From assembly GCF_035593265.1 (NCBI RefSeq), contig NZ_CP141614.1:2046001-2110000 (forward strand): a stretch of DNA of 64,000 nucleotides, given 5' to 3'. A model generated the notes under the pieces. That model did no database searches, was not told the origin of the DNA, and was given only the letters and a program-made list of their open reading frames with translations. The position numbers and the translations under genes are program-made. The stretch comes from Limnochorda sp. LNt (GTDB taxonomy: Bacteria; Bacillota; Limnochordia; Limnochordales; Geochordaceae). Positions 1 to 64,000 of the stretch are shown one piece after another (positions within the stretch are counted from its first letter, which is position 1; the number at the start of each line of letters is the position of its first letter).

Positions 1-576
1 CACCATGGACTGTCCCAGGGCCCTCACCAGGGCCTCGACGGCCCGATCCCCCACCGCCCGGCTCTCCCACGGCCGGCGCACCAGGGTGGCCGCCGCGCGG
101 CGCAGCCGCTGCGGCAGGTCCGCCAGGGCGTCGTGATCGAGGATGAGCTCCGGCGGGATGAGGCCCAGGGAGCCCGGCACCTCGACGTCGGGCAGCGCCA
201 CCGCCCATGCGAAGGGGTAGCGGTGGTGGGCGGTCACCGGGATGGAGGCCAGTCGCTTGATGAGATGGTGGGCGTTGGCTTGCGCCTGTTCGAAGGGGCC
301 GGATCCCAGGTCGTGGCGCACGCCGTGCCGGTCGATGCTATACCAGCGGCCCGCGGCCGGCTCGAAGCCCACCTGGCCGCCCTTGACCTCCACCACGACG
401 ATCCCGACGTCTGGATGGGCCACGACGAAGTCGGCCTCGCCCTCGTACTGGCGTTCCACCAGCAGCACGTTGGCGAAGACCACCCAGTCGTGGGGAAGCG
501 CCGCGCACGCTTCATAGAAGCGCCGTTCGGCGTCGCTCCGCAATCCCACCGGGCTCTCCGGAAAGATGCGCGCCAT
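1..576 (-). CDS. NERD-domain protein (3' end outside window)
   Basis: The minus-strand frame from ATG 576 is open to the window edge. The visible 192 residues start MARIFPESPVGL and continue with DAERRFYEACAALP, then EGEADFVVAHPDVGIVVVEV, then KGG. This is the pattern of the NERD (nuclease-related) domain: an N-terminal helix, ExDFV and xExKGG, resembling Holliday-junction resolvase and restriction nuclease folds. NERD domains are often fused to UvrD-like or other helicases, so the missing C-terminal part may carry a helicase; this cannot be seen here. The gene lies about 175 bp downstream of the GmrSD-like gene on the same strand. Start choice: the ATG sits after a purine-rich GGGGGCGAGGG stretch. 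The NERD fold assignment is strong; the full architecture is unknown. Confidence 0.75.
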   Translation of the reverse strand, partial: MARIFPESPVGLRSDAERRFYEACAALPHDWVVFANVLLVERQYEGEADFVVAHPDVGIVVVEVKGGQVGFEPAAGRWYSIDRHGVRHDLGSGPFEQAQANAHHLIKRLASIPVTAHHRYPFAWAVALPDVEVPGSLGLIPPELILDHDALADLPQRLRRAAATLVRRPWESRAVGDRAVEALVRALGQSMV

Positions 577-751
577 GGCCGCGCCCTCGCCCCCCTTACC
601 TTCCATCCTGTCGATTCGCCTGCACCCGGCGGGGTCCTCCGGTATCGAGGCGAACGCCAGACATCAAGGGGTCGGCGGGTCGGCGCCCTGGCTCCACGCC
701 TCGGCCTGCTGTCGGTCGGGCCCGTCAGGACGCCGCAGGCTCTTCGGAAGA

Positions 752-2539
752 CTACGCAGCCGGCTCAGGGCTTGCCGCCACGGGCTTGCCCATCACCCGT
801 TCGATGTAGCGCAGCAGGGCCGACTCCCGGGCCCTGTAAAACGCGTCGAAATCGTCCTGCCGTATGGCCGACGGCTCGATGAGGTGGCTTCGGAGGATCT
901 CGTCCATGCGCGGCGGCGTGATGCCCGCTTTCTTCTCCAGGCGCGGCAGGTAGATGCTCGGGGCCGTCCCTCCGATCTCCCGGTTGGTTCGAGATGACAG
1001 CGCCGTCTTGTTGACGATGCTCTCGCACCGCTGCGGGTCGATCCCCTGCTCGTCGCACCAGCGCCGTGGGAAGATGTGGTGGATGTCGATCGTGTCGTCG
1101 TAGTAAGCCCGATCTGCGATGAGCTCACCCGACTGGAAGTCCAGGGCGCCCTCCCTCAGCAACAGCACATAGAGGCCCTTGTAGGCGGCGCTGTTGCGGG
1201 TGCGCAGGGTGAGCAGCCTCTCCGGCATGAAGTTGGCGTCTCGCACGGTACTGGGCTCGGCGCCGCCCCTCACCCACTCCACCACCTCGGGCAGGTCCCG
1301 AGCGAATCGGCTCTCCAGAGCGCCCCCGTATAGCTCCCCCAGTACCCCGCACCAGTACCACCGGACGATCTTGGCCTTGACCCCATCCAGGTCTGCCTCC
1401 GGGCCGAGGACCGTCAGGATCGCGGCCAGGGGTACTAGCTGCGTCCGGTAGGGAAGGTCCTTGGTCCGAGAGATCTTCTGCGAGAAGAGCAGACGTGCGG
1501 CCTTCAAGAAGCCTTCGGTCACCGCGTCCGCCGACTCTTGATAGGTGCGCAGGGGCAGGTCAAGGATGTCACCCCTCTTGCAGCTGACCGGGCGGGCCGC
1601 TCTCGGATCCATCCCCTGGCTCAACTGCGCCTCTCGGGCCCGATAGGTGGCCACCAGCGTGACGGCCTGCAGGAAGTCGGTGGCCTCTACCGTGCGTAGC
1701 ACAGGTTCCCGGCTCATCTCCTTGCGACGCTTCTCCCAATCGGCTCGAAGGGAGAAGTCCTCAGCGGCGTAAATGGCCGTGAGGAGCTCGAATACGGTGA
1801 GCGGGACGCCACCCGTATTGACCTTCTCGAAGACCTGACAGACGGCCTCCTTCGGGGTCTGCCGACTGAGGGTGATCACCGGCACCCAGTACTGCTCGAA
1901 CCGCTTGATGACTTCACGGTCGAATCGGTCAAACTGGCGCGTCTTCTCGGGATGGTGGTTCCAGTACTCGGCGTAGGCCCACCGCCACTCGGCGCAGTCG
2001 AACACCTTGGAGAGGGGGAATAGCCCCTTCTCGTACTCCACCTCGGGAGTAGAGACGTCCAGGACGATCTCACCGCCGAAGCCCCGGATGATCCGGTCCT
2101 CGGGCAGCCCGACGATGGCCTCCTCCTTGTCGACACGGTCGTCGAGCGCCTTGGCGATGTCGATGTAGTACCAGCGCTTGACGGGTTTGCCCTTTTCGTC
2201 CCGAGTTTCCACAGGAGCGCCCGAGCAGAGGGCCTGGTAGAGCGCCGTCAGTCGCTGTTGCCCGTCAAGTATGAAGAGCTCAGGCTGGACCGCCCCGTTG
2301 AGTGCGACGCCTTCGATGGGCCGGGGGCGCAACCGCACCTCTTGATTGCCCGCCTCCAGCATCATGAGGGTGCCGATGGGATACGACTTCGCGACACTGC
2401 CGAGCAGGCTGCGGATGCGGTGATCGTCCCAGACCCAGCCGCGCTGGAAGTCTGGGAGCTGGATCTTGCCCTCGGCGATGTCCTTGAGCGACTGGTGCAG
2501 CTGCTTCTTGGTGCTGTCGAACTCGGCAGCACCGTTCAT
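752..2539 (-). CDS. GmrSD-like DUF262 / HNH protein
   Basis: The 595-residue protein has a DUF262 (GmrS-like) N-terminal domain with QLPDFQRGWVW at residues 27-37 and the DGQQRLTAL signature at 92-100. In this family that loop belongs to a nucleotide-hydrolysing ParB/Srx-like fold. The C-terminal part has IDIHHIFPRRW at 484-494 followed by NKTALSSRTN, which is the HNH motif of the GmrD/DUF1524 type. Having both halves in one chain is the usual single-chain form of type IV, modified-DNA-directed restriction enzymes such as GmrSD; target specificity cannot be read from sequence. The start has a strong purine-rich site (AAGGGGGGGG) about 5 nt upstream. It begins 25 bp after the preceding unknown gene, so translation is probably coupled. 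Confidence 0.85.
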   Translation of the reverse strand: MNGAAEFDSTKKQLHQSLKDIAEGKIQLPDFQRGWVWDDHRIRSLLGSVAKSYPIGTLMMLEAGNQEVRLRPRPIEGVALNGAVQPELFILDGQQRLTALYQALCSGAPVETRDEKGKPVKRWYYIDIAKALDDRVDKEEAIVGLPEDRIIRGFGGEIVLDVSTPEVEYEKGLFPLSKVFDCAEWRWAYAEYWNHHPEKTRQFDRFDREVIKRFEQYWVPVITLSRQTPKEAVCQVFEKVNTGGVPLTVFELLTAIYAAEDFSLRADWEKRRKEMSREPVLRTVEATDFLQAVTLVATYRAREAQLSQGMDPRAARPVSCKRGDILDLPLRTYQESADAVTEGFLKAARLLFSQKISRTKDLPYRTQLVPLAAILTVLGPEADLDGVKAKIVRWYWCGVLGELYGGALESRFARDLPEVVEWVRGGAEPSTVRDANFMPERLLTLRTRNSAAYKGLYVLLLREGALDFQSGELIADRAYYDDTIDIHHIFPRRWCDEQGIDPQRCESIVNKTALSSRTNREIGGTAPSIYLPRLEKKAGITPPRMDEILRSHLIEPSAIRQDDFDAFYRARESALLRYIERVMGKPVAASPEPAA

Positions 2540-2564
2540 GCGTCACCCCCCCCCTTTCACTGGG

Positions 2565-3155
2565 CTACGAGGAGGCACCAGTCCTCTCATCGGCCAGGCC
2601 GAGCTGTTTCAGCACCCGGTGCAGGTCGTCGGCAAGGCGCTGGCTTTCCCGCTGTAGGAAGGCGAAGCGCGCGGGGCGGTCGGTCGGTCTGGAGGACGGA
2701 CGAGCGGACGGCCGCTTGAGTTGCCGGCTTTCGGGCGGCGAGAAGCCCTTGCCGCTGGAAGACATGGGGATCAGGCCGAGGATGCGGCACACGTCAGGAA
2801 CCGGCCCGCTCGCCACTGCGAACGCGCCGACCGCGTAGGGCTTCAGACCGCGACGGCGGCCGTTGGGCACCATCGATGAATCAACGGACGCTACCTGGCC
2901 ATCGAGCGCATGGGCGTCACTGCGATTGGACCCCCGGCCATTGCCCTCGGATGCCCCGAAGAATCGTGGCAGCAGCACCGGCACCACGTCGATGAGGCGC
3001 TGCGCGATGGCCAGCAGTTCCCGCTCGATCTCCTCCGCGGACACCCGGTGCCACCGGGCGCGCAACGACTGTTGCCGTCGGCGGATGTCGCACAAGAGCC
3101 ACCAGGCCGTCACGGCCCCGGCGGTCTGTCTCTTGAATCGCCAGACCTCACCCAT
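2565..3155 (-). CDS. hypothetical protein upstream of the GmrSD-like gene
   Basis: A 196-residue product starting MGEVWRFKRQTAG. I do not recognise the family. Residues about 10-60 are rich in W, R and Q (AWWLLCDIRRRQQ) and predicted helical. The middle is Gly/Ser-rich, and the C-terminal 35 residues (FAFLQRESQRLADDLHRVL) look like an amphipathic helix. ATG 3155 was preferred over ATG 3191 because it overlaps the stop of the preceding ORF by 8 bases (ATGGGTGA), which is typical of translational coupling. Its position between an unknown small ORF and a DUF262/HNH restriction-like gene suggests a role in the same system, but this is inference from location only. Confidence 0.55.
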   Translation of the reverse strand: MGEVWRFKRQTAGAVTAWWLLCDIRRRQQSLRARWHRVSAEEIERELLAIAQRLIDVVPVLLPRFFGASEGNGRGSNRSDAHALDGQVASVDSSMVPNGRRRGLKPYAVGAFAVASGPVPDVCRILGLIPMSSSGKGFSPPESRQLKRPSARPSSRPTDRPARFAFLQRESQRLADDLHRVLKQLGLADERTGASS

Positions 3156-3507
3156 CGATGTAGATCCTCTCCCGCCGAGTGATCGGGGCATCGCACTCCC
3201 GAGAGGGCTTCTCGAGCCGCGTTATTTTGGAGTGGGCGGTGGGCACGACCAGTTCACGTTCCCCGATTAGCTGCTCGGCCATCTTGTCGCCCGGCCTCGG
3301 TTCCGCGAGGCGTACCCGCCGCCGCTCTACCCCATCTCCCGGGCCTGGACCACCAGTGCCACCAGTTCGGGGATGGTCAGGAACAAGCGGCGAATCTTGG
3401 GAGGGGGGCACATACAGGTCCCGCCCCTCGGCCAGCGCCTCCCGGAGAATCTCCTCCACCCTGCCCCGGCTGCCCAGGACGTTGGCGCAACCAGTCTTAC
3501 TACCCAT
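3148..3507 (-). CDS. hypothetical small protein, first gene of the GmrSD run
   Basis: A 119-residue product starting MGSKTGCANVLGSRG; no family recognised. Its 3' end overlaps the start of the next gene by 8 bases. The central third as annotated (PPSQDSPLVPDHPRTGG) is Pro/Gly-rich. The neighbouring frame over the same bases reads PPKIRRLFLTIPELVALVV, which looks much more protein-like. A C-run at about 3405-3412 and a G-run near 3328-3334 are candidate sites for two compensating frameshifts. The true product may therefore differ in the middle from the simple translation. The gene starts 35 bp after the last gene of the polysaccharide locus, so read-through from that locus is possible. Confidence 0.5.
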   Translation of the reverse strand: MGSKTGCANVLGSRGRVEEILREALAEGRDLYVPPSQDSPLVPDHPRTGGTGGPGPGDGVERRRVRLAEPRPGDKMAEQLIGERELVVPTAHSKITRLEKPSRECDAPITRRERIYIDG

Positions 3508-3541
3508 TACGTACTCGATCCCCTGGTAGCGGGGAGAGCGC

Positions 3542-4918
3542 CTACCTTTCGCTCAGTCTGTCGCCCTGTATCGCGGCCGGCTCTCCCTGCACGCCGTCGC
3601 GGCGCCCACCACCGTCCACCGCGGCCGCCACCTCTGCCATCGCACTCCCGTTGGTGGTTGGCTCAACGGCCCGCGCTTGAGGTGGGGCGACTCTCGTGCG
3701 GGACCCGAGACCCCGTGCGGGTGTCAGCATGATGCCGATTGTCTGGAGGATGATCTTCAACTCCAGCACAGGGCTCCACAAGAACACATAGACAAGGTCG
3801 AACCGAAGCTTGTCCTCCGCCGCCGCATCGTAGTCCCCATGTACCTGAGCCAGCCCTGTGATGCCCGGCTTGACGAGATGTCGCAAGTCGTAGCCTTCTA
3901 TCGTCTTGCGAAACTCCTGCACGAATTCCGGGCGCTCCGGACGAGGTCCTACGATGCTCATCTCTCCCCGAAGGACGTTGATCAACTGCGGGAGCTCGTC
4001 GATTCGAAACGCCCGAAGCCACCGTCCCACCCGCGTAATACGGGGGTCGTCGCGAGAAGCCAGTACAGGGCCCGTGTGCTCCTCGGCTCGGTCAACCATG
4101 GTTCGGAGCTTGATGAGCTCGAACGGACGCCCGCCCTGCCCAACCCGGGTTTGCCGGTACAGCACGGGCCCCGGTGAGTCCAGCCGGATCGCAAGCATGC
4201 CCACGAGGTAAACCGGCGACAGCACCACGAGGCCGACCACGCTGACCACGATGTCGATAACTCGCTTGAAGAGCACCGCGGGCCAGTCACACGCTCGAGC
4301 TCGAATCTCCAAGAGCAGTCGGTCCGAGTCGTCCAGTAGCCGGCTCGATGCCAGAATCACCTCGCGTGCGTTTGGCAGCAGCAGGATGCCTTGCAGCGCT
4401 GCCTTGCGGTCCAGAGTGATGGAATCGAGGTCCAAGACTTGCACCACTCGCGCGGAAGCAACGGCGGGTACCTTTTCCCACCGATCGAGCAGGAAGGCAA
4501 TGAAGCCCTTCCATACCACGATGCCCGCCCACAGGAGTAGAGCTGCCCAAGCAAAGGTGAGGCGAGGAAGGGACACGGCACGAAAGGCGTAGGTGGCGGC
4601 CATTGCCGTAAGGACCGACGCCAGCGATGTCACGGCTGCAGCGTAGGCCACAAAGGCCCAGGAACGCTGTCGGCTCCACAGCCCAACAAGATTGCCCCCG
4701 ATGAGGAAGCCAAGCACGCCCCCCGCTGCCGCGTATGCGGATTGAGACCAAAGGGCCGGAGGAACGTGGCCACCCCACCGAACCCAAAGTGCGAGGAAGT
4801 AGACCCCTGCCGCGAAGGTCATTGACACGGCCAGGTCAAGCCCCCACGGCCACCGCACGGAGCGGTGTGGCTCGCGCAGGCGCGCAGTCGAGAGCCGGAT
4901 ATGTCGATCTCTATGCAT
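3542..4918 (-). CDS. Polyprenyl glycosylphosphotransferase (WbaP/WcaJ-like)
   Basis: A 458-residue membrane enzyme expected to start the polysaccharide repeat by moving a sugar-1-phosphate from UDP-sugar to undecaprenyl phosphate. The N-terminal half has several hydrophobic segments (for example LAVSMTFAAGVYFLALWVRW). The C-terminal half carries the bacterial sugar transferase domain, with FKRVIDIVVSVVGLVVLSPV as the membrane hairpin, KLRTMVDRAEE, and the catalytic region RFRIDELPQL...GEMSIVGPRPERPEF. ATG 4918 was preferred to GTG 4930 because GGAGG lies 5 nt upstream of it. It is the promoter-distal gene of the polysaccharide cluster. The sugar is not predictable; Gal, Glc or GalNAc are usual. 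Confidence 0.9.
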   Translation of the reverse strand: MHRDRHIRLSTARLREPHRSVRWPWGLDLAVSMTFAAGVYFLALWVRWGGHVPPALWSQSAYAAAGGVLGFLIGGNLVGLWSRQRSWAFVAYAAAVTSLASVLTAMAATYAFRAVSLPRLTFAWAALLLWAGIVVWKGFIAFLLDRWEKVPAVASARVVQVLDLDSITLDRKAALQGILLLPNAREVILASSRLLDDSDRLLLEIRARACDWPAVLFKRVIDIVVSVVGLVVLSPVYLVGMLAIRLDSPGPVLYRQTRVGQGGRPFELIKLRTMVDRAEEHTGPVLASRDDPRITRVGRWLRAFRIDELPQLINVLRGEMSIVGPRPERPEFVQEFRKTIEGYDLRHLVKPGITGLAQVHGDYDAAAEDKLRFDLVYVFLWSPVLELKIILQTIGIMLTPARGLGSRTRVAPPQARAVEPTTNGSAMAEVAAAVDGGGRRDGVQGEPAAIQGDRLSER

Positions 4919-5004
4919 TCCCGCCTCCACCCTTTGGCTTGCGTGGCGGCACCCGTCCTTTGGTTGCTCCGAGCATTGAAACCCGGAACAGCCGTGGGGC
5001 AGCC

Positions 5005-6141
5005 CTATCTCCCACGTGGCTGAACAAGCAATTCCATAGCATCCAGCATGGCCGCGGTCACCTGCCGAACGTCGAATCGTTCTTCTGCCATCCGCCTGCT
5101 CGCCTGCCCCATGCGGGAAGCAAGCCTGCTATCGACGATGAAACGTTCCAGGGCGTTCGCCAGCGCAGTAGGATCCCGCGGAGGCACCAAGAATCCGTTG
5201 AGCCCATCCTCAACCGTTTGCCGGCAGCCGGGCACATCGGTCGTGACGATAGGGCGGCCCATCGCCATCGCTTCCAGCACTGACCGAGGGGTACCTTCCC
5301 GGTACGACGGCAACACATACACGGTAGACTGGCGGATGTAGGGGCGTACATCGTCAACCTCTCCGACGTACTCCACAAAGCCCCCCGCAGTCCATCTCTG
5401 CAAGTCCGTTGGACTTATTCCGCCTGGATTGCTGTCCATCGGCCCAACCAGAAGGAATCGAGCCTCAGGATACCTCGAACGGATGATCCGCGCGGCTTCG
5501 GCGTATTCCTCGACCCCTTTCTCCTTCAACAATCTGGAAATCATTAGGAAGGTCATGCCAGTTTGAGGGAGAGGAGTCGGACGAAAGTGATCGAGGTCCA
5601 CACCAGACCCTCTCACGACCACGATTCTCGCCGAATCCGGCACGATTCTTCCCTGTCTGAAAAGTTCCATGTCATCCGGATTCTGGAACATAACGACGTC
5701 GTTCCAGCGCAACGCCTCTTTGTACAACCGACGCACCACGGCCCGGAGCGCTTTGTGCTTCCAGGAATCGCCGCTGAACGCATAGCCGAGCCCGCTGATA
5801 AGCGAGCAGATTCGCCGAACGCCTGCCAACTTGGCAGCCCAAGACCCGTATACCACGGGCTTAACGCTGTACCCCAAGACCACATCCGGCTGTACCGACA
5901 AGAAAAGTCGTCGCAGCTCGCTGATACTCCGCATGTCCGCCACGAAGTTCATACCGGTCCGCTGTAGGAAGAACCTCCGGGCTATAATGCCCGCGTCACG
6001 GAGCCACGACTCGACTTTTCCATCAATGTCGGGGGCAAACGCATACACGGTGTGCCCCATGTCGACGAGCGTACGCAGCAAGTGCCCGCGGAAACGAACC
6101 AGGGACGGAGCATAGCTCGCCACGACGGCCACCTTGCTCAT
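5005..6141 (-). CDS. Family 4 glycosyltransferase
   Basis: The 378-residue protein is a GT-B enzyme. It begins with the Rossmann strand KVAVVASYAPSLVRFRGHLL and has a C-terminal donor-binding half with FLMISRLLKEKGVEEYAEAA, then VLPSYREGTPRSVLEAMAMG and GRPIVTTDVPGCR. The ExxxxxxxE-type motif (EGTPRSVLE) is the retaining GT4 signature. It resembles PglA/CapM-type transferases that add GalNAc or a related sugar to a lipid-linked acceptor on the cytoplasmic face. Its ATG overlaps the stop of the epimerase gene upstream (ATGA), so the two are translationally coupled. Confidence 0.88.
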   Translation of the reverse strand: MSKVAVVASYAPSLVRFRGHLLRTLVDMGHTVYAFAPDIDGKVESWLRDAGIIARRFFLQRTGMNFVADMRSISELRRLFLSVQPDVVLGYSVKPVVYGSWAAKLAGVRRICSLISGLGYAFSGDSWKHKALRAVVRRLYKEALRWNDVVMFQNPDDMELFRQGRIVPDSARIVVVRGSGVDLDHFRPTPLPQTGMTFLMISRLLKEKGVEEYAEAARIIRSRYPEARFLLVGPMDSNPGGISPTDLQRWTAGGFVEYVGEVDDVRPYIRQSTVYVLPSYREGTPRSVLEAMAMGRPIVTTDVPGCRQTVEDGLNGFLVPPRDPTALANALERFIVDSRLASRMGQASRRMAEERFDVRQVTAAMLDAMELLVQPRGR

Positions 6142-7094
6142 GACTGACGCAGGAACTCCCTCTCACGAAACCAGGCCAACGTTCGTCGCAGTCCCTCATA
6201 CAGAGACACGGACGGACTGTAGCCAAATGCCCGCCTCGCCTTGGAGATGTCAGCTTGGGAATCCCTGACGTCACCCACGCGAGGAGGGCCATAGACCGCT
6301 CCCGCCGTCTGCCCAGTAAGCTCCGTCAGCCACGTCAAGAGCTGGTTGAGGCTCGTACGAGAGCCCATGCCAACGTTGAAGATCTCTCCAGCCACCCGCT
6401 CGGCATCAGCTTCAGCAGCTCTAAGATTCGCGTCCACCACGTTTGCGACGAAGGTGAAGTCTCGGGTCTGTTCGCCATCACCGAAGACCGTCGGGCGCTC
6501 ACCACGTAGCATGGCTTGGATGAACTTGGGAATGACTGCCGCGTAGGGCGAATCGGGATTCTGCCGAGGGCCGAAGACATTAAAGTACCGTAGCACGACC
6601 GTCTCCAGGCCGTAAGCCCGGTGGAACACCTGGCAGTAAAGCTCCCCGGCATACTTCGAAACAGCATAGGGTGACAGAGGTCTTGCGGGCATCGTCTCCC
6701 GCTTGGGGAGTTCGTCAGTGTCGCCGTAGGCGGACGACGAGCCTGCGTATATGAACCGCCGCACCCCTGCGTCTCGAGAGGCCATCAGCATGCTCAGCGT
6801 ACCGTTGACGTTGTGGTCGTTGGTGCTCCAGGGGTCCGCCACAGAGCGCGGCACCGACGGGAGCGCTGCTTGATGGAAGACGACCTCCGCCCCCCGGCAT
6901 ACCTGCCGCATCCGCTCCGTGTCCCGTACGTCCCCGTGGACGAACTCGATCTCCTTCCGGAACGCCGCGAGGTTCTCCTCGAGTCCCGTCGAGAGATTGT
7001 CCACCACGACGACGTGATGGCCTGCTCGCACTAACGCCTCCGCCAGGTGCGACCCGATGAATCCCGCTCCGCCTGTAACGATGCATCTTGCCAA
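6138..7094 (-). CDS. NDP-sugar 4-epimerase (GalE/WbpP-like extended SDR)
   Basis: The 318-residue protein has the NAD-binding motif GGAGFIGSHL at residues 8-17 and the catalytic SSSAYGD...SPYAVSKYAGE pattern (Ser and YxxxK) of extended short-chain dehydrogenases. It most resembles UDP-glucose/UDP-GlcNAc 4-epimerases of polysaccharide loci. Paired with the adjacent WbpA-like dehydrogenase, it may make UDP-GalNAc or a uronic derivative for the repeat unit; epimerase substrate range is inference. The reading frame starts at a TTG codon (TTGGCAAGATGC), with AGGAG about 14 nt upstream. No in-frame ATG gives a complete Rossmann strand. Confidence 0.85.
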   Translation of the reverse strand: MARCIVTGGAGFIGSHLAEALVRAGHHVVVVDNLSTGLEENLAAFRKEIEFVHGDVRDTERMRQVCRGAEVVFHQAALPSVPRSVADPWSTNDHNVNGTLSMLMASRDAGVRRFIYAGSSSAYGDTDELPKRETMPARPLSPYAVSKYAGELYCQVFHRAYGLETVVLRYFNVFGPRQNPDSPYAAVIPKFIQAMLRGERPTVFGDGEQTRDFTFVANVVDANLRAAEADAERVAGEIFNVGMGSRTSLNQLLTWLTELTGQTAGAVYGPPRVGDVRDSQADISKARRAFGYSPSVSLYEGLRRTLAWFREREFLRQS

Positions 7095-7127
7095 GACGCC
7101 ATCGACCTCTCCTGGGCTTTCGCCTCG

Positions 7128-8501
7128 TCACTGACCGTCGACGGAAACTCTCAGCGCCATACGGGCTTGCCACTCCGCCGGGTGCGGCGTGGGAGCCCCG
7201 AGGCGGATGATATGGGGTGCATTGATGCCGCGAAATGCGTTGCGTGTGTCCACGATGAGCCGAGCGTGTCGAGCAATCCAGTGATAGTCGAACGCAGTGT
7301 GGTCGGTGGTGAGCACGACGCAGTCATAGGATCTCAACCGCTCGTCCGTGAGGTCGACGCGCCGCACACTCCGTCCATCCGGCGTACGGATGGACTCGAC
7401 CAGAGGGTCGGAAAAATCTACATGGGCGCCCTGCGCTTCCAGCAGGTGAAACACCTCGACTCCCGGAGACTCTCGCACGTCGTCTACATCGCGTTTGTAG
7501 GCGACTCCGAGCACTAGGACGGACGCACCATGGGGTGCACGGCCGATGAGATTCAACGCCTCCGACACCTTCGCTACCACATGCCTCGGCATATTCGCGT
7601 TGATGCCTGTGGCGAGGCCAATGAACTTGTTATAGAACCCGTACTGCTTCGCCTTCCACGACAAGTAGACGGGATCGAGCGGGATGCAGTGACCTCCTAT
7701 TCCGGGACCTGGGTAGAACGGCATGAAACCAAAGGGTTTGGTCGCCGCGGCATCGATGACCTCCCATATGTCGATGCCCATCCTCTCTGCCATGAGTGCG
7801 AGTTCGTTCACGAGGCCGATGTTGACTGCCCTAAAGGTGTTCTCGAGTAGCTTCACCATCTCTGCAGCGCGGGCCGAACTAACGGTAATAACCTCGTTCG
7901 CGACGTGCCGGTACACGGCAGCCCCGAGGTCAGTACAAGCCGGAGTAACGCCACCAACGACTTTGGGAGTGTTGTGAATCCCGTATTGTTTGTTTCCGGG
8001 ATCTACCCGTTCAGGCGAGAAGCATACGAAATAGTCCTGCCCCACTCGGTAGCCTGATTCTTCAAGCCTCCCTACGACTATCTCGTTCGTGGTTCCTGGA
8101 TATGTAGTGCTTTCAAGTATGACGAGCTGCGGCGGACGCAGGTGCTCCTTGACCATTTCAACGGCACCAACAACGTACGACAGGTCAGGCTCCCGCGACT
8201 TTCGAAGTGGCGTTGGCACACAGATGATGATAACGTCGCTCAAGCGTAGCACGCTTGCGTCAGATGTGGGAGTATAGTAACCCGACGACAACGCCATCCG
8301 AACTCGCTTATCCGGAACGTCGACCACGTACGAATGCCCTTGCTGTAAGGCACTAGCTCTCGTGGAGTCTGTGTCAAATCCGAACGTTCGAAAGCCCACT
8401 TCTGCTAACCGAAGGGCCAAAGGCAACCCCACGTATCCCTGACCCATTACAGTAACCGTCGCTGCATGCCGGTCAATGCGTTCGCGAATCGACCTGTACA
8501 T
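7128..8501 (-). CDS. UDP-N-acetylglucosamine/hexose 6-dehydrogenase (WbpA/WecC type)
   Basis: The 457-residue nucleotide-sugar dehydrogenase has the N-terminal NAD fold GQGYVGLPLALRLAE, VPTPLRKSREPDLSY, and the active-site cysteine in GPGIGGHCIPLDP near residue 271. The PTPLxxxxEPDLSY pattern is characteristic of the UDP-GlcNAc 6-dehydrogenase (WbpA) subgroup rather than UDP-glucose dehydrogenase. It oxidises C6 twice to give a uronic acid, so the surface polysaccharide probably contains a HexNAcA residue and is acidic. ATG 8501 has GGAGGG 7 nt upstream. It is read with the epimerase 33 bp downstream. Confidence 0.9.
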   Translation of the reverse strand: MYRSIRERIDRHAATVTVMGQGYVGLPLALRLAEVGFRTFGFDTDSTRASALQQGHSYVVDVPDKRVRMALSSGYYTPTSDASVLRLSDVIIICVPTPLRKSREPDLSYVVGAVEMVKEHLRPPQLVILESTTYPGTTNEIVVGRLEESGYRVGQDYFVCFSPERVDPGNKQYGIHNTPKVVGGVTPACTDLGAAVYRHVANEVITVSSARAAEMVKLLENTFRAVNIGLVNELALMAERMGIDIWEVIDAAATKPFGFMPFYPGPGIGGHCIPLDPVYLSWKAKQYGFYNKFIGLATGINANMPRHVVAKVSEALNLIGRAPHGASVLVLGVAYKRDVDDVRESPGVEVFHLLEAQGAHVDFSDPLVESIRTPDGRSVRRVDLTDERLRSYDCVVLTTDHTAFDYHWIARHARLIVDTRNAFRGINAPHIIRLGAPTPHPAEWQARMALRVSVDGQ

Positions 8502-8569
8502 GGAAAGCCCTCCTCACAGGGCATCACCCTGCACCGTTACCTGGCTTGACGTCGGCCACGAGTCGCGGC

Positions 8570-9955
8570 TCAGGTTAGTCTAGTCTTGACAGGTCCCAGT
8601 CTCTGGTCACGGGGTCGAAGGGGGACTGACTGCCCTTGCAAATGAGCAGGTCGTAGGCGAAGTCTGCACAAGAGGTTGAACCCTTGACCTAACAGTACGT
8701 ATACAAGAGCTTCCTGAATGCACTTCGATAATCCGGCCGTGAATCCTGTAGTTACAAAAGGAATCATGCCCACAAAAACATAACTGGGGCGAACGACTCC
8801 ACTATTCAGCAGGGAACGATCGACTAGGGCTGTAATCGCACCGAACACCCCTCCGATCAGCAATCCCGGAGCCCCAAATCCCAGGTACCACTCTATCGGG
8901 CTCCCCACCCCAAAACCAAACCCTGTCTCATCGTACAGGGTCCCGTAGTAAAATGCATTCAGGGCATCTGACGCCTGCGCGACCCCAAGCTCCCTCCGCC
9001 ACCCTTGGGTCAGAATTCCCCCCGGAATTCCCATGAGGGTTCGTATCGGGTCGAACCCGTACGACCTTACAAACTGCAATGCTACCAGCCATACTTGACT
9101 CTGGACGAACGACCCCAAAACAAGAGTTCGGACAACCCGGGCAGGCTCCAGTACTAGCTCAACCTGGCCTGCCCCTGACAAAGCATTCGCCAGCGGTTTC
9201 CACATGACGGCCAATAGGGCCAACCCTGCTGTTGCGACAACGATGTGCCACTTTCTCAGCCTCCGGTACCGTTCCGCTAATAAGAGCATCAGCAGAATCC
9301 CGACAAAAGATGCCCCTCGTCTACCAGTAAGGGCGAGTAGGCTGAACGCGGCAGTTGACACCACGACGGCAGCAAAGGTGCTTCGGGAGTCCTTTCGGAT
9401 AGCTAAGTAGGCAAGTGGAGTAACTGCTGAAAGAGGGTACACTGCCAGTCGATAAAGGAATTCACCGAGGGGGACTGCGTCTGGCAGGACAGTTGCTCGT
9501 CTCCCGGCCAGCCAAGCTCCATTGGTGAACAAATGTATCACGCCTAGAGTCCCGGCACCAATTACAAGGGCGTACAACATAGCCCTAGCATACGAAAATG
9601 AACCAGAGGGCACCACAGTACGGCTATCCGGCGTCTTCGAAGCCTTGTTCTTTCGCCGTGACCAAGTGGTAGCTAGGTAGCCACCGACATAGGCAGCTGA
9701 GTAGACCAATTGGAGCAACAAACCAGTGACGTAGGCTTCTCCCAGCTCCGGCTCTCCGGAAGAAAAAGGGAAGGCGACGTAGCCCCCGACTAGATAGGCC
9801 AGGATCGGGTGGACGGCGAACTCCACCCAATACATCAGTAGAAAGTAGTGAAAAACCGTTATATACGGACGTATCGTCAGCAGAGCACCCACGCCGTATA
9901 AGACTGAGTGTAACGCCGCAACGGGCACTATCAGACCCACTTGGTATGTCTTCAC
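8570..9955 (-). CDS. O-antigen/oligosaccharide polymerase-like membrane protein (Wzy)
   Basis: The 461-residue protein has around ten to twelve hydrophobic segments and no soluble domain. Examples are LIVPVAALHSVLYGVGALL, AMLYALVIGAGTLGVIHLF, and a C-terminal cluster near PSYVFVGMIPFVTTGFTAGL. It has long polar loops between late helices, as Wzy-type oligosaccharide repeat-unit polymerases do. Sequence families of Wzy are poorly conserved, so the call rests on topology and on its place between glycosyltransferases and sugar-nucleotide genes in a locus that also has a flippase. The start codon is GTG. GC is clearly lower than in the flanking chromosome. Confidence 0.72.
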   Translation of the reverse strand: MKTYQVGLIVPVAALHSVLYGVGALLTIRPYITVFHYFLLMYWVEFAVHPILAYLVGGYVAFPFSSGEPELGEAYVTGLLLQLVYSAAYVGGYLATTWSRRKNKASKTPDSRTVVPSGSFSYARAMLYALVIGAGTLGVIHLFTNGAWLAGRRATVLPDAVPLGEFLYRLAVYPLSAVTPLAYLAIRKDSRSTFAAVVVSTAAFSLLALTGRRGASFVGILLMLLLAERYRRLRKWHIVVATAGLALLAVMWKPLANALSGAGQVELVLEPARVVRTLVLGSFVQSQVWLVALQFVRSYGFDPIRTLMGIPGGILTQGWRRELGVAQASDALNAFYYGTLYDETGFGFGVGSPIEWYLGFGAPGLLIGGVFGAITALVDRSLLNSGVVRPSYVFVGMIPFVTTGFTAGLSKCIQEALVYVLLGQGFNLLCRLRLRPAHLQGQSVPLRPRDQRLGPVKTRLT

Positions 9956-9982
9956 CTGCCTGCCGCGTCTGCTTCACGGGGG

Positions 9983-10915
9983 TCACGCGTTCAGTAGCTG
10001 TTTAAGACGTAAGACCGTCCTTCGGTACAAGGCAGGCGACACAATTGAAAGCATCAAGAAACCCCACAGCCAAGCCTTCCACGGGACTGCCATTATCGCT
10101 TTGAGCAAGTACAGAGCCCCTGTTCTGCTGCCCTCAAATATCAAGGTGTGCCCAAGTAGCGCATACTGCCGGCCTGTCAGGGTTCTTCCCAGAGAGAGAA
10201 GACCGTGCTTACGCCACAACCTTTCTCGGTCGGCAACAACTCGCTGTACTCGACTCCTTGAGCTTTCCTTGTCCATCTCGTGCTTTATTACCAAGACGTG
10301 CTCCGTGAAGTCGAAGTAGCAAACCCGAGCCAAACGAAGCCACATGTCCAAGTCTTCACCAGTCATTAGGCTCTCATCAAATAGCCCGACCTGAGACAAA
10401 TACGCCCTTCGCACCATGGTCGTGGAAGGAGTACAGCCCACCTCAAGCGCCAAAGCATCCTGAAGCGCCATTCCCCGGACGCGCGGGATATGCGTCCGGC
10501 GGAACCCGGTGCCATCGTACACACGCAGTACACCACAGTAAACTACGCCGACCCGTTCCGACGCGCGCTTAAAAACGCCCAACTGGGCTTCAAGTTTCTC
10601 GGGAAGCCATTCATCGTCCGAGTCCAGAAACGCCACGTAATCACCCTGGGCAAGACGCAACCCTGTGTTTCGAGCCGCTCCTGGCCCCATCCCCGGGTTG
10701 TCGTGCCGTATGTACCGGATTCGCGGGTCTTCGAACTGACCCATCACTTCCGCTGTGTTGTCTGATGAGCCATCGTCCACTACGATTAACTCCCAATTGC
10801 TGTAAGTCTGGGCCAGCACGCTTCGGATAGCTCTCGGTAGGACATGCGCGTTGTTGTACGTCGGGATGATTACCGACACGAGCGGACAGCCTTTGTCTTC
10901 GTGCAAGGCAGACAT
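9983..10915 (-). CDS. Family 2 glycosyltransferase
   Basis: The 310-residue GT-A enzyme begins VSVIIPTYNNAHVLPRAIRS. It has the UDP-binding VVDDGSSDNTAEV and the metal-binding FLDSDDEW motif, followed by EVGCTPSTTMVRRAYL and TGEDLDMWLR, which supplies the catalytic ED base. This is the usual inverting GT2 layout. A C-terminal hydrophobic stretch (WLWGFLMLSIVSPALY) suggests membrane association. The start is ATG 10915 with GAGGGCGG upstream. It works on the cytoplasmic face, adding one sugar of the repeat unit; donor and linkage are not predictable. Confidence 0.9.
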   Translation of the reverse strand: MSALHEDKGCPLVSVIIPTYNNAHVLPRAIRSVLAQTYSNWELIVVDDGSSDNTAEVMGQFEDPRIRYIRHDNPGMGPGAARNTGLRLAQGDYVAFLDSDDEWLPEKLEAQLGVFKRASERVGVVYCGVLRVYDGTGFRRTHIPRVRGMALQDALALEVGCTPSTTMVRRAYLSQVGLFDESLMTGEDLDMWLRLARVCYFDFTEHVLVIKHEMDKESSRSRVQRVVADRERLWRKHGLLSLGRTLTGRQYALLGHTLIFEGSRTGALYLLKAIMAVPWKAWLWGFLMLSIVSPALYRRTVLRLKQLLNA

Positions 10916-10929
10916 TGGTTCACCGCCCT

Positions 10930-12219
10930 CTATCCCCTCTGGAATGCAACGAGTTCATATAGGTCAACATACCGCCGAGCCATAGCTCCCAGTGTATAGT
11001 GAGCAACAAACCTTGCTCGATTTCGCCGCCCCAGATTCGTCAAGCCTTCCTCGTTACGTAATAACCCTAGAACCAGTGTGGCTAGGTCCTCTATTGAACT
11101 CGCCACGGCTGGATAATCCTCCCCAAGGGCTTCGAGATTACCTCGCGCAAGATTTGTCACCACGGCCTTTCCCAAACCCATAGCCTCAAGTAGTGCAAGA
11201 TCAAAGACGGTGACCCTCGGTAGAGTAATGAACATGCTCGACTCCGCGACCACAGATAGGGTTGCAGGATGAGGGAGGTACCCCGCAAACCTTACCCGAT
11301 CTCCAATCCCCAGTTGTTTCGCTAGTCGTTGCAACCGCGGTGTAAGCGCGCTAAAGCCGCCGATGACCGTATACATCCAATCCAGTTGGGGCTCTCTTCG
11401 CCTTACGATGCCGAGTACTTCAAGCACCGTATCGAGGCCTTTGTCAGGATGATGCTGCGCAACCGAAATAAGAACTCTGTCCTTCTCAGAGAAACGTGGC
11501 CCCACGTCGAATGCCCGCACGCCGTTCAGGGTCTCTAGAGGGTCCTCGATCCCATTGGGGACGATGCTTACCTTAGAAGGGTTCAGCCTCGGATTCATCC
11601 CATATGTCTCAAAGGCACTCCGGGCCCCGTTGCTCGGAAACACCAAGCGGGACGACAGAGATATGGCCTGGCAATAGGCATCCTTAAGCTCACGATACAA
11701 CGGGTGATCGGGCCAACGAGACTCAAAGACCTGTTCCCCGTACCGCAGTAGCCCTCCCTGCGAGTGCTCCGTGAAAACCAGCCGTGTACGTTCCAGACTA
11801 GATAGCAACCGGGCAATCACTGACGCGCTTGTCACCTCGTGGCAGTGGACCACGACTCTCGAGTACTGGCGTTGAAGTCTAGCGAGCACTGCAAGCGCCC
11901 GCTCTCTTCCCCTACGAGCAAGGCCCAAAGCCCTGCGTAGCCTGGCGTCCTCGATTCTGCGCCAAATCCATTCTTGCGTCTTCAAGCGTGCAAGCAGACG
12001 CGCCTTCTCTCGGTTAATCTCTCGTACAATCGCCTCAACATCATTGGATGTAGCAACGCGGACGGGCCGCCCGGTGCCCAATGGTAGGAAATACACGTCA
12101 TGAGACAAGCCAAGACTAACCAGGCCACGAAGTAGGAGATATGCCGCGCCATACGCACCACCGGTTCCGCGAACCGGGCTCCTTGGTAAACAGACAACAA
12201 TCGCGAGCCTACCCTCCAT
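10930..12219 (-). CDS. Family 4 glycosyltransferase
   Basis: The 429-residue GT-B protein starts MEGRLAIVVCLPRSPVRGTGGA. It has an acceptor-domain segment LVFTEHSQGGLLRYGEQVF and the donor-domain motifs SIVPNGIED, LISVAQHHPDKGLDTVLEVL and FDLALLEAMGLGKAVVTN. The usual second Glu-rich motif is shortened (TLPRVTVFDLALLEAMG), still consistent with a GT4-like enzyme. ATG 12219 is preferred to ATG 12237 because GGAGGG lies 5 nt upstream. A basic helical insert around residues 80-130 (LLARLKTQEWIWRRIEDARL) is longer than in most relatives. Confidence 0.82.
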   Translation of the reverse strand: MEGRLAIVVCLPRSPVRGTGGAYGAAYLLLRGLVSLGLSHDVYFLPLGTGRPVRVATSNDVEAIVREINREKARLLARLKTQEWIWRRIEDARLRRALGLARRGRERALAVLARLQRQYSRVVVHCHEVTSASVIARLLSSLERTRLVFTEHSQGGLLRYGEQVFESRWPDHPLYRELKDAYCQAISLSSRLVFPSNGARSAFETYGMNPRLNPSKVSIVPNGIEDPLETLNGVRAFDVGPRFSEKDRVLISVAQHHPDKGLDTVLEVLGIVRRREPQLDWMYTVIGGFSALTPRLQRLAKQLGIGDRVRFAGYLPHPATLSVVAESSMFITLPRVTVFDLALLEAMGLGKAVVTNLARGNLEALGEDYPAVASSIEDLATLVLGLLRNEEGLTNLGRRNRARFVAHYTLGAMARRYVDLYELVAFQRG

Positions 12220-12554
12220 GACTTCCCTCCATTTCAAGGCTGCGAAGACACCCGTCCGTCAATCTCGGAAACCGTCGGTTACAGCTGACTAGGGTATGTC
12301 GACAGTCTGGCGACGGGAGATCATTTGCTTTCAACACAGCACGTAGGCCCTCAGAATCCCCTCATGCTGCCCTCAACGTCCCAGATGTTTACTAGGCTCA
12401 CTCCTATTCTCCGTAGCCATCCAGGACATCGTCCCATACGGTGAACCGACATTGCCGGTGGCATCTTAGCTGCTTCTAGATGTGGCCTGCCACACTCAAG
12501 GGCTTTCCTACATTCCGTCTAACGGCCGGATTCATGGTAGCCTGAGCGTGCAGT
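12220..12554. other. Gap in the polysaccharide locus, no gene seen
   Basis: About 335 bp between the flippase and the glycosyltransferase gene. No frame on either strand has a plausible start, length and composition for a gene, and no relic was recognised. It is the only large gap in the otherwise tightly packed locus. It may be where a glycosyltransferase or acyltransferase gene was lost, or it may hold a secondary promoter. Confidence 0.4.
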
Positions 12555-13856
12555 TTACCACAATCGACGGGCGAACAGAACAACCCCCATTGCCAATGCG
12601 ACATATGCCTCCGCTACCACAGCCGCTGCAGCCATCCCGCCCGGACCGAATTTCACTGCAAGGAGAGGGGCCAGGAGCAAATTGAGCAAGCCAGCTGAGG
12701 CTATAATGGCAGTGAATTCACGATCGAGTCTCAACGGCAACATCCACTGTATCCCAAGCGCGTTACTAATGGCAACAGCTGGGATGAGCCCAGAGAGGAT
12801 ACGGAGCACTGGGATCGCATTGACATACTCAACTCCGAACAACAACACAATGATCCGAGGAGCCCCGGCTGCAACGAACACGCCCAGCGCAAGGCCAACT
12901 CCAAGAGTCAAAGCGAAACTAAGACGGTGCAAAGCTCGCGCATGGTCCATGTCACGCACCGCCAGTGCAGCAAGCCTCGGGTACACCGCCTGGGCCATGG
13001 GATTGACAAGTCCCAGCATACCCCTTGCAATCTTCTCGGCGCCTGCGAACATTGCAACAGAAGATGAAGGTACGAAGGCTCCCAGGAGAACAGGGTTTAT
13101 ACTAGTGTATAGCGCCACCGCCCCCCGAAAGATGAATATGGGCCGCCCTTTTCTGAGGGCGAGACGGGCGAGGTGATACGTCGGCTTTAGAAAGGGAGCG
13201 CTTCTGTACATCCATACGTGAGACAGCAACGTGCTAGCACATACCGCCAAGGCATTCAGAGCTGGAACAAGAACCGCATCCTCGGGACCGCGCACGGCCA
13301 GAAACTGCCCGACAGTTGCCAATGCTCGGAACGACATTTGAATGGTGACGGCGAGTCCAGGGAACTCCTTGCCTTGATAGTACCAGAAGGGATCAAATCC
13401 CTGGCCAGCGGCATACAACAAAGCCCAAGTAACTAAGGACGGCGTCGTACGAAACTCGGACACGGCAAGCCACGCTGGAATGGCCATGATGACAGCAATC
13501 GCAAACAAGAGTGTCCTGGCGCCGAGAACCGCCCTGATGATATCAGCCTCAGACTTGGTATCACCTTCCGAGGCCGCGATGTCCCTGGTAGCGGACAAGC
13601 TGAAGCCATATTCAACTAGTATAGCCAACCAAACCCCCAGTGATTGGCTCATCAGCACGCTTCCGTAAGCATCTGGACCGAGAACCCGAGCCAGATATGG
13701 CAGGGCAACAAAGGGCAAAAAGCGGTTGGCTACCTCCCGACCGTACAAGACAACGACGTTGCGAACGACTCGATCTCCGAGGCGCGCCGTTAGCCCTTCT
13801 AGAGCCACCGAGTTTCCGTTTCCTTTCGCCCAATCGAAGCCTCTGAACGGTCCCAT
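12555..13856 (-). CDS. Polysaccharide flippase (Wzx-like, MATE/MOP superfamily)
   Basis: The 433-residue integral membrane protein has about twelve hydrophobic segments. It starts with an N-terminal region typical of the family (VVRNVVVLYGREVANRFLPFVALPYLARVLGPDAYG), matching the LPYLARxLGPxxYG pattern of lipid-linked oligosaccharide flippases. It should move the undecaprenyl-linked repeat unit across the cytoplasmic membrane for the Wzy polymerase. The ATG lies 3 bp after the glf stop, so the genes are coupled. The protein is lysine/arginine-rich in the loops facing inside, as expected. Confidence 0.85.
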   Translation of the reverse strand: MGPFRGFDWAKGNGNSVALEGLTARLGDRVVRNVVVLYGREVANRFLPFVALPYLARVLGPDAYGSVLMSQSLGVWLAILVEYGFSLSATRDIAASEGDTKSEADIIRAVLGARTLLFAIAVIMAIPAWLAVSEFRTTPSLVTWALLYAAGQGFDPFWYYQGKEFPGLAVTIQMSFRALATVGQFLAVRGPEDAVLVPALNALAVCASTLLSHVWMYRSAPFLKPTYHLARLALRKGRPIFIFRGAVALYTSINPVLLGAFVPSSSVAMFAGAEKIARGMLGLVNPMAQAVYPRLAALAVRDMDHARALHRLSFALTLGVGLALGVFVAAGAPRIIVLLFGVEYVNAIPVLRILSGLIPAVAISNALGIQWMLPLRLDREFTAIIASAGLLNLLLAPLLAVKFGPGGMAAAAVVAEAYVALAMGVVLFARRLW

Positions 13857-13859
13857 CCT

Positions 13860-14984
13860 CTACATCTTTGCAAGGTCCCGAAAGAGCTTCAAAGCCCGTG
13901 CCACAGCCTGGTCCATGTTATAATACTTGTAATCTCCTAAGCGACCTGCAAATACTACTGATCGGCCCAGTCTGCGAGCATCTTCTGCATAGAGGTTGTA
14001 TCGTTCTCGATTCTCAGGCCGAGGCACCGGATAGTAGGGCTCATTAGCTCCCGGCTCATAGCGCTCAGGGTACTCTCGTATGAGCGTCGTCTTCCGGGCT
14101 TGTTGACCAGTTATGTGTTTCATCTCTGTCACTCGCGTAAAGTTGTAGTCCTCCGGATAGTTTACCGTTGCTACTTTCTGATGCATCGGTTCATCTAAGG
14201 TGACGAACTCGAATCGGATGCTCCTATATTCTAGTGCGCCGTGTTTGTAATCGAAGAACTCGTCAATTGGCCCAGTATACACTAGTCCCTTTCGGAAGTG
14301 AATGTCCTCGCGAACATCCCTATAGTCCGCGCCTAGCAAGACTCGTATGTTCGCATGGGAAAGCATCCGGAGGAAGAGAGCGGTGTAGCCAAGGCTAGGC
14401 ACTGCCTGGAAGCAGTCCTGAAAGTAACGGCAGTCCCGACTGACCACTATGGGAACACGACCCGTTACACTCGGATCAAGTTCCTCCGGACGAAGCCCCC
14501 ATTGCTTAATTGTATAGCCCAGGAAAACTCGTTCATAGACGTACTGGCCTAGTGACCGCAACACTTTATCCGAGTGCTCCAGGAGACGCAGTACCGGGAC
14601 GCGCGCTCCATAGCCGAACTCACTAACTAAGCGTCTCTCGAAAATGTTCGCTAAACGTGCCGGGAACAATTGCTGAAGGGACTCTAGGTTGAATGGTAGC
14701 GGAACCTGCTTACCCTGAACCACCGCGACGACCCTGTGGTAGTAAGGGCGCCATTCAGTGAACTGAGAGAGATACTCCCACACTTCCCTGGAGTTGGTAT
14801 GAAAAACATGAGGTCCATACTTGTGAACCAAATGCCCGTGCTCATTATAGTAGTCGAAGGCGTTGCCCGCGACATGCCGACGACGCTCGATTACAAGCAC
14901 TGTCTCTCCCAACTGAGAAGCGATGCGTTCCGCCAAGGTACAACCCGTGAAGCCCGCCCCTACAATGACCCAATCCACTCTCAC
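13860..14984 (-). CDS. glf: UDP-galactopyranose mutase
   Basis: A 374-residue flavoenzyme that converts UDP-galactopyranose to UDP-galactofuranose. The N-terminus DWVIVGAGFTGCTLAERIA is the FAD-binding dinucleotide fold. RRHVAGNAFDYYNEHGHLVHKYGPHVFHT is the UGM-specific segment with the conserved His and Tyr. Later motifs GYTIKQWG, NYPEDYNFTRVTEMKH and YNMDQAVARALKL match the family, and the length fits (about 370-390). Its presence predicts galactofuranose in the surface polysaccharide. It appears to be the promoter-proximal gene of the locus; no clear promoter was seen upstream. Confidence 0.95.
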   Translation of the reverse strand: MRVDWVIVGAGFTGCTLAERIASQLGETVLVIERRRHVAGNAFDYYNEHGHLVHKYGPHVFHTNSREVWEYLSQFTEWRPYYHRVVAVVQGKQVPLPFNLESLQQLFPARLANIFERRLVSEFGYGARVPVLRLLEHSDKVLRSLGQYVYERVFLGYTIKQWGLRPEELDPSVTGRVPIVVSRDCRYFQDCFQAVPSLGYTALFLRMLSHANIRVLLGADYRDVREDIHFRKGLVYTGPIDEFFDYKHGALEYRSIRFEFVTLDEPMHQKVATVNYPEDYNFTRVTEMKHITGQQARKTTLIREYPERYEPGANEPYYPVPRPENRERYNLYAEDARRLGRSVVFAGRLGDYKYYNMDQAVARALKLFRDLAKM

Positions 14985-16309
14985 ACCGGGTCACCCCTCG
15001 TCGCCTATCGCAATCAGCCCGTGGGCCCGCTCGGAGCGAAGCCTGAGGCCGCCACTTTCGGGGTTACCAGGTGGTTTTCCTGCTTCTCGCGTTGCTTGCG
15101 CGAGTACAGTGATCCGTCGCACTCAACTTGCGATGCCAACCCCTCTTCGCCCTTCCCTAGCGACCCACCGCAAACGAGAGGAAAGCATCCCACTGCCGGT
15201 CCGCGGACCCTAGTATCAACAAGTGCCCCCGCGAGTAAGCAGCATCGGCTCTCGACCGCGCCCGTGGCGCTGGCGACGGAGCGGTCGTACCATCTCGTCT
15301 ACCGGGCGAAGGGCCGAGAACTTTCCGGTGAGTACGCTCACCCCCTGCATGGACACCGACCGGCCCATGTCCGCGGTTTGCCTGACGTCGTCGGGCAAAA
15401 AAGGGGCGTGCAGGTCCCACTCAGAGGTCCGAATCCGGGCCCTGGCTTAGCACGGCGTACCCCAAGTTGTCTACGCCTATAGAGCTTCACGTCGCCGGCG
15501 TTGAGCGAGTCGGGCATACGTACCGCGCAGCACCGAGACACTCCAGGGGGCGCAGGCGCACCGCAACACCACAAAGGTCGCGCGGGGCAAAGAGCACGGC
15601 GGGGTGTTACAGCGGGATATCCGGCACCCCTGCGAACCGGGTAGCATCGCTAGTCAGGCGTTCAGCGGCGAGAAGAGGCACTGTGAGACCCACGGTGGGA
15701 GCCGACTCGAAGATCGTGGTGTGGCCGTGTTGACTCGGAGAGGGCGTCACCGCGGCACTGCAGATGGCGCAGCGCCCGCCCTGCTGGCCGATGCCTCACA
15801 CCTGGCTCTCGGGCTGGAGGGTGTCGCGTCGCAGACAGCGGGTAGTCACGTAGGCGTTGCCAGAAGTTCCCGTCGGCCCCGCGATCGTGGCCGGAGACGG
15901 TGGGCAAAGACGTAACCATGATGTCGCGAATACAGACGGCAACGGCGTCCCCGAGCCCAACACCGTCGACGGCCACGTGCTGGAGCACCTAATGGCTCCC
16001 GCGCAAGGGCCCGTGCTCATGCGGATGCACCTCCAGCGCGCAAGCTGACGGCGGCCGTCACGTTCCGTCGAACGACCGAGACAAGAGTTCCTCCTGACGT
16101 GAAGCCCGCCCCGCCTTCGCCGACAACGGCAGCCGGGCGCGCCTAAAGCGTGATGGCACTGTCCGGCTGAGTTTGTGAAGGGTGTTGCGATTGACGCGCT
16201 CTAACGACGACGTTCGAGTAAGCCATGCGGCGCGAGAAAAAGCTTCAGGAGCTTGCGCGTGGTTGATCCTTCTCTTACTGTGACGCATCATGTGGCTGAC
16301 TCTTCTTGT
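14985..16309. other. Non-coding or fully decayed stretch
   Basis: About 1.3 kb with several open frames, but none has a family pattern, a ribosome site plus start, or natural amino-acid composition; all are Arg/Ser/Pro/Gly-rich shadow-like translations. It separates the low-GC polysaccharide locus from a set of recognisable relics. No tRNA, inverted-repeat IS ends or direct repeats were noticed. The locus promoter should lie near 14985-15100 but I could not identify it. Confidence 0.4.
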
Positions 16310-16740
16310 GCATTAGAAAGGCTGCTCAGTCGCAATCTGGATATCGGTTACACATCAGGAATGCGCCGTCCGGCCCAACTTGGCCGCCAGCTACCCCCTT
16401 GGCCGCAGGGCGGGCACAACAGGCCAAGCTGGTCCACACAGGCCCTGAGCACGGGCCTCGGAAGGTTAGCCTTGCCCTCGCAGGCCCGGGCCGTACATGG
16501 GCCGCGCGTGCCGACGAGGAACCTGGTGGGATGGCCACAAGTGACGCACCCTGGCAGCGACGCCGCCCGCTTCAGCGCTCCGCCAGGAGCGGCCGGCGCG
16601 CGTTTCACTCCTGCTCCCGACCCGCCTGCCGGATGAAGCGCGCCACCCCCGTAACTTCCGCCAGCCTGGCCATGAAGACCTGGCCATGAAGATCGGGTCG
16701 AAGAATCCTATCGTACACTCGGTGGAGCTACTGGTTGAGG
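16310..16740 (-). pseudogene. Relic of the helicase-PLD-zinc-finger gene (C-terminal part)
   Basis: In several minus-strand frames this stretch retains pieces of the C-terminus of the protein encoded intact at 60949-63651. ARLAEVTGVARF corresponds to QRLAEVTGAVTV there. CVTCGHPTRFLVGTRGP corresponds to CPTCGRPTRLVFGRYGP. KANLPRPVLRACVDQLGLLC corresponds to TVNLPRPVVQAVVDALELEC, and NRYPDCD corresponds to HYPECRH. Frameshifts and a stop separate the pieces, and zinc-ligand cysteines are partly lost, so this is a dead, old copy. It shows that this gene family has been duplicated or inserted in this region more than once. Confidence 0.75.
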
Positions 16741-16811
16741 GGGTAGCCGAGGCGCCGAGGCCCACCCTGACGCACGGAAAAGGGTCCACCGCGTCGCCGT
16801 CACGCCCAGGC

Positions 16812-17040
16812 CTACCCGCGAGGGATGCGGTAGCGGATGGTGAGCGTCGAACCGAGGCCCTTCGGAGGCTGATAATAGAGGATCTCGTCGCCAGGCCCCA
16901 TCATCGCCCGTATGACGTGGCAACAGACCGGCATCCGATGGTTTCCGCCCTTGGCAGGATAGCCGCCTAGCTCCGTGGCGCAGCGCGTTGCGGAAGTCGT
17001 CTGCTGACGGCAGGTCCCCTCGGCTTCGCACCGCCATCCC
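16812..17040 (-). pseudogene. Fragment of an unrecognised protein
   Basis: The last 60 codons of one minus-strand frame (YPAKGGNHRMPVCCHVIRAM, then MGPGDEILYYQPPKGLGSTL, then TIRYRIPRG and stop) look like genuine protein. The matching upstream piece (GDLPSADDFRNALRH) lies in another frame about 30 bp away, so a frameshift separates them. I do not recognise the family; the composition suggests a small alpha/beta domain. No start with a ribosome site is present. Confidence 0.4.
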
Positions 17041-17169
17041 GCTCCCTCCTTGGCATCACCAGTCGGCAGCCCAAGTGCCTGCCGCGAGATGGCTGCGTAT
17101 GGTAACATCTCCCTCAGCAATCGGAAACCCCCCTTTTCGAGCTCCGACCTCTCGGAGGAGGGTACCCGG

Positions 17170-18543
17170 GTGGTCAGTTGGTGGATCATCGGAACGGCTG
17201 CGGCCGTCTACCTCGTCGCCCGCTACGTCCGGGTCCGGGGCTTCCACCGGGAATTGAGTCAGGTCATCACGGTGTACCCGGACGCCAACGGCGTCTATCG
17301 GTATCTTGCCGACTATCACGAGCGGGCCCAACGATGGCGGCGGGCCCCCCTCGAGGCGGCCGCGGTCACCGGTATCACGGCATACGAGGCCATCTACGCG
17401 CTCTCCATGATCGACCCGGACGTCCTCGAGGCCGCCGAGCGCATCGGCGGGGACTTCTCGAGCTGGGCGCAGGTCGAGGCATGGCAGCGCTCCATCGAGG
17501 CGATGGAGCCCTCGGCCCGAGAAGGAGCGATCCGCCAGCTCGTCGGCTACACGGGCGAGATGAAGGTCGCCGCTCACCTGGTGGCGGACGGGCACGTGGT
17601 GGAGTTCCCCGAGGCGCCCAACCAGGCCGGGTACGACCTCCTGGTCGACGGCTCGCCTCTGCAGGTCAAGACGACGATCCATCCGTCTCTGGTGCGGGAG
17701 CATCTAAGCACCTATCCGGACATCCCGGTGGTCATACCCCAGGAGCTTCACGAACTGGCCGAAGCCCCGGGCGTCGTGGTCGACCACGACCTCTCTCACG
17801 CAGACGTGACCCAGTCGGTCAGGGAGACGCTCGAGGGGGTCGGTGACCTGGGCGGCTTGGCGGCGCATGTGCCGTGGATCACGCTGGCCGTTTCGGGGTT
17901 TAGAGAGGTCGTCCTGATGGCGCGGGGGTGGACGGACCTCGCCACTGCGTTGAAGAACGTTGGCATCGATGTCGCCGGCGTCGGCGTTGGCAGCACAGCG
18001 GGGGTGAAGGCGGGCCTCGCGCTCGGCTTCGTCCTGGGTGGGACGGTTGGCGCTGTCATCGGCGCTATCCTGGGGGCTCTAGGCGGAAGCACGCTCGGCA
18101 AGCGGCCGGCCAACTGGCTCAAGGCGCGTCGTGCGCGGGCTGCAGCCGAGCGCTTCCGGCGGGTCGTAGAGGAGACAGCCGAAGCCTATCTGGAGGCGTT
18201 GGCCGCTCACGTGGATGCACTCCGTCGCAGGCGACAAGCGATCTGGCGCACGGCACGGCCCTGGCTCGCTCGCCTGCTTTGGCCCCGCCGCCGGGACGTG
18301 GCGACGGCCTACGTCGCCCGACGTCTCCGGGTCAACGAGCGAGATGCTGGCCGGCTGTATCAGAGCCTGCAGCACTTGCTCCGCACATCCCAGGACCGGG
18401 CCAAGGCCGCCGCGGAGGTCCTGTTGCACTTCCACGAGCGCCCTGTCTACAGCGTCCGGCTGGCGGAGGCTTTCCGCCGCCTGCGCGAGGCCCGGGAGTC
18501 CCTGGTCGTGGAGCTGCGCAAGCTGGGGCGTGATGTGGCGTAG
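17170..18543 (+). CDS. Membrane protein with PD-(D/E)XK-like motif and glycine zipper
   Basis: A 457-residue protein of unrecognised family. GTG 17170 is chosen because GGAGGAGG lies 8 nt upstream, and the product then begins with a membrane helix (WWIIGTAAAVYLVARYV). Residues around 130-180 read GYTGEMKVAAHLVADGH, then NQAGYDLLVDGSPLQVK. The E...D...QxK spacing resembles the catalytic core of PD-(D/E)XK nucleases. Then comes a Gly-rich hydrophobic stretch (AGLALGFVLGGTVGAVIGAI), a glycine-zipper membrane segment, and about 170 residues of Arg-rich helices. A nuclease-like core tied to membrane-active segments suggests a defence effector or toxin; this is inference. It stands alone, just upstream of the flagellin gene. 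Confidence 0.65.
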   Translation: MVSWWIIGTAAAVYLVARYVRVRGFHRELSQVITVYPDANGVYRYLADYHERAQRWRRAPLEAAAVTGITAYEAIYALSMIDPDVLEAAERIGGDFSSWAQVEAWQRSIEAMEPSAREGAIRQLVGYTGEMKVAAHLVADGHVVEFPEAPNQAGYDLLVDGSPLQVKTTIHPSLVREHLSTYPDIPVVIPQELHELAEAPGVVVDHDLSHADVTQSVRETLEGVGDLGGLAAHVPWITLAVSGFREVVLMARGWTDLATALKNVGIDVAGVGVGSTAGVKAGLALGFVLGGTVGAVIGAILGALGGSTLGKRPANWLKARRARAAAERFRRVVEETAEAYLEALAAHVDALRRRRQAIWRTARPWLARLLWPRRRDVATAYVARRLRVNERDAGRLYQSLQHLLRTSQDRAKAAAEVLLHFHERPVYSVRLAEAFRRLREARESLVVELRKLGRDVA

Positions 18544-18601
18544 CGAGGCCATCCTCCCCCCTGGCCGGCTCCTGGTCCCGTCCGGACATAGGACTCCGAG
18601 C

Positions 18602-18634
18602 GGGGGCCTAAAGTCCCCCTCGTCCGGGCTCGAT
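18602..18634 (+). promoter_or_regulatory. Hairpin and possible sigma-D promoter upstream of flagellin
   Basis: GGGGG-CCTAAAGT-CCCCC forms a 5-bp stem. TAAA at 18609-18612 is followed after 15 nt by GCTCGAT, which loosely resembles the sigma-28/sigma-D flagellar promoter (TAAA-N15-GCCGATAA). The match to the -10 box is poor, so this is a weak call. Location about 70-100 bp upstream of the flagellin start is appropriate. Confidence 0.25.
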
Positions 18635-18704
18635 CTCGAGGAGGGGCAGCCACCTCACGGACGAGGATTCCGGCTCACGGACGGCGCGGCTGATGGGGCG
18701 TGCC

Positions 18705-19511
18705 GTGCGTATCTCCACCAATGCCATGGCACTGGGGGCGTGGGTCAACCTCGTCCAGACGACGTCGGGACTTTCCAAGACCCTTGAACGGCTCTCCTCG
18801 GGTCAGCGCATCAACCGGGCGGCTGACGACGCCGCCGGGCTCGCCATCTCGGAGAAGATGCGGGCCCAGATCCGCGGGCTCAACCAGGCCATTCGCAACG
18901 CCCAGGACGGCATCTCGCTGGTCCGGACCGCCGAGGGCGCCTTGCAGGAGTACCACGCCATCCTGCAGCGCATGCGTGAACTGTGCGTCCAGGCATCCAA
19001 CGACACGCTGACGGACCAGGACCGGGCGGCCCTCCAGGACGAGATCGACCAGCTCATCCGGGAGGCCCGCGCCATCGCCACATCCGCGGAGTTCAACCGG
19101 CACACCCTGCTGGACGGCAGCTTCCAGGGGCGCAAACTGCACATCGGGGCCAACGCCAACGCGAGCATGGTCGTCAACATCGCCAGCGCCCGCCCCGAAG
19201 ACGTGGGAGCGGCCTGGGGCGACGGCAAGGCCATCGACACCAGCCTCTTGAGCCTCACCAGCGGCGGGCTGGTCATCAACGGGGTCAGCATCGACCTGTC
19301 GGGGGCGCGCAGCGTTGGCGAGGTGGTGGCGCGCATCAACGCGCAGAGGGCCCAAACGGGGGTCATCGCCGCGCGGGCCGGGCGCACGGTGGTCAACCTC
19401 GGCTCGTACGTCGGGCTGGAGTTTTACACTTGCAGGCCTCGTTGGGGCACCTCGATGCGATCAAAGCCCGTCATGACGCGCAGGCGCTCCCGAAAAACGC
19501 CACGAGTGTAA
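18705..19511 (+). pseudogene. Flagellin, truncated (C-terminal D1/D0 lost)
   Basis: The N-terminus VRISTNAMALGAWVNLVQT, with LERLSSGQRINRAADDAAG and AISEKMRAQIRGLNQAIRNA, is a canonical flagellin D0/D1 domain. The family normally starts MRIxTN, so GTG 18705 is favoured over ATG 18693. Homology runs to about residue 240 (GRTVVNLGSYVGLEFY, near 19427). The frame then runs into about 80 bp of unrelated sequence ending KTPRV just before an IS1634-family element. The C-terminal D1/D0 helices needed for polymerisation and export are absent, so this copy cannot build a filament. Whether another flagellin gene exists outside the window is unknown. Confidence 0.85.
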
Positions 19512-19584
19512 TGCTACGTTCGAGGCATGAAGTGGCGCCCAAGTATTGACACGGCCGGTGTAGATGGCCCATCATGAGAGTGTC

Positions 19585-20839
19585 ATGTTCGTCCGGATCA
19601 ACCAGCAGCGCAACAAGGACGGCTCGGTGCGCGAGTACCTGCAGGTCATCGAGGCCATCCGGGTGGATGGCAAGCCCCGCCAGCGGGTCATCGCCACCCT
19701 CGGCCGCTGGGACCAGCCCCAGGGCCGGGCCCGGGTCGATGCCATCCTGGAGGCCCTCAGCCAGTTTGCCGACAAGCTCACCGTCCTCAACCTCCAGAAG
19801 GACCTCAAGGGCGAAGGGGGACTGACGTGGGGGCCGGTGCTGGTCTTCCGGCGGCTGTGGGAGGAGCTGGGCTTGGCGCGGCTTTGGGGATGGCTTTGGG
19901 AGGAGACGAAGGTCGAGTTCGACCTGCCCGAGGCCGTCTTCGCCATGGTGCTCAACCGCCTGCTGGATCCCGCCTCCCGCAAAAGCCTCGTCGACGAGTG
20001 GCTGCCTACCCTCTGGGAGCCCCGATTCGAGAGCCTGAAGCTGCACCACTTCTACCGGGCGCTCACGTACGTGCATCGCTTCGCCCACCGCGTCGAGGAC
20101 TTCTTGTTTGCCCGCTTCACCGACCTGTTCAACCAGGACCTGGAGCTCGTCCTCTGGGACACGACGACGGTGCGCTTCGAAGGCCGAGGTCCCGAGAAGC
20201 TGGCGCAGTACGGCAACGCCAAAGATAAGCGCACCGACCGGCGGCAGATGGTGGTGGGGGTGCTGCTGACGCGGGATGGGTGGCCGTTGGCCCACGCCGT
20301 GTACCCGGGCAACCTCAACGACGTGAAGGCCACGCTGGCCATCATCGGGCAGCTCAAGCGCCGGTTTGCCTTCCGGAAGGTCCTCTTCGTGGCGGACCGG
20401 GGCGCCGTGGGCAAGCGCACGCTGAAGGCGCTGGAGCAGGCGGGCTTCGAGTATATCGTGGGCATGCGCATGCGGCGGGTCCGGGTGGTGCGGGACGAGG
20501 TGGTGGGCTGCCCCGGGCGCTACCGGGTGGTGAGCCCGACGTTGCAGGTCAAAGAGGTGATCCGCCAGGGCCGTCGCTACATCCTGGCCTACAACCCCGA
20601 GGCGGCCGAACACGACCGGCAGGTTCGCGAGGAAGTGGTGGCCCGCCTGCGGCAGGTTCTGAAGGAGGGGAGCGCGGGCGATCTCATCCGCCACAGCCGG
20701 TACCGGCGCTACCTCAAGGTGCACCGGGAGGCCATCGAGCTCAACGAGGCGGCCATCGAGGCGGATGCCCGCTACGACGGCAAGTTCGTGGTGCTGACCA
20801 ACACGGACCGGGACGCCGCCGAGGTGGCCCAGGCCTACC
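19585..20839 (+). pseudogene. IS1634-family transposase, 5' part (split)
   Basis: ATG 19585 opens MFVRINQQRNKDGSVREYLQ, a standard IS1634-type start. The frame continues through the first catalytic Asp (LVLWDTTTVRFEG), the second (VLFVADRGAVGKRTLKAL) and a Lys/Arg-rich region to DRDAAEVAQAY. There the frame is cut by the IS110 insertion; the catalytic Glu-containing end (LWRVERAFRDLKS) resumes at 22535. Without the insertion it would encode about 530 residues, the family norm. As it stands it cannot make an active DDE transposase. Confidence 0.85.
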
Positions 20840-21235
20840 CCCATGATCCCCCGTCAAGACCTTTCCTCAAAGTAAGTCTTCAAGTTCACGCTGAGGCTGC
20901 GAGAGCCCCGCGCGTGGCTCGGCTGGCGTTTCCTCCGGACGACGCGGGGCGGTCCAGGATGCGTCCGACTCGATCCGCGAGCCAGGCCATCACCTGCGCG
21001 GTAGGATACGGCACCGCGTTCTGGTCGAGCACCGACACCCATGATCCCCCGTCAAGACCTTTCCTCAAAGTAAGTCTTCAAGTTCACGCTGAGGCTGCGA
21101 GAGCCCCGCGCGTGGCTCGGCTGGCGTTTCCTCCGGACGACGCGGGGCGGTCCAGGATGCGTCCGACTCGATCCGCGAGCCAGGCCATCACCTGCGCGGT
21201 AGGATACGGCACCGCGTTCTGGTCGAGCACCGACA
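20840..21235. repeat. 198-bp perfect tandem duplication
   Basis: 20840-21037 is repeated exactly as 21038-21235, beginning CCCATGATCCCCC and ending GTCGAGCACCGACA. The unit covers the 3' end of the IS110 element, including the last about 50 codons of its transposase. It is a multiple of three in length. Because the two copies appear identical, the duplication is recent. Confidence 0.95.
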
Positions 21236-22260
21236 GCTTGGCCGCGTAGCGCTCGGGGCGGATGCCGGCAAACAGCTGACCCGTGCGCCACAGCGTCCAG
21301 GCAATCCGAGCCAGCTTAGCCGCCACGGCCACCACGGCCACTTGGTGCCCCTTGGTGGCCCGCAGGCGCAGGTAAAACGTCCGCAACGCCGGTGGCCCAT
21401 GGCGAGCAGCCATGGCGGCGGCCTCCACCAGCGCCCAGCGCAACACGGCCGGGCCTTCCTTGCTGATGCCGCCCCGCCGATTCACCGTGCCCGATTGTGT
21501 CACCCGCGGTGCGAGCCCCGCGTAGCTGACGACGTGCTTGCCCGAGGCAAAGCGCCAGGGGTCGCCCACGTACGCGTAGTACGTGGCCGCCGCGACGATG
21601 TGAAAACCCACGATGGACAACAGCTGCCGTACCGGCCGGCAGTGCCGGACCCGCTGGGCGATGTCCCGCTCCACGGCCCGCAGGTGCTCGGTAGTGGAGC
21701 GCAACTGCTCCAGCGCCACCGCCAGCCACACCCGCTCCCCCTCGGGAAGCGAAAGCCTCCACAGCTGCTCTAGGTGGCGGCGGGCCCGCCACAGCCCCCG
21801 GGGAGCCCGGTAGCCGTGGCGCAGCAGCACGGCCCGGATTTGGTTCTTCCACCGGCTGCGCTGCTCCACCAGCTGGCGACGTAAATTCACCAGCGCCCGA
21901 AGCTCCCGGATGGCCGCCGGCGGCACCCACACCCGGGCAAGGTCCCCAGCGCCAGCCGCTCGGCCAAGAGCTTCGCGTCGTCCCGGTCCGTCTTGCGCTT
22001 GCGCGAGCCCAGCCGGCGCATCACCCGGGCGTCCACCACCACCACTTGCCCGGCCCGGTCGGCCAAGATATCGTAAACCGGAAGGCGCCGCTGCTCACCT
22101 CGAGCGCCACGGCATCCTCGGGGCCGAGCCGTGCAACGAAGTCGGCCCGACCTTCGGCCGTGTTGGGGAAGCGCAGGCGCCTTCCCTCGCCCTGGCCGGC
22201 TTCCAGCAGGTGCGCATAGCAGTAGTCCCGATGCACGTCCAGCCCGATGTAGCGTCGCAT
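21084..22260 (-). pseudogene. IS110-family DEDD transposase, frameshifted
   Basis: The start MRRYIGLDVHRDYCYAHLLE at 22260 gives the first Asp of the RuvC-like DEDD domain. GPEDAVALEVSSGAFR follows in the same frame. VYDILADRAGQVVVVDARVM and KTDRDDAKLLAERLALG lie in a second frame. The long C-terminal Transposase_20 part (IRELRALVNLRRQLVEQRSR, then SIVGFHIVAAATYYAYVG, then YAGLAPRVTQSG) lies in a third. Two frameshifts, near 22080 and 21930, therefore break a protein of about 390 residues. The conserved Ser region of the C-terminal domain (GGISKEGPAVLRWALVEAA) is intact. Confidence 0.85.
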
Positions 22261-22530
22261 TGCCGACCCCCTGCTGCGTGGTGTCGCAAGCGCAGGTCCG
22301 GTGGGGATGGCCAAACGGCATACACCCATTCGGGTTTCCTGGCAGCGGCCAGGCCCAGTTGGGCGGTTGGCGCAGGGCGGGCCCGAATCCAAACAAGACA
22401 CGGGCTCGAAGCCCAGTAGGTCAAACGGACCCGCCCTGCCCTGCGCTTGCCCCCCCACCCCGCCCAACGGCGGGGAAACTTCGCAAACTTCCGTCGCTAC
22501 CCTGCCGTGGACTACCGGCCAGGGGGATCA
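22261..22530 (-). ncRNA. Candidate bridge RNA region of the IS110 element
   Basis: About 270 bp of non-coding sequence lies upstream of the transposase start, as in IS110-group elements whose left end encodes the bridge RNA that pairs with target and donor DNA. The region is rich in inverted repeats. One long imperfect stem pairs 22370-22383 (GCGCAGGGCGGGCC) with about 22428-22446. Inside it is GGGCT-CGA-AGCCC at 22401-22413, and a further stem (CTGGC-AGC-GGCCAG) lies near 22339-22352. The class assignment is established knowledge of the family; structure and guide loops are inference by eye. Confidence 0.4.
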
Positions 22531-22534
22531 TACC

Positions 22535-22879
22535 CACAAGACGCTGTGGCGGGTCGAGCGGGCCTTCCGGGACCTCAAGAGCTCCCTGGAGATCCGGCCG
22601 GTCTACGTGTGGACCGACGAGCACGTGCGGGGTCACGTGGCCGTTTGCTTCCTCGCCTTCGTCCTGGAGTCGTACCTGCGCCACAAGCTGGGGGAGACGG
22701 TCTCCTACCGCGAGGCTTTGACGGATCTGGAGAAGCTGAAGGCGGTGCCGCTGCAAATCAAGGACAAGCGCTACCTGCTGCGCACGGAGCTGGAGGGCAC
22801 CGCGTCGACCGTCTTCCGCATCCTGGGCATCCGGCCACCCAACCGGGTCGAAGAGCTGCCCTCGACCCCTGCCGCGTAG
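22535..22879 (+). pseudogene. IS1634-family transposase, 3' part (split)
   Basis: The frame resumes at KTLWRVERAFRDLKSSLEIR, which supplies the catalytic Glu of the DDE triad. It continues VYVWTDEHVRGHVAVCFLAF, LESYLRHKLGETV and TASTVFRILGIRPP to a stop at 22879. It joins cleanly in register with the 5' part ending at 20839 once the IS110 block is removed. There is no ribosome site or start of its own. Confidence 0.85.
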
Positions 22880-22958
22880 TGGTACGCCCGCCCCGCGTCC
22901 TCACCAAATCTCGTCGTTACGGGGAAATCACAAAGCGAGGTGTCAAACTCCAGTCGAA

Positions 22959-24643
22959 GAGAGCTCTGAAAAAGTCCACCGTTTCGGGCGGGGCGGAAAC
23001 AGGGAGGATTCCCCACCGGACCGAAGTCTCCTCCCGAGGCCACGATGCAGGAGGCAGGACGATGCTGCGAAGGACCGAGGCCCAGCGCAACTTCTTCGAC
23101 GACGCGATCTTCGGCCGCATGATCCCGCCCGACCACCCGCTGGTGGCCATCGACCAGGCGGTGGACTTCTCCTTCATCCACGACGAGGTCAAGGCCCTCT
23201 ACTCCCCCGACCAGGGCCGGCCCAGCTATCCGCCCGAGACGCTGTTTCGGGCGCTGGTCCTGGGGATTTGGGCGAATCTGTCCGATGTCCAGGTGGCCCA
23301 GCAGCTGCGTTTCAACGTGTTGTTCCGGTGGTTTTGCCGCATCGGCTGGGACGACCCGGTGCCCGACGATACGACGCTGGTGGTCTTTCGCCGCAGGCTC
23401 AAGGCGTCGGGGGTGTACGAGCGGCTGCTGGACCGGGTGGTGGAGCAGGCGAAGGCCAAGGGCCTGGGTCGGGGCCGGTGGATGATCGTGGACGGGACCA
23501 AGGTGGTCGCGGACGTGGCCATCCGCAACCAGCTGGAGCTGGTGCGGGAAGGCCGGAAGCGCCTGGTGCGGGCCCTGCAGCGGATCCAGCCGGAGCGGGC
23601 CGCGAAGGTGCGCGCCCTGGCCGAGCCGCTTCCCGACGCCGACTACCCCGACCGGGAGGCGCTGTTGGCGGCGGAGAGCGCCTGCGGCGAAGCCCTCTTG
23701 AATGAGCTGGAGGACGTGCCAGAGCCGGAGGTCCGGCGCCTGGCGGCCCAGTACCGGGCGATCTTGAAAGGGGAGGGCATGGCCAGCTTCACGGACCCCG
23801 AGGCGCGGTGGGGCTTTCAGAAGAAGGGGGAGGCGTTCCTCGGCTACAAGGTGGTGGCCAGCTGCGATGAGGACGGCCTGGTGACGGCGGTGACGGTGGC
23901 GGCAGGCAATGAGAGCGAGCTGGCCCAGGTCGAGCGGCTGCGGGCGGCCTGGAAGCGCCTGCGCCTGCGGCCCCGGGCCGTGGCGGCGGACAAGGCCTAC
24001 GATGCCTCTACGCTGCGCCAGCAGCTGCAGGACGAGGCGGTGCGCATCTACACCCCGCGCAAGTACCGGCGCTCGACGCTGCCGTCGGGCTTTCGCTACG
24101 AGGCCAAGGCCGACCGGGTGATCTGCCCGGCCGGGGCGATGGGCCGGCCCACCCCGCATCCCCAAGGTGGCTTCGTCTACGTCTTCTCCCAGCGGACCTG
24201 CCAGCGCTGCAGCCTGAAGGCCGCATGCTTGAAAGACGGTCGCCAGCGCCAGCGCGTCTACCTCCAGCCGGACAAGGATCGGACCCGCCCCAAGGGGATT
24301 CGCCTCGCCATGCGGGTGCGCAAGGTCATCGAGCGGGTCTTCGCCGAGGCGAAGAAGTGGCACCACCTGGGCCGTGCGCGCTACCGGGGCCGGCTGGGGG
24401 TGGCCTTCCAGGCCGTGATGACCTTCCTGGTGATCAATACGAAGCGAATGGCGGCCTGGAGCGGGGTCGATCGGGCATGGCAGGGGGTCTGAGGCGGGGA
24501 ATCGCCCGGACTCCGCGTCCAGCGTGGCCCTCGGCGGGCGCGTAGTGGCACGTTTTCTTCCATGCCTTCCCAATGCCGGCCGGCCTCCTGCCTCAACCTT
24601 CGCCAGCTTTTTCAGAGGTCTCGCCGGGTTTTTCAGAGCTCTC
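22959..24643 (+). mobile_element. IS1182-family element with 15-bp terminal inverted repeats
   Basis: GAGAGCTCTGAAAAA at 22959-22973 is matched by its exact reverse complement TTTTTCAGAGCTCTC at 24629-24643. The inner edge of the right end has a second near-copy (TTTTTCAGAGGTCTC, about 24609). A single intact transposase gene fills the element. It landed between the IS1634 end and a xylulokinase relic. No convincing target duplication was seen, which may reflect later rearrangement. Confidence 0.85.
23062..24492 (+). CDS. IS1182-family transposase
   Basis: A 476-residue DDE transposase of the IS5/IS1182 group. The N-terminus MLRRTEAQRNFFDDAIFGRM leads into a DUF772-type domain (PSYPPETLFRALVLGIWANL, then WDDPVPDDTTLVVFRRRL). 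The first catalytic Asp is in WMIVDGTKVVADV, the second in RAVAADKAYDASTLRQ, and the Glu in VRKVIERVFAEAKKWH. A Cys cluster (CQRCSLKAAC) precedes the Glu region, as in this family. The start has AGGAGG 8 nt upstream. No frameshift or stop is seen, so it may be active. Confidence 0.92.
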   Translation: MLRRTEAQRNFFDDAIFGRMIPPDHPLVAIDQAVDFSFIHDEVKALYSPDQGRPSYPPETLFRALVLGIWANLSDVQVAQQLRFNVLFRWFCRIGWDDPVPDDTTLVVFRRRLKASGVYERLLDRVVEQAKAKGLGRGRWMIVDGTKVVADVAIRNQLELVREGRKRLVRALQRIQPERAAKVRALAEPLPDADYPDREALLAAESACGEALLNELEDVPEPEVRRLAAQYRAILKGEGMASFTDPEARWGFQKKGEAFLGYKVVASCDEDGLVTAVTVAAGNESELAQVERLRAAWKRLRLRPRAVAADKAYDASTLRQQLQDEAVRIYTPRKYRRSTLPSGFRYEAKADRVICPAGAMGRPTPHPQGGFVYVFSQRTCQRCSLKAACLKDGRQRQRVYLQPDKDRTRPKGIRLAMRVRKVIERVFAEAKKWHHLGRARYRGRLGVAFQAVMTFLVINTKRMAAWSGVDRAWQGV

Positions 24644-24671
24644 GTCCGACGGGTGGCGCCCTCCCTGGAAG

Positions 24672-25645
24672 GTGACGACGGTGAACGGACGCTCCCTCGC
24701 AGTCGCTCTGGACCTGGGGCAGTCCTCGGTCAAGGCCATCGCCATCGACCCCGGGGGCACGGTGCGGGCACGGGCGACGGTGCCTTATCCCTCCGCGACG
24801 CCCCATCGAGGCTGGGTCGAGCAGGGGCCCGACGACTGGTGGGCGGCTGCGTGCGCAGCCATCCGGGAGTGCTGGGCGCAGCTCGAACGCGAAGGGCTCG
24901 GCCTCGCCGCGGGCAGGTGGTGACCTCCGTCGCCGGCCTCCACGAGACGCTCTTCGGCCAGATGACTTTTCATCCTCAGGCGGAACCGCGTGCGCTGTAC
25001 TGCATGGGCTCCCACTTCACCGGGGGCCTGGCCATGGCCTGGCTGGCCCAGGCGCTGGCCCCTTCTGGCGTGCCGGGGGAGGCTGCCGTCGCATCCGCCA
25101 TCCCCTTCGAGGAGCTCGAGGCCGAGGCGGCGAGCTGCCCTCCGGGAACCGAGGGCGTACTGTGGCTGCCCTTCCTGGTCGGAGGCGGCACCCCGGGGTT
25201 CGACCCGGCTTTGGCCGCTGCTTGGCTGGGGCTGAGGTCGGGCCACTGGCGGCCGCATCTGGTGCGCTCCGTCATGGAGGGGGTCGCCTTCAACCTGCGG
25301 GAGTCGGTGGAGTTGCTCCAACAGGCCGCTGTGCCCGTGGAGACCATCCGTGTGGGAGCAGGCGGGCTGCGCAGCCCTCTGTGGCGCAACATCGTAGCCG
25401 GTGTGTTGGGGCGGCCGCTTCAGTGCGTGGAGGTCGGTGATGTATCCGCTTTGGGCGCCGCGCTCATGGCCGGCGTCGGGGCGGGATGGTGGCCAAGCCT
25501 GGCAGAAGCGAGTCGAGCGGCTGTGCGCCTGGGGCCCATCGTCGAGCCGCCTGCCGACTGGGTGGCCGCTCACGAACCTCTCTTTCGATCCTACCGTCAG
25601 GCCGTCCGGCATGAGGACGCCGTTCACCACGCCAACCCGACGTAA
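24672..25645 (+). pseudogene. FGGY carbohydrate kinase (xylulokinase-like), internal deletion
   Basis: GTG 24672 opens VTTVNGRSLAVALDLGQSSV, the ATP-binding start of FGGY kinases, and continues to about residue 75 before a frameshift near 24915. A second frame resumes at VTSVAGLHETLFGQMTF and contains GVLWLPFLVGGGTPGFDPAL, VRSVMEGVAFNLRESVELL and GAGGLRSPLWRNIVAGVLGR, which form the C-terminal half. Roughly 170-200 residues of the middle, including the sugar-binding SGQMHG-type region, are missing. Family members have about 500 residues. It is dead, and lies next to a ROK regulator relic. Confidence 0.8.
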
Positions 25646-25689
25646 GCGAGGCGTCAAAGGCCGGAGATGGTCCAAGGCCGGCGCCATCC

Positions 25690-26110
25690 GGGCCGCTCCA
25701 GTTGCCAGCTGAGGGCGTGCCCTCTCACCTCTGCACCGTTTCCCATGCCCAGCTCCGGCGCCGGTATCCTGATTGCAACGGCAACAGCTACCGCCCCATG
25801 GCCTCGACGGGACCGGCGCCGGCCGGGTTTCGGCCGCGATATTCCCCAGGAAATCGGCTCCCAGATCGCCCCAGACTCCGCCGCTGATGATCTGGTCGGG
25901 GTCCAGCAGCATGACCACCGCGCCGGCCGCCGTCCCCAGGGCACTGGCGACATCTTGTCCCAGACAGGCAGCCCCTGGGCCCAGACCCTCCCGCCCCCAG
26001 CCAGTGGTCGGCCACGGCGGCGTTGGTGTCGTTCTCTACCGGGGCCGGCAGGGCGAGGCGATCCTCGAGGCGAGCCGCCAGAGGCGCTCCAGCGAGGCGT
26101 CCAACACATC
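25690..26110 (-). pseudogene. ROK-family regulator/kinase relic
   Basis: Minus-strand frames keep EDRLALPAPVENDTNAAVAD, the ENDxNAA signature of ROK proteins. They also keep GTAAGAVVMLLDPDQIISGG, then WGDLGADFLGNIA, the C-terminal GGxxxG region. The pieces lie in different frames, and the N-terminal HTH and the zinc-binding CxCGxxGC are gone. A ROK repressor beside a xylulokinase is the standard arrangement of xylose operons, so this and the neighbouring kinase look like one dead pentose locus. Confidence 0.65.
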
Positions 26111-26335
26111 CGACAGGAACGGCGCACGGGCCCGGCTACGCACCATCGAGACGGCACCCACAGCCGGGGCGGCCGCCGCCCCCGGCACGTCCCTCCGCTG
26201 GAAACAGAGGTGAGCTGGGTCGAGCGGTGGCCGCCACCACTGAAAGGCCGCTCTCTAGAACGCTCCGCAGCCATTACGACCAACTAGCTGCGCGCGGTCG
26301 AAGCAATGGCATTGGGGCCTCCCCGCCTTTGCCGA

Positions 26336-27664
26336 TCAGCCTAGAAAGGCCCCCTGCTGCTGCAGGGTCTCTCTAAGCTCATCAAGGGGCACCTCGCGCG
26401 GACTGATTCCCCGTCTCGCCGCTATCGCTGCAGCGACCCCGAGCCCCTGCCCAATCGCCATGCACGTGGCCATAACTCGTACGGTCGAGAACGCCCGTGA
26501 GTCTGCCGCGATGCTTCTTCCGCCGATGAGTATGCCGTCCGCCCCTCTTGGGATGCACGCTCCGTATGGAATACCATATGCCGTAGGGGCTGTCGCTTCA
26601 AGCAAGATCCCGCGCCCCTCAGGGTCGTGGATGTCTATAGCGTAGGCCCCTAGCGCGATGGCATCGTCTGACACGGTGCCGTCCATGACATTCTTCGAGG
26701 TGAGGGTCGCCTCTCCAGCGAAATGCCGACTCTCCCTCACGCCTACAAACGAGGCCGCCTGGACGAGCTCGGCATTCCGGAACGGTGGGATGTGTCGGCG
26801 CATGAAGTCCACGATCCGGTGCATTTGCCGACGTCCCTCTATCTCGGCCTTTGTCAACCCGTCCGTCGACGTGCTGTCGATCCCCAGGATGCGGGTCACG
26901 TTGATGTCAACGAGGTTTCGCCGTACTGAGGTAAACCAGATAGCATGACGAGCATCGGGGAACAAGGATTCCTCCTTCACGAGGTCGTCCCACGGCCCGA
27001 AATTGCCCTGAATACAGACAACGCTCTCCTTGTCCTCACCGATCTTGTGTCCGTAGATGAGCTCCTCGTCCATGAATCTTGCCACGTCATCCGTGTCAAC
27101 GCCATGGAGGCGGAACATCAATGTGGCCGGCATGTTCTTTCCCTTGTTGCCCATGTCGTAGCTGCAGCCTGCGGCGGCCGCTACATCCCCGTCGCCCGTT
27201 GCGTCAATCACGACGCGGGCCCCTACCTGGAAGCGGCCACCCTTGTTGACGAAAAGGGCTCCGCGAACACTTTCCCCCTCCATGATGGGGTCCAAGCAAG
27301 AGGTATGGAGGAACAGCCTAACGCCGGCCTCCAGGCACATCTCCAGCAATACAGACTTGACAAGCTCGGGCTCAACAGGTGTCACGGTAGCACCGAAGTG
27401 ACGCCTTGGGCGGAGGAGGTGACCCGGCGAGCCCTCCATGTCCTTGAGCCGTGTCACCAATTCGTCGGGAATGCCGCGAATTATCTGGCGCCCCATAGCA
27501 TCATGGTATGTCAAGAGAGGAAGGCCTGTGGTGGCGTTGCCGCCCAAGAATCCGTTCCTTTCGACCAGTACAACATCTGCCCCTGCGCGCGCCGCGGCAA
27601 TGGCGGCTATCGAACCACTCGGTCCCCCGCCGATCACCAGGACGTCACAACTCAACCCCTGCAT
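26336..27664 (-). CDS. FAD-dependent oxidoreductase (FAD_oxidored family)
   Basis: The 442-residue protein begins CDVLVIGGGPSGSIAAIAAA, an FAD-binding dinucleotide fold followed by GADVVLVERNGFLGG. ARVVIDATGDGDVAAAAGCS is the second nucleotide-binding motif typical of the PF12831 family. The C-terminus TVRVMATCMAIGQGLGVAAA is the usual family end. Such genes often sit in sugar-uptake operons with Gfo/Idh dehydrogenases, but substrates are mostly unknown. ATG 27664 has GGAGGAGG 7 nt upstream. It is the last gene of the operon running from 33035. Confidence 0.88.
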   Translation of the reverse strand: MQGLSCDVLVIGGGPSGSIAAIAAARAGADVVLVERNGFLGGNATTGLPLLTYHDAMGRQIIRGIPDELVTRLKDMEGSPGHLLRPRRHFGATVTPVEPELVKSVLLEMCLEAGVRLFLHTSCLDPIMEGESVRGALFVNKGGRFQVGARVVIDATGDGDVAAAAGCSYDMGNKGKNMPATLMFRLHGVDTDDVARFMDEELIYGHKIGEDKESVVCIQGNFGPWDDLVKEESLFPDARHAIWFTSVRRNLVDINVTRILGIDSTSTDGLTKAEIEGRRQMHRIVDFMRRHIPPFRNAELVQAASFVGVRESRHFAGEATLTSKNVMDGTVSDDAIALGAYAIDIHDPEGRGILLEATAPTAYGIPYGACIPRGADGILIGGRSIAADSRAFSTVRVMATCMAIGQGLGVAAAIAARRGISPREVPLDELRETLQQQGAFLG

Positions 27665-27685
27665 CCTCTTCCTCCTCCAATAGCG

Positions 27686-28516
27686 CTATCCTCGGACAGC
27701 CCCTGCCGACAAACCACGCACCAAAGAGCGTTCCGCTAGCGCCGTCGCGAACAAGAGAGGCGCAGCGCCGATAAGCGAAGCGGCCATCACAAAGTTCCAC
27801 GTCGTGCGGTACTCTCCCATGAACGAGGCAAGACCAACTGAGAAGGTAAACATCTCCTCTCTGTTGGTAAGTGCAAGAGCAAAGAGGTAGTGATTCCAGC
27901 TCAGAATCAAGGAAAAGACGCTCGTGACAGCAATTCCAGGTGCAGCCACGGGCCCCACGATCCGGGTCAGTGCGGCCAACCTGCTACATCCGTCGATGAG
28001 CGCCGCCTCGTCCAGCTCCTTCGGAATCGAGTCCATGTAACCCTTCAGCATCCACGTTGCGAAGGGGAGTGCAAAGGATGTGTAAGCCATGATGAGCGCT
28101 GCGTACGTGTTGGTTAGGCCCAACTTCGCCATGATGACGAAGTACGGAACCACCAGCATGACTTCCGGTAGCATCTGGGTGAGGAGAATGAACTGCGCAA
28201 GATGAGAAGCCCCCCTGAAACGGAACCGGGAAAGGCCGTACCCTGCAAAGAATGCAAGGGTCACGGACAAGACGGTGACCACGAGCCCGATGATGGCGCT
28301 ATTGATCAGGAACCGCCCGAGGGGACGCGTCCCCCAAACTTCCACGAACGCTGCTACGGTAGGGCTCTCGGGAATCCAGCGCGGCGGCACCTCGAAGATC
28401 TGTTGCACTGGCTTGAGGGCACTCGAGATCATCCACCCGATAGGCAGAAGAGTCCAAGCTAGAAGCACTACGATCAATATCGTAGAGAGCGCAGTTCCCC
28501 AGAGTCGACGAGTCAC
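27686..28516 (-). CDS. Sugar ABC transporter permease (MalG family)
   Basis: The 276-residue membrane protein has six hydrophobic segments and the EAA loop EAALIDGCSRLAALTRIVGP, with the conserved Gly, which docks the ATPase. ILTQMLPEVMLVVPYFVIM is a characteristic MalG-type helix. The GTG start overlaps the stop of the first permease (GTGA), so they are translated together. No ATPase gene is in the operon; such CUT1 transporters commonly share one ATPase encoded elsewhere. Confidence 0.93.
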   Translation of the reverse strand: MTRRLWGTALSTILIVVLLAWTLLPIGWMISSALKPVQQIFEVPPRWIPESPTVAAFVEVWGTRPLGRFLINSAIIGLVVTVLSVTLAFFAGYGLSRFRFRGASHLAQFILLTQMLPEVMLVVPYFVIMAKLGLTNTYAALIMAYTSFALPFATWMLKGYMDSIPKELDEAALIDGCSRLAALTRIVGPVAAPGIAVTSVFSLILSWNHYLFALALTNREEMFTFSVGLASFMGEYRTTWNFVMAASLIGAAPLLFATALAERSLVRGLSAGAVRG

Positions 28517-29409
28517 TCGACACTCTCTCCTAACTCTCTGAAAGTGCGCAGGAACCCGTACATGGCGAGGACCGACAGCACCAGCATCACCGCTGCGATA
28601 GCAGCTGCTGCTCCAAGATCCCCGTACTCGAAGGCGGTCCTGTAGATGAGCGTCGGCAGCACTTCAGTCGTTCCAATTGGCCCCCCTCCCGTCATAACTT
28701 TCACGAGGTCGAATAGCTTGAAATTCCAAACAGTGTCAAGGATTACTACGACCAACAGCACATGGCGAAGGTTTGGTACGGTGATGTACCAGAACCTGTG
28801 CCATCCGTTAGCTCCATCCACCAGCGCAGCCTCATACTGCTCGTCCGGGATTGCCTGAAGCCCTGCCAGGAACATGAGGGAGACAAACGGCGTACCCCTC
28901 CAGATGTTGGCAACGATGACGGCCGACATGGCATATCCAGGGAGTGCCAACCACGGGATGGGCCTGGAGAGTAGCCCCACACGCAGCAGAGTCTCGTTTA
29001 TGATCCCGTAGCTTGGGTTGTACATCCACGCCCATACGGTCGCTACGATGACCGGAGCCACCGCCCAAGGCAAGACGAAGAGAGGTCTTACCACGCGCAC
29101 CAGTTTGGACTGACGATTGAGCGCCAGCGCGATTACCATGCCCAGAATGATGTGTATCGCAACGCTCACGACAGTAAAGTAGACGCTCTGGCGCAAGGCG
29201 GCCCAGAATGCCGCGTTGCTGAAGACCCGGGCAAAGTTTGCTACTCCTACCCAACTGAGTTTGAGTCTGGGGTCAAGAGACGTGAAACTCATGGCGAGCC
29301 CGTACACCATAGGATAGACGATGACGCAAGCAAGAAGAATCACCGCTGGTCCAACGAACAGGAACGGCGTCACCGCACGTCCTAGAGCCCCAGCTCGTGC
29401 GTTGCCCAC
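28513..29409 (-). CDS. Sugar ABC transporter permease (MalF/UgpA family)
   Basis: The protein of about 298 residues has six membrane segments and the EAA loop EAALVDGANGWHRFWYITVP. NIWRGTPFVSLMFLAGLQAI is the preceding conserved segment. The frame is open from GTG 29484, but GTG 29409 is preferred. It follows GAGGAGG closely, and it places the strong hairpin 29429-29454 between the binding-protein stop and this start, as in the second operon. With the MalG-type partner it forms the membrane channel for a mono- or oligosaccharide. Confidence 0.9.
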   Translation of the reverse strand: MGNARAGALGRAVTPFLFVGPAVILLACVIVYPMVYGLAMSFTSLDPRLKLSWVGVANFARVFSNAAFWAALRQSVYFTVVSVAIHIILGMVIALALNRQSKLVRVVRPLFVLPWAVAPVIVATVWAWMYNPSYGIINETLLRVGLLSRPIPWLALPGYAMSAVIVANIWRGTPFVSLMFLAGLQAIPDEQYEAALVDGANGWHRFWYITVPNLRHVLLVVVILDTVWNFKLFDLVKVMTGGGPIGTTEVLPTLIYRTAFEYGDLGAAAAIAAVMLVLSVLAMYGFLRTFRELGESVE

Positions 29410-29428
29410 AGTCCTCCTCGTAGGGGAA

Positions 29429-29454
29429 GGGGCGGGGTAAGGATGCCCCGCCCC
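29429..29454 (-). promoter_or_regulatory. Intercistronic GC hairpin after the binding-protein gene
   Basis: GGGGCGGGG and CCCCGCCCC pair over 9 bp around an 8-nt loop, 20 nt downstream of the binding-protein stop. No U-run follows, so it is more likely an mRNA-stabilising or partial-attenuation stem than a terminator. Such stems after malE-type genes keep the binding protein more abundant than the permeases. Confidence 0.7.
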
Positions 29455-29473
29455 GGGATGGCTTCGTCCCCTT

Positions 29474-30775
29474 TCACTTGACACCGGGCTGGCCCTCCCG
29501 AACGATACGAGTGACCTCGCGAGCGGCTTCCCGAAGTGCGTCAGCCGGAGACCTCACTCCTAGCAGAGCGCTTTGCAGGGCGTCCGCCATGACAAGGTTA
29601 ATCTCCTGAATGCGGGGATGCCGCGGCCGGACTGAGCTGTACGGCAGCAACTGGACAAATGGCTGCAGGAACTCGTTGCCCTTCACCCGTGGGTCCTCCG
29701 CTGCCGCGCGTCGGGCTGGGAGAAAGCCCATCAGCAGTGCGAGTCGCACCATGTTCTCTGCATTCGCGTAGTACTCGAGAAACTCGAAGGCCTGCTCCGG
29801 ATACTTGCTTTGTACGGTGATAGCGTGAGCGACTTCCACATAGACGGCCACTGGATGGCTCGCTGCATCCGGATAAGGCACCGGCACCACAGCAAACTTG
29901 CCTTCCATAGCCGGATTGTCATACAGCGTCTTACCCCGACCCCACGGGCCATTCTGATACATGCCCACTTGCCCATTAGCGAACATGACTGTGATTTCGT
30001 TATACCCAAGAGCGGTGACGCCCGGAGGTACCACGCGATGCTTTCGCTCAAGGTCCGTGAAGAACGTGAAGGCTTCAATGCCCTGCGGCGAGTCGAACGT
30101 CGCCTGTGTCATGGCGGAATCGAAGAGCTGAGTTCCATTCCCCCAGAGCCACGGCAACAGCTCCCTCACGGAAACCTCATTGCGGTACCCGTACATTCCG
30201 TACCCGTACACCCGTCCCGTGGTGAGTTTCTTGGCCGCGTCGAGAAACTCACTCCAGGTTCTCGGAGGCGTGAGCCCGGCCGAGTCAAAGAGTTGAGTGT
30301 TGTAGTACAGGGCGTGGACACCTCCCCACCAGGGGATGGCGTACCACTTGCCATCAACCGTAACGCCTTCCTGCGCAACGGCAGTGAATTGATCCTTGTA
30401 CGCCTGCCCTCCGTGCTTGGCGATAAGCGGCTCCAAGTCAAGGAGAAAGCCGCTCTGCACATATCCGTCCAAGGAACCCGGTGGCACGGCCACTATGTCC
30501 GGCCCCTGCCCCGCCAGCATCTCAGCTCTGAACTTGGATTCCCGGTCCGAATGCGGTACAGCTTCGATCTCAACCTGGATGTCAGGACGCTGTGCGTTCC
30601 ACGTGGCCACCAGCTCTCGGAGCAGTGTACCGGTTGGTTCCTCCGTAAAGTAGGGAGAGAACAAGCGGAGACGCACCGTATTCGCTGCGCTGGCCGGCGC
30701 GTTCCCTAAGGCCAGAGCAACCATGCATGCGACAATAAGTCCGCCGCAAAGGAATCGCTTCACTCTAGGCATCAC
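29474..30775 (-). CDS. Sugar ABC transporter substrate-binding protein
   Basis: The 433-residue extracytoplasmic protein has a signal peptide (LCGGLIVACMVALALGNAPASA), cleaved after ASA or anchored; no lipobox Cys is clear. Mature motifs include TLLRELVATWNAQRPDIQVE, LAGQGPDIVAVPPGSLDGYV, GKWYAIPWWGGVHALYYNTQ and MFANGQVGMYQNGPWG, all typical of the family-1 solute-binding (MalE/UgpB) group. GGAAGGAG lies upstream of the start. The sugar is unknown. Confidence 0.92.
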   Translation of the reverse strand: MMPRVKRFLCGGLIVACMVALALGNAPASAANTVRLRLFSPYFTEEPTGTLLRELVATWNAQRPDIQVEIEAVPHSDRESKFRAEMLAGQGPDIVAVPPGSLDGYVQSGFLLDLEPLIAKHGGQAYKDQFTAVAQEGVTVDGKWYAIPWWGGVHALYYNTQLFDSAGLTPPRTWSEFLDAAKKLTTGRVYGYGMYGYRNEVSVRELLPWLWGNGTQLFDSAMTQATFDSPQGIEAFTFFTDLERKHRVVPPGVTALGYNEITVMFANGQVGMYQNGPWGRGKTLYDNPAMEGKFAVVPVPYPDAASHPVAVYVEVAHAITVQSKYPEQAFEFLEYYANAENMVRLALLMGFLPARRAAAEDPRVKGNEFLQPFVQLLPYSSVRPRHPRIQEINLVMADALQSALLGVRSPADALREAAREVTRIVREGQPGVK

Positions 30776-30793
30776 TTGGCAAACACTCCTTCC

Positions 30794-31813
30794 CTACGCG
30801 GTGGTGTCGGAGGGTCCTACCGAGACAACTCTGTGGGTTTGAGCCGCCTCATGAGCGGCAGCAACCAACTCCGTGACCCTGACGGCGTCATCCAGGTCTC
30901 GTTCCCACTCCCCACCTTGGGTAACCAGGTCAACCCACGACGAGAACATCAGATACGGAAATCCCACCAAGCGGCCCTGCACCTCAGCTACGTCCGTATG
31001 CGGGTATGACAGAGCCGAATCGTTCGCTTCGACAATGGCACCGCGCTCAAAGTCAAGAGACCACGAGAACCGCTCCGTGACCACCTCTACCTTGAAGTCA
31101 AAGACGGATCCTCGCCCTCGAGGCAGTACCCAGTGATTTTCGACCACGCCGATCCGGCCATCCTCGGTCTCGAATGTCGATACCAGGGAATCGATTGTAT
31201 TGAGGCCTCGAGACTTCAACACACCCGACGAGGCCCCGGCGTGGACTCGGACGGGGCGCATATCGCACAGCCACAGCATCAGATCAACACAGTGCGGCCC
31301 TAGGAACCACCCGGGCGATGACCGGGCAGCCCACGACAACATTTCGAGGGGCACATCGAGGCGATTGCTCAGGTTGGCGCGGAAGTAGAGGACACGGTCT
31401 CCGCTCTCCTGAATCTTCCGGCGGAGGTAGACGAATTCCGGGCGCCACCTGTTCTCAAAGGCCACCATGCATGGGATGCCGGCCTTCTGGAACTCGTAAC
31501 GAATGCGCTTCGCCTCTTCCACGTCAGTTGCGAGAGGCTTTTCAATGAGGCTCGCGAGCCCGTAGTTGGCGCAAGCTGCTGCCACCTCCAGATGTGCGTC
31601 ATCTGGAGTGGCGATGACAGCGGCATTCGGCTTCGTCCTCTCCACTGCTTCGTGAATGGAGCGGTACGCGCCGACCCCAAACATATCCCGAAAACGATCG
31701 CAGCGATTGGCATCATTATCCACGCCAGCGACCAACGTCACGCGAGAATCCCTCCGTGCGGCCGTAGCAAAGAGCACGCCCCGGATCCCGAGGCCTACCA
31801 CGAGAAGTCTCAT
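30794..31813 (-). CDS. Gfo/Idh/MocA-family oxidoreductase
   Basis: The 339-residue protein starts MRLLVVGLGIRGVLFATAARRD, the NAD(P)-binding fold. AAVIATPDDAHLEVAAACAN and the family signature SLIEKPLATDVEEAKRI (EKP with catalytic Lys) follow. ATG 31813 lies 4 bp after the ROK regulator stop; upstream in-frame extension would overlap that gene and is not protein-like. It likely oxidises or epimerises a sugar or polyol brought in by the ABC system. The C-terminal half holds the substrate-binding GFO_IDH_C-like domain (PGWFLGPHCVDLMLWL with the catalytic His). Confidence 0.9.
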   Translation of the reverse strand: MRLLVVGLGIRGVLFATAARRDSRVTLVAGVDNDANRCDRFRDMFGVGAYRSIHEAVERTKPNAAVIATPDDAHLEVAAACANYGLASLIEKPLATDVEEAKRIRYEFQKAGIPCMVAFENRWRPEFVYLRRKIQESGDRVLYFRANLSNRLDVPLEMLSWAARSSPGWFLGPHCVDLMLWLCDMRPVRVHAGASSGVLKSRGLNTIDSLVSTFETEDGRIGVVENHWVLPRGRGSVFDFKVEVVTERFSWSLDFERGAIVEANDSALSYPHTDVAEVQGRLVGFPYLMFSSWVDLVTQGGEWERDLDDAVRVTELVAAAHEAAQTHRVVSVGPSDTTA

Positions 31814-31817
31814 TCCA

Positions 31818-33035
31818 TCACGCTCCGAGCCCTTTGAGTTCGACGACTGACTCGAACACATGCTCGGGGGACAAGCTTTGGTATGCGACCAAGCATGCCC
31901 CACCAATCGCTGGCGAGCGACCTCCCCATCGAGATGCCCGAACGTGGACCGCGTCTCCTTCTCCAGGCAACACCTCCGATTGCACCGAATGGCGCACAAC
32001 GTCTAGGAACGCATCGATCATCAGGAGAGGGGACTCTACCACGACATGCCGAACACCGGTCAAGTTGACGACGTTGGCCACCGCCGTTCCGCAGTATCTT
32101 GCGATCCCTATCACGCGTTCCAGCGCATCCTTGTCGCCTTCGGCAGCGGCCCTGGCCGTCCGTTCTTGCAGCTCAACAACGCCCCCCTGAGGAAGGGCAT
32201 CTCGAGCGCCCTCGGCAAGAAGCTCCGACACTAGGGCCTCAAGACATCCCCGCCGACCGCACCGGCATATCGGCCCCCCTGGCTCGATCACCATGTGCCC
32301 GATCTCGGTGCCGCCAGCGACGGTCCGTGTGAGCAGTCTCCCACCAAGAATGAGTCCTGAGCCCACCGCGTGACTGATACGCAGGTACAGAAGATCCCCC
32401 ACACTGCCGCCGCCTGCATACCATTCCTCTGCAAACGCCGCACAGTTGGATGCGTTTTCCAGAACAACGGGTATTCCTTGCAGGGACTCGCGAAGCTTAG
32501 GCGCTATAGGCACATCTCGCCATGACAGGTGTACCGCCTTCTTCACAACGCCCTCAGCTCGGTCGATGACCCCAGGCAGACACAGTCCAACCCCGAGAGG
32601 CCTCTCTACACCCGCGTCACGGCACGTCTGCCAGATGAGCTCTGTCGTCTGCCGAATGCATTGGTCCACGTCCTCCGAACCCGTCCGTTCAGCTTCGGCC
32701 AAGATATCCCCGGTGAGGTCCACGGCCACCGCGTACAATCGCCCAGAGTCGTCAAGGTGCACACCCACAGATATTTGCCCGCCACGCCGAAGCCGAAGGA
32801 CAGTCGGTCGCCGACCTGCTCTGCTCTTCACTCGAGGGCCTTCCTCGAGGAAACCCGCCGCCACCAACAGCCGCACCAGGCCCGACACTGTCGAGCGGCT
32901 AAAACCAAGGACCCTGCTCACTTCTGCGCGCGATACTTCTCCTCGGGTACGCACAAGGTTCAGGACATGCCGCAGGTTGACCTCTTGAGAGAGCTCATTC
33001 CCCCCTCGCCACACCGTCTTGCTGGATTGCCTCAT
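31818..33035 (-). CDS. ROK-family transcriptional repressor
   Basis: The 405-residue protein has an N-terminal winged-HTH (NLRHVLNLVRTRGEVSRAEV, then SRVLGFSRSTVSGLVRLL) and a C-terminal ROK domain. The ROK domain carries LGVGLCLPGVID, VVLENASNCAAFAEEW and the zinc-binding GPICRCGRRGCLEAL. It heads the operon for the Gfo/Idh dehydrogenase, ABC transporter and FAD oxidoreductase. It probably represses the operon until the transported sugar or its phosphate binds. The ENASNCAA motif replaces the usual ENDxNAA, which suggests a sensor rather than an active kinase. Confidence 0.92.
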   Translation of the reverse strand: MRQSSKTVWRGGNELSQEVNLRHVLNLVRTRGEVSRAEVSRVLGFSRSTVSGLVRLLVAAGFLEEGPRVKSRAGRRPTVLRLRRGGQISVGVHLDDSGRLYAVAVDLTGDILAEAERTGSEDVDQCIRQTTELIWQTCRDAGVERPLGVGLCLPGVIDRAEGVVKKAVHLSWRDVPIAPKLRESLQGIPVVLENASNCAAFAEEWYAGGGSVGDLLYLRISHAVGSGLILGGRLLTRTVAGGTEIGHMVIEPGGPICRCGRRGCLEALVSELLAEGARDALPQGGVVELQERTARAAAEGDKDALERVIGIARYCGTAVANVVNLTGVRHVVVESPLLMIDAFLDVVRHSVQSEVLPGEGDAVHVRASRWGGRSPAIGGACLVAYQSLSPEHVFESVVELKGLGA

Positions 33036-33081
33036 CGCTCCTCCCCACCCGCGTCTGGCACTTGCCCGCCATCAACGGGCC

Positions 33082-33108
33082 AACTGTTTGTTCTGCGCTC
33101 GAACAGTT
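33082..33108. promoter_or_regulatory. Candidate ROK operator (inverted repeat)
   Basis: AACTGTT at 33082-33088 and AACAGTT at 33102-33108 form a 7-bp inverted repeat with a 13-bp spacer, about 50-75 bp upstream of the ROK gene start. Position fits autoregulation of the operon. Only one copy was seen and no promoter boxes are clear, so this is tentative. Confidence 0.35.
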
Positions 33109-33162
33109 CGACATGTCCCATCCGAAATCCTTCTAGCTACGGTGTTGCGGCCGGCGGATAAT

Positions 33163-34885
33163 TGGCTCTCCCGCAAATGTGGTGAACCGGAGCGACCTCA
33201 GGTGCAGGAAAGGAGCCGGTGGCGCAGCAGGTCCAGTCCTGCCCGACCGTACATCATGCGCTTGATGGCCTTCAGCTTGTGAATCCACCCTTCCGTGGGG
33301 CCGTTGCTCCAGGGCAGACGCAACGCCGCATACACCGCCTGGAAGTCCTGTTCGAGACGATGGGCGAAGCCCGTCAAAGGACGCACCTTCTCCTGCTTGA
33401 CTGCGTCGATCCAGGCGGCCAGGGTGTCGGCGCGACGCTGGCGCACCATCTGGGCGAACTCCTCAGCGAGGAGCCACACCCTGGCAAAGTGGGCGTCGGT
33501 TTCGGCCAGGGAGGTCAGGTAGGCCCGCTCGGCCTGGGAGCGACGGTCCGGGGCCTGCCAGGGCCATCGCCCCAGCTGCCGAGGGGTCACCGAGCGCACG
33601 GCGGGCGGTGCCTCCTTCGACAAGCCTACCGACCGGCGCAGGGCGGTGACGACCTCGGCGACCCGAGAGCGGCCGCCCGGGTAGCCCAGAGCCCGCAACT
33701 CCCGATAGAGGGCACGGGCATTGCGACACCCCTGCCCCCATCGCTCGAGGATGTAGCTCCGGTACGGATCGAGCTGGCTCGGGCGCCTGCGGCGAGGCCC
33801 CGTGCCAGGCACCGTCGAGCTGGTCAGATAGCGCCGCACCGTCACCCGGCTGAGGTGCAGGCGTCGGCTGATTTCCCGGATCCCAAGCCCCTGCGCATGG
33901 AGGGCCCGAACCTGGTCGTTGCGCTCGCGCCGGCGCTGCCGGCGAGCGGCCTGCTCCAGAGCACGACGGCGAGGGGTTGCCCGAGGGGTCGCCGCCGGGG
34001 TCGGCCCGGGCGCCACCGGCGCGGCCGGTGGGGACGGCGCCGCTTCCATGGGCGGCAGGCGGAGCGTCTGGAAGTAGCGCTCCAGCACCTCGCCCAGGTT
34101 CTTGAGCAGGTGCCACCGGTCGGCCATCTGGAGCGCATCGGGCGCTCCCCGGCGGATCCCCTGTGCATAGGCCTCCGAGCGGTCGCGGACGACGATCTGG
34201 ACGCCCGGATGGGCGCTCAGCCACGCCGCAAGTGTCTCGGGGGATCGGTCGGGGAGGAGGTCCACCGGCCGCCTGCGCTCCAGGTCGCACAGGATGGTCC
34301 CGTAGCGGTGCCCCTTTCGCCAGGCCCAATCGTCGACCGCCAGCACGCGAACCGGGGGTACGGGAGGCAGGGGGATCCGCATCACCAGGCGCACCAAGGT
34401 ATCCGGGCTGACCGGGATCCCCAGGGTCCGAGCGATGGGGGAGCCGGCCTCGGCACTCATGGCCAGCGCCAACCGGCCCAAGAGACGCTCAAGCCGGGCG
34501 GTTCGCCGGGCATAGCGTCCCACCAGGTGCGGGAACGGCTCCGTGAAGGTGGTCCTTGGGCATGCCGGCTCCGTACAGAAGAAACGGCGCACCACAAGCC
34601 GTAGCCGAACCGATCGGCTTCCCACCGGCACGTCCAAGACGGTTCGCCACCGCCGCGAGTGAAGACGTCGGCTCCAGCGCCCACAGTCCGGGCATGCGGC
34701 GCGTGCCGCTCGACGCCCCACCACCAACACGAGGACCTCATCGTCGACACGAGCCAGACGAATGGTATACTGGTCCACGGGTAGGAACGGGAATCGCACA
34801 CTCCCTTCACCCCTTGCAGGAAGGCGTGTGCGTCTCTTTCCTACCCGTCTTCTTGTGGACCTTCACCACATTTGCGGGAGAGCCA
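33163..34885 (-). mobile_element. ISL3-family element with 24-bp perfect inverted repeats
   Basis: TGGCTCTCCCGC... at 33163-33186 is matched exactly by its reverse complement at 34862-34885 (24 bp). The start GGCTCT is typical of ISL3 ends. One transposase gene fills the element. The 8-bp flanks (CGGATAAT on the left, CTTTTCAG on the right) are not identical, so a target duplication is absent or the neighbourhood was rearranged after insertion. The perfect ends and intact gene suggest recent arrival. Confidence 0.93.
33198..34799 (-). CDS. ISL3-family transposase
   Basis: The 533-residue protein has an N-terminal zinc finger (ARAACPDCGRWSRRLHSR and FFCTEPACPRTTFTE). The catalytic DDE_Tnp_ISL3 domain follows, with VRVLAVDDWAWRKGHRYGTI and DALQMADRWHLLKNLGEVLE and the C-terminal WSNGPTEGWIHKLKAIKRMM carrying the Glu. 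An internal HTH (GLGIREISRRLHLSRVTVRR) is present, as in long ISL3 forms. No frameshift is seen, so it may be functional. Confidence 0.93.
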   Translation of the reverse strand: MRFPFLPVDQYTIRLARVDDEVLVLVVGRRAARAACPDCGRWSRRLHSRRWRTVLDVPVGSRSVRLRLVVRRFFCTEPACPRTTFTEPFPHLVGRYARRTARLERLLGRLALAMSAEAGSPIARTLGIPVSPDTLVRLVMRIPLPPVPPVRVLAVDDWAWRKGHRYGTILCDLERRRPVDLLPDRSPETLAAWLSAHPGVQIVVRDRSEAYAQGIRRGAPDALQMADRWHLLKNLGEVLERYFQTLRLPPMEAAPSPPAAPVAPGPTPAATPRATPRRRALEQAARRQRRRERNDQVRALHAQGLGIREISRRLHLSRVTVRRYLTSSTVPGTGPRRRRPSQLDPYRSYILERWGQGCRNARALYRELRALGYPGGRSRVAEVVTALRRSVGLSKEAPPAVRSVTPRQLGRWPWQAPDRRSQAERAYLTSLAETDAHFARVWLLAEEFAQMVRQRRADTLAAWIDAVKQEKVRPLTGFAHRLEQDFQAVYAALRLPWSNGPTEGWIHKLKAIKRMMYGRAGLDLLRHRLLSCT

Positions 34886-34921
34886 CTTTTCAGCCGGCCT
34901 TGACAGCTGTGGTGCTTCTGG

Positions 34922-35350
34922 GTGAGCGGGAGCTTCGAGAAGGCCGCGCTGCGGGCGCTCAACCTGGGCCACGACGCCGACACGACGGCGGCCGTGTGCG
35001 GGAAGGTGGCCGGTGCGTGCTACGGGCAGGAGCCCATCCCGGCGCGATGGCTGAAGCCACTGGCGACGCTAGAGACCATCCTGACATTGGCCGGGGCGCT
35101 GTATCGCAGCTACGAGGGGCGGCAACCGCACCGCCGGCCCAGCCGTCGAGCTGAGGGTGTGCGGGAGTCGGACGTGCGTAGCCCAGGGCCGGCGCCGCTG
35201 CACCTTGCGGCGCCAGCGACGGAAGCGCCGGAGCGGCATGGCCCGCTGCCGCGCTGTTCGCCGTCATTGCCCCTCGTGACCTTTCCGCGGCGGCAAGCAG
35301 CGCCCGCCTCTGACCCCATGTCACTCCCTGGAGTCTGTGCTATCATTTGA
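34922..35350 (+). pseudogene. ADP-ribosylglycohydrolase C-terminal fragment
   Basis: Codons 1-65 read SGSFEKAALRALNLGHDADT, then TAAVCGKVAGACYGQEPIPARW. This is the conserved end of the ADP-ribosylglycohydrolase (DraG/ARH) family, where NLGxDADT coordinates the second metal site. The upstream two thirds are missing: the ISL3 element ends 36 bp before, and the sequence beyond its other end does not continue the gene. The rest of the frame after about 35115 is Pro/Arg-rich and unrecognised. Likely dead. Confidence 0.75.
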
Positions 35351-35354
35351 TAGC
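35339..35354. promoter_or_regulatory. Palindromic operator candidate of the toxin-antitoxin-like locus
   Basis: GCTATCA-TT-TGATAGC is a 7-bp perfect inverted repeat with a 2-bp centre, about 50 bp upstream of the short toxin-like ORF and 185 bp upstream of the HTH-bearing antitoxin-like gene. AT-rich short palindromes at this position are typical autoregulatory sites of HTH antitoxins, so it is a good candidate target of the 35539-36570 product. Confidence 0.5.
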
Positions 35355-35404
35355 GGACGCAGCCGGCCCACCGGGATCGCTTTGGGAGCGCTTGGCATTG
35401 GGGG

Positions 35405-35542
35405 TTGACGGCGCTCGCCAGAGGACGCTTCTTGTTGGCCGAGCGCGACAAGAATCTGAGAGACCTCGCGGAACTCGGCATGGTCGTCGCAGACGTGCCC
35501 CAGGTCTTGCAGCGTCTGTCCGTGTCGGAGGGTCAGCCGTGA
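35405..35542 (+). CDS. Short toxin-like ORF (MqsR-type N-terminal part?)
   Basis: A 45-residue frame from TTG 35405 reads LTALARGRFLLAERDKNLRD, then LAELGMVVADVPQVLQRL. It ends with TGA overlapping the GTG start of the next gene (GTGA). The pattern GRFxLxxRxKNxxxLAxLGxxxxDV resembles the N-terminal half of the MqsR-family toxins that pair with YgiT/HTH antitoxins. Those toxins have about 90-110 residues; the C-terminal half, with the WxFGKxxxGxxVYIKLK-type strand, is missing. It may be a truncated remnant or a minimal protein. The coupling to the next gene favours a real toxin-antitoxin operon. Confidence 0.45.
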   Translation: MTALARGRFLLAERDKNLRDLAELGMVVADVPQVLQRLSVSEGQP

Positions 35543-36570
35543 CTGGCTATTGCCCTAACTGCGACGACACTCGACAGCTTCGAACCGAGCGCCGGCGCGA
35601 AGCCTACGTCGTTCGTGGTGAGCCCATCGAAGTCGAGGCCGAAGTGCTCATCTGCGGCACTTGCGGCGAGACCGTCTTCGACCCGGAGCGCGACGAGCGC
35701 ACCCTGCTCCGGGCGTACAACGTCTACCGAGAGCGCAAGGGGCTGCTCAAGCCCGATGAGATTCGGCGGCTGCGGGAGCGTTACGGCCTCTCGCAGCGCT
35801 CGCTGGCGCGCCTTCTCGGATGGGGACTGGTGACCATCCAGCGCTACGAGCGGGGCGCCTTGCAGGACAAGTCCCACGATGACCTGCTTCGGGCCCTCGA
35901 GGATCCGAACTTCGTGCTGGAGCTGCTGGACCGCCAGGGAGACCGGTTGCCGGAGCGGGTCCGGCAGGTGGCGCGCAGTGCCGCGCTCGGGGCCGCCGCG
36001 TCGACGTATCCGGTCAAACTCGCACGTGAAGTGGAACGGGCCATTTCCGTCGACTACCGGCGCCGCCCCGAACTCCATGGCCTGCGCGCCTTTGATCTGG
36101 GTCGGGTCGAGCAACTCATCGTCTACCTGGCGCGGCGTTGCCCGGCACCGTTCAAGACCAAGATTGCCAAACTCCTGTGGCTCGCGGACTTCGGGCATTT
36201 CCGGCTTCAGCGAGTCTCCATCACGGGTCTTGCGTACGCGCGGTGCCCTTACGGACCGGCGCCCGACCACTTCGCGTCCGTGATGGCGGCTCTGGAGGAG
36301 CTGGGGACGGTGAGGGTCGTCGAGGGGGTGGCCGGCCCTTACCAGGGGGAGGTCGTCGAGGCCCTAGAAGAGGAAAGTCTTGAGGAGTTCACGGAGGCGG
36401 AGCGCCGTACCATCGACTGGGTGGTGGCGCGTTTCGGACGAATGGCCGCCGCGGAGCTCAGCCGTCTTTCCCATGAGGAACCCGCGTGGGCCGAGCGAAC
36501 CGACGGCGAGCTCATCCCGTATGCGGAGGCGGACGGCATCCGGATGCTGGATGGCCTCGAGACCGGGTAG
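35539..36570 (+). CDS. YgiT zinc-finger/HTH antitoxin-like protein with Panacea (SocA-like) domain
   Basis: The 343-residue protein begins VTGYCPNCDDTRQL with a second pair in ICGTCGE, a YgiT/MqsA-type zinc finger. An Xre-like HTH follows (LKPDEIRRLRERYGLSQRSL, then LGWGLVTIQRYERGALQ). The C-terminal 170 residues (VEQLIVYLARRCPAPFKTKI, then KLLWLADFGHFRLQ, then YGPAPDHFASVMAALEELG) are the Panacea/DUF4065 (SocA-like) domain, known to neutralise many unrelated toxins. GTG 35539 is chosen because GGAGGG lies 6 nt upstream. It likely binds the palindrome at 35339 and controls its own operon. Confidence 0.88.
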   Translation: MTGYCPNCDDTRQLRTERRREAYVVRGEPIEVEAEVLICGTCGETVFDPERDERTLLRAYNVYRERKGLLKPDEIRRLRERYGLSQRSLARLLGWGLVTIQRYERGALQDKSHDDLLRALEDPNFVLELLDRQGDRLPERVRQVARSAALGAAASTYPVKLAREVERAISVDYRRRPELHGLRAFDLGRVEQLIVYLARRCPAPFKTKIAKLLWLADFGHFRLQRVSITGLAYARCPYGPAPDHFASVMAALEELGTVRVVEGVAGPYQGEVVEALEEESLEEFTEAERRTIDWVVARFGRMAAAELSRLSHEEPAWAERTDGELIPYAEADGIRMLDGLETG

Positions 36571-36594
36571 CCAAGACCAGTGGCGAAAGCACGG

Positions 36595-36775
36595 ACTCTG
36601 GCTGTTTCGAGGCCCGGACACCTACGTCAACATCATGGACCAGTACCACCCCGCCGGCCTGGTGAGCGACACGCGCTGCCCCGAGCTCACCCGCCGCATC
36701 ACGCCGGACGAGTACCGTCAAGCCGTCGAATTCGCCCGTTGCCTGGGGTTGTGGCGGCTCGACCCCCCGTGTGGC
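36595..36775 (+). pseudogene. Radical SAM protein (PflX/COG1313-like) C-terminal fragment
   Basis: One plus-strand frame reads GPDTYVNIMDQYHPAGLVSD, then RCPELTRRITPDEYRQAVEF, then ARCLGLWRLDPP. This is the conserved C-terminus of COG1313 radical SAM proteins (YVNxMxQYxPxxxxxxYPELxRxxTxxEY). The CxxxCxxC cluster and the rest of the barrel are absent, and no start precedes it. It is a relic stuck to the 3' side of the antitoxin gene. Confidence 0.65.
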
Positions 36776-36888
36776 TCGCAACGGACGAGGGCCCATGGGG
36801 CACTTCGCTGCGTCGCCTCGACGCCGCGTGGCCAGGTGGCCCTTCGGCCCGCCTTCTGCACCGTAGCCGTCAACGCCGAGGCAGGGCC

Positions 36889-37140
36889 TCATCGACGTCG
36901 CCCGCAGTGCGTGGCGTCGGCGAGGGGGGCTCGCAGGGCCACGTGGATGCCCCGCACCACCCATCCCAGCGCCCCCAGGAGGACCGCCATGACCAGCGCA
37001 TGGCCCATCAAGATCTCCTCCGGCGGGAGCAGGCCACGCCCGCCGAGGATCGGTGAGAGGATGGCCACGGCCAGGGCGGCGGCAGCGGCCCGGTACAGCC
37101 CCACGCTGACGACATAGGTGATGCGGGCGCAGGACGCCAT
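36889..37140 (-). CDS. Small hydrophobic protein, possibly frameshifted
   Basis: A short product of about 83 residues (from ATG 37140) has two clear membrane segments, YVVSVGLYRAAAAALAVAIL and LMGHALVMAVLLGALGWVV. The frame opens further up at 37185, but that extension is Pro/Ser/Thr-rich, and the alternative frame (HTLTTEPGDFLLDDGVLR) looks more protein-like, so a frameshift near 37130 is possible. Family unknown; no neighbour gives context. Confidence 0.4.
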   Translation of the reverse strand: MASCARITYVVSVGLYRAAAAALAVAILSPILGGRGLLPPEEILMGHALVMAVLLGALGWVVRGIHVALRAPLADATHCGRRR

Positions 37141-37253
37141 CGTCGAGCAGGAAGTCGCCGGGCTCGGTGGTAAGGGTGTGGCCATCCCGTCCGCAGAGGT
37201 GAACAGGCATGCGTGAACGAGACGGGTCCCGCCTTCGGCGCCCCCGGCACGAG

Positions 37254-37472
37254 ATGCCCGACTTCGTCCGGGAGGCGCTGATGGCGAGCGGCCTGATGCC
37301 CCGCTACCTCGAGCGCCCTCCCTACCAGCAAAACGACTACATCGGTTGGATCACCCAGGCCAGGCGCGACGACACCCGCCAGAAGCGCCTGCAGCAGATG
37401 CTGGACGAGCTCGCCCGCGGGGACGTCTACATGAAGATGCCCTGGAGGCCTTCCGCATCCGGGCGGGCGTGA
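37254..37472 (+). CDS. YdeI/OmpD-associated-family C-terminal mini-protein, copy A
   Basis: The 72-residue product starts MPDFVREALMASGLMPRYLE and continues RPPYQQNDYIGWITQARRDD, then TRQKRLQQMLDELARGDVYM. PxYxxNDYIGWIxxAKxxxTRxxRLxQMLxEL is the C-terminal bacteriocin-protection (YdeI/OmpD-associated) helical domain. The usual N-terminal domain is missing here and in the paralogue at 48509, so the short form may be a real unit. The in-frame upstream extension RRPRHE is shared by both copies, so a start a few codons earlier is possible. Confidence 0.6.
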   Translation: MPDFVREALMASGLMPRYLERPPYQQNDYIGWITQARRDDTRQKRLQQMLDELARGDVYMKMPWRPSASGRA

Positions 37473-37557
37473 GTCGGGCCTTGGTGCCGTCGGGTCGTGC
37501 AGGAAAGCCTGTGCAACCCCCGAACCTGCGTCCACCAAAACGGCTGGGGACGGTGAC

Positions 37558-38697
37558 GTGGCGGTGACGGACGCAGGCGAGAAGCAGCCGCAGCGGGCGG
37601 CGGCCCGCCCCTCTCGGGCGGCACGGCGGGCGGCATGGCCGGCGGAGTGGCGCCATGCCTTCGCCCTGAGCCTGTTGCCCTTCTTGCTCTCCGTCGGGTT
37701 GCTCTCCATCGGGCTCGTGGCGCTGGCCCCGGGTAGCGCCTCGGCCGCCGACGTGGTCACCCTGGGCACCCTCAAGCTCATCGGAGGGGCGCCCATCTTC
37801 GTGGGCCTCGATAAGGGCTTCTTCGCCGAAGAGGGTCTCGACGTGCAGGTGCGGTGGTTCTCCGCGGCCTCGCCCATCGCGGTCGCCGTGGCGGCCAATC
37901 AGCTGGACGTGGGAGCGACCGGCATCACGGCAGCCCTCTTCAACAGCATCGCCCAGGGGGCACGTCTCATCCTGGTGGCCGATCGGGGCTCGGAGCGGCC
38001 GGGCTACCGGCTCAACGCGCTGCTCACCTCCCGGGAGCGCTACGAGGCCGGCCTGCGAAGCGTGCAGGACCTGCGGGGGGCCCGCATCGGCATCACCGAG
38101 CTCGGCTCCACCTACCACTACCAGATCGGCCGCATCCTCGAGCTCAACGGCATGTCGGTCGGCGACGTGGAGCTCGTGCCGCTGCGCGACATCTCCATGA
38201 TGCTGCAGGCCGTGCGCCAGGGCACCGTCGACGCCGCCCTGGTCTCGCCGCCCTGGGGGGCCAACGCCGAGGCCGAGGGCTGGGGCAGGGTGGTCTTCTG
38301 GGCCGGGGATCTGTTGCCCTACCAGGTGACGGGCGTCTTCTTCTCGCAACGGATGGCAGCGCGGCGTGACGTGGCAGTCCGGTTCATGCGGGCATACATC
38401 CGGGGCGTGCGCTGGTACAACCAGGCCGCCTTCGGGCTGGGCGGGCCTGGCGGCCCCGGCACGGCGATGCACGATGAGCTGCTGCGCATCGTCGCCGACT
38501 ACACCGGTGCCCGGCCTGACGCCATCGCCCTCTCCCTGGCCTACGTGGACCCCGAGGCCCGGGTGGACGTGGCGGACCTCCGCCAGCAGCAGGAGTGGTA
38601 CCAGGCCCACGGTCTGCTGGCGCGGGTGGTGGACCCGGCTCAGTTCGTCGACATGTCCTTCATCGACGAAGCGCTGGCCGGGCTGGCGGCCCGCTGA
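37558..38697 (+). CDS. ABC transporter substrate-binding protein (SsuA/TauA/NMT1 type)
   Basis: The 379-residue secreted protein has a Lys/Arg-rich N-terminus, a hydrophobic signal segment (FALSLLPFLLSVGLLSIGLV) and a cleavage area near ASA. Mature motifs GAPIFVGLDKGFFAEEGLDV, LDVGATGITAALFNSIAQGA and GARIGITELGSTYHYQIGRI fit the NMT1/SsuA family that binds sulfonates, nitrate, pyrimidines or aromatic acids. The start is GTG 37558. It is followed by its ATPase and permease. The ligand is not predictable. Confidence 0.9.
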   Translation: MAVTDAGEKQPQRAAARPSRAARRAAWPAEWRHAFALSLLPFLLSVGLLSIGLVALAPGSASAADVVTLGTLKLIGGAPIFVGLDKGFFAEEGLDVQVRWFSAASPIAVAVAANQLDVGATGITAALFNSIAQGARLILVADRGSERPGYRLNALLTSRERYEAGLRSVQDLRGARIGITELGSTYHYQIGRILELNGMSVGDVELVPLRDISMMLQAVRQGTVDAALVSPPWGANAEAEGWGRVVFWAGDLLPYQVTGVFFSQRMAARRDVAVRFMRAYIRGVRWYNQAAFGLGGPGGPGTAMHDELLRIVADYTGARPDAIALSLAYVDPEARVDVADLRQQQEWYQAHGLLARVVDPAQFVDMSFIDEALAGLAAR

Positions 38698-38789
38698 GCG
38701 GAGCCTGACGGGGTAGCCGCCGGGGCCGAGGCGGCGGCTGCCCGTGCACGACGGGGGCAGCTGCGACGACAGCAGGCGAGGTCAGAGGG

Positions 38790-39869
38790 ATGCGCATCGA
38801 GGTCGACGGAGTGCGGGTCGAGTACGCGTCGGGGCGCGGCCGGGAGCCGGTACTGGCCCTGGACGGGGTCAGTTTCGAGGTGGGCTCCGGTGCGTTCGTG
38901 GCGCTGCTCGGGCCCAGCGGCTGCGGCAAGTCGACGCTGCTGGCGGTGGTGGCCGGGCTGATGGCCCCCAGCGCGGGCGAGGTGCGCTTCGTGGAAGAGG
39001 GCGGGCGGCCGGCGGCGGGCGGCGATGGCATGGGCGCCGGGCAGGCGCTGTCGGCCGTGGTCTTCCAGGAGTTCGCCCTCTTCCCGTGGCGGACGGTGAT
39101 GGACAACGTCACCTTCGGGCTCGAGGTGCGGGGGGTGGGGTCGGGCGCCCGCCGTGAGGCGGGGCGCCGGTACCTCGAGATGGTGGGGCTGGGCTCGGTG
39201 GCCCAGCGCCTGCCGGCCGAGCTGTCAGGCGGCATGAAGCAGCGGGTGGGCATCGCCCGGGCCCTGGCGGTGGAGCCCCGGGTGCTGCTGATGGATGAGC
39301 CCCTCTCGGCCCTCGACGCCCAGACCCGGGCGCTGCTGCAGCAAGACCTGCTGCAGCTGTGGGAACGCACCGGCAAGACGGTTCTCTACGTGACCCACAA
39401 CATCGAGGAGGCGGCCTTCCTGTCCGACCGGGTGGTCGTGCTCAGCCGCCGGCCGGGACGGGTCAAGGCCGAGGTGGTGGTGCCCTTCGGGCGGCCCCGC
39501 GATGAAGGGCTGCTGGCCACGGGGGAGTTCGCGGCCTTCGTGCAACGGCTGTGGGGTCTGCTACGGGAGGATGCCCGGCTGGCCATGTGGCAGGTGGACG
39601 GCCTTGCGACGTCGGGGGTGGGCGAGGCAGCACCAGGTGAAGTGGCGCAGGGCGGGGCGGGCACTTGGGGCGATGCTGTGGCCCGACCCGAGGCGGCCCG
39701 CCAGCCGCATCGCCTGGGCCAAGCGGTGCTTCTCGACGCTGGCCGCGGCGACTCGGCTGCTGTCGCTGCCGGTGTCGCCCTCGCCGGCGACGACACCGGC
39801 CGGGAAAGAGCTGCGGCCGGCCGCACGCAGGCAGCGCCGACTGCCCTATCGCCGGCGCCCGGGTCGTAG
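38790..39869 (+). CDS. ABC transporter ATPase (SsuB/TauB type) with long C-terminal tail
   Basis: The 359-residue protein contains Walker A GPSGCGKST at 41-49, a Q-loop in VVFQEFALFPWRTV, the signature LSGGMKQRVGIARAL, Walker B VLLMDEPLSALD and the H-loop in VLYVTHNIEEAAFLSDRV. The nucleotide-binding domain ends near residue 260 (FAAFVQRLWGLLRED), the usual family length. About 95 further residues are Ala/Gly/Pro-rich and overlap the open frame of the permease upstream region. The tail may be an artefact of a lost stop codon, or a linker. Confidence 0.9.
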   Translation: MRIEVDGVRVEYASGRGREPVLALDGVSFEVGSGAFVALLGPSGCGKSTLLAVVAGLMAPSAGEVRFVEEGGRPAAGGDGMGAGQALSAVVFQEFALFPWRTVMDNVTFGLEVRGVGSGARREAGRRYLEMVGLGSVAQRLPAELSGGMKQRVGIARALAVEPRVLLMDEPLSALDAQTRALLQQDLLQLWERTGKTVLYVTHNIEEAAFLSDRVVVLSRRPGRVKAEVVVPFGRPRDEGLLATGEFAAFVQRLWGLLREDARLAMWQVDGLATSGVGEAAPGEVAQGGAGTWGDAVARPEAARQPHRLGQAVLLDAGRGDSAAVAAGVALAGDDTGRERAAAGRTQAAPTALSPAPGS

Positions 39870-39900
39870 CCCGCCGCCTCCGGAGCCGGCCCGGCGGCCG

Positions 39901-40644
39901 GTGCCCAGGGGCGTGCTGGGCTTCGCCTCAGTGGCGGCGGTGCTGGTGGCCTGGGAGGCCGTCACCCGGGCCGGGTGGCTGCCCCCGCTCTTCCTGCCAC
40001 CCCTTTCCGACGTGCTGACCGAGCTGGGGCGGCTGGTCGCGTCGGGCGAGCTGGCCAGGAGCTTGGCCTTGAGCCTGCAGCGCATCGCGCTGGGGTGGTT
40101 GCTGGGGTCGGTGGCCGGCTTCGCCGTGGGGTTGCTGGTGGGGCTGTCGCCGGTGGCGGAAGGGCTGCTCGACCCCCTCATCGCCCTCACCTACCCCATC
40201 CCCAAAATCGCCATCCTGCCCCTGCTGATCCTGTGGCTGGGCATCGGCGAACCCTCCAAGGTGGCGGTCATCGCAATCGGATGCTTCTTCCCGGTCGCGG
40301 TCAACACGGCGGCCGGGGTGCGTCGCGTCGACCCCGTGCTGACCCGGGCGGCCCGAAGCCTGGGCGCCCGCCCCTGGCAGGTCCTGACCAAGGTGACCAT
40401 CATGGCCGCGCTGCCGATGGTCTTCGCCGGGCTGCGATTGGCGGCCGGCATGGCATTGTTGCTGGTGGTGTCGGCCGAGATGATCGCGGCGCAGGCGGGC
40501 ATCGGCTTCCTGGTGCTGCAGGGCGGTGCCCTGATGCTGGTCAGCCGCCTGATGGCCGGGCTGGTGGTGCTGTCGCTGTTGGGCATCGCCAGCACGTGGC
40601 TCTTGCAGGCGGTGGAGCGCCGGGTGGTCCGGGGCCAGTCGTGA
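39901..40644 (+). CDS. ABC transporter permease (SsuC/TauC type)
   Basis: The product of 247 residues from GTG 39901 has six membrane segments (VLGFASVAAVLVAWEAV first). Its EAA-like loop is RAARSLGARPWQVLTKVTIM, followed by AALPMVFAGLRLAAGMALLL, typical of SsuC. The frame is open further upstream (ATG 39673), but that part is Arg/Pro-rich and overlaps the ATPase tail. GTG 39901 gives the family-standard length and places the first helix right after the start. No good ribosome site is visible, so the start is uncertain. Confidence 0.85.
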   Translation: MPRGVLGFASVAAVLVAWEAVTRAGWLPPLFLPPLSDVLTELGRLVASGELARSLALSLQRIALGWLLGSVAGFAVGLLVGLSPVAEGLLDPLIALTYPIPKIAILPLLILWLGIGEPSKVAVIAIGCFFPVAVNTAAGVRRVDPVLTRAARSLGARPWQVLTKVTIMAALPMVFAGLRLAAGMALLLVVSAEMIAAQAGIGFLVLQGGALMLVSRLMAGLVVLSLLGIASTWLLQAVERRVVRGQS

Positions 40645-40743
40645 AGGGGCCGGGCCAGGCTCGATAGCGCCCGGGGGGCGGCTGCGGGGCTTCCACCGAA
40701 GGAGCCCACGGCAAGCAATAGGCATCGGTCGACCGCTAGGCGA

Positions 40744-40763
40744 TTTTCAAGAGGTATTGAAAT
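40744..40763. promoter_or_regulatory. Inverted-repeat site 1 (TTTCAA-N6-TTGAAA)
   Basis: TTTCAA at 40745-40750 and TTGAAA at 40757-40762 are separated by GAGGTA. It has the same half-sites and the same 6-bp spacing as the larger perfect palindrome at 40908-40929. Both lie between the ABC permease and the anion transporter gene, so they probably bind one regulator (TetR/MarR/GntR-like size) that controls the transporter. Confidence 0.5.
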
Positions 40764-40907
40764 ACCCGTACGTCACGCCGACAGAGGGTCTGCACTCGCA
40801 GGTACGCACCGGTGGACGTAGTCAGGCAGGACAGCCAGTTCCGCCCCTGCGAGGGTGGCCCAGGCCCCGAGGCTGGCGTCGGGCCCCGTCCCCTCGGAAT
40901 GCGTGAG

Positions 40908-40929
40908 CATTTCAACGATCGTTGAAATG
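40908..40929. promoter_or_regulatory. 22-bp perfect palindrome (operator candidate)
   Basis: The palindrome, centred at 40918/40919, contains TTTCAACGATCGTTGAAA and extends two bases on either side with perfect symmetry. It lies about 120 bp upstream of the preferred start of the SLC13-type gene and 145 bp downstream of the matching site. No regulator gene is adjacent. An in-frame ATG at 40927 overlaps it, which is why that start was not chosen for the transporter. Confidence 0.65.
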
Positions 40930-41046
40930 GGTGCCTGGGCCGATCCGCCAGCAGGCGCAGGCTTTGGACCCCGTCTCTCGGCCGGCCGACGGCAGGGCTC
41001 TGCGCCGTGGGTGGGTGCGGACGGGAGGAAGGCCTTGGCCGGTCAG

Positions 41047-42459
41047 GTGAGTACCGCCCCTCGTGGGGCGCTGGTGCAGTGGTCGAGCCTCTCCTTTCAT
41101 TGGCTCCGCCACCGGGGTGCCGGCCTCGTCGTCAGCCTTGGGGCGGCCATGGCGGCCTTCGCTCTGGCGGGCAGCCTCGAGTCGGCGGCGCGCACCACCC
41201 TCGCCATCGTCATCGCCGCCGCGCTGCTGTGGATCACCGAAGCTCTCCCCCTCCACGTCACCGCCCTGGCGGTGCTGACGGCCGAGACCGTACTCCTCGC
41301 CTTGCCGGGCCGACCGCTGGCCCACCTGGGGCCCAGGGCCTTCGTGGCCGCGTTCGTCGATCCTGTACTGCTCCTCTTCCTCGGTGGCTTCGCTCTCGAA
41401 GAGGCCCTCAGCCAGTGCAGCCTCGACCGCCGCCTCGTACAGGCGATGCTCCATCGCGTCCCTGCGACGGCGCCCGGCGTGCTGGCCGGTACCATCGCCG
41501 TCACGGGCGCGCTGTCGATGTGGATGTCCAACACGGCGACGGCCGCCCTGATGATGGCCGTCATGCTGCCCCTCGTCTCTCGCCTGGACGCGGATGACCC
41601 CTTCCGTCGGGCGCTGCTGCTGGCCGTGCCCTTCGCCGCCAACATCGGAGGCATCGGCACGCCTGTCGGCACGCCGCCCAACGTCATCGCCCTGGGGGCG
41701 CTGCAACGGCTGGGTGTCACCGTCAGCTTCGCCCGGTGGATGGCCCTGGGGGTGCCGATGGCAACGGCGCTCTCGGCGGTGCTCTGGTGGGTGCTGCTGA
41801 GGTGCTTCCCGGCCAAGCCGACGTCGCTGGTGCACCTGCGGGCGGCCTGGGCAAGCCGTCCGGAACCTGTGACGCCGCAACAGCGGGGCGTGCTTGCCAT
41901 CGCCGGCCTGACCGCCGTGGGATGGCTCACGGCCGCATGGCATGGCATCCCCGAGTGGGTGGTCGCGCTCGTCCCCGTCATCGTGCTGGGCGGCATCGGG
42001 TGGCTGCCGTCGGGCGCCTTCCGGCGGATGGAGTGGGACGTGCTGGTGCTGATGGGGGGCGGCCTGAGCCTGGGCTTCGCCCTGCAGGCGTCGGGGCTGG
42101 CCGGATGGGCCGTGGGGCAGCCGATGGGCCCGTGGGCGGCGGTAGGAGCAGCGGCATCGGTGGCGCTGATGCTCGCCACGTTCATCAGCCACACCGCCGC
42201 GGCGGCGCTGCTGGTACCGGTGGTGGCAGGGGTGGGCGGGCCGATCGCCGCTCAGATGGCCGTCGCGGTCGCCCTGGGTGTCTCGGGGGCCATGGCATTG
42301 CCTGTCTCGACGCCACCCAACGCCATCGCCTTCGGCAGCGGCCAGTTGCGGGTGTGGGACATGGTCCTCATCGGGTTGCTGATCGGCGTACTGATGGTGG
42401 CCCTCGCCACCCTGCTGGTGCAGGTCTGGATAGGCGTGGGCCCCGGCGCCGGCGGCTGA
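41047..42459 (+). CDS. SLC13/DASS-family anion transporter
   Basis: The protein of about 470 residues has eleven to twelve membrane segments. The family signatures are duplicated: ALSMWMSNTATAALMMAVML with GGIGTPVGTPPNVIALG in the first half, and FISHTAAAALLVPVVAGVGG with ALPVSTPPNAIAFGSG in the second. These SNT/SHT plus TPPN motifs bind Na+ and carboxylate or sulfate. GTG 41047 is preferred since earlier starts overlap the palindromic site and add Pro/Arg-rich sequence; GGGAGGAAG lies about 15 nt upstream. Substrate is probably a di- or tricarboxylate or sulfate. It is convergent with the next gene (29 bp apart). Confidence 0.9.
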   Translation: MSTAPRGALVQWSSLSFHWLRHRGAGLVVSLGAAMAAFALAGSLESAARTTLAIVIAAALLWITEALPLHVTALAVLTAETVLLALPGRPLAHLGPRAFVAAFVDPVLLLFLGGFALEEALSQCSLDRRLVQAMLHRVPATAPGVLAGTIAVTGALSMWMSNTATAALMMAVMLPLVSRLDADDPFRRALLLAVPFAANIGGIGTPVGTPPNVIALGALQRLGVTVSFARWMALGVPMATALSAVLWWVLLRCFPAKPTSLVHLRAAWASRPEPVTPQQRGVLAIAGLTAVGWLTAAWHGIPEWVVALVPVIVLGGIGWLPSGAFRRMEWDVLVLMGGGLSLGFALQASGLAGWAVGQPMGPWAAVGAAASVALMLATFISHTAAAALLVPVVAGVGGPIAAQMAVAVALGVSGAMALPVSTPPNAIAFGSGQLRVWDMVLIGLLIGVLMVALATLLVQVWIGVGPGAGG

Positions 42460-42488
42460 ACCGGGTCTCCCCCTTGCGGTGCCCGGCG

Positions 42489-43793
42489 TCACCGCACGAC
42501 AGCCTCAGGTCCGCCGGCCAGGGCGTGGGCCACCCATTGCAGGTGGATGGCCATGGCTGCGGGCGGCGGGGCGCCGGGCTCGAAGAAGGCCGCCTCGCTC
42601 ACCTCGTCGGGCGCAGGCTGCAAGCAGCCGCCCTCCACCCGACACAGGAAGCAGCAGGTGACGAAGTGTACCGCCTCGCCGGAAGGGTAGACGAAGACCT
42701 GGGCAGCCGGCTCTGAGTAGACCCCGGTGAGCCTCACCGGCCGCACCACCAGGCCCGTCTCCTCGAGCACGTCCCGCCGCACGGCCTCGTGCAGGCTCTC
42801 GGCAGGCTCGACGTGGCCCAAAGGGAGGCTCCATCGACCGGTGTCCTGCCGACGTACCCACAGCACCCGGTCCTCCGGGCCGAGGACGACAGCCGCCACC
42901 CCCGGGCTCACCCGCTCCGGCCACGGATGGGGCAGCGGAGCCCAGTGCCTCAGGGGCGGGCTCGGCTCGAAGAGGGCCAGCAGCGTCGACACCACGGCGT
43001 CGGCCTGGAGAAGCCCTCTCCTCGATGATGCCCCCTGCGCCTGCGGCACGGTGATGCCCGGTCTTCCGCCTTCCCCCTCGCGAGCCACCAGGATGCCCGG
43101 CAGTCCCGCAAGGTGAGCGCCCAGGATGTCGGTCGCCGGGTTGTCCCCCACCATGACCGCCTGCGCACCTGGCGCGAGGCTCTCCAGCGCCATCCGGAAC
43201 ATGAACGGGTTGGGCTTGCCCACCACGAGCGGACGCCTGCCGGTGGCCACATCCACCGCCCGCACGATCGCCCCCGTACCAGGAGCGGGCCCGCCGGGCG
43301 CAGGGAAGCGCCCATCCGCGTTGGTGGCCACGAAGTTTGCCCCTGCCAGGATCGCCCGGCTCGCCTGCAAGATGTGCCGATACCCGAGATGCTCCCCGGC
43401 CCCTACCACGACGGCATCGACGGTCGGCGGCTCGCCGCCATCCGCTTCGGTGGGGACGATGCCGGCGGCCTCGAGCTCCGAGGCGAGGGCGGCGTTGCCC
43501 ACCACCAGGGCGGAGCGCACCCCCAGCTGCCGCAAGTGCTGGGCCGTGGCCCAGCCGCACCCGATCACCTCGTCGGGCACCGCCTCGATACCCATCCCCT
43601 CGAGCCGCCGGACGAATTGCTGGCGGGTGTAACGCGGGTCGTTGGTCAGGAACCGCACGGCCTTGCCCATGGCCCGCAGCCGACCCAGCGCCTCTACGGC
43701 GTCCGACATGGGCTCGTCGCCGATGTAGACGACCCCGTCGAGGTCGAAGAGGAAGGCGTCGAACTGCTCGGCCAGGCTCCGCATCCGCATCAC
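42489..43793 (-). CDS. HAD-IIA phosphatase (NagD-like) fused to a Nudix hydrolase
   Basis: Residues 1-260 are a NagD/PGPase-type HAD hydrolase: FDAFLFDLDGVVYIGDEPM has the two catalytic Asp, VRFLTNDPRYTRQQF the Thr/Asn motif, VGKPNPFMFRMALESL the Lys, and VMVGDNPATDILGA the metal ligands. Residues 295-434 are a Nudix domain with GHVEPAESLHEAVRRDVLEE, then TG, at about 321-342. It matches the Nudix box except that RE is RD. The two activities together suggest sequential nucleotide-sugar or nucleotide pyrophosphate cleavage and dephosphorylation. One domain boundary has a Gln/Gly/Ala/Ser-rich linker. The pairing is unusual. Confidence 0.9.
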   Translation of the reverse strand: MMRMRSLAEQFDAFLFDLDGVVYIGDEPMSDAVEALGRLRAMGKAVRFLTNDPRYTRQQFVRRLEGMGIEAVPDEVIGCGWATAQHLRQLGVRSALVVGNAALASELEAAGIVPTEADGGEPPTVDAVVVGAGEHLGYRHILQASRAILAGANFVATNADGRFPAPGGPAPGTGAIVRAVDVATGRRPLVVGKPNPFMFRMALESLAPGAQAVMVGDNPATDILGAHLAGLPGILVAREGEGGRPGITVPQAQGASSRRGLLQADAVVSTLLALFEPSPPLRHWAPLPHPWPERVSPGVAAVVLGPEDRVLWVRRQDTGRWSLPLGHVEPAESLHEAVRRDVLEETGLVVRPVRLTGVYSEPAAQVFVYPSGEAVHFVTCCFLCRVEGGCLQPAPDEVSEAAFFEPGAPPPAAMAIHLQWVAHALAGGPEAVVR

Positions 43794-44016
43794 CCTATCG
43801 AACTCACACTTCTACCGTGCCGTGCTGCCATGCCCTCCCGCCGCCGCCCTCCACGTTCGCCGATCCATCGCAGCTCGCCACGTCCTCTCTAACTGAGAGC
43901 GGCCCTCGCCGCAACTCAGGGTGATCCACACCGGACTCCACCCCTCGCGCCGGCAAGGGCCGCCAGTCTCACTCGCTAGCCGCCAGCCTGGACAACGCTG
44001 CCGCCTGGGCTACTCG

Positions 44017-44421
44017 TTACGCCGCCGGCAACGCATCGTCCCGGCCCCATGCCGCGTCGACGATGAGCGGGATCCATCTGGTGGAGAAGGGCAGTGGCAC
44101 CACCCAGTGGTACTCCGCCCGCTGCTCGGGAGGACGTCGCCACCCCACGTGTGCTGACGCCAGCCGTTCCATCGCAGCCTCGGTCAGCGCGGCGTACTTG
44201 GTGAAGACCAGCCACTCGTTGTACACTGGCAGGTAGAGGAGCCTCCCCGCGGGCCGCTTGGACCGCCAGGCTCGCAGGAGCGTGAGGGGTCCGCGCTTGA
44301 AGAGAAGCTCCTTGTCACCAGCGCGAACCGTACCGCGCCGTGCCTGCCAGGCCCAGCAAAGCTCTTCCACCACGGGCTGCGTGACGCCACTGAACTGCCC
44401 AATCAGCTCGGCGACCGTCAT
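44017..44421 (-). CDS. Hypothetical protein (small operon)
   Basis: A 134-residue product starting MTVAELIGQFSGVTQPVVEE, with LCWAWQARRGTVRAGDKELL, SKRPAGRLLYLPVYNEWLVF and PLPFSTRWIPLIVDAAWG. I do not recognise the family. It is soluble and W/R-rich, and the end looks like a beta-rich domain. ATG 44421 is chosen for AAGGAG about 10 nt upstream; the frame is open further, but that overlaps the preceding gene. It lies 43 bp downstream of the other unknown gene on the same strand. Confidence 0.6.
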   Translation of the reverse strand: MTVAELIGQFSGVTQPVVEELCWAWQARRGTVRAGDKELLFKRGPLTLLRAWRSKRPAGRLLYLPVYNEWLVFTKYAALTEAAMERLASAHVGWRRPPEQRAEYHWVVPLPFSTRWIPLIVDAAWGRDDALPAA

Positions 44422-44464
44422 GCTCCCGCTCTCCTTCCCGGGGAGGATGGCATCGAACCGCCGC

Positions 44465-44791
44465 TCAGCACACCCGGCCATCGCCGTCGTCGTCCAGAAT
44501 CTCCCCCCAAAGCGCCTCACCGACTTGGACCAACGCCTCGATGACATCGTCCGCCCGCACCTTGGCGAAGGTGCGACGCACCGTAGACGGCAGTTCCGAT
44601 GCGCGGACCGGTTCGATTCGCTTCAGGTCACGCGGTACGACCAGCCACTCAAGGGTGACGGAGTCAGCGCGTTCGGGCGATGTGGTGACGGCAAGGATGT
44701 ATTGCGTCGTTCCGAGCATTAGGCGCATCAATGGCCATGCCTTGATATAGTGGTCGGTTCCGGATATTCGGTAAAATCGGATCGTGCCCAT
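44465..44791 (-). CDS. Hypothetical protein (small operon)
   Basis: A 108-residue product starting MGTIRFYRISGTDHYIKAWP. LAVTTSPERADSVTLEWLVV follows, and the acidic end is DDVIEALVQVGEALWGEILD, then DDGDG. The predicted fold is alpha/beta. I do not recognise the family. Its upstream DNA is less GC-rich than the gene, which fits a promoter, but no clear boxes were identified. It forms a two-gene unit with the 134-residue ORF; their co-occurrence elsewhere would be the main clue to function. Confidence 0.6.
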   Translation of the reverse strand: MGTIRFYRISGTDHYIKAWPLMRLMLGTTQYILAVTTSPERADSVTLEWLVVPRDLKRIEPVRASELPSTVRRTFAKVRADDVIEALVQVGEALWGEILDDDGDGRVC

Positions 44792-45165
44792 TTGAATTGC
44801 AATGAGCGGATCATTCTGATTCGCAACAATCCACCCTTTCCGCTGAGGTTTTCAACACTCCGCCCCCTTTGCCGATACGGCGGAGGCCGTATCCAACGGC
44901 CTCTCGTGAACCCCCACGCCCCTTCTGTCAGCCCTCGCGGAACAGACGCCCCCTTCTCCGTACTCTTCCAACTCAACATCATAAGCCCCATGTCAAGAGG
45001 GGGGTGCAGGCCGTGAGAGGCCGTCACGACGGCACTTTCACAGGATCACTCAGGCAGGTAGTTGACTAATACGGGCGCGGGTGTACACCCGTGCAGCCAC
45101 GGAAAGCCCGAGGGAACGCCGGCACATCGGGCTTCTGAGCTGGTCGATCGGCATTCAGGAGCATA
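44792..45165. other. Intergenic stretch, no gene recognised
   Basis: About 370 bp. Open frames are Pro/Arg-rich and lack starts with ribosome sites. It contains the likely promoter region of the 44017-44791 gene pair on the minus strand. No relic or repeat was recognised. Confidence 0.4.
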
Positions 45166-45333
45166 TCAATTTTCGGGATGTTTGAACATTCCACGAATTC
45201 TACGAAGGAACTCCACATATCCGTGTTTAGGTATTGCCTGTACGAGATCAGCAATAAGCCCATGATCTCGGATATCGACGATGTGGACAAACCTCTCGTA
45301 CCTGCCAGTGGTCGTGGACGTCGTGGCCCTCAC
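45166..45333 (-). CDS. Small low-GC ORF, unknown
   Basis: A 55-codon frame from GTG 45333 reads GRYERFVHIVDIRDHGLIAD, then LVQAIPKHGYVEFLRRIRG, then MFKHPEN and stop. The composition is natural and hydrophobic-polar periodic, unlike the shadow frames around it. The DNA (45160-45290) is markedly AT-richer than its surroundings, suggesting foreign origin. There is no strong ribosome site, and the piece may be the C-terminal end of a lost gene. No family recognised. Confidence 0.4.
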   Translation of the reverse strand: MRATTSTTTGRYERFVHIVDIRDHGLIADLVQAIPKHGYVEFLRRIRGMFKHPEN

Positions 45334-45644
45334 CTTGGGCACGTCGGGGCAGGTGTGCTGTCCCTCTAACGCTCCCCTACCCCTTCACCGCCCGTGCCAT
45401 GACCCTGGGTCAGGTGGCGCTGCAGCGCCAGGTAAAGGACGACCATCGGCCGGCAAGGAGGAAGAGGCGCTCCGGGACCTGGCACGAGTCCGGGAACGCG
45501 CCAGGCGGGACCTCGGGCGAACCGGCCAGAAGTTCTGGATTCGACCCGTGCCGTCGACCCGTACCTGATCGCAAGACGGACCCGCCGCTCCGGGGTCTCG
45601 GCACCCGCCGGGCCGGTGCGGCCGTGGAGGGAGATGAGGCGAGC

Positions 45645-46086
45645 ATGCGCGTGGGTCGGTGGGATGGGCGGCGACAGGTGGGGCTCGCGATGCTGGCGGC
45701 GGCCATTTGGGGGGTCGCCCTGGCCGGCGTCGCCCTGGGGGCGCAGCCGACGGTCCAGGTGCGCTTCGATGAGCGGCTGGGCTTCTTCCTGACGGGGCCG
45801 GACCCTGTACGTGTTTACCCGGGACGTCCCCGGCACCAGCAACTGCTATGACAACTGCGAGCAGATCTGGCCCCCTCTGGTGGTGGACCCGGGCCCGCCG
45901 GTCGCACCCCCGGGGCTGCCGGGTCAGCTGGGCACCACGACCCGGCGAGATGGCCGCCGGCAGGTGACGTACAACGGCTGGCCGCTGTACTACTGGGTGG
46001 GCGACACCGCCCCCGGGCAGACCAACGGGCAGGGCGTCAACGACGTCTGGTGGGTGGCCAACCTGGCGCCGACGGTCTGGCGTTGA
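45645..46086 (+). pseudogene. COG4315-type secreted protein, frameshifted
   Basis: ATG 45645 gives a twin-Arg-like basic start and a hydrophobic signal segment (GLAMLAAAIWGVALAGVALG), then PTVQVRFDERLGFFLTGPD. A shift near 45800 moves to a frame reading LYVFTRDVPGTSNCYDNCEQ, then IWPPL, then YNGWPLYYWVGDTAPGQTNG. LYxFxxDxxGxSxCxDxCxxxWPP is the repeat of the COG4315 predicted lipoprotein family. If the shift is real the protein is broken; a single-base sequencing error would restore about 147 residues. A second partial copy lies at 47960-48201. Confidence 0.7.
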
Positions 46087-46167
46087 ACAGCTCGTAGCGA
46101 CAATTCAAGGTGACAAAGAGCGACATGACGGGATCTATAAGGGCTGAGGTGGACAAAGCGGTTGTAT

Positions 46168-47826
46168 CTACGCCGTTTTTCGGGTGGGCGTCACAATCTT
46201 CAGGTAGTGGGGCGGTCGGTCGACCTTCAGGGCCTGAAACAGCGCCTTCTGCTCTTCGGTGAGGGGCGGACCTGCCAGACCTCGCCGTGGGCGGTGGCGT
46301 GGCGGCCCACGTCGATGGGGGCGACCAGATCCCGCATCTGTCGCCAGGTCTGGCCCGTCTCGTTCTCGGCCACCCGGATCATGAGGAGGGCCAGCCAGCA
46401 CAGCAGCACGTGGGACCGGATGCGGTCGTCGAGCCGGTGGTACATCGGCCGGACGTCGACCGTGTGCTTCAGGTCCCGGTGCACCCGTTCCACCTGCCAG
46501 AGTTGCTTGTAGCCGTAGACCAGGTCTTCGGCGGGCAAAAAGTCGTCGGAGCTGCTGATCACAAACTTCCCGTCGAGGGCGGCTTCTCGGCGAACCTTGG
46601 CCGCGTCGATGACCAGTCGCGCGCCCCGCGTCTGGCGCAGGTAGCGGCCGAAGGTCTCGTGGGCCCGCAGCTCGCAGGCTGCCTTGGTATGCGCCTCGCC
46701 CTGCTTCTGTTTGAGCGCTTCGAGCCGCTGGCGAAGCTCGGCCAGGATGGACTCCCGCTTCTGGCGGTCCCGCTCGGCCTCCTCGGGGTTGCGGACGATG
46801 ACGAAGCGCCGGCGGGCGGCGCTATCCCCTCCGACCACGACCTCCTTGATCTCCAGCCCGTCGGGAAGCCTGCGGTACTTGCCGCCCCGGCGCAGCGCCT
46901 CCGCGGGCACCCCCTGGGGGCCCACCCGCAACTTCTCCCCGATGATGTAGTGATCGCCGGCGCCCTGCAGGATGCGGCGGTTCGCCTCGGAGTTGAAGCC
47001 CGTGTCCAACACCACGACCACCCGGTTGAGCTTCCAGCCGTTGAGATCCCGTTTGACCTCGGCCACGACGTTCTGGTCGCCGGTGTTGCCGGGCCAGACC
47101 CAGCAGCGGACCGGGATGCCGTCCCGGGTCACGGCCAAGCCGATGACCACCTGGGCCATCTTCGGATGATCATCGGCGCTGTGCCCCCAGCGGCGCAACC
47201 CGTCGGCGTCCTCGCCCTCGATTTCGAAGTACGCCGTCGTCGTATCGAAGAAGATGACGTCCACTTCGAGGTTGAAGAGGTTGGCCAGCGTCCAGAAGAC
47301 CTCGCGCTGGATCGCCTCGGCAGCCTCCAGCAGAAAGTCCATGGCCGGTAGAGCCTGGTGGACTTCCACCGCGGGCAGCTGGTCGATGTAGACGTCCTGC
47401 GCCACCCACTTCTCGATGGCCAGGCTTGCTGGACGGCGCCAGGGCCCGGTTGGCCACCATGGCGAAGAGGAGCCGCTCGATGGGGGTCTGGTAGTGGCGC
47501 GCTTTGAGCAGGCGCTGCAAGGTCTTCTGGATGCCCAGCCGCCGCCACAGCCCGTCCAAAAGCCACGTCCCGCCCAGCTTCAGGGAGCCCAGGTACCGAA
47601 AGGGCCACTCCATGCCGAGATCCTTCTGCAGTTGGGCCTGCTCGTCGGGGGGCAGGAACCGGGCGATGCTGCGCACCAGGCGGCGCAGCGCGTCCAGGTC
47701 GAGCTGGTCGACCCGGCCGAAGGTGTACAGCACCTGGGCCCGGGGCTGTCCAGTCTTGGGGTCCCGGACGTTATGGGCAAGCTGGGCGTATTGGATGCCC
47801 TTGGAAGTGACGGTGCGCACGTACAT
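46168..47826 (-). pseudogene. IS1634-family transposase, second copy, frameshifted
   Basis: MYVRTVTSKGIQYAQLAHNV at 47826 is the start. Frame changes near 47425 and 46280 divide it into three parts. The middle part has VDVIFFDTTTAYFEIEGED (first Asp), VVVVLDTGFNSEANRRIL (second) and YKQLWQVERVHRDLKHTV (Glu). The last part ends LTEEQKALFQALKVDRPPHY. Each catalytic residue is still present, but no single frame encodes the whole protein. It is only distantly related to the copy at 19.6 kb. TGTCAAT near 47862 may mark the right end; the left end was not found. Confidence 0.8.
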
Positions 47827-47959
47827 CGTGCCTACATCGTAACTCGTTTACCACGCTGTGTCAATAGCTACATCTTTTGTGGTTGTGTCTACGCGCATCC
47901 GCGTTTTTCTACGGGGAATGGCCCGCAAACCCGCTTCGCACCGTGCGGGTGGGGGCGGG

Positions 47960-48201
47960 TTGTGGCCACTTACTGTACAACGCCAGACGGTGCAGGTGCG
48001 GCCTCACCCGCAGTTCGGCCGGATCCTGGTGGGGCCGACGGGCCTGACGCTGTACACCTTCGCGCGCGACCAGGCCGGGGCCAGCAACTGCTACGACACC
48101 TGTGAGCAAAACTGGCCGCCGCTTCGGGTTGCTCGGATCGGGCGCCGGGGGGCACGCACGGCCACGGCGTCAACGACGTCTGGTTCGTCGCCCAGCCGTG
48201 A
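47960..48201 (+). pseudogene. COG4315-type protein fragment
   Basis: VQVRPHPQFGRILVGPTGLT, then LYTFARDQAGASNCYDTCEQ, then NWPP is a clear COG4315 repeat. The ending HGVNDVWFVAQP lies in another frame and terminates at TGA 48201, and about 20 residues between them are lost. No signal peptide precedes it. It is the paralogue of 45645-46086, and the two flank the IS1634 relic. Confidence 0.7.
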
Positions 48202-48508
48202 AGGACGGGGCACAGGCCGCCCGTTGGCGGCACCGGGACCGGCTCGCCGCGGTAGCGGCGCAGCCGCGGCGAGCGCGTCGAGCCTCCTGACATGGCACAC
48301 GGCTCGACGCCATGTCGGGCATACTTGCGTCGGGACATCGACCGAAGGATGCCTCGCCCACCAGGACCCACGCCCGAGCGCCGCTCGCCGATCCCCATCC
48401 CCAGGAGTGCGGCGGCCGACGTCGAAGGCGTGCCCCACGCCCCACCGGAGGTGAGACGGCGTGCCTGGCGAGCCGGGTGGGGCCCGGGTGCGACGGCCCC
48501 GACATGAG

Positions 48509-48712
48509 ATGCCCGACTTCGTCCGGGAGGCGCTGGTGGCCAGCGGCCTGATGGCCCGTTACCTCGAGCGCCCTCCCTACCAGCAGAACGACTGCATCGG
48601 CTGGATCCTGCAGGCCAAGCGCGAGCAGACGCGCCGCAGACGCCTGCAGCAGATGCTGGACGAGCTGGCCCGCGGCGGCGTCTACATGAAGATGTCCTGG
48701 CGGCCGCGATGA
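48509..48712 (+). CDS. YdeI/OmpD-associated-family C-terminal mini-protein, copy B
   Basis: The 67-residue product MPDFVREALVASGLMARYLE, then RPPYQQNDCIGWILQAKREQ, then TRRRRLQQMLDELARGGVYM is a close paralogue of 37254-37472 at both protein and DNA level. In this copy the conserved Tyr of NDYIGW is Cys. It again lacks the N-terminal domain of full-length YdeI proteins. It converges on the decayed helicase gene, 118 bp away. Confidence 0.6.
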   Translation: MPDFVREALVASGLMARYLERPPYQQNDCIGWILQAKREQTRRRRLQQMLDELARGGVYMKMSWRPR

Positions 48713-48830
48713 GCTGCCGTCGCAAGCCGCGACGATGGGGCCGGGGATGCCCGGGCCCCGGGGTTGTGCCGTCGGGGCCTTTGCCCGGCTCCCGGGCGGG
48801 GCGCGACCGCCCGGCGCTCTGCCGCACTGG

Positions 48831-50805
48831 CTACAGGGGTTCCGTGTGCTTGCAGGCGGGGTAGCGGCTGCAGGAAAGGAAGGCCCCATTCTTCCCCCAG
48901 CGGGCCCTGAGCCGCCTCGAGCCGCAGGTGGGACACTCCAGCTCCAGGGCGTCGACGGCCGCTTGGACGACCGGCCTCGGCAGATTGACCGTCCCCTTGC
49001 AGCGAGGGCTGGTGCAGCCGAAAAAGGGACCGTAGCGGCCGAAGACGAGCCGAGTGGGCCGCCCGCACGTGGGGCACGGCGGCGGCGAGCCTCGGGCCTG
49101 CAGCGCCGCTTTCAGCCGTTGCCGCCTGGCCTGGAGGGCCTCCTGCCGCTCGCTGTGCTCGACCAGGGCGGTGGCGCCGGTCACCTCTGCCAGGCGCCCC
49201 ACAACGCCCGGGTCGGCGAAGCGCATCATCCACTCGGTCGACCGGCTGTGTGACAGGATGTTGAGGCTGGCGAACCACGCGACCTCCCCATCGATCACGG
49301 CCAGCTTCTCGTGCAGCCCAGAGCGCGGGATCACCCGTACGCCGACCCGTGCCAGCTCCTGCCGCAGGCTGGCGCCGTCCGCCTCTTCGCCACCGGCCGG
49401 CCGGCTCACCACGGAGACCTGGACTCCCCGCTCCACGGCCGCCCGCAGATGAGGCGCCATGTCGGCGAGCCGGTTGGGGTGGATGTAGGGGCTGTACAGC
49501 ACGACGTACCCCCGGGCGGCCGTGAGGTCCCTGCGAAAGGCGGGGTAGAAGCTGCTCTCGTCGTAGAGAACGAGTTCGAGGCCCGCCGGGAGGGGCGTCC
49601 CGGCGCGGTTGACGACACCGGCCAGGGCCAACACATCGGGGTCGTCGTGCCCGCCCAGGATGCCCCGGGCATCCAGCCAGCGGCCGTGGCGGCCGAGGTA
49701 GCCCAGGAGTTCGGTCAACGAGTGGCCTGGCGTGAGCCGCCTAAAATGGGCGGTGTGGGCCACCACGATGAGCTTGCCTCGGGCCCGAGAACAGGCCACG
49801 TTGAGCAGGCGGGTCGCCGGAGAGACGTACCTTCCCTTGAGCAGGCGGCCGATGGGGTGGGGCGGCCCGTCGACCAGGTCCAGGACGATGACGTCCTGCT
49901 GGTCCCCCTGGAAGCTGTGGACGGTCGCGACCCGGACCCGGTCGAGGGCGAGACCGTGTCGCTCCGCCAGAGCCTGCAGCAGGCGCACCTGGGCCCGGTA
50001 CGGAGCCACGAGGCCCACCGTGATGGCAGGGTGGCTCTGCGCGGCCAGAGCCGCCAGCCGGACGGCCACGACGGCGCTGTAGAGGTTGTAACGGGAGCGG
50101 GAGCCGACCGGCCGGGCACACCACGGGTTGGCGTCGGAGGTGTCGCAAAGGACGAGGGGATGCCCGGACTCGGGCAGGGCATCAAGCCCGCGCTTCACGT
50201 CGTCGCTGCGCGCGTCGACCTCGTGCTGCAGCCGGTTGCCGTCCCGCTCGTAGACCAGGGCGTTGACCAGATCCCCGATGAGGGGATGCATGCGGTACTG
50301 GCGGCACAGGCCGGCCAGTGTCGGGTCGTCCCTGTTCACCCGCTGATCCGGGTCGACGACACCCGCCTCTTCAAAGACGTCCCGGGTGAGCCATCAGTAA
50401 GCCCGTGGGTAACGGTCCCGGTCGTCGCCCGCCGCGATGGGCGGGAGCTGCGGGAAATCGCCAGCCACCACCACCCGCCGCCTCCCCATGAGCGCGGCCA
50501 GCCACAGGTACGGAATCGGCACGACGCTGGCCTCATCCACTACCACCGTGTCGTACGGCTCCGCGAGAAGGTCCTCCATGATGGACAGCCGAGCCAGGGT
50601 CGCGGCCACTACCTGGGTCTCCTCCAGGATGACGCGGCTAAGGCTGGCGATGGCCGCGGCGATCTCGGCGAGGCGGCGGACGGTACCCTCCAGCGCCTCC
50701 GACGATTCTCGATGGCGGCGTCCCAGCTCCGCCTCGTCGGAATGACCTCCAGGCGTTGCCGACGAGCCAGCGCCTCGCGAAGTACTCGGCCACCGAACTC
50801 GGGCA
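48831..50805 (-). pseudogene. Helicase-PLD-zinc-finger gene, 5'-truncated with an in-frame stop
   Basis: This is a close paralogue of 60949-63651. The last 502 codons are open and hold helicase motifs RQYRMHPLIGDLVNALVYER, VATVHSFQGDQQDVIVLDLV and RLLNVACSRARGKLIVVAHT, the PLD motif LHEKLAVID and both zinc fingers. Upstream, DTVVVDEASVVPIPYLWLAA and AGDFPQLPPIAAGDDRD lie in register but are cut by TGA at about 50397-50399 (RYPRAY-stop-WLTRDVFEEAG). A further shift lies near 50745. Homology stops near 50805, so Walker A and the coiled coil are gone and the gene is dead. Confidence 0.85.
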
Positions 50806-50967
50806 GAGGGTGGAGGGGAAGCGCAGCAAGACCAGTCCCGCTGGGGTCCAACCTTGTTCACCCAAGCGCCCGAAGTCCAGGTCCTGCGTCACGATGATGC
50901 GGCCCTCGGTCGTCGCCATGGATTTGCTGGGTCACGGCCCATCGGACGGACTCATCCACGAGAAAGC
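50806..50967 (-). pseudogene. DUF5615 PIN-like protein, internally deleted
   Basis: The overlapping start region reads LRFLVDESVRWAV, the DUF5615/Mut7-C-like N-terminus with its Asp. After a shift the frame reads TTEGRIIVTQDLDFGRLGEQ, then GWTPAGLVLLRFP, the family C-terminal core with the paired TxDxDF acidic residues. About 40 central residues are missing and the reading frame differs. It follows a DUF433 gene, the usual partner in this toxin-antitoxin-like pair. Its 3' end runs into the truncated helicase copy. Confidence 0.6.
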
Positions 50968-51160
50968 GCAAGGAACCCTTTCTCGCTGAAGATCTCGGCC
51001 GCAAGCGCCGGGCAGGCCCTCACCTGTTCGTCCGTGCTCCCATAAGCGGCGGCCACTTCCTCGATGGACGCGCCGGTGGCCAGTCTGCCCACGACCAGAT
51101 GGACCGGGACTCGGGTGCCCCGGATGACCGGCTTGCCTCTCAGGAGAGCCCCAAGACGGA
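50952..51160 (-). pseudogene. DUF433 antitoxin-like gene, start lost
   Basis: The frame reads LRGKPVIRGTRVPVHLVVGR, then LATGASIEEVAAAYGSTDEQ, then VRACPALAAEIFSEKGFLAL, an almost complete DUF433 domain (GKPVIRGTRVPV motif, HTH-like). No start codon with a ribosome site exists upstream; the 5' part merges with the end of the nitroreductase gene, 15 bp away. Its stop overlaps the DUF5615 start region, as is usual for the pair. Confidence 0.6.
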
Positions 51161-51174
51161 GGGCCTGCGATCGA

Positions 51175-51684
51175 TCACGCTCGCTGGCCGAAGCGCTCCC
51201 AGGAGACCGCCTCGTCCAACGCCTTCTTGACGCCCTTGCGCCGTGAGCGGCCCGCGTCGGCGGGATAGCCGAACGCGAGGACGGTCAACACCGCCCATTC
51301 GCCCGGTAGACTGACAAGTTGGGCCACCCGGGCGGCGTCGAAGCCGCCGATCCAGCATATCCCGACGCCTTCGCTCCAGGCGGCCAGCTCCATCTGCTGC
51401 ACGGCCTTGGCGCCATCGATCTGGTGGTAGCGGTTCTGGGGATCGACCGCCACGACCACGGCAAAGGCGGCCTGGGCGACGAAGCGCCCCGTGGAACACG
51501 CCTCGGCCAGGGCCCCCAGGCGCTGGCGGTCGCGGACGACGACGAAGTGCCACGGCTGGCGGTTGAGGGCGCTGGGAGCCAGCCGTCCGGCTTCCAAGGT
51601 GCGCCGGATGGTGGCCTCAGGCACCGGGTGCGGGCGGAAGTCGCGGATGGTCCGCCGGGTCCGGATGCACGTCCAAGTGTCCAT
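51175..51684 (-). CDS. Nitroreductase-family protein
   Basis: The 169-residue protein starts MDTWTCIRTRRTIRDFRPHP and has LEAGRLAPSALNRQPWHFVV, the FMN-phosphate-binding Arg/Ser/Asn set of nitroreductases. It also has GAKAVQQMELAAWSEGVGIC, then WIGGF, and the C-terminal AVLTVLAFGYP. Length fits the family. ATG 51684 has GGAGGG about 9 nt upstream. It probably reduces quinones or nitro compounds with NAD(P)H; the physiological substrate is unknown. It is intact in the middle of a decayed stretch. Confidence 0.9.
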   Translation of the reverse strand: MDTWTCIRTRRTIRDFRPHPVPEATIRRTLEAGRLAPSALNRQPWHFVVVRDRQRLGALAEACSTGRFVAQAAFAVVVAVDPQNRYHQIDGAKAVQQMELAAWSEGVGICWIGGFDAARVAQLVSLPGEWAVLTVLAFGYPADAGRSRRKGVKKALDEAVSWERFGQRA

Positions 51685-51701
51685 ATCTCGCACCCCTCCC
51701 T

Positions 51702-52300
51702 CTACCATCTTACCTGGGGGCCGTCGAGCGGCACCACGTCGGTCAGCTGTGGGCGGCCGAGGGTGAGGGTCCCTGTCTTGTCGATCATCACCGCGTCGGC
51801 GCCGGTCAGAAGCTCCAGGTAGCGGCCCCCCTCGATGAGCAGCCCCTTGCTCGCCGCTACACCCACCGAGGCCCACATGGCGCCGGGAGTCGCCAGGGCG
51901 AGCGAACACGCGCACGCAATGACCCGCACGGCTACCGTCCCCAAGGGACCTCGGGGCCACCAGGCTCAGTGCCGCCACCCCAAGCACCACGGGCAGGTAG
52001 TAGCCAGAGAAGCGATCGACCAGGCGCTGGATGTCGGCCCGATGGGCCTCCGCTTCCTCGACGAGCGGGATGATCCGGGCAAATGTGATGTCCGGCCCAC
52101 GTGGATGTCCCGGATGCGTAGGCTGCCCAGGCGGGTCAGCGTGAAGGCGGACACCCTCCCGCCGAGCCCCACCTCAACGGGCCTGGACTCGCCCATGATG
52201 GTGGCAACGGCTGCATGATGCGCCTCGCCCCGGTGGCCGCTTGGGTCTACCCTGACGAGGAGGCGCCCAAACACCTTGACCGCCGACAGCCCCCGCACCA
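51702..52300 (-). pseudogene. Heavy-metal P-type ATPase fragment
   Basis: GESRPVEVGLGGRVSAFTLT (actuator-domain TGES region), AEAHRADIQRLVDRFSGYYL and ADAVMIDKTGTLTLGRPQLT (phosphorylation motif DKTGT) are recognisable but lie in three different minus-strand frames. The membrane CPC-type motif reads ACACSLALATP instead of PCALALATP. Both the N-terminal and the ATP-binding C-terminal parts are missing. A relic of a P1B metal exporter. Confidence 0.75.
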
Positions 52301-52401
52301 CCCACGCGAAGCCGGAGCGCATAGACGCCTGGCGCCTGCTGGCGCGCATCGTGCCGCGGCCTTGGGTCCTGTTTTCGGGGTGCATCATACCAGCCCGCAG
52401 C

Positions 52402-53373
52402 TCAGGCCCAAGAAGCTGGAGGCGGCCCTTGTGCGCCTTGCGCAGCCTCGATCCGCACCTTCGCCGCTATCTCCCGAATGCGGCCGGCGTCCACCCCCAA
52501 CGTCGGCGTAAGGTTGGCCACCTTAATCGACGAGCAAGCGACCGCGAAGCGCACGGCCGCTTCCAGGGGAGCACCCGTCGCCAACTCGCTGACGAGCCCT
52601 GCTGTGAAAGCGTCGCCGGCGCCGACGGCGTTGACCACCTCCACCTTCGGCGGGTAGAGGAACCAGGTCCCGGCCTTAGTGACTACACCGACCCTGGCAG
52701 CCCCGTCAGTGATGATGTGGGCCACAGAGTCTCGGAGTGAGGCCGAGGCTGCCTGCCAGAGGTCATGGGGTAGGTTCGGGCAGTGGCCAACGGCTTCCGA
52801 GTACTCAAGCCGGTTCGTCTTGAGGTAGGTTGGTGCCGCCGCCCCCTGGAGCGCCGCCTCCAAAGGAGCGCCGCTGGTGTCAAGGACCGTGTTCACGCAC
52901 CGTTGTCGGCAGAAGGTAACCATGCGGGTGTAGAGGTCGACCGGTGCTCCCGGAGGCAGGCTACCCGACAGCACCACCCATCGGGAGCGCGCCGCCTCGT
53001 CCACGAAGGCCCGCCAAAACCGCTCCACTTCCTCCGTGGTCACAGGCATTCCTTGCTCGTTGATCAACGTCTGGGTTCCGGATACCGGGTCCACGACGGT
53101 GTAACAGGTCCGGCTCTCCGCACCCACCGCTGTGAACCGCGGGGCACCCCCGAAGGTCCGAACCCCCTCCTCCAATTGCCGGCCGGCGTAGCCTCCTGCG
53201 AAGCCAAGAACCGTCGGACGGTGGCCCAGTTCCGCCAGGATACGCGCCACATTCAGTCCCTTGCCCCCGGCCAGGACCCGAAGGCTCTCGGCTCTGTGGA
53301 CTCGTCCCTTTTCGAACCCAGGTACGACTGCGTGCCTGTCGATGGCCGGGTTCGGGCACACTACCGCAATCAC
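52402..53373 (-). CDS. 1-phosphofructokinase/tagatose-6-phosphate kinase-like (PfkB family)
   Basis: The 323-residue sugar kinase begins IAVVCPNPAIDRHAVVPGFE. It has AGGKGLNVARILAELGHRPT, the PfkB N-terminal signature, and VVNAVGAGDAFTAGLVSELA, with the catalytic GAGD Asp. It matches the FruK/LacC subgroup in the PNPAID start. It would phosphorylate a hexose 1- or 6-phosphate to a bisphosphate for aldolase cleavage. It is the promoter-distal gene of the operon from 59767, separated from the DeoR-type gene by the aldolase relic. Confidence 0.9.
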   Translation of the reverse strand: MIAVVCPNPAIDRHAVVPGFEKGRVHRAESLRVLAGGKGLNVARILAELGHRPTVLGFAGGYAGRQLEEGVRTFGGAPRFTAVGAESRTCYTVVDPVSGTQTLINEQGMPVTTEEVERFWRAFVDEAARSRWVVLSGSLPPGAPVDLYTRMVTFCRQRCVNTVLDTSGAPLEAALQGAAAPTYLKTNRLEYSEAVGHCPNLPHDLWQAASASLRDSVAHIITDGAARVGVVTKAGTWFLYPPKVEVVNAVGAGDAFTAGLVSELATGAPLEAAVRFAVACSSIKVANLTPTLGVDAGRIREIAAKVRIEAAQGAQGPPPASWA

Positions 53374-53395
53374 TCAGTACCCCCCAAACCGACCC

Positions 53396-53641
53396 TCAGT
53401 ACCGGGTGAACCAGTCGGTCTCCGGCGTCGGCGCCGAGGTGTCCAACCTCTCGGTCCACCCCTCCGACAGGATCACCCACGGTGCGCGGGTCGCCGCATT
53501 CAGGCGACTGCAAACCTCGAAAAGCTGCCCCGGGTCGGCCGCCCCGACCTTGCCGTCCGCCCGCAGGGCGCCCGGGAACTCCACCTTGAACAGGCCCAGC
53601 GAATACTGCGTCAGGTCACGCGCCGTCTCAACGAGGATTGC
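53396..53641 (-). pseudogene. Tagatose-1,6-bisphosphate aldolase-like C-terminal fragment
   Basis: The frame reads SAILVETARDLTQYSLGLFK, then VEFPGALRADGKVGAADPG, then NAATRAPWVILSEGWTERLD. This matches the LacD/class-I-like aldolase segment LFKVEFP...CPWVLLSxG. A TGA cuts the frame at its 5' end and the C-terminal about 60 residues are replaced by TPETDWFTRY-stop. It lies between the kinase and regulator genes, where a working aldolase gene would be expected. So this operon has lost its own aldolase step, or the enzyme is elsewhere. Confidence 0.6.
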
Positions 53642-53676
53642 CGACGGTCAGCCTCCTGGGGCGGGCACTTGGCGTC

Positions 53677-54570
53677 TCAGATCGCTCCCTCTGTATCTTG
53701 GCTGGGACCCGGGCGCAGCTGTCCCGCCCATGGCGGCGCCTGCGCCCGGATCACTTTGAGACCGGTCCTCTGCAGGGAGAGCAGCTCCTTCTCGGGCAGC
53801 TCCCAGTCCGTGATCAGGATGTCGACTTGGCTCAGGGGCGCCGCCGAGGCGAAGCAGCTCTTGCCAATCTTGGAGCTGTCAGCGAGGACGATGGCCTGCT
53901 TCGAGTTGGCGATCATCGCCGCGCGAACCTCCGCCTCGGAGAGGTCCGTGGTGGTCAATCCCCTCGCCGGCGTGAGGCCCGTGGTGCTGATGAAGGCCTT
54001 GTCTGCGTACAGCTCCCCCAGCACCCGCGTGGCCAACGGCCCGACCAGGTGTCCCCTCCCCTTCTGGAAGGTGCCGCCGAGCACGATGATCTCGACGCCC
54101 TGCAGGCTCTGCAGGACGGGAATGTGGCCCAGGTCATTGACCACCACCGTCAGTCCCCTCTTGGCCTTCAGCAGCCGGGCAAGCTGCAGGACCGTCGTGC
54201 CCGCGTCGAGGATGATCGTGTCTCCGTCGTCGATCAACCGGAGAGCCTCGCGGGCAATCGCCTGCTTGTGTTCGATCCGCTTGCTCTCCCGCTGCGAGGT
54301 CGGCAGGTCGAAGCGGGCCTGCGTTACCGGGATTGCCCCTCCGTGGGTGCGGACCAGCAAGCCTTGCCTCTCAAGCGCCCGGAGGTCCTGTCGAATCGTC
54401 ACATCCGACAGGCCGAAGCGGACGCTCAGGTCCTTGACCCAGACCTTCTGGCTCTCTTCCAGGAGCTCCAGGATGCGTCGATGGCGCTCCTCGGCGAACA
54501 GAGGGCTCTTCGCCCGCTCGGCCGAGCCCTTCTCCGCAGCGCTGGCATCCCTACTCGACGGGGCCTGCAT
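53677..54570 (-). CDS. DeoR/GlpR-family transcriptional regulator
   Basis: The 297-residue protein has an HTH near the N-terminus (HRRILELLEESQKVWVKDLS, then GLSDVTIRQDLRALERQGLL, then RTHGGAI), which is the DeoR signature. The effector domain follows (DDGDTIILDAGTTVLQLARL, then VVVNDLGHIP, then VVLGGTFQ-like LGGTF). Effectors are usually phosphosugars. ATG 54570 overlaps the dehydrogenase gene by 20 bp; the upstream frame is open but not protein-like. It probably represses this operon. Confidence 0.92.
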   Translation of the reverse strand: MQAPSSRDASAAEKGSAERAKSPLFAEERHRRILELLEESQKVWVKDLSVRFGLSDVTIRQDLRALERQGLLVRTHGGAIPVTQARFDLPTSQRESKRIEHKQAIAREALRLIDDGDTIILDAGTTVLQLARLLKAKRGLTVVVNDLGHIPVLQSLQGVEIIVLGGTFQKGRGHLVGPLATRVLGELYADKAFISTTGLTPARGLTTTDLSEAEVRAAMIANSKQAIVLADSSKIGKSCFASAAPLSQVDILITDWELPEKELLSLQRTGLKVIRAQAPPWAGQLRPGPSQDTEGAI

Positions 54571-55666
54571 TGACCGACTCCCTGCCCTGTGTTGGGCCCT
54601 CCGAACTTCCACGGCCGTGGCCGATCTCCACAACCACCTTGATGAACGAATCCTTTCGACCCAGGACGAGGTCGAAGGCCTGCGGCGCCTCTTCCAGGCT
54701 GAAACGGTGGGTGATCAGGCTGCGCAACCGTTCCTGGTCCCGGGCCACGTACTCGACGGCTTGCGCCCACTCCAATCCCGGGAAGGGGGTCCCGTAGGAC
54801 ATCCAAGCGCCTGTCAGGCTGAGCTCCTTCCGCATCACCTGATCGACGAGGTCCGGGGAGAGCACCAGGTCCTCGTGCGGCGTGCCGACGAGGACGATCC
54901 GGCCTCGTTTGGCTGCCATCCTCAGGGCGCGGCTTTGCGCGAGGGCGCTGCCCGAGCAGTCCACGATCACGTCGGCACCCCGGCCCGACGTCCTCTCCAG
55001 CACGACCTCGCTTGCTTCCGCGGCAGACACGTCCACGACCTGGTCCACCCCCAAGAGCTTCGCGAAGCGGAGCCTTTTGCCGACCTTGTCGGTAGCGATC
55101 ACCGGACAGGCGCCCAGCACTCGGGCCGCGTAGACGGTCAACAGCCCGATCGCCCCGCTTCCCAGCACGACCACGGACTTGCCCGAGACGTCACCCGCCT
55201 TGCGCAGCGCGTGGAACGCAACGCTCAACGGCTCCACGAGGGTCGCCGTGATCAGGTCGACTCCCTCCGGCAGGCGCACGAGGTTCTTGGCCGGCACGGA
55301 CAGGTACTCGGCCATCCCTCCGTGGCGCCGGGAACCGATGAAGCTGTACGACTCGCACAGGCCGTAATCTCCCGCTGCGCAATAGGAGCACCGGTGACAG
55401 GGTATTAGGGGGATGACCACCACAGGGTCGCCGGGGGTGAGATCGCGGAAGCGCGCGCCGGCATCGATCACCTCTCCGGTGCACTCGTGGCCGGGAACGA
55501 GGTTGTCCCACCGGGGGCTGCGGCTAGCAAGCCGGAAGGCGTCCGAGCCGCAGATCCCACATGCCCGAACCCGCACCAGCACCTCATCCTCGCCGGGGGC
55601 CGGGACTTCCATCTCCGTCACCGATACCGAGCCGGGCGCGACCTTCACGGCTCCTCGCATTTTCAC
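54551..55666 (-). CDS. Zinc-dependent MDR dehydrogenase (polyol dehydrogenase-like)
   Basis: The 371-residue medium-chain dehydrogenase has CGICGSDAFRLASRSPRWDN, then VPGHECTGEVIDAG, for the catalytic zinc. It has the structural-zinc cysteines in CHRCSYCAAGDYGLCE, and the NAD fold VVVLGSGAIGLLTVYAARVL. It resembles L-iditol/sorbitol and galactitol-phosphate dehydrogenases. It probably oxidises a polyol or sugar brought in by the linked transporter. GTG 55666 overlaps the upstream stop (GTGA); ATG 55660 is an alternative. Confidence 0.9.
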   Translation of the reverse strand: MKMRGAVKVAPGSVSVTEMEVPAPGEDEVLVRVRACGICGSDAFRLASRSPRWDNLVPGHECTGEVIDAGARFRDLTPGDPVVVIPLIPCHRCSYCAAGDYGLCESYSFIGSRRHGGMAEYLSVPAKNLVRLPEGVDLITATLVEPLSVAFHALRKAGDVSGKSVVVLGSGAIGLLTVYAARVLGACPVIATDKVGKRLRFAKLLGVDQVVDVSAAEASEVVLERTSGRGADVIVDCSGSALAQSRALRMAAKRGRIVLVGTPHEDLVLSPDLVDQVMRKELSLTGAWMSYGTPFPGLEWAQAVEYVARDQERLRSLITHRFSLEEAPQAFDLVLGRKDSFIKVVVEIGHGRGSSEGPTQGRESVNAGPVE

Positions 55667-56517
55667 AGGAGTCTGGTCCCCTTTCGGGCCAGGCGTCTCC
55701 AGTGGCTTTCCACGGCGGCGATCGACCGAGCCAAAACGACCTCCTCGCTCATGTTCGCCTGCGCCCCCGGCTCGAGCACCAGCTCACCGGAGTAGCCCAG
55801 GGCCCCCAGCGTCTCGAAGAAGGCATCCCAGTCCAGGACCCCGTCGCCCGGCGCCAGGTGTTCGTCGCTGGCGAACGGGTTGTCAGGCTTCGGCCCGTGG
55901 TTATCCGACAAGTGGATCGACTTCACCAGAGGGAAGAGCCGCTTCAGCGACTCGGAGGGGTCGTGCCCGTTCACCAGGGCATGCCCGGTGTCGAAGCAGA
56001 TCCCGACCCTGGGACTCGCCACCTGCTCCACCAGGCTGAGCAGCTCATCGGCGGAGTGGCCGAAGACGGCAGGCCCGAACCGCGGCAGGTTCTCCAGCAG
56101 CAGATCGAGGTGCTCCCGGTCAGCCGCGGCCGCCAGCTCCGCCACCGCCTCCACCAGCCGCTCTCTTGCGCCGTAGCGCGAGTCGGCCACCTCGTACCCG
56201 GCATGGAGCACCGCCGAGCTCGCACCGACGGCCGAGGCGACGCGGAGTCCCCGCTTGAGCCTGTCGAGCGCGTCGCGGTATTTCGGTTCGCTAGCGAGCA
56301 CGATCTCCTCCTTGGGTAGGTGGAAGCCGGTTACCTGAAGTCGCCTCTCGACAACCAGCGCCCTCAACTGCTCCGGATCCTCGTCGGGACGCCAGTGGGT
56401 GTATTCCCCTCCGAAGATCTCCACTCTGCTCACACCGCCAGCCGCCAGGCGGGACAGCGCTGCGCTGAGCGGAAGGTGGTTGTACAGGTAAGTGGACACG
56501 GATATCCGCTTCTCCAT
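55663..56517 (-). CDS. Sugar phosphate isomerase/epimerase (AP endonuclease 2 family)
   Basis: A 284-residue TIM-barrel protein starting MEKRISVSTYLYNHLPLSAA. Motifs RVEIFGGEYTHW, LQVTGFHLPKEE, SAVLHAGYE, LLLENLPRFGP, VGICFDTGHALVNG and SIHLSDNHG supply the metal-binding His/Glu/Asp set of xylose-isomerase-like epimerases. ATG 56517 has GGAGGG about 9 nt upstream; a longer frame start at 56628 lacks a site. It lies in the sugar operon and probably interconverts ketoses or keto-polyols. Confidence 0.9.
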   Translation of the reverse strand: MEKRISVSTYLYNHLPLSAALSRLAAGGVSRVEIFGGEYTHWRPDEDPEQLRALVVERRLQVTGFHLPKEEIVLASEPKYRDALDRLKRGLRVASAVGASSAVLHAGYEVADSRYGARERLVEAVAELAAAADREHLDLLLENLPRFGPAVFGHSADELLSLVEQVASPRVGICFDTGHALVNGHDPSESLKRLFPLVKSIHLSDNHGPKPDNPFASDEHLAPGDGVLDWDAFFETLGALGYSGELVLEPGAQANMSEEVVLARSIAAVESHWRRLARKGTRLL

Positions 56518-56639
56518 GGCTGGTTGCCCTCCTATCGCGCAACGCAGGCTCCATGCGAACCGAATGGGCCGTACAGCACAAGGGGTCGCCGCGAGCGACC
56601 ATGACCCGGCCCCGCAGTGTCCCGGCAACGCATCGCGGT

Positions 56640-57467
56640 CTACTCCTTCACAGCGCCAGCAGCCAATCCGCTGACGAAGTACTTCTCAAGGTACAGGAAC
56701 AGCGCCACCATCGGGAGCGAGCCCAAGGTGGTGACAGCCATGATGTCCCCCCACGACACCCGCAGGGATCCGGCGTACAGCTGCGCTCCAACCGTAACGG
56801 TGAAGTTCTCCGGAGAGGTCATGAAGGTGCTCACGAACAGGAACTCGCTCCAAACCCGGACGAACGAGTACAGCACCGCCGCGCCGATGCCCGGAAGCGA
56901 GAGCGGAAGGATGATGGAGTGCAGGATTCGCAAAGTTGAACAGCCGTCGATCTCTGCTGACTCGTCGACCGCGGCGGGAATCCCGTCGAAGAAGCCTTTG
57001 AGTATCCATACGGAGAACGGCAGGATGTACGCGAGATCCGCAATGATGATTGAGAAGAGCTTGTTGAGCAATCCCACCCGCGCAAAGATCATGTACATCG
57101 GGATGATCAGGAGCGTGAGCGGCATCATGCGGGTCACCAGCAGCGAGTAGCCGGCCACGATACCCCAGCGGAACCGGAACCTGGACAGAGCATAGGCTGC
57201 GGGTACTGAGACCAGGATGCACAGCAGCGACGTCACTATGCCCACCAACATTGTGTTGAGCAGCCACCGGCCGACTGGGCTTTCGTGCCAGATCCGCTGA
57301 TAACGGCCGAGCTCCAGGTCACCCGACTGAATCAGCACAGAAGGTGGAGTCCTGTAAACAGACCCCTCTGGCGTGAGCGACGTCTTCACCATCCAGTAGA
57401 TGGGAAAGAGCGCGACGACGCACAGGATCAGGAGCAGCAGGTAGGCGCCGGGTGTACGTCTGTTCAT
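56640..57467 (-). CDS. Sugar ABC transporter permease (MalG family)
   Basis: The 275-residue membrane protein starts MNRRTPGAYLLLLILCVVAL. It has six segments and the EAA loop ESAEIDGCSTLRILHSIILP. VTRMMPLTLLIIPMYMIFAR is the MalG-type helix before it. ATG 57467 lies 4 bp after the stop of the first permease (57472). No linked ATPase gene is present, as in the first sugar operon. Confidence 0.93.
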   Translation of the reverse strand: MNRRTPGAYLLLLILCVVALFPIYWMVKTSLTPEGSVYRTPPSVLIQSGDLELGRYQRIWHESPVGRWLLNTMLVGIVTSLLCILVSVPAAYALSRFRFRWGIVAGYSLLVTRMMPLTLLIIPMYMIFARVGLLNKLFSIIIADLAYILPFSVWILKGFFDGIPAAVDESAEIDGCSTLRILHSIILPLSLPGIGAAVLYSFVRVWSEFLFVSTFMTSPENFTVTVGAQLYAGSLRVSWGDIMAVTTLGSLPMVALFLYLEKYFVSGLAAGAVKE

Positions 57468-57471
57468 AGCC

Positions 57472-58368
57472 TTAGTAGAACTCCTTAGCAAGCCGCGAGA
57501 GCAGTGTGACCACGAGCAGCACGCTGATGATCAGGCTAACCGTCCCGAGGGCGCTGGCGTAGCCCATGCGGAAGTATTGGAAGGCGTTTTTGTAAATCGC
57601 CAGCGCAAGGGTTTCCGTGGCGCCAGCGGGCCCCCCGCCGGTGAGGACCGCCACGAGATCGTACTGCCTGAAGGACATGAGGGCGCTGAGGACGACGCTG
57701 ACGCCGACGAGCGGTCGAAGCGCCGGCAAGGTCACGTACCAGAACTTCTGCCACCCGTTGGCCTGGTCAAGCTCGGCGGCCTCATACAGCTCCTTGGGGA
57801 TCATCTCCAGCCCCGCGGAGACCGTGATAAGAAAGAACGGATACTCGTGCCAGATGCCGGTCACAATCAAGGCCACCAGCGCAGCGGACGGGTTGTGGAA
57901 CCAGCGGACGGGAGTTGCTCCCACCAGGTGGAGCAGGTGGTTCACCACGCCGGACTGGGGCTCGAACATCCACTTCCAGATGAGGGCGACAATCGCCGGC
58001 GGGATCACCCACGGGAGCGCGAGGGCAGTGCGAAAAAGGCGCCTCCCCCGGACCACAGCCCGCAGCAAGACCGCAGTCGCCAGCCCCACGACCGATGCAG
58101 AGGCTGTGACGACGACGGTGTATGTGATGGTCGTGGCTAAGGCTCTCCAGAACGCGCCCGACGTCGCTAGCTCATGGTAGTTCCGCAGGCTTGCTGGCCC
58201 CGACATCACGGGGTTGTAGGTGGGCACGTCGAAGAGGCTCATACGCACCGCGACGACGATCGGGTAGACGAAGATCGCCGCTATGATAAGCGTGGCTGGT
58301 GCCAGCAACGCCAGAGCAACCCCGCGTTTTCGCCAGCGCATCGTACCCGTCAGGACCATCCCATGCAT
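57472..58368 (-). CDS. Sugar ABC transporter permease (MalF family)
   Basis: The product of about 298 residues (alternatives start at 58425, 58359 or 58341) has six membrane segments, beginning GVALALLAPATLIIAAIFVY. The EAA loop is EAAELDQANGWQKFWYVTLP, and LTGGGPAGATETLALAIYKN is the typical following stretch. ATG 58368 is preceded by GGGACGGGG. It pairs with the MalG-type permease downstream. Confidence 0.9.
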   Translation of the reverse strand: MHGMVLTGTMRWRKRGVALALLAPATLIIAAIFVYPIVVAVRMSLFDVPTYNPVMSGPASLRNYHELATSGAFWRALATTITYTVVVTASASVVGLATAVLLRAVVRGRRLFRTALALPWVIPPAIVALIWKWMFEPQSGVVNHLLHLVGATPVRWFHNPSAALVALIVTGIWHEYPFFLITVSAGLEMIPKELYEAAELDQANGWQKFWYVTLPALRPLVGVSVVLSALMSFRQYDLVAVLTGGGPAGATETLALAIYKNAFQYFRMGYASALGTVSLIISVLLVVTLLSRLAKEFY

Positions 58369-58476
58369 CCCCGTCCCATACCGAAGTGGCATCCCCCGTG
58401 GCGAGGAGGGGGACGCGCCAACCACGTCGACCCACGTCCCCAGTTGGCGCGTCCTGGCCAGGGGCTGGACGACGGT

Positions 58477-58496
58477 GGCGGGGCGTGAGCCCCGCC
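58477..58496 (-). promoter_or_regulatory. Intercistronic GC hairpin after the binding-protein gene
   Basis: GGCGGGGC and GCCCCGCC form an 8-bp stem around a 4-nt loop, two bases downstream of the binding-protein stop (58499) and about 110 bp before the permease start. No U-run follows. It has the same position and style as the 29429-29454 hairpin in the other sugar operon, so it is probably an mRNA stabiliser or partial attenuator. Confidence 0.7.
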
Positions 58497-58498
58497 CG

Positions 58499-59767
58499 CT
58501 ACCGCCCGCGAATACTGCGCAGCTCCCGCTCCATCTCGGCCAGGATCGTCGAAGTGGGCAGGTCGGTGACAGCCAGCCTCATCAGCCCTCGCACCACGGT
58601 ATCGGAGAACTGCGCGAACTCGACCTCGTATCCCCTGGGCATGAAACTCACCTCAGCCTCGGCGACCGCTTCGGCGAATACCTGCATCCCGAGGGAGCTG
58701 CGGCGCAGTTCCTCGGAGACAGCGCCCTTGCGGGGGGCCGGGCTTCCGGTCAGCTCGGAGTAGGCTTGCTGGTTTTCGGGGCGAGTTAGCTGGAAGATGA
58801 ACTCCCACACTAACCGCTTCTTCTCAGGGCTCAGCGACGCCGGCATAGCGATCACGTTGCTCGGGCCGGAGGGAACGTGGGCGAACGGCACGCGGGCCAC
58901 CTTGACGTAAGGCCGCACCTGCGGATCTGCATCCTTCACCATCGCCGCAACCCAGGAGCCGTCGATTAGCATCGCAGCGTTGCCTGCCATGAAGTGCTTG
59001 CGCGCCGCCACGTCGTCGAGCCCTTCCGGCGTCCACCCCGACTTCACGATCCGCCGCCATAGATCGATGGTCTCTTGGACCTTCGGCGAGCTGGTCAGCT
59101 GCAGCTGTCCGTTCGCATCTGTCCAGTGGGTGCCGTTTCCGATCAGCATCCACGTGACGAACATATAGGCCGAGCTGTGCTCCGCGGTGAACACTTCAAG
59201 CCCGAACTGGTCGGTGCGCCCGTCGCCGTTCGTGTCTTTCGTGAGCGCCTGCGCGGCGGCCACAAGCTCGGAGAGGTTGGAGGGAACCCCTATCCCGGCC
59301 TCTTCGAACATCTTCTCATTGTAGTACAGGCCGTAAGCGTACCCAAGCAGCATGAGCGCATAGGTCTTGCCGTTCCACGTCAGGGCGCTCTGTAGGGGCG
59401 ACCAGGCCCGCGGGATATCCGTTCCGGAAAGGTAGGGGTCGAGAGGCTCAAGCCAACCCATGTCAGCAAAACGGTAATAGTAGCGGGCGGACAGGTGCAC
59501 GATGTCCGGCGGATTGTTGGCCGCAAAGCGAGTGAGCAGGGTCTGGTGATGGGCCTCGTACGGGGCAGGGATCAGCTTGATCTCCACGTTCGGGTGTTCG
59601 GCTTCGAACTGTTCGATGTTCGCCTTCCACCACTCGGCGAAGCCGGGTTCGGTGGCCTGGTAAGAGGGAAACTCGAGCACCACCTTCTCGGCAGCCACGC
59701 TTGCCGGCACCATGCCCAGCAGCAGCACGACCGCGACCGCAATACAACATCGCAAGCGAGCCGACAC
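58499..59767 (-). CDS. Sugar ABC transporter substrate-binding protein
   Basis: The 422-residue protein has a signal peptide (LRCCIAVAVVLLLGMVPASVAA, cleaved after VAA). KVVLEFPSYQATEPGFAEWW, RFAANNPPDIVHLSARYYY, TYALMLLGYAYGLYYNEKMF and HFMAGNAAMLIDGSWVAAMV are typical of family-1 solute-binding proteins. The start is GTG 59767, with GGGGGGAAGG about 7 nt upstream. It is the first gene of the operon, directly behind the promoter at 59813-59841. Confidence 0.92.
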   Translation of the reverse strand: MSARLRCCIAVAVVLLLGMVPASVAAEKVVLEFPSYQATEPGFAEWWKANIEQFEAEHPNVEIKLIPAPYEAHHQTLLTRFAANNPPDIVHLSARYYYRFADMGWLEPLDPYLSGTDIPRAWSPLQSALTWNGKTYALMLLGYAYGLYYNEKMFEEAGIGVPSNLSELVAAAQALTKDTNGDGRTDQFGLEVFTAEHSSAYMFVTWMLIGNGTHWTDANGQLQLTSSPKVQETIDLWRRIVKSGWTPEGLDDVAARKHFMAGNAAMLIDGSWVAAMVKDADPQVRPYVKVARVPFAHVPSGPSNVIAMPASLSPEKKRLVWEFIFQLTRPENQQAYSELTGSPAPRKGAVSEELRRSSLGMQVFAEAVAEAEVSFMPRGYEVEFAQFSDTVVRGLMRLAVTDLPTSTILAEMERELRSIRGR

Positions 59768-59812
59768 GAAACCTTCCCCCCGATCCGGATGGGTTGTCGG
59801 GAGCCGTTGGGT

Positions 59813-59841
59813 ATCATAACGTAACCTTCTATTTATGTCAA
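59813..59841 (-). promoter_or_regulatory. Near-consensus sigma-A promoter of the second sugar operon
   Basis: On the minus strand, TTGACA (59841-59836) and TATGAT (59818-59813) are separated by 17 bp, a near-perfect housekeeping promoter, 46 bp upstream of the GTG of the binding-protein gene. The surrounding DNA is AT-rich for this genome. Regulation presumably comes from the DeoR-type gene within the operon; no operator was identified with confidence. Confidence 0.8.
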
Positions 59842-59879
59842 GTGCTATTGTATGCTTACGATTCGTGCCAGGGTTTTCC

Positions 59880-60200
59880 CGGAACCGGCAAGACTCCGCC
59901 TCGAACAGCGGTACCTACGAGCCGCGAGGGTCCGGCAGGCTGGGCCACTGGTAGACATTGCCGTGGTGGTGGCTATAGGGGTACGGGAGATGGGGGAACG
60001 GGAGGTCCTGGCGTTTACCATCGGACCTGGCCGAAAGCTACGGGTCCTCCATCGAGTTTTCTGCGGACGCTGGTGCACCGGGGACTCAAAAGCGTTCCAC
60101 TGGTGGTCTGCGATGGCCATAAGGGCGAAAACGGGCTGTCCACTGGGAACGCCAACCAGTTGCCTTGCACCTCCTAGGCAACACGGCAGGCTGTCTCGTG
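59880..60200 (+). pseudogene. IS256-family transposase relic
   Basis: One plus-strand frame reads RYLRAARVRQAGPLVDIAVV, then VAIGVREMGEREVLAFTIGP. Another continues SFLRTLVHRGLKSVPLVVCD, then GHKG, and a third HLLGNTAGC. These match the mutator (IS256) core: YLDAxYxKVR...AVxVAIGVxxxGxREVLG...FLxxLxxRGLxxVxLVxSDxHxG...RCxVHxxRN. The first catalytic Asp has become Arg (YLRAAR), and frames shift at least twice. An old, dead copy. Confidence 0.7.
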
Positions 60201-60596
60201 GACGTGCGCACGGTGGAGGACGCCCAGCGGGGCCGACGGCGCCGGCCAGGTCCCCGCTCGGCCCATTCAGGCCACCAGCGGGCCTCGCGCAAGAGGATGG
60301 CCCGGCCCCGTTGGTGGGCGACAACGCTCTCTCCTCCGCATCCTGGGCCTGTCGCCCGTGCGGCAGGTCCAAGCGGCGAACGCGTCGGTTGGGAGGGAGG
60401 GTGGTCGTGCTCGACATCCGCGCCGCGCGATGCAGCGGCTGGCGCCATGCCCGGTCAAGTGCTCCCAGGCAGTGACGCCGACGAGGTGGAGCTGGCACCG
60501 CCGGAACTCGAGCGGATCCCACCCAACTGGCCCGCCCGGCGGCTGGTCCAACAGCACCTTCTCCGCCGGGTGACCGGACCGTCCGCCTGACCCGAC
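60201..60596. other. Stretch without recognisable gene
   Basis: About 400 bp downstream of the IS256 relic. Frames are Arg/Pro/Ser-rich and lack starts. A short plausible piece (EVELAPPELERIPPNWPARR, then LVQQHLLRRV) is present but too short to assign. No repeats or RNA features seen. Confidence 0.35.
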
Positions 60597-60841
60597 GATA
60601 TCACCTGGATACCGGCCGACCTGGCCCCGAAATACGGGTGCATTGCTTTTCAAGACGCTCTCTCGCCCGCCGACGACGAGGTCATCCTCGTCGGCATCAG
60701 CACCTTTCGCGACCCAGTCCATCATGACGAAGTGATGGCCCGGGTGGACGAAGACGAGCGGATTGTCATGCTCTATCGGCAGCTGACCCAGCTCATCGAC
60801 GTCTCAAGAGTGGTTCGCGGGGAGTTCGACCGCACGGTCTG
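60597..60841 (+). pseudogene. C-terminal fragment of an unrecognised protein
   Basis: After a TGA the frame reads DDITWIPADLAPKYGCIAFQ, then DEVILVGISTFRDPVHHDEV, then MARVDEDERIVMLYRQLTQL, then IDVSRVVRGEFDRTV and stop. Composition is natural and acidic. A dimeric alpha-beta-barrel-like domain of the DUF1428 kind is possible (FRDxxHHDEVMAKV), but I am not certain. There is no start or ribosome site, so this is a remnant, ending about 110 bp before the convergent helicase gene. Confidence 0.4.
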
Positions 60842-60948
60842 ATCCGGTCAGGCTTCCTGACGCCGTCCACGAAGCGAGCCCGCATCTCGTCCGGACTACA
60901 TGGGCCTTGGTCAGCCCAGCACCAGGACAGCTACGCCGGGGGTGGCAG

Positions 60949-63651
60949 CTACAGGTCCTCGGAGTGCCGGCACTCCGGATAGTGGCTGCAGGAAAGGAAG
61001 GCCCCATTCTTCCCCCAGCGGGCCCTGAGCCGCCCCGAGCCGCAGGTGGGACACTCCAGCTCCAGGGCGTCGACGACCGCTTGGACGACCGGCCTCGGCA
61101 GATTGACCGTCCCCTTGCAGCGAGGGCTGGTGCAGCCGAAAAAGGGCCCGTAGCGGCCGAAGACGAGCCGAGTGGGCCGCCCGCACGTGGGGCACGGCGG
61201 CGGTGACCCCCGCGCCTCCAGCATCGCTTGCAGCCGCTGGCGCTTGGCCCGGAGGGCGTCCCGCCGCTCGCTTCGCTCGACCACAGTGACGGCCCCCGTC
61301 ACCTCCGCCAGGCGCTGCACCACCGGCGGATCGCCGAATCGCATCATCCACTCCGTCGAGCGGCTGTGGGAGAGGATGTTGAGACTCCCGAACCAGGCCA
61401 CCCGCCCATCGATCACGGCCAGCTTCTCGTGCAGGTTGGAGCGCGGGACGATGTGCACGCCGATGCGGGCCAGCTCCTGGTGCAAGCCAACGCCGTCGCC
61501 CTCCGCGCCGCGCTCGAACCGGGTCACCACGGCGACCTGGACCCCCCGCTCCACGGCCGCCCGCAGATGGGGGACGAGCTGGGCGAGGCGATTGACGTGG
61601 ATGTAGGGGCTGAAGATGACGACCTGGTGGCGGGCAGCCGCCAGGTCCTGGCGAAAGGCGGAGAAGAAGGCCGTCTCGTTGTAGAGAACAGGCTCGGCGC
61701 CTGACGGTAGTGGCGTGCCGTCCCGGTGGACGACGCCCGCCAGCGCCATCACGTCGGGGTCGTCGTGCCGGGCCAGGACGGCTCGGGCATCGAGCCAGCG
61801 GCCGTGGTGGCCGAGGTAGCCCAGCAGGTCGATCAACGAGTGACCCGCCGTCAGGCGCCCCAAGTGCGCGGTGTGGGCCACCACCACCAGTTTGCCCCTG
61901 GCGCGGGAGCAGGCCACGTTAAGCAGGCGGGTCGCCGGTGAGACGTGCCCTCCCTTGAGCATCCGGCCGATGGCGTGGGGCGGCCCATCGACCAGGTCGA
62001 GGATGATGACATCCTGCTGGTCGCCCTGAAACCGGTGGACGGTCGCGATCCGCACGCGGTCGGATGCAAGGCCGTAGTGCTCGGCCAGGGTTTGCAGCAG
62101 CCGCACCTGGGCCCGGTACGGTGTGACGAGGCCGACGGTGAGGGCAGGGTGGCTCCCTGCCGCCAGGGCCGCGAGTCGCACGGCTACCACGGCGCTGTAG
62201 AGGTTGTAGCGGGAGCGGGACATGTCCTTGGCGCACCAGGGGTTGGCGTCGGAGGTGTCGCAGAGGACCAGGGGATGGCCGGGCTCGGGAGGGGCATGAA
62301 GCCCGCGCCTCACGTGGTCGCTGCCTGCGTCGACCTCATGGTGCAGCTTGTTCCCATCCCGCTCGTAGACCAGCACGTTGACCAAGTCACCGATGTCGGG
62401 ATGCATGCGGTACTGCCGGGACAGTTTGGCGAGGCGTTTGTCCTCCTCGCGTATCCGATGATCCGAGTCGAGGATGCCCGCCGCCTCGAAGACGTCTCGG
62501 GTTAGCCACCTGGCGGCTCGAGGGTAGCGCTTCTCATCCTCACCCATGGCGATGGGCGGGAGCTGCCGAAAGTCGCCGGCCACCACCACCCGACGCTTCG
62601 CCACCAGAGCTGCCAGCCATACGTACGGCACCGGTATGATGCTGGCCTCGTCCACGACCACGGTGTCGTACGGCTCCGCGAGGAGCTCATCCATGATGGA
62701 GAGCCGTGCCAGGGTCGTGGCCACCACCCGGGCTTCCCTGAGGATGACCCGGGCGAGGGCGGCGATGGCCGCGTCGATCTCGGCCAGCCGCCGCTGAGCG
62801 GACTGCAGCGCCTCGGTGGTCTCGCGCTGGCGCCGGCGCAGTTCGGCCTCGTCCGCCGTGACGCCGAGGCGCTCTCGACGGGCCAGCGCCGCCCGGTAGG
62901 CCGCCTCGGCCTGACGCAGAGCTGCCACTGCCACGTCCGCCTCTTGCTCCCGGACGACCGCCCGCTGGGCAGATGCCAGGCCCGCCTGCTCCGCCTCGGC
63001 GAGCTTCTGCCGGATGGTGGCGGGATGCATGCCCGTCAGGGCTCGGCGCAGCCAGCCCATGGCTTCGGCCTCTTGGAGACGGGCGCGCAACGCCGTTATC
63101 TGCGCGTGTGCGGCGGCTGCCTCCGAACGGGCCGCCTCCAGGGCCTGCTGTGCTTGAGTGTGAGCGTCACGTGCAGCCCGCAGGGCTGCATCGGCCTGGC
63201 GCACCCCTTCGAGCGCGCCCAGGGCCGCCTCGATGTCCTGAAGACGGCGCTCCAGGTCCTCCTTGCGGCGCTCTGCCGCTTGCCGCTCCGCCTGCAGACT
63301 GGCCGACCGGCGCTCCACGATGGCGTCCAGGGTGTTTTGTTGCACAAGCTCGGAACGGCGCTGGGGAGTGCCGACCCGCACGGCCGCACCCTGCTCGCGG
63401 GCGTCGGGCGACAACTGCTCGGCCACCGGCTCGAAGGCCACATCCACGGCGGCGTTGGTGTGCGACGCGATAAGTACTCGCTCCCCCGCGGCGACGAGCT
63501 CCTCGACCAACCGGGCCAGGGTGCTGGTCTTGCCGGTGCCGGGCGGGCCCCAGATAAAGGCGACCTCCTGGCCGAGGGCCTTTCGGATGGACGCCTGCTG
63601 CTCGGGATTGAGCGGTCGCTCGGCGCCCACACCCCCTGCGCCAGCCGACAC
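60949..63651 (-). CDS. SF1 helicase with PLD-nuclease motif and two topoisomerase-type zinc fingers
   Basis: This 900-residue protein starts at GTG 63651; the frame is closed by a TGA near 63745 and no better start exists. It has a Q-motif-like LNPEQQASIRKAL and Walker A GPPGTGKT at 35-42, then an Ala/Glu/Arg coiled coil at about 100-300. DTVVVDEASIIPVPYVWLAA (DEAS) lies near 330, with AGDFRQLPPIA, RQYRMHPDIGDLVNVLVYER, TVHRFQGDQQDVIILDLVDG and LLNVACSRARGK after it: a UPF1/DNA2-like (COG1112) helicase. PLD-like SPYIHVNRLAQLVPHLRAAV and NLHEKLAVIDG (HxK-x4-D, about 738) follow, then CPTCG...CTSPRC and CPTCG...CSHYPEC. The helicase-plus-PLD pairing matches that described for type II Mokosh antiphage protein MkoC. 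Confidence 0.9.
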   Translation of the reverse strand: MSAGAGGVGAERPLNPEQQASIRKALGQEVAFIWGPPGTGKTSTLARLVEELVAAGERVLIASHTNAAVDVAFEPVAEQLSPDAREQGAAVRVGTPQRRSELVQQNTLDAIVERRSASLQAERQAAERRKEDLERRLQDIEAALGALEGVRQADAALRAARDAHTQAQQALEAARSEAAAAHAQITALRARLQEAEAMGWLRRALTGMHPATIRQKLAEAEQAGLASAQRAVVREQEADVAVAALRQAEAAYRAALARRERLGVTADEAELRRRQRETTEALQSAQRRLAEIDAAIAALARVILREARVVATTLARLSIMDELLAEPYDTVVVDEASIIPVPYVWLAALVAKRRVVVAGDFRQLPPIAMGEDEKRYPRAARWLTRDVFEAAGILDSDHRIREEDKRLAKLSRQYRMHPDIGDLVNVLVYERDGNKLHHEVDAGSDHVRRGLHAPPEPGHPLVLCDTSDANPWCAKDMSRSRYNLYSAVVAVRLAALAAGSHPALTVGLVTPYRAQVRLLQTLAEHYGLASDRVRIATVHRFQGDQQDVIILDLVDGPPHAIGRMLKGGHVSPATRLLNVACSRARGKLVVVAHTAHLGRLTAGHSLIDLLGYLGHHGRWLDARAVLARHDDPDVMALAGVVHRDGTPLPSGAEPVLYNETAFFSAFRQDLAAARHQVVIFSPYIHVNRLAQLVPHLRAAVERGVQVAVVTRFERGAEGDGVGLHQELARIGVHIVPRSNLHEKLAVIDGRVAWFGSLNILSHSRSTEWMMRFGDPPVVQRLAEVTGAVTVVERSERRDALRAKRQRLQAMLEARGSPPPCPTCGRPTRLVFGRYGPFFGCTSPRCKGTVNLPRPVVQAVVDALELECPTCGSGRLRARWGKNGAFLSCSHYPECRHSEDL

Positions 63652-64000
63652 TCCAGGCGACGATGCGGCCGCAGGCTGGGATGGCCGGAGCGGTCGACGC
63701 GCCCGAGGCGGCGGCGAGGCCGATGGATCGTCCTGCCATCTCGCTCACCCAGCCGCTCCGGGGACGCTCGGCGCCTGCGCTCGGGCGGGGGTGGCGGGTC
63801 GGTCGTCCTACAATAGCTGGATTGACTGCGCCCACCCCCCACCGGCCCCTACCCCGCCATGGCGGCGGGTCCGGCGGTCGACGTCGCTGGCCAGTTGGCG
63901 TAGCGACGCCAGGTACGCCGTTGTGGGCGGAGCCTTTCAAGCCCCGACAGGAAGTGGACGACCATCGAGAATGGGGACCGATGCGTGGCGAGAAATCCAC
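63652..64000. other. Window-edge stretch, no gene assigned
   Basis: The 350 bp upstream of the helicase gene contain no frame with a start and natural composition. Two minus-strand pieces (MVVHFLSGLERLRPQRRTWR and ASLRQLASDVDRRTRRHGG) look weakly protein-like but end quickly. The helicase promoter should lie here, but no clear boxes were found. Confidence 0.35.

Follow-up and report, generated by a model that had tools for sequence, protein, structure and literature searches.

What does a pair of palindromic sites between two transport units do? In the 64,000-nucleotide stretch of the Limnochorda sp. LNt chromosome analyzed here (the window; positions 2046001-2110000 of a 3,019,339-base, or 3.02 Mb, chromosome), two sites of the form TTTCAA-N6-TTGAAA lie between an ABC transporter operon and an SLC13-type transporter gene. 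A first-pass annotation had taken them for one cooperative operator of an unlinked regulator, placing both transport systems under a common carboxylate, sulfate or sulfonate signal. We asked what these sites are, to which genes they relate and where else they occur.

The window pair and its neighbors

Both sites are present as described. The pattern reads at 40745-40762 (TTTCAAGAGGTATTGAAA, the left site) and at 40910-40927, where it lies within a perfect 22-bp palindrome, CATTTCAACGATCGTTGAAATG (the right site). These are the only exact matches in the window; four matches with at most two mismatches were counted there, compared with 0.23 expected (sd 0.55; none of 100 shuffles reached four). 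The whole genome holds five exact matches and, when one mismatch is allowed, 13 places against none for a reversed control, so the motif is far more frequent than chance predicts. The left and right sites are referred to below as A and B, and their coordinates and neighbors are collected in Table 1.

The SLC13-type gene is the sole gene that starts beside the pair, about 105 bp past B. Its TTG start was chosen from the SD sequence and homology within an ORF that is open from 40855, and the TIGR00785 match begins at residue 107 counted from that position. No DNA-level match to this gene was found in three genomes used for comparison (G001 to G003). The ABC operon is transcribed in the direction of the pair, its last gene stopping 100 bp short of A. 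The window scan placed no site with at most two mismatches directly upstream of its first gene (at ~37.5 kb), the nearest match lying at 34888. Since the gene on the A side, the ABC permease, points toward the pair, only the SLC13-type gene can be preceded by it. The window pair would thus either, if active, act on the SLC13-type gene, which starts past B, or be an orphan.

Three other features of the window were recorded. An MqsA/Panacea-domain (SocA-like antitoxin) gene at 35528-36577 matches G002 with 87% identity across 1050 bases, a similarity that its neighbors do not share, and it is likely to have been transferred recently. A stretch of 120 bases at 46081-46200 is 98% identical to a contig end of G003 and 87% identical to G002, in genomes that are otherwise ~70-75% identical. 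Positions 20840-21235 contain a 198-base unit in two exact tandem copies.

Table 1. Features at the window pair (window coordinates) and A-side genes of the other copies
Feature	Position	Strand	Description
Site A, copy e6	40738..40769	no strand	AT-rich palindrome, GC-rich arms; 20-base core 40744-40763; 44.0 bits (A matrix)
Site B, copy e6	40908..40929	no strand	Perfect 22-bp palindrome; 16-base core 40911-40926; 45.4 bits
ABC transporter operon	37558..40644	+	NMT1/SsuA/Tau type
ABC operon binding protein	37558-38697	+	
ABC operon ATPase	38790-39869	+	
ABC operon permease	ending 40644	+	
SLC13/DASS-type anion transporter	41035..42459	+	TIGR00785 dass, 228.1 bits, cut-off 198.6
A-side gene, e1 and e2			ArsR-type
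A-side gene, e3			Short-chain dehydrogenase
A-side gene, e4			Histidine kinase
A-side gene, e5			ECF sigma
A-side gene, e7			85-residue ORF before formamidase-like gene
A-side gene, e9			GH28/F5-F8 protein
A-side gene, e10			DinB-like protein
A-side gene, e11			ROK
A-side gene, e12			IclR
A-side gene, e13			2-hydroxyacid dehydrogenase

Two palindrome families in a fixed order

The core of B, TTCAACGATCGTTGAA, occurs genome-wide at 11 places with at most three mismatches (seven exact, three with one, none with two and one with three), compared with 1 for the reversed control; base composition predicts ~3e-5 exact copies. The copy with three mismatches (1403114) was counted only because an A partner is present. 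B is near-invariant, with perfect symmetry over 22 bp in the window and 26 bp in the consensus, and together with its common flanks it reads CGCATTTCAACG-AT-CGTTGAAATGCG, a 12-2-12 inverted repeat. Inspection of the flanks revealed a second palindrome, A, on one side of each B place. A is AT-rich and ~32 bp long, with TTTTAAATAGCTATTTAAAA inside GC-rich arms and a variable center (GC, CG, GG, CC or GT). Its core, with the center left free and at most three mismatches, was found at 10 places and nowhere in the control; three diverged copies, among them the left site of the window, were added from other patterns and neighborhoods, for a total of 13 (e1 to e13, the window pair being e6).

Most A copies read TTTAAA-N6-TTTAAA or nearly so, and the window A is a diverged member. 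The layout TTTNAA-N6-TTNAAA is common to both families and explains the resemblance of the window A to a second B. The two window sites, earlier regarded as the same operator, belong to separate sequence families with 11 B and 13 A copies.

Position matrices were scanned over 604,508 bases, comprising all known copies and 20 chromosome samples. The 11 B copies scored 28.3-45.4 bits, with the next place at 9.1, and the 13 A copies scored 32.6-59.1 bits, with two unrelated places following at 24.5 and 22.3; as the matrices were built from the copies that they score (e2 and e8 were omitted from the B profile), the gap in these scores is informative and their height is not. The two lower-scoring A-like places, at 1296615 and 1347462, were excluded from the A set as parts of one recent 457-base repeat. 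This repeat (98.7% identical, inverted; genome 1296.6-1297.0 kb, L031:6579-7035, and 1347.1-1347.5 kb, L032:6061-6517) sits in a mosaic of other repeats, and its TTTCAA-N6-TTCAAA mimics A.

Every B (11/11) has an A on one fixed side. Two further A copies stand alone (e11 and e12, at 2167400 and 2175703), with no B of fewer than six mismatches within 1.5 kb. The distances between the centers of A and B are 165, 185, 206, 225, 256, 260, 265, 272, 292 and 298 bp, and 1182 bp in e9, the sole pair with a gene inside, which encodes a HEPN-domain protein (genome 2155975-2156412; L028:7976-8413). Of the two flanks of B, the one more often conserved (ATG, following TTGAA-A) faces away from A in 8 of the 11 copies, and its mirror image CAT is present toward A in 4. 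In e10, B is directly followed by a second near-palindrome, ATTTCCGGGGAAAT (genome 2159525-2159569; L022:1501-1545), which resembles the Noc site of Bacillus.

The spacing has no helical phase (Rayleigh p ~0.3, with e9 at 1182 bp omitted), and such variable, unphased distances do not indicate simple looping between A and B. Together with the gene arrangement in the window, this makes it highly improbable that the ABC operon and the SLC13-type gene are co-regulated from one cooperative operator through a carboxylate, sulfate or sulfonate signal. Equal half-sites and equal N6 spacing between two transport units would fit such an operator, but the families recur beside unrelated genes, the copies are not phased, and the ABC operon has its end beside the sites and no site directly upstream. 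The tie that had been drawn between the two transport units is not supported, and the remaining copies of both families adjoin unrelated genes. For the window itself the outcome is sobering: the two transporters are not linked by the pair.

Outside the sites, the copies could not be aligned better than shuffles. Mean z values were 0.13 for the interiors (53 pairs), 0.30 for the left flank (76 pairs) and 0.13 for the right flank (53 pairs), with one interior, two left-flank and one right-flank pair above z 3; e1/e2 and e7/e8, local duplicates that are ~85% alike across their neighborhoods, were left out. With interiors and flanks that cannot be aligned, the sites are kept and the rest is not, evidence against a transposable repeat. 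Within a copy, the two A arms match no better than arms taken from different copies (5.69 versus 5.58 for positions 0-10, 4.27 versus 4.43 for positions 10-30), which is what half-sites recognized in duplex DNA should show. Folded as DNA, five of the 13 A copies (z <= -2.4) and none of the B copies (lowest z -2.2) did better than shuffles. The overall picture is one of sites that would be recognized in duplex DNA and maintained by selection, rather than of a hairpin element or of transposon copies.

A hairpin or RNA element had also been considered and was rejected, given that the A arms do not co-vary, that only those five copies fold better than shuffles and that no Rfam family was matched at the window locus or in seven stretches with copies.

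Genes beside the pairs, chromosomal position and relatives

All 24 sites (11 B and 13 A) lie outside genes called with a simple codon-usage caller. The A-side gene reads away from the pair in 11 of 13 copies (p 0.022), at a gap of 154-410 bp (median 217), the exceptions being the window copy e6 and e8; for e6 the ABC permease was set as the A-side neighbor by hand, since the caller's ORF is a shadow. The B side is mixed: in four of 11 copies the neighboring gene runs up to B and stops 42-52 bp from it, and in seven it reads away from B. The A-side gene is thus the more constant relation. Six of the 11 A-side genes that read away are regulators, compared with 4 of the 30 control genes (out of 81) that have an upstream gap of at least 150 bp, a LacI-like domain match and CarD counted in. 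On 11 genes, this excess (one-sided Fisher p 0.013; 0.029 without the duplicate e2) is suggestive of an enrichment in regulators. The genes next to the copies share no common pathway.

From these data we consider it roughly an even matter (probability ~0.52) that the TTTCAA-N6-TTGAAA pair of the window is one copy of a bipartite, species-specific operator set that serves a regulon of about a dozen targets through putative dimeric helix-turn-helix proteins. Such a bipartite regulatory site would then be complete at 11 places and represented by A alone at two others. A and B are probably docking sites for one or two unnamed DNA-binding proteins, with a homodimer on each, either the same protein or two relatives. 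Mostly the pair stands upstream of the A-side gene, often a regulator, with A ~0.2 kb and B ~0.4-0.5 kb from the start codon, and regulation would act on that side. Several features run against the operator reading: e6 and e8 break the rule that the pair precedes the A-side gene, and e11 and e12 have no B. Ordinary operators lie closer to start codons than the 0.2 and 0.4 kb seen here, and operators are usually common within a genus, which A and B are not. Of the operator first proposed, what survives is a recurring pair of sites, above chance, that resemble those bound by dimeric proteins and make a regulator with many target places plausible; the single shared operator does not survive.

Among candidates for such a regulator, the ArsR-type gene with divergent orientation at e1 and e2 comes closest, and it amounts to a lead only. 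ArsR-type genes occur beside two of 13 copies, which are duplicates of each other. They match HTH_20/HTH_5, reach 54.1 bits with NF033788 against a cut-off of 55, and the protein matches the PDB ArsR structure 6j0e with E 4e-7. The duplicated block that spans e1 and e2 covers genome positions 1317431-1326904 (L025:5432-14905). At e1 the ArsR-type gene, L025:5432-6019, is divergent from a gene for an HmcB/HybA-like Fe-S protein; at e2 a shorter ArsR-type gene is accompanied by a short ORF and an HmcC/NrfD-like gene.

All copies are confined to 1.318-1.403 Mb and 1.997-2.187 Mb, with none at 1.45-1.99 Mb. The chance of finding the 11 B within 1.318-2.187 Mb is ~4e-5, a figure that covers fewer independent events owing to the two local duplicates. 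With dnaA at 56 kb and a skew that changes sign at 1.45-1.55 Mb, the mark of the terminus, the copies are centered on neither origin nor terminus. B, together with A, might instead be occupied by a protein of the nucleoid or of chromosome segregation, as matS, parS and Noc sites are, and would then adjoin gene starts by coincidence. This would agree with a near-invariant palindrome restricted to one part of the chromosome and with the intergenic position of every copy. We regard it as quite unlikely, since the clusters skip 1.45-1.99 Mb without being centered on origin or terminus, 11 of 13 copies are oriented to a gene start, and the sites form a set in none of the 40 relatives searched, whereas chromosome-organizing systems are usually conserved over families.

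Neither A nor B occurs as a set in any of 40 relatives: with at most one mismatch, each gave one single match among them, and B gave none in the three other genomes of the genus (one) and family (two). In a count of TTTCAA-N6-TTGAAA over 60 genomes, the five of its own genome stood against none in the 20 closest relatives and 0-2 in the others, with 0-1 for the reversed control. An 18-bp B core has eight single exact matches in GTDB contigs, all in distant organisms and compared with ~4 expected on a rough estimate with equal base use; no A-like core with fewer than three mismatches lies beside these eight. A search with the 18-mer, and searches with one copy each in plasmids and in phages, gave no match in viruses, plasmids or phages. 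Measured against the refuting conditions given with the operator proposal, the motif passes on non-random occurrence and fails on conservation upstream of orthologues.

Four loci (e4, e5, e11 and e12) could be compared with G001 to G003. There the A-side gene or operon is present with another gene on the opposite side of the site, and inspection of the matching loci revealed no palindrome resembling A or B. The difference in gene order from these distant relatives is weak evidence, breaks being frequent in the region. The operon between e11 and e12 is common to genus and family.

These breaks bear on two further explanations. An old MITE- or REP-type interspersed repeat, of which A and B would be the palindromic ends left as remnants over a flexible part of the genome, is suggested by elements that are lineage-specific, intergenic, palindromic and multi-copy, by the duplicates e1/e2 and e7/e8, by the HEPN gene between A and B in e9, by the other recent repeats in the genome and by the altered gene order at the four loci. 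It is nevertheless unlikely: interiors and flanks cannot be aligned except in the duplicates, and yet B is identical in 7 of 11 copies; spacing varies while gene orientation is non-random (11/13); the A arms do not co-vary, and the folding results are those given above; gene order breaks often in this region anyway; and plasmids and phages, each tried with one copy, gave no match. That A and B are the crossover or accessory sites of a site-specific recombinase, and as such mark past insertions of gene blocks, is very unlikely. The six central bases of B are kept, as in crossover sites, and block borders at e4, e5, e11 and e12 and the gene inside e9 point the same way, but the center of A varies, no recombinase gene recurs among the scanned neighbors, and the operon between e11 and e12, being common to genus and family, is no cassette.

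If A and B are operators, then one species has a two-site regulon of a dozen targets that is absent from its genus neighbor and from the family, and the pairs would precede several of the species' own regulators, a clean case for the origin of a new global regulator. The invariance of the B core should make the isolation of its binding protein simple. A bolder version, which we hold to be doubtful, is that the two palindromes, in fixed order and mostly 0.2-0.3 kb apart, form a species-specific, enhancer-like control layer that acts at 0.2 and 0.4 kb on regulator-rich targets in a flexible part of the chromosome; this would be a young master regulon, possibly restraining acquired genes, with proteins not yet known.

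Comparison with known systems

A set of operators is a known kind of element. For the fixed coupling of two different palindromes, mostly 0.2-0.3 kb apart, far from starts and in one species, a limited literature search returned no description, nor did it return the B sequence or an ArsR-family operator or palindrome with TTGAA. The closest known systems are the operators of dimeric helix-turn-helix regulators, in particular those of the SmtB/ArsR family, for which the repeats listed in one paper are 12-2-12 inverted repeats reading TGA..TCA (PMC8790569). B is likewise a 12-2-12 inverted repeat, but its half-site letters differ from those listed, being TCAA..TTGA. At e1 and e2 an ArsR-type gene reads divergently, and several copies are spread over one genome. 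Unlike these operators, B is for the most part distant from start codons and has a second palindrome of another type as its partner. As the layout matches and the letters do not, we have not filed B as an SmtB/ArsR operator.

Short, near-invariant palindromes in about a dozen copies over part of a chromosome also describe the parS/ParB and Noc sites, which organize chromosomes. B shares these traits with the matS sites of MatP as well, as far as these are described in PMC3330122. Unlike matS, parS and Noc sites, A and B are not centered on origin or terminus, B is paired with A, and the sites are oriented to genes and absent in relatives. With REP/BIME and ERIC-type extragenic palindromes and MITEs, as portrayed in the accounts consulted (PMC3733652 and PMC10969869), A and B have in common that they are intergenic, palindromic, multi-copy and lineage-specific; they differ in having no shared interior and no co-varying arms, and in consisting of two different palindromes in a fixed order.
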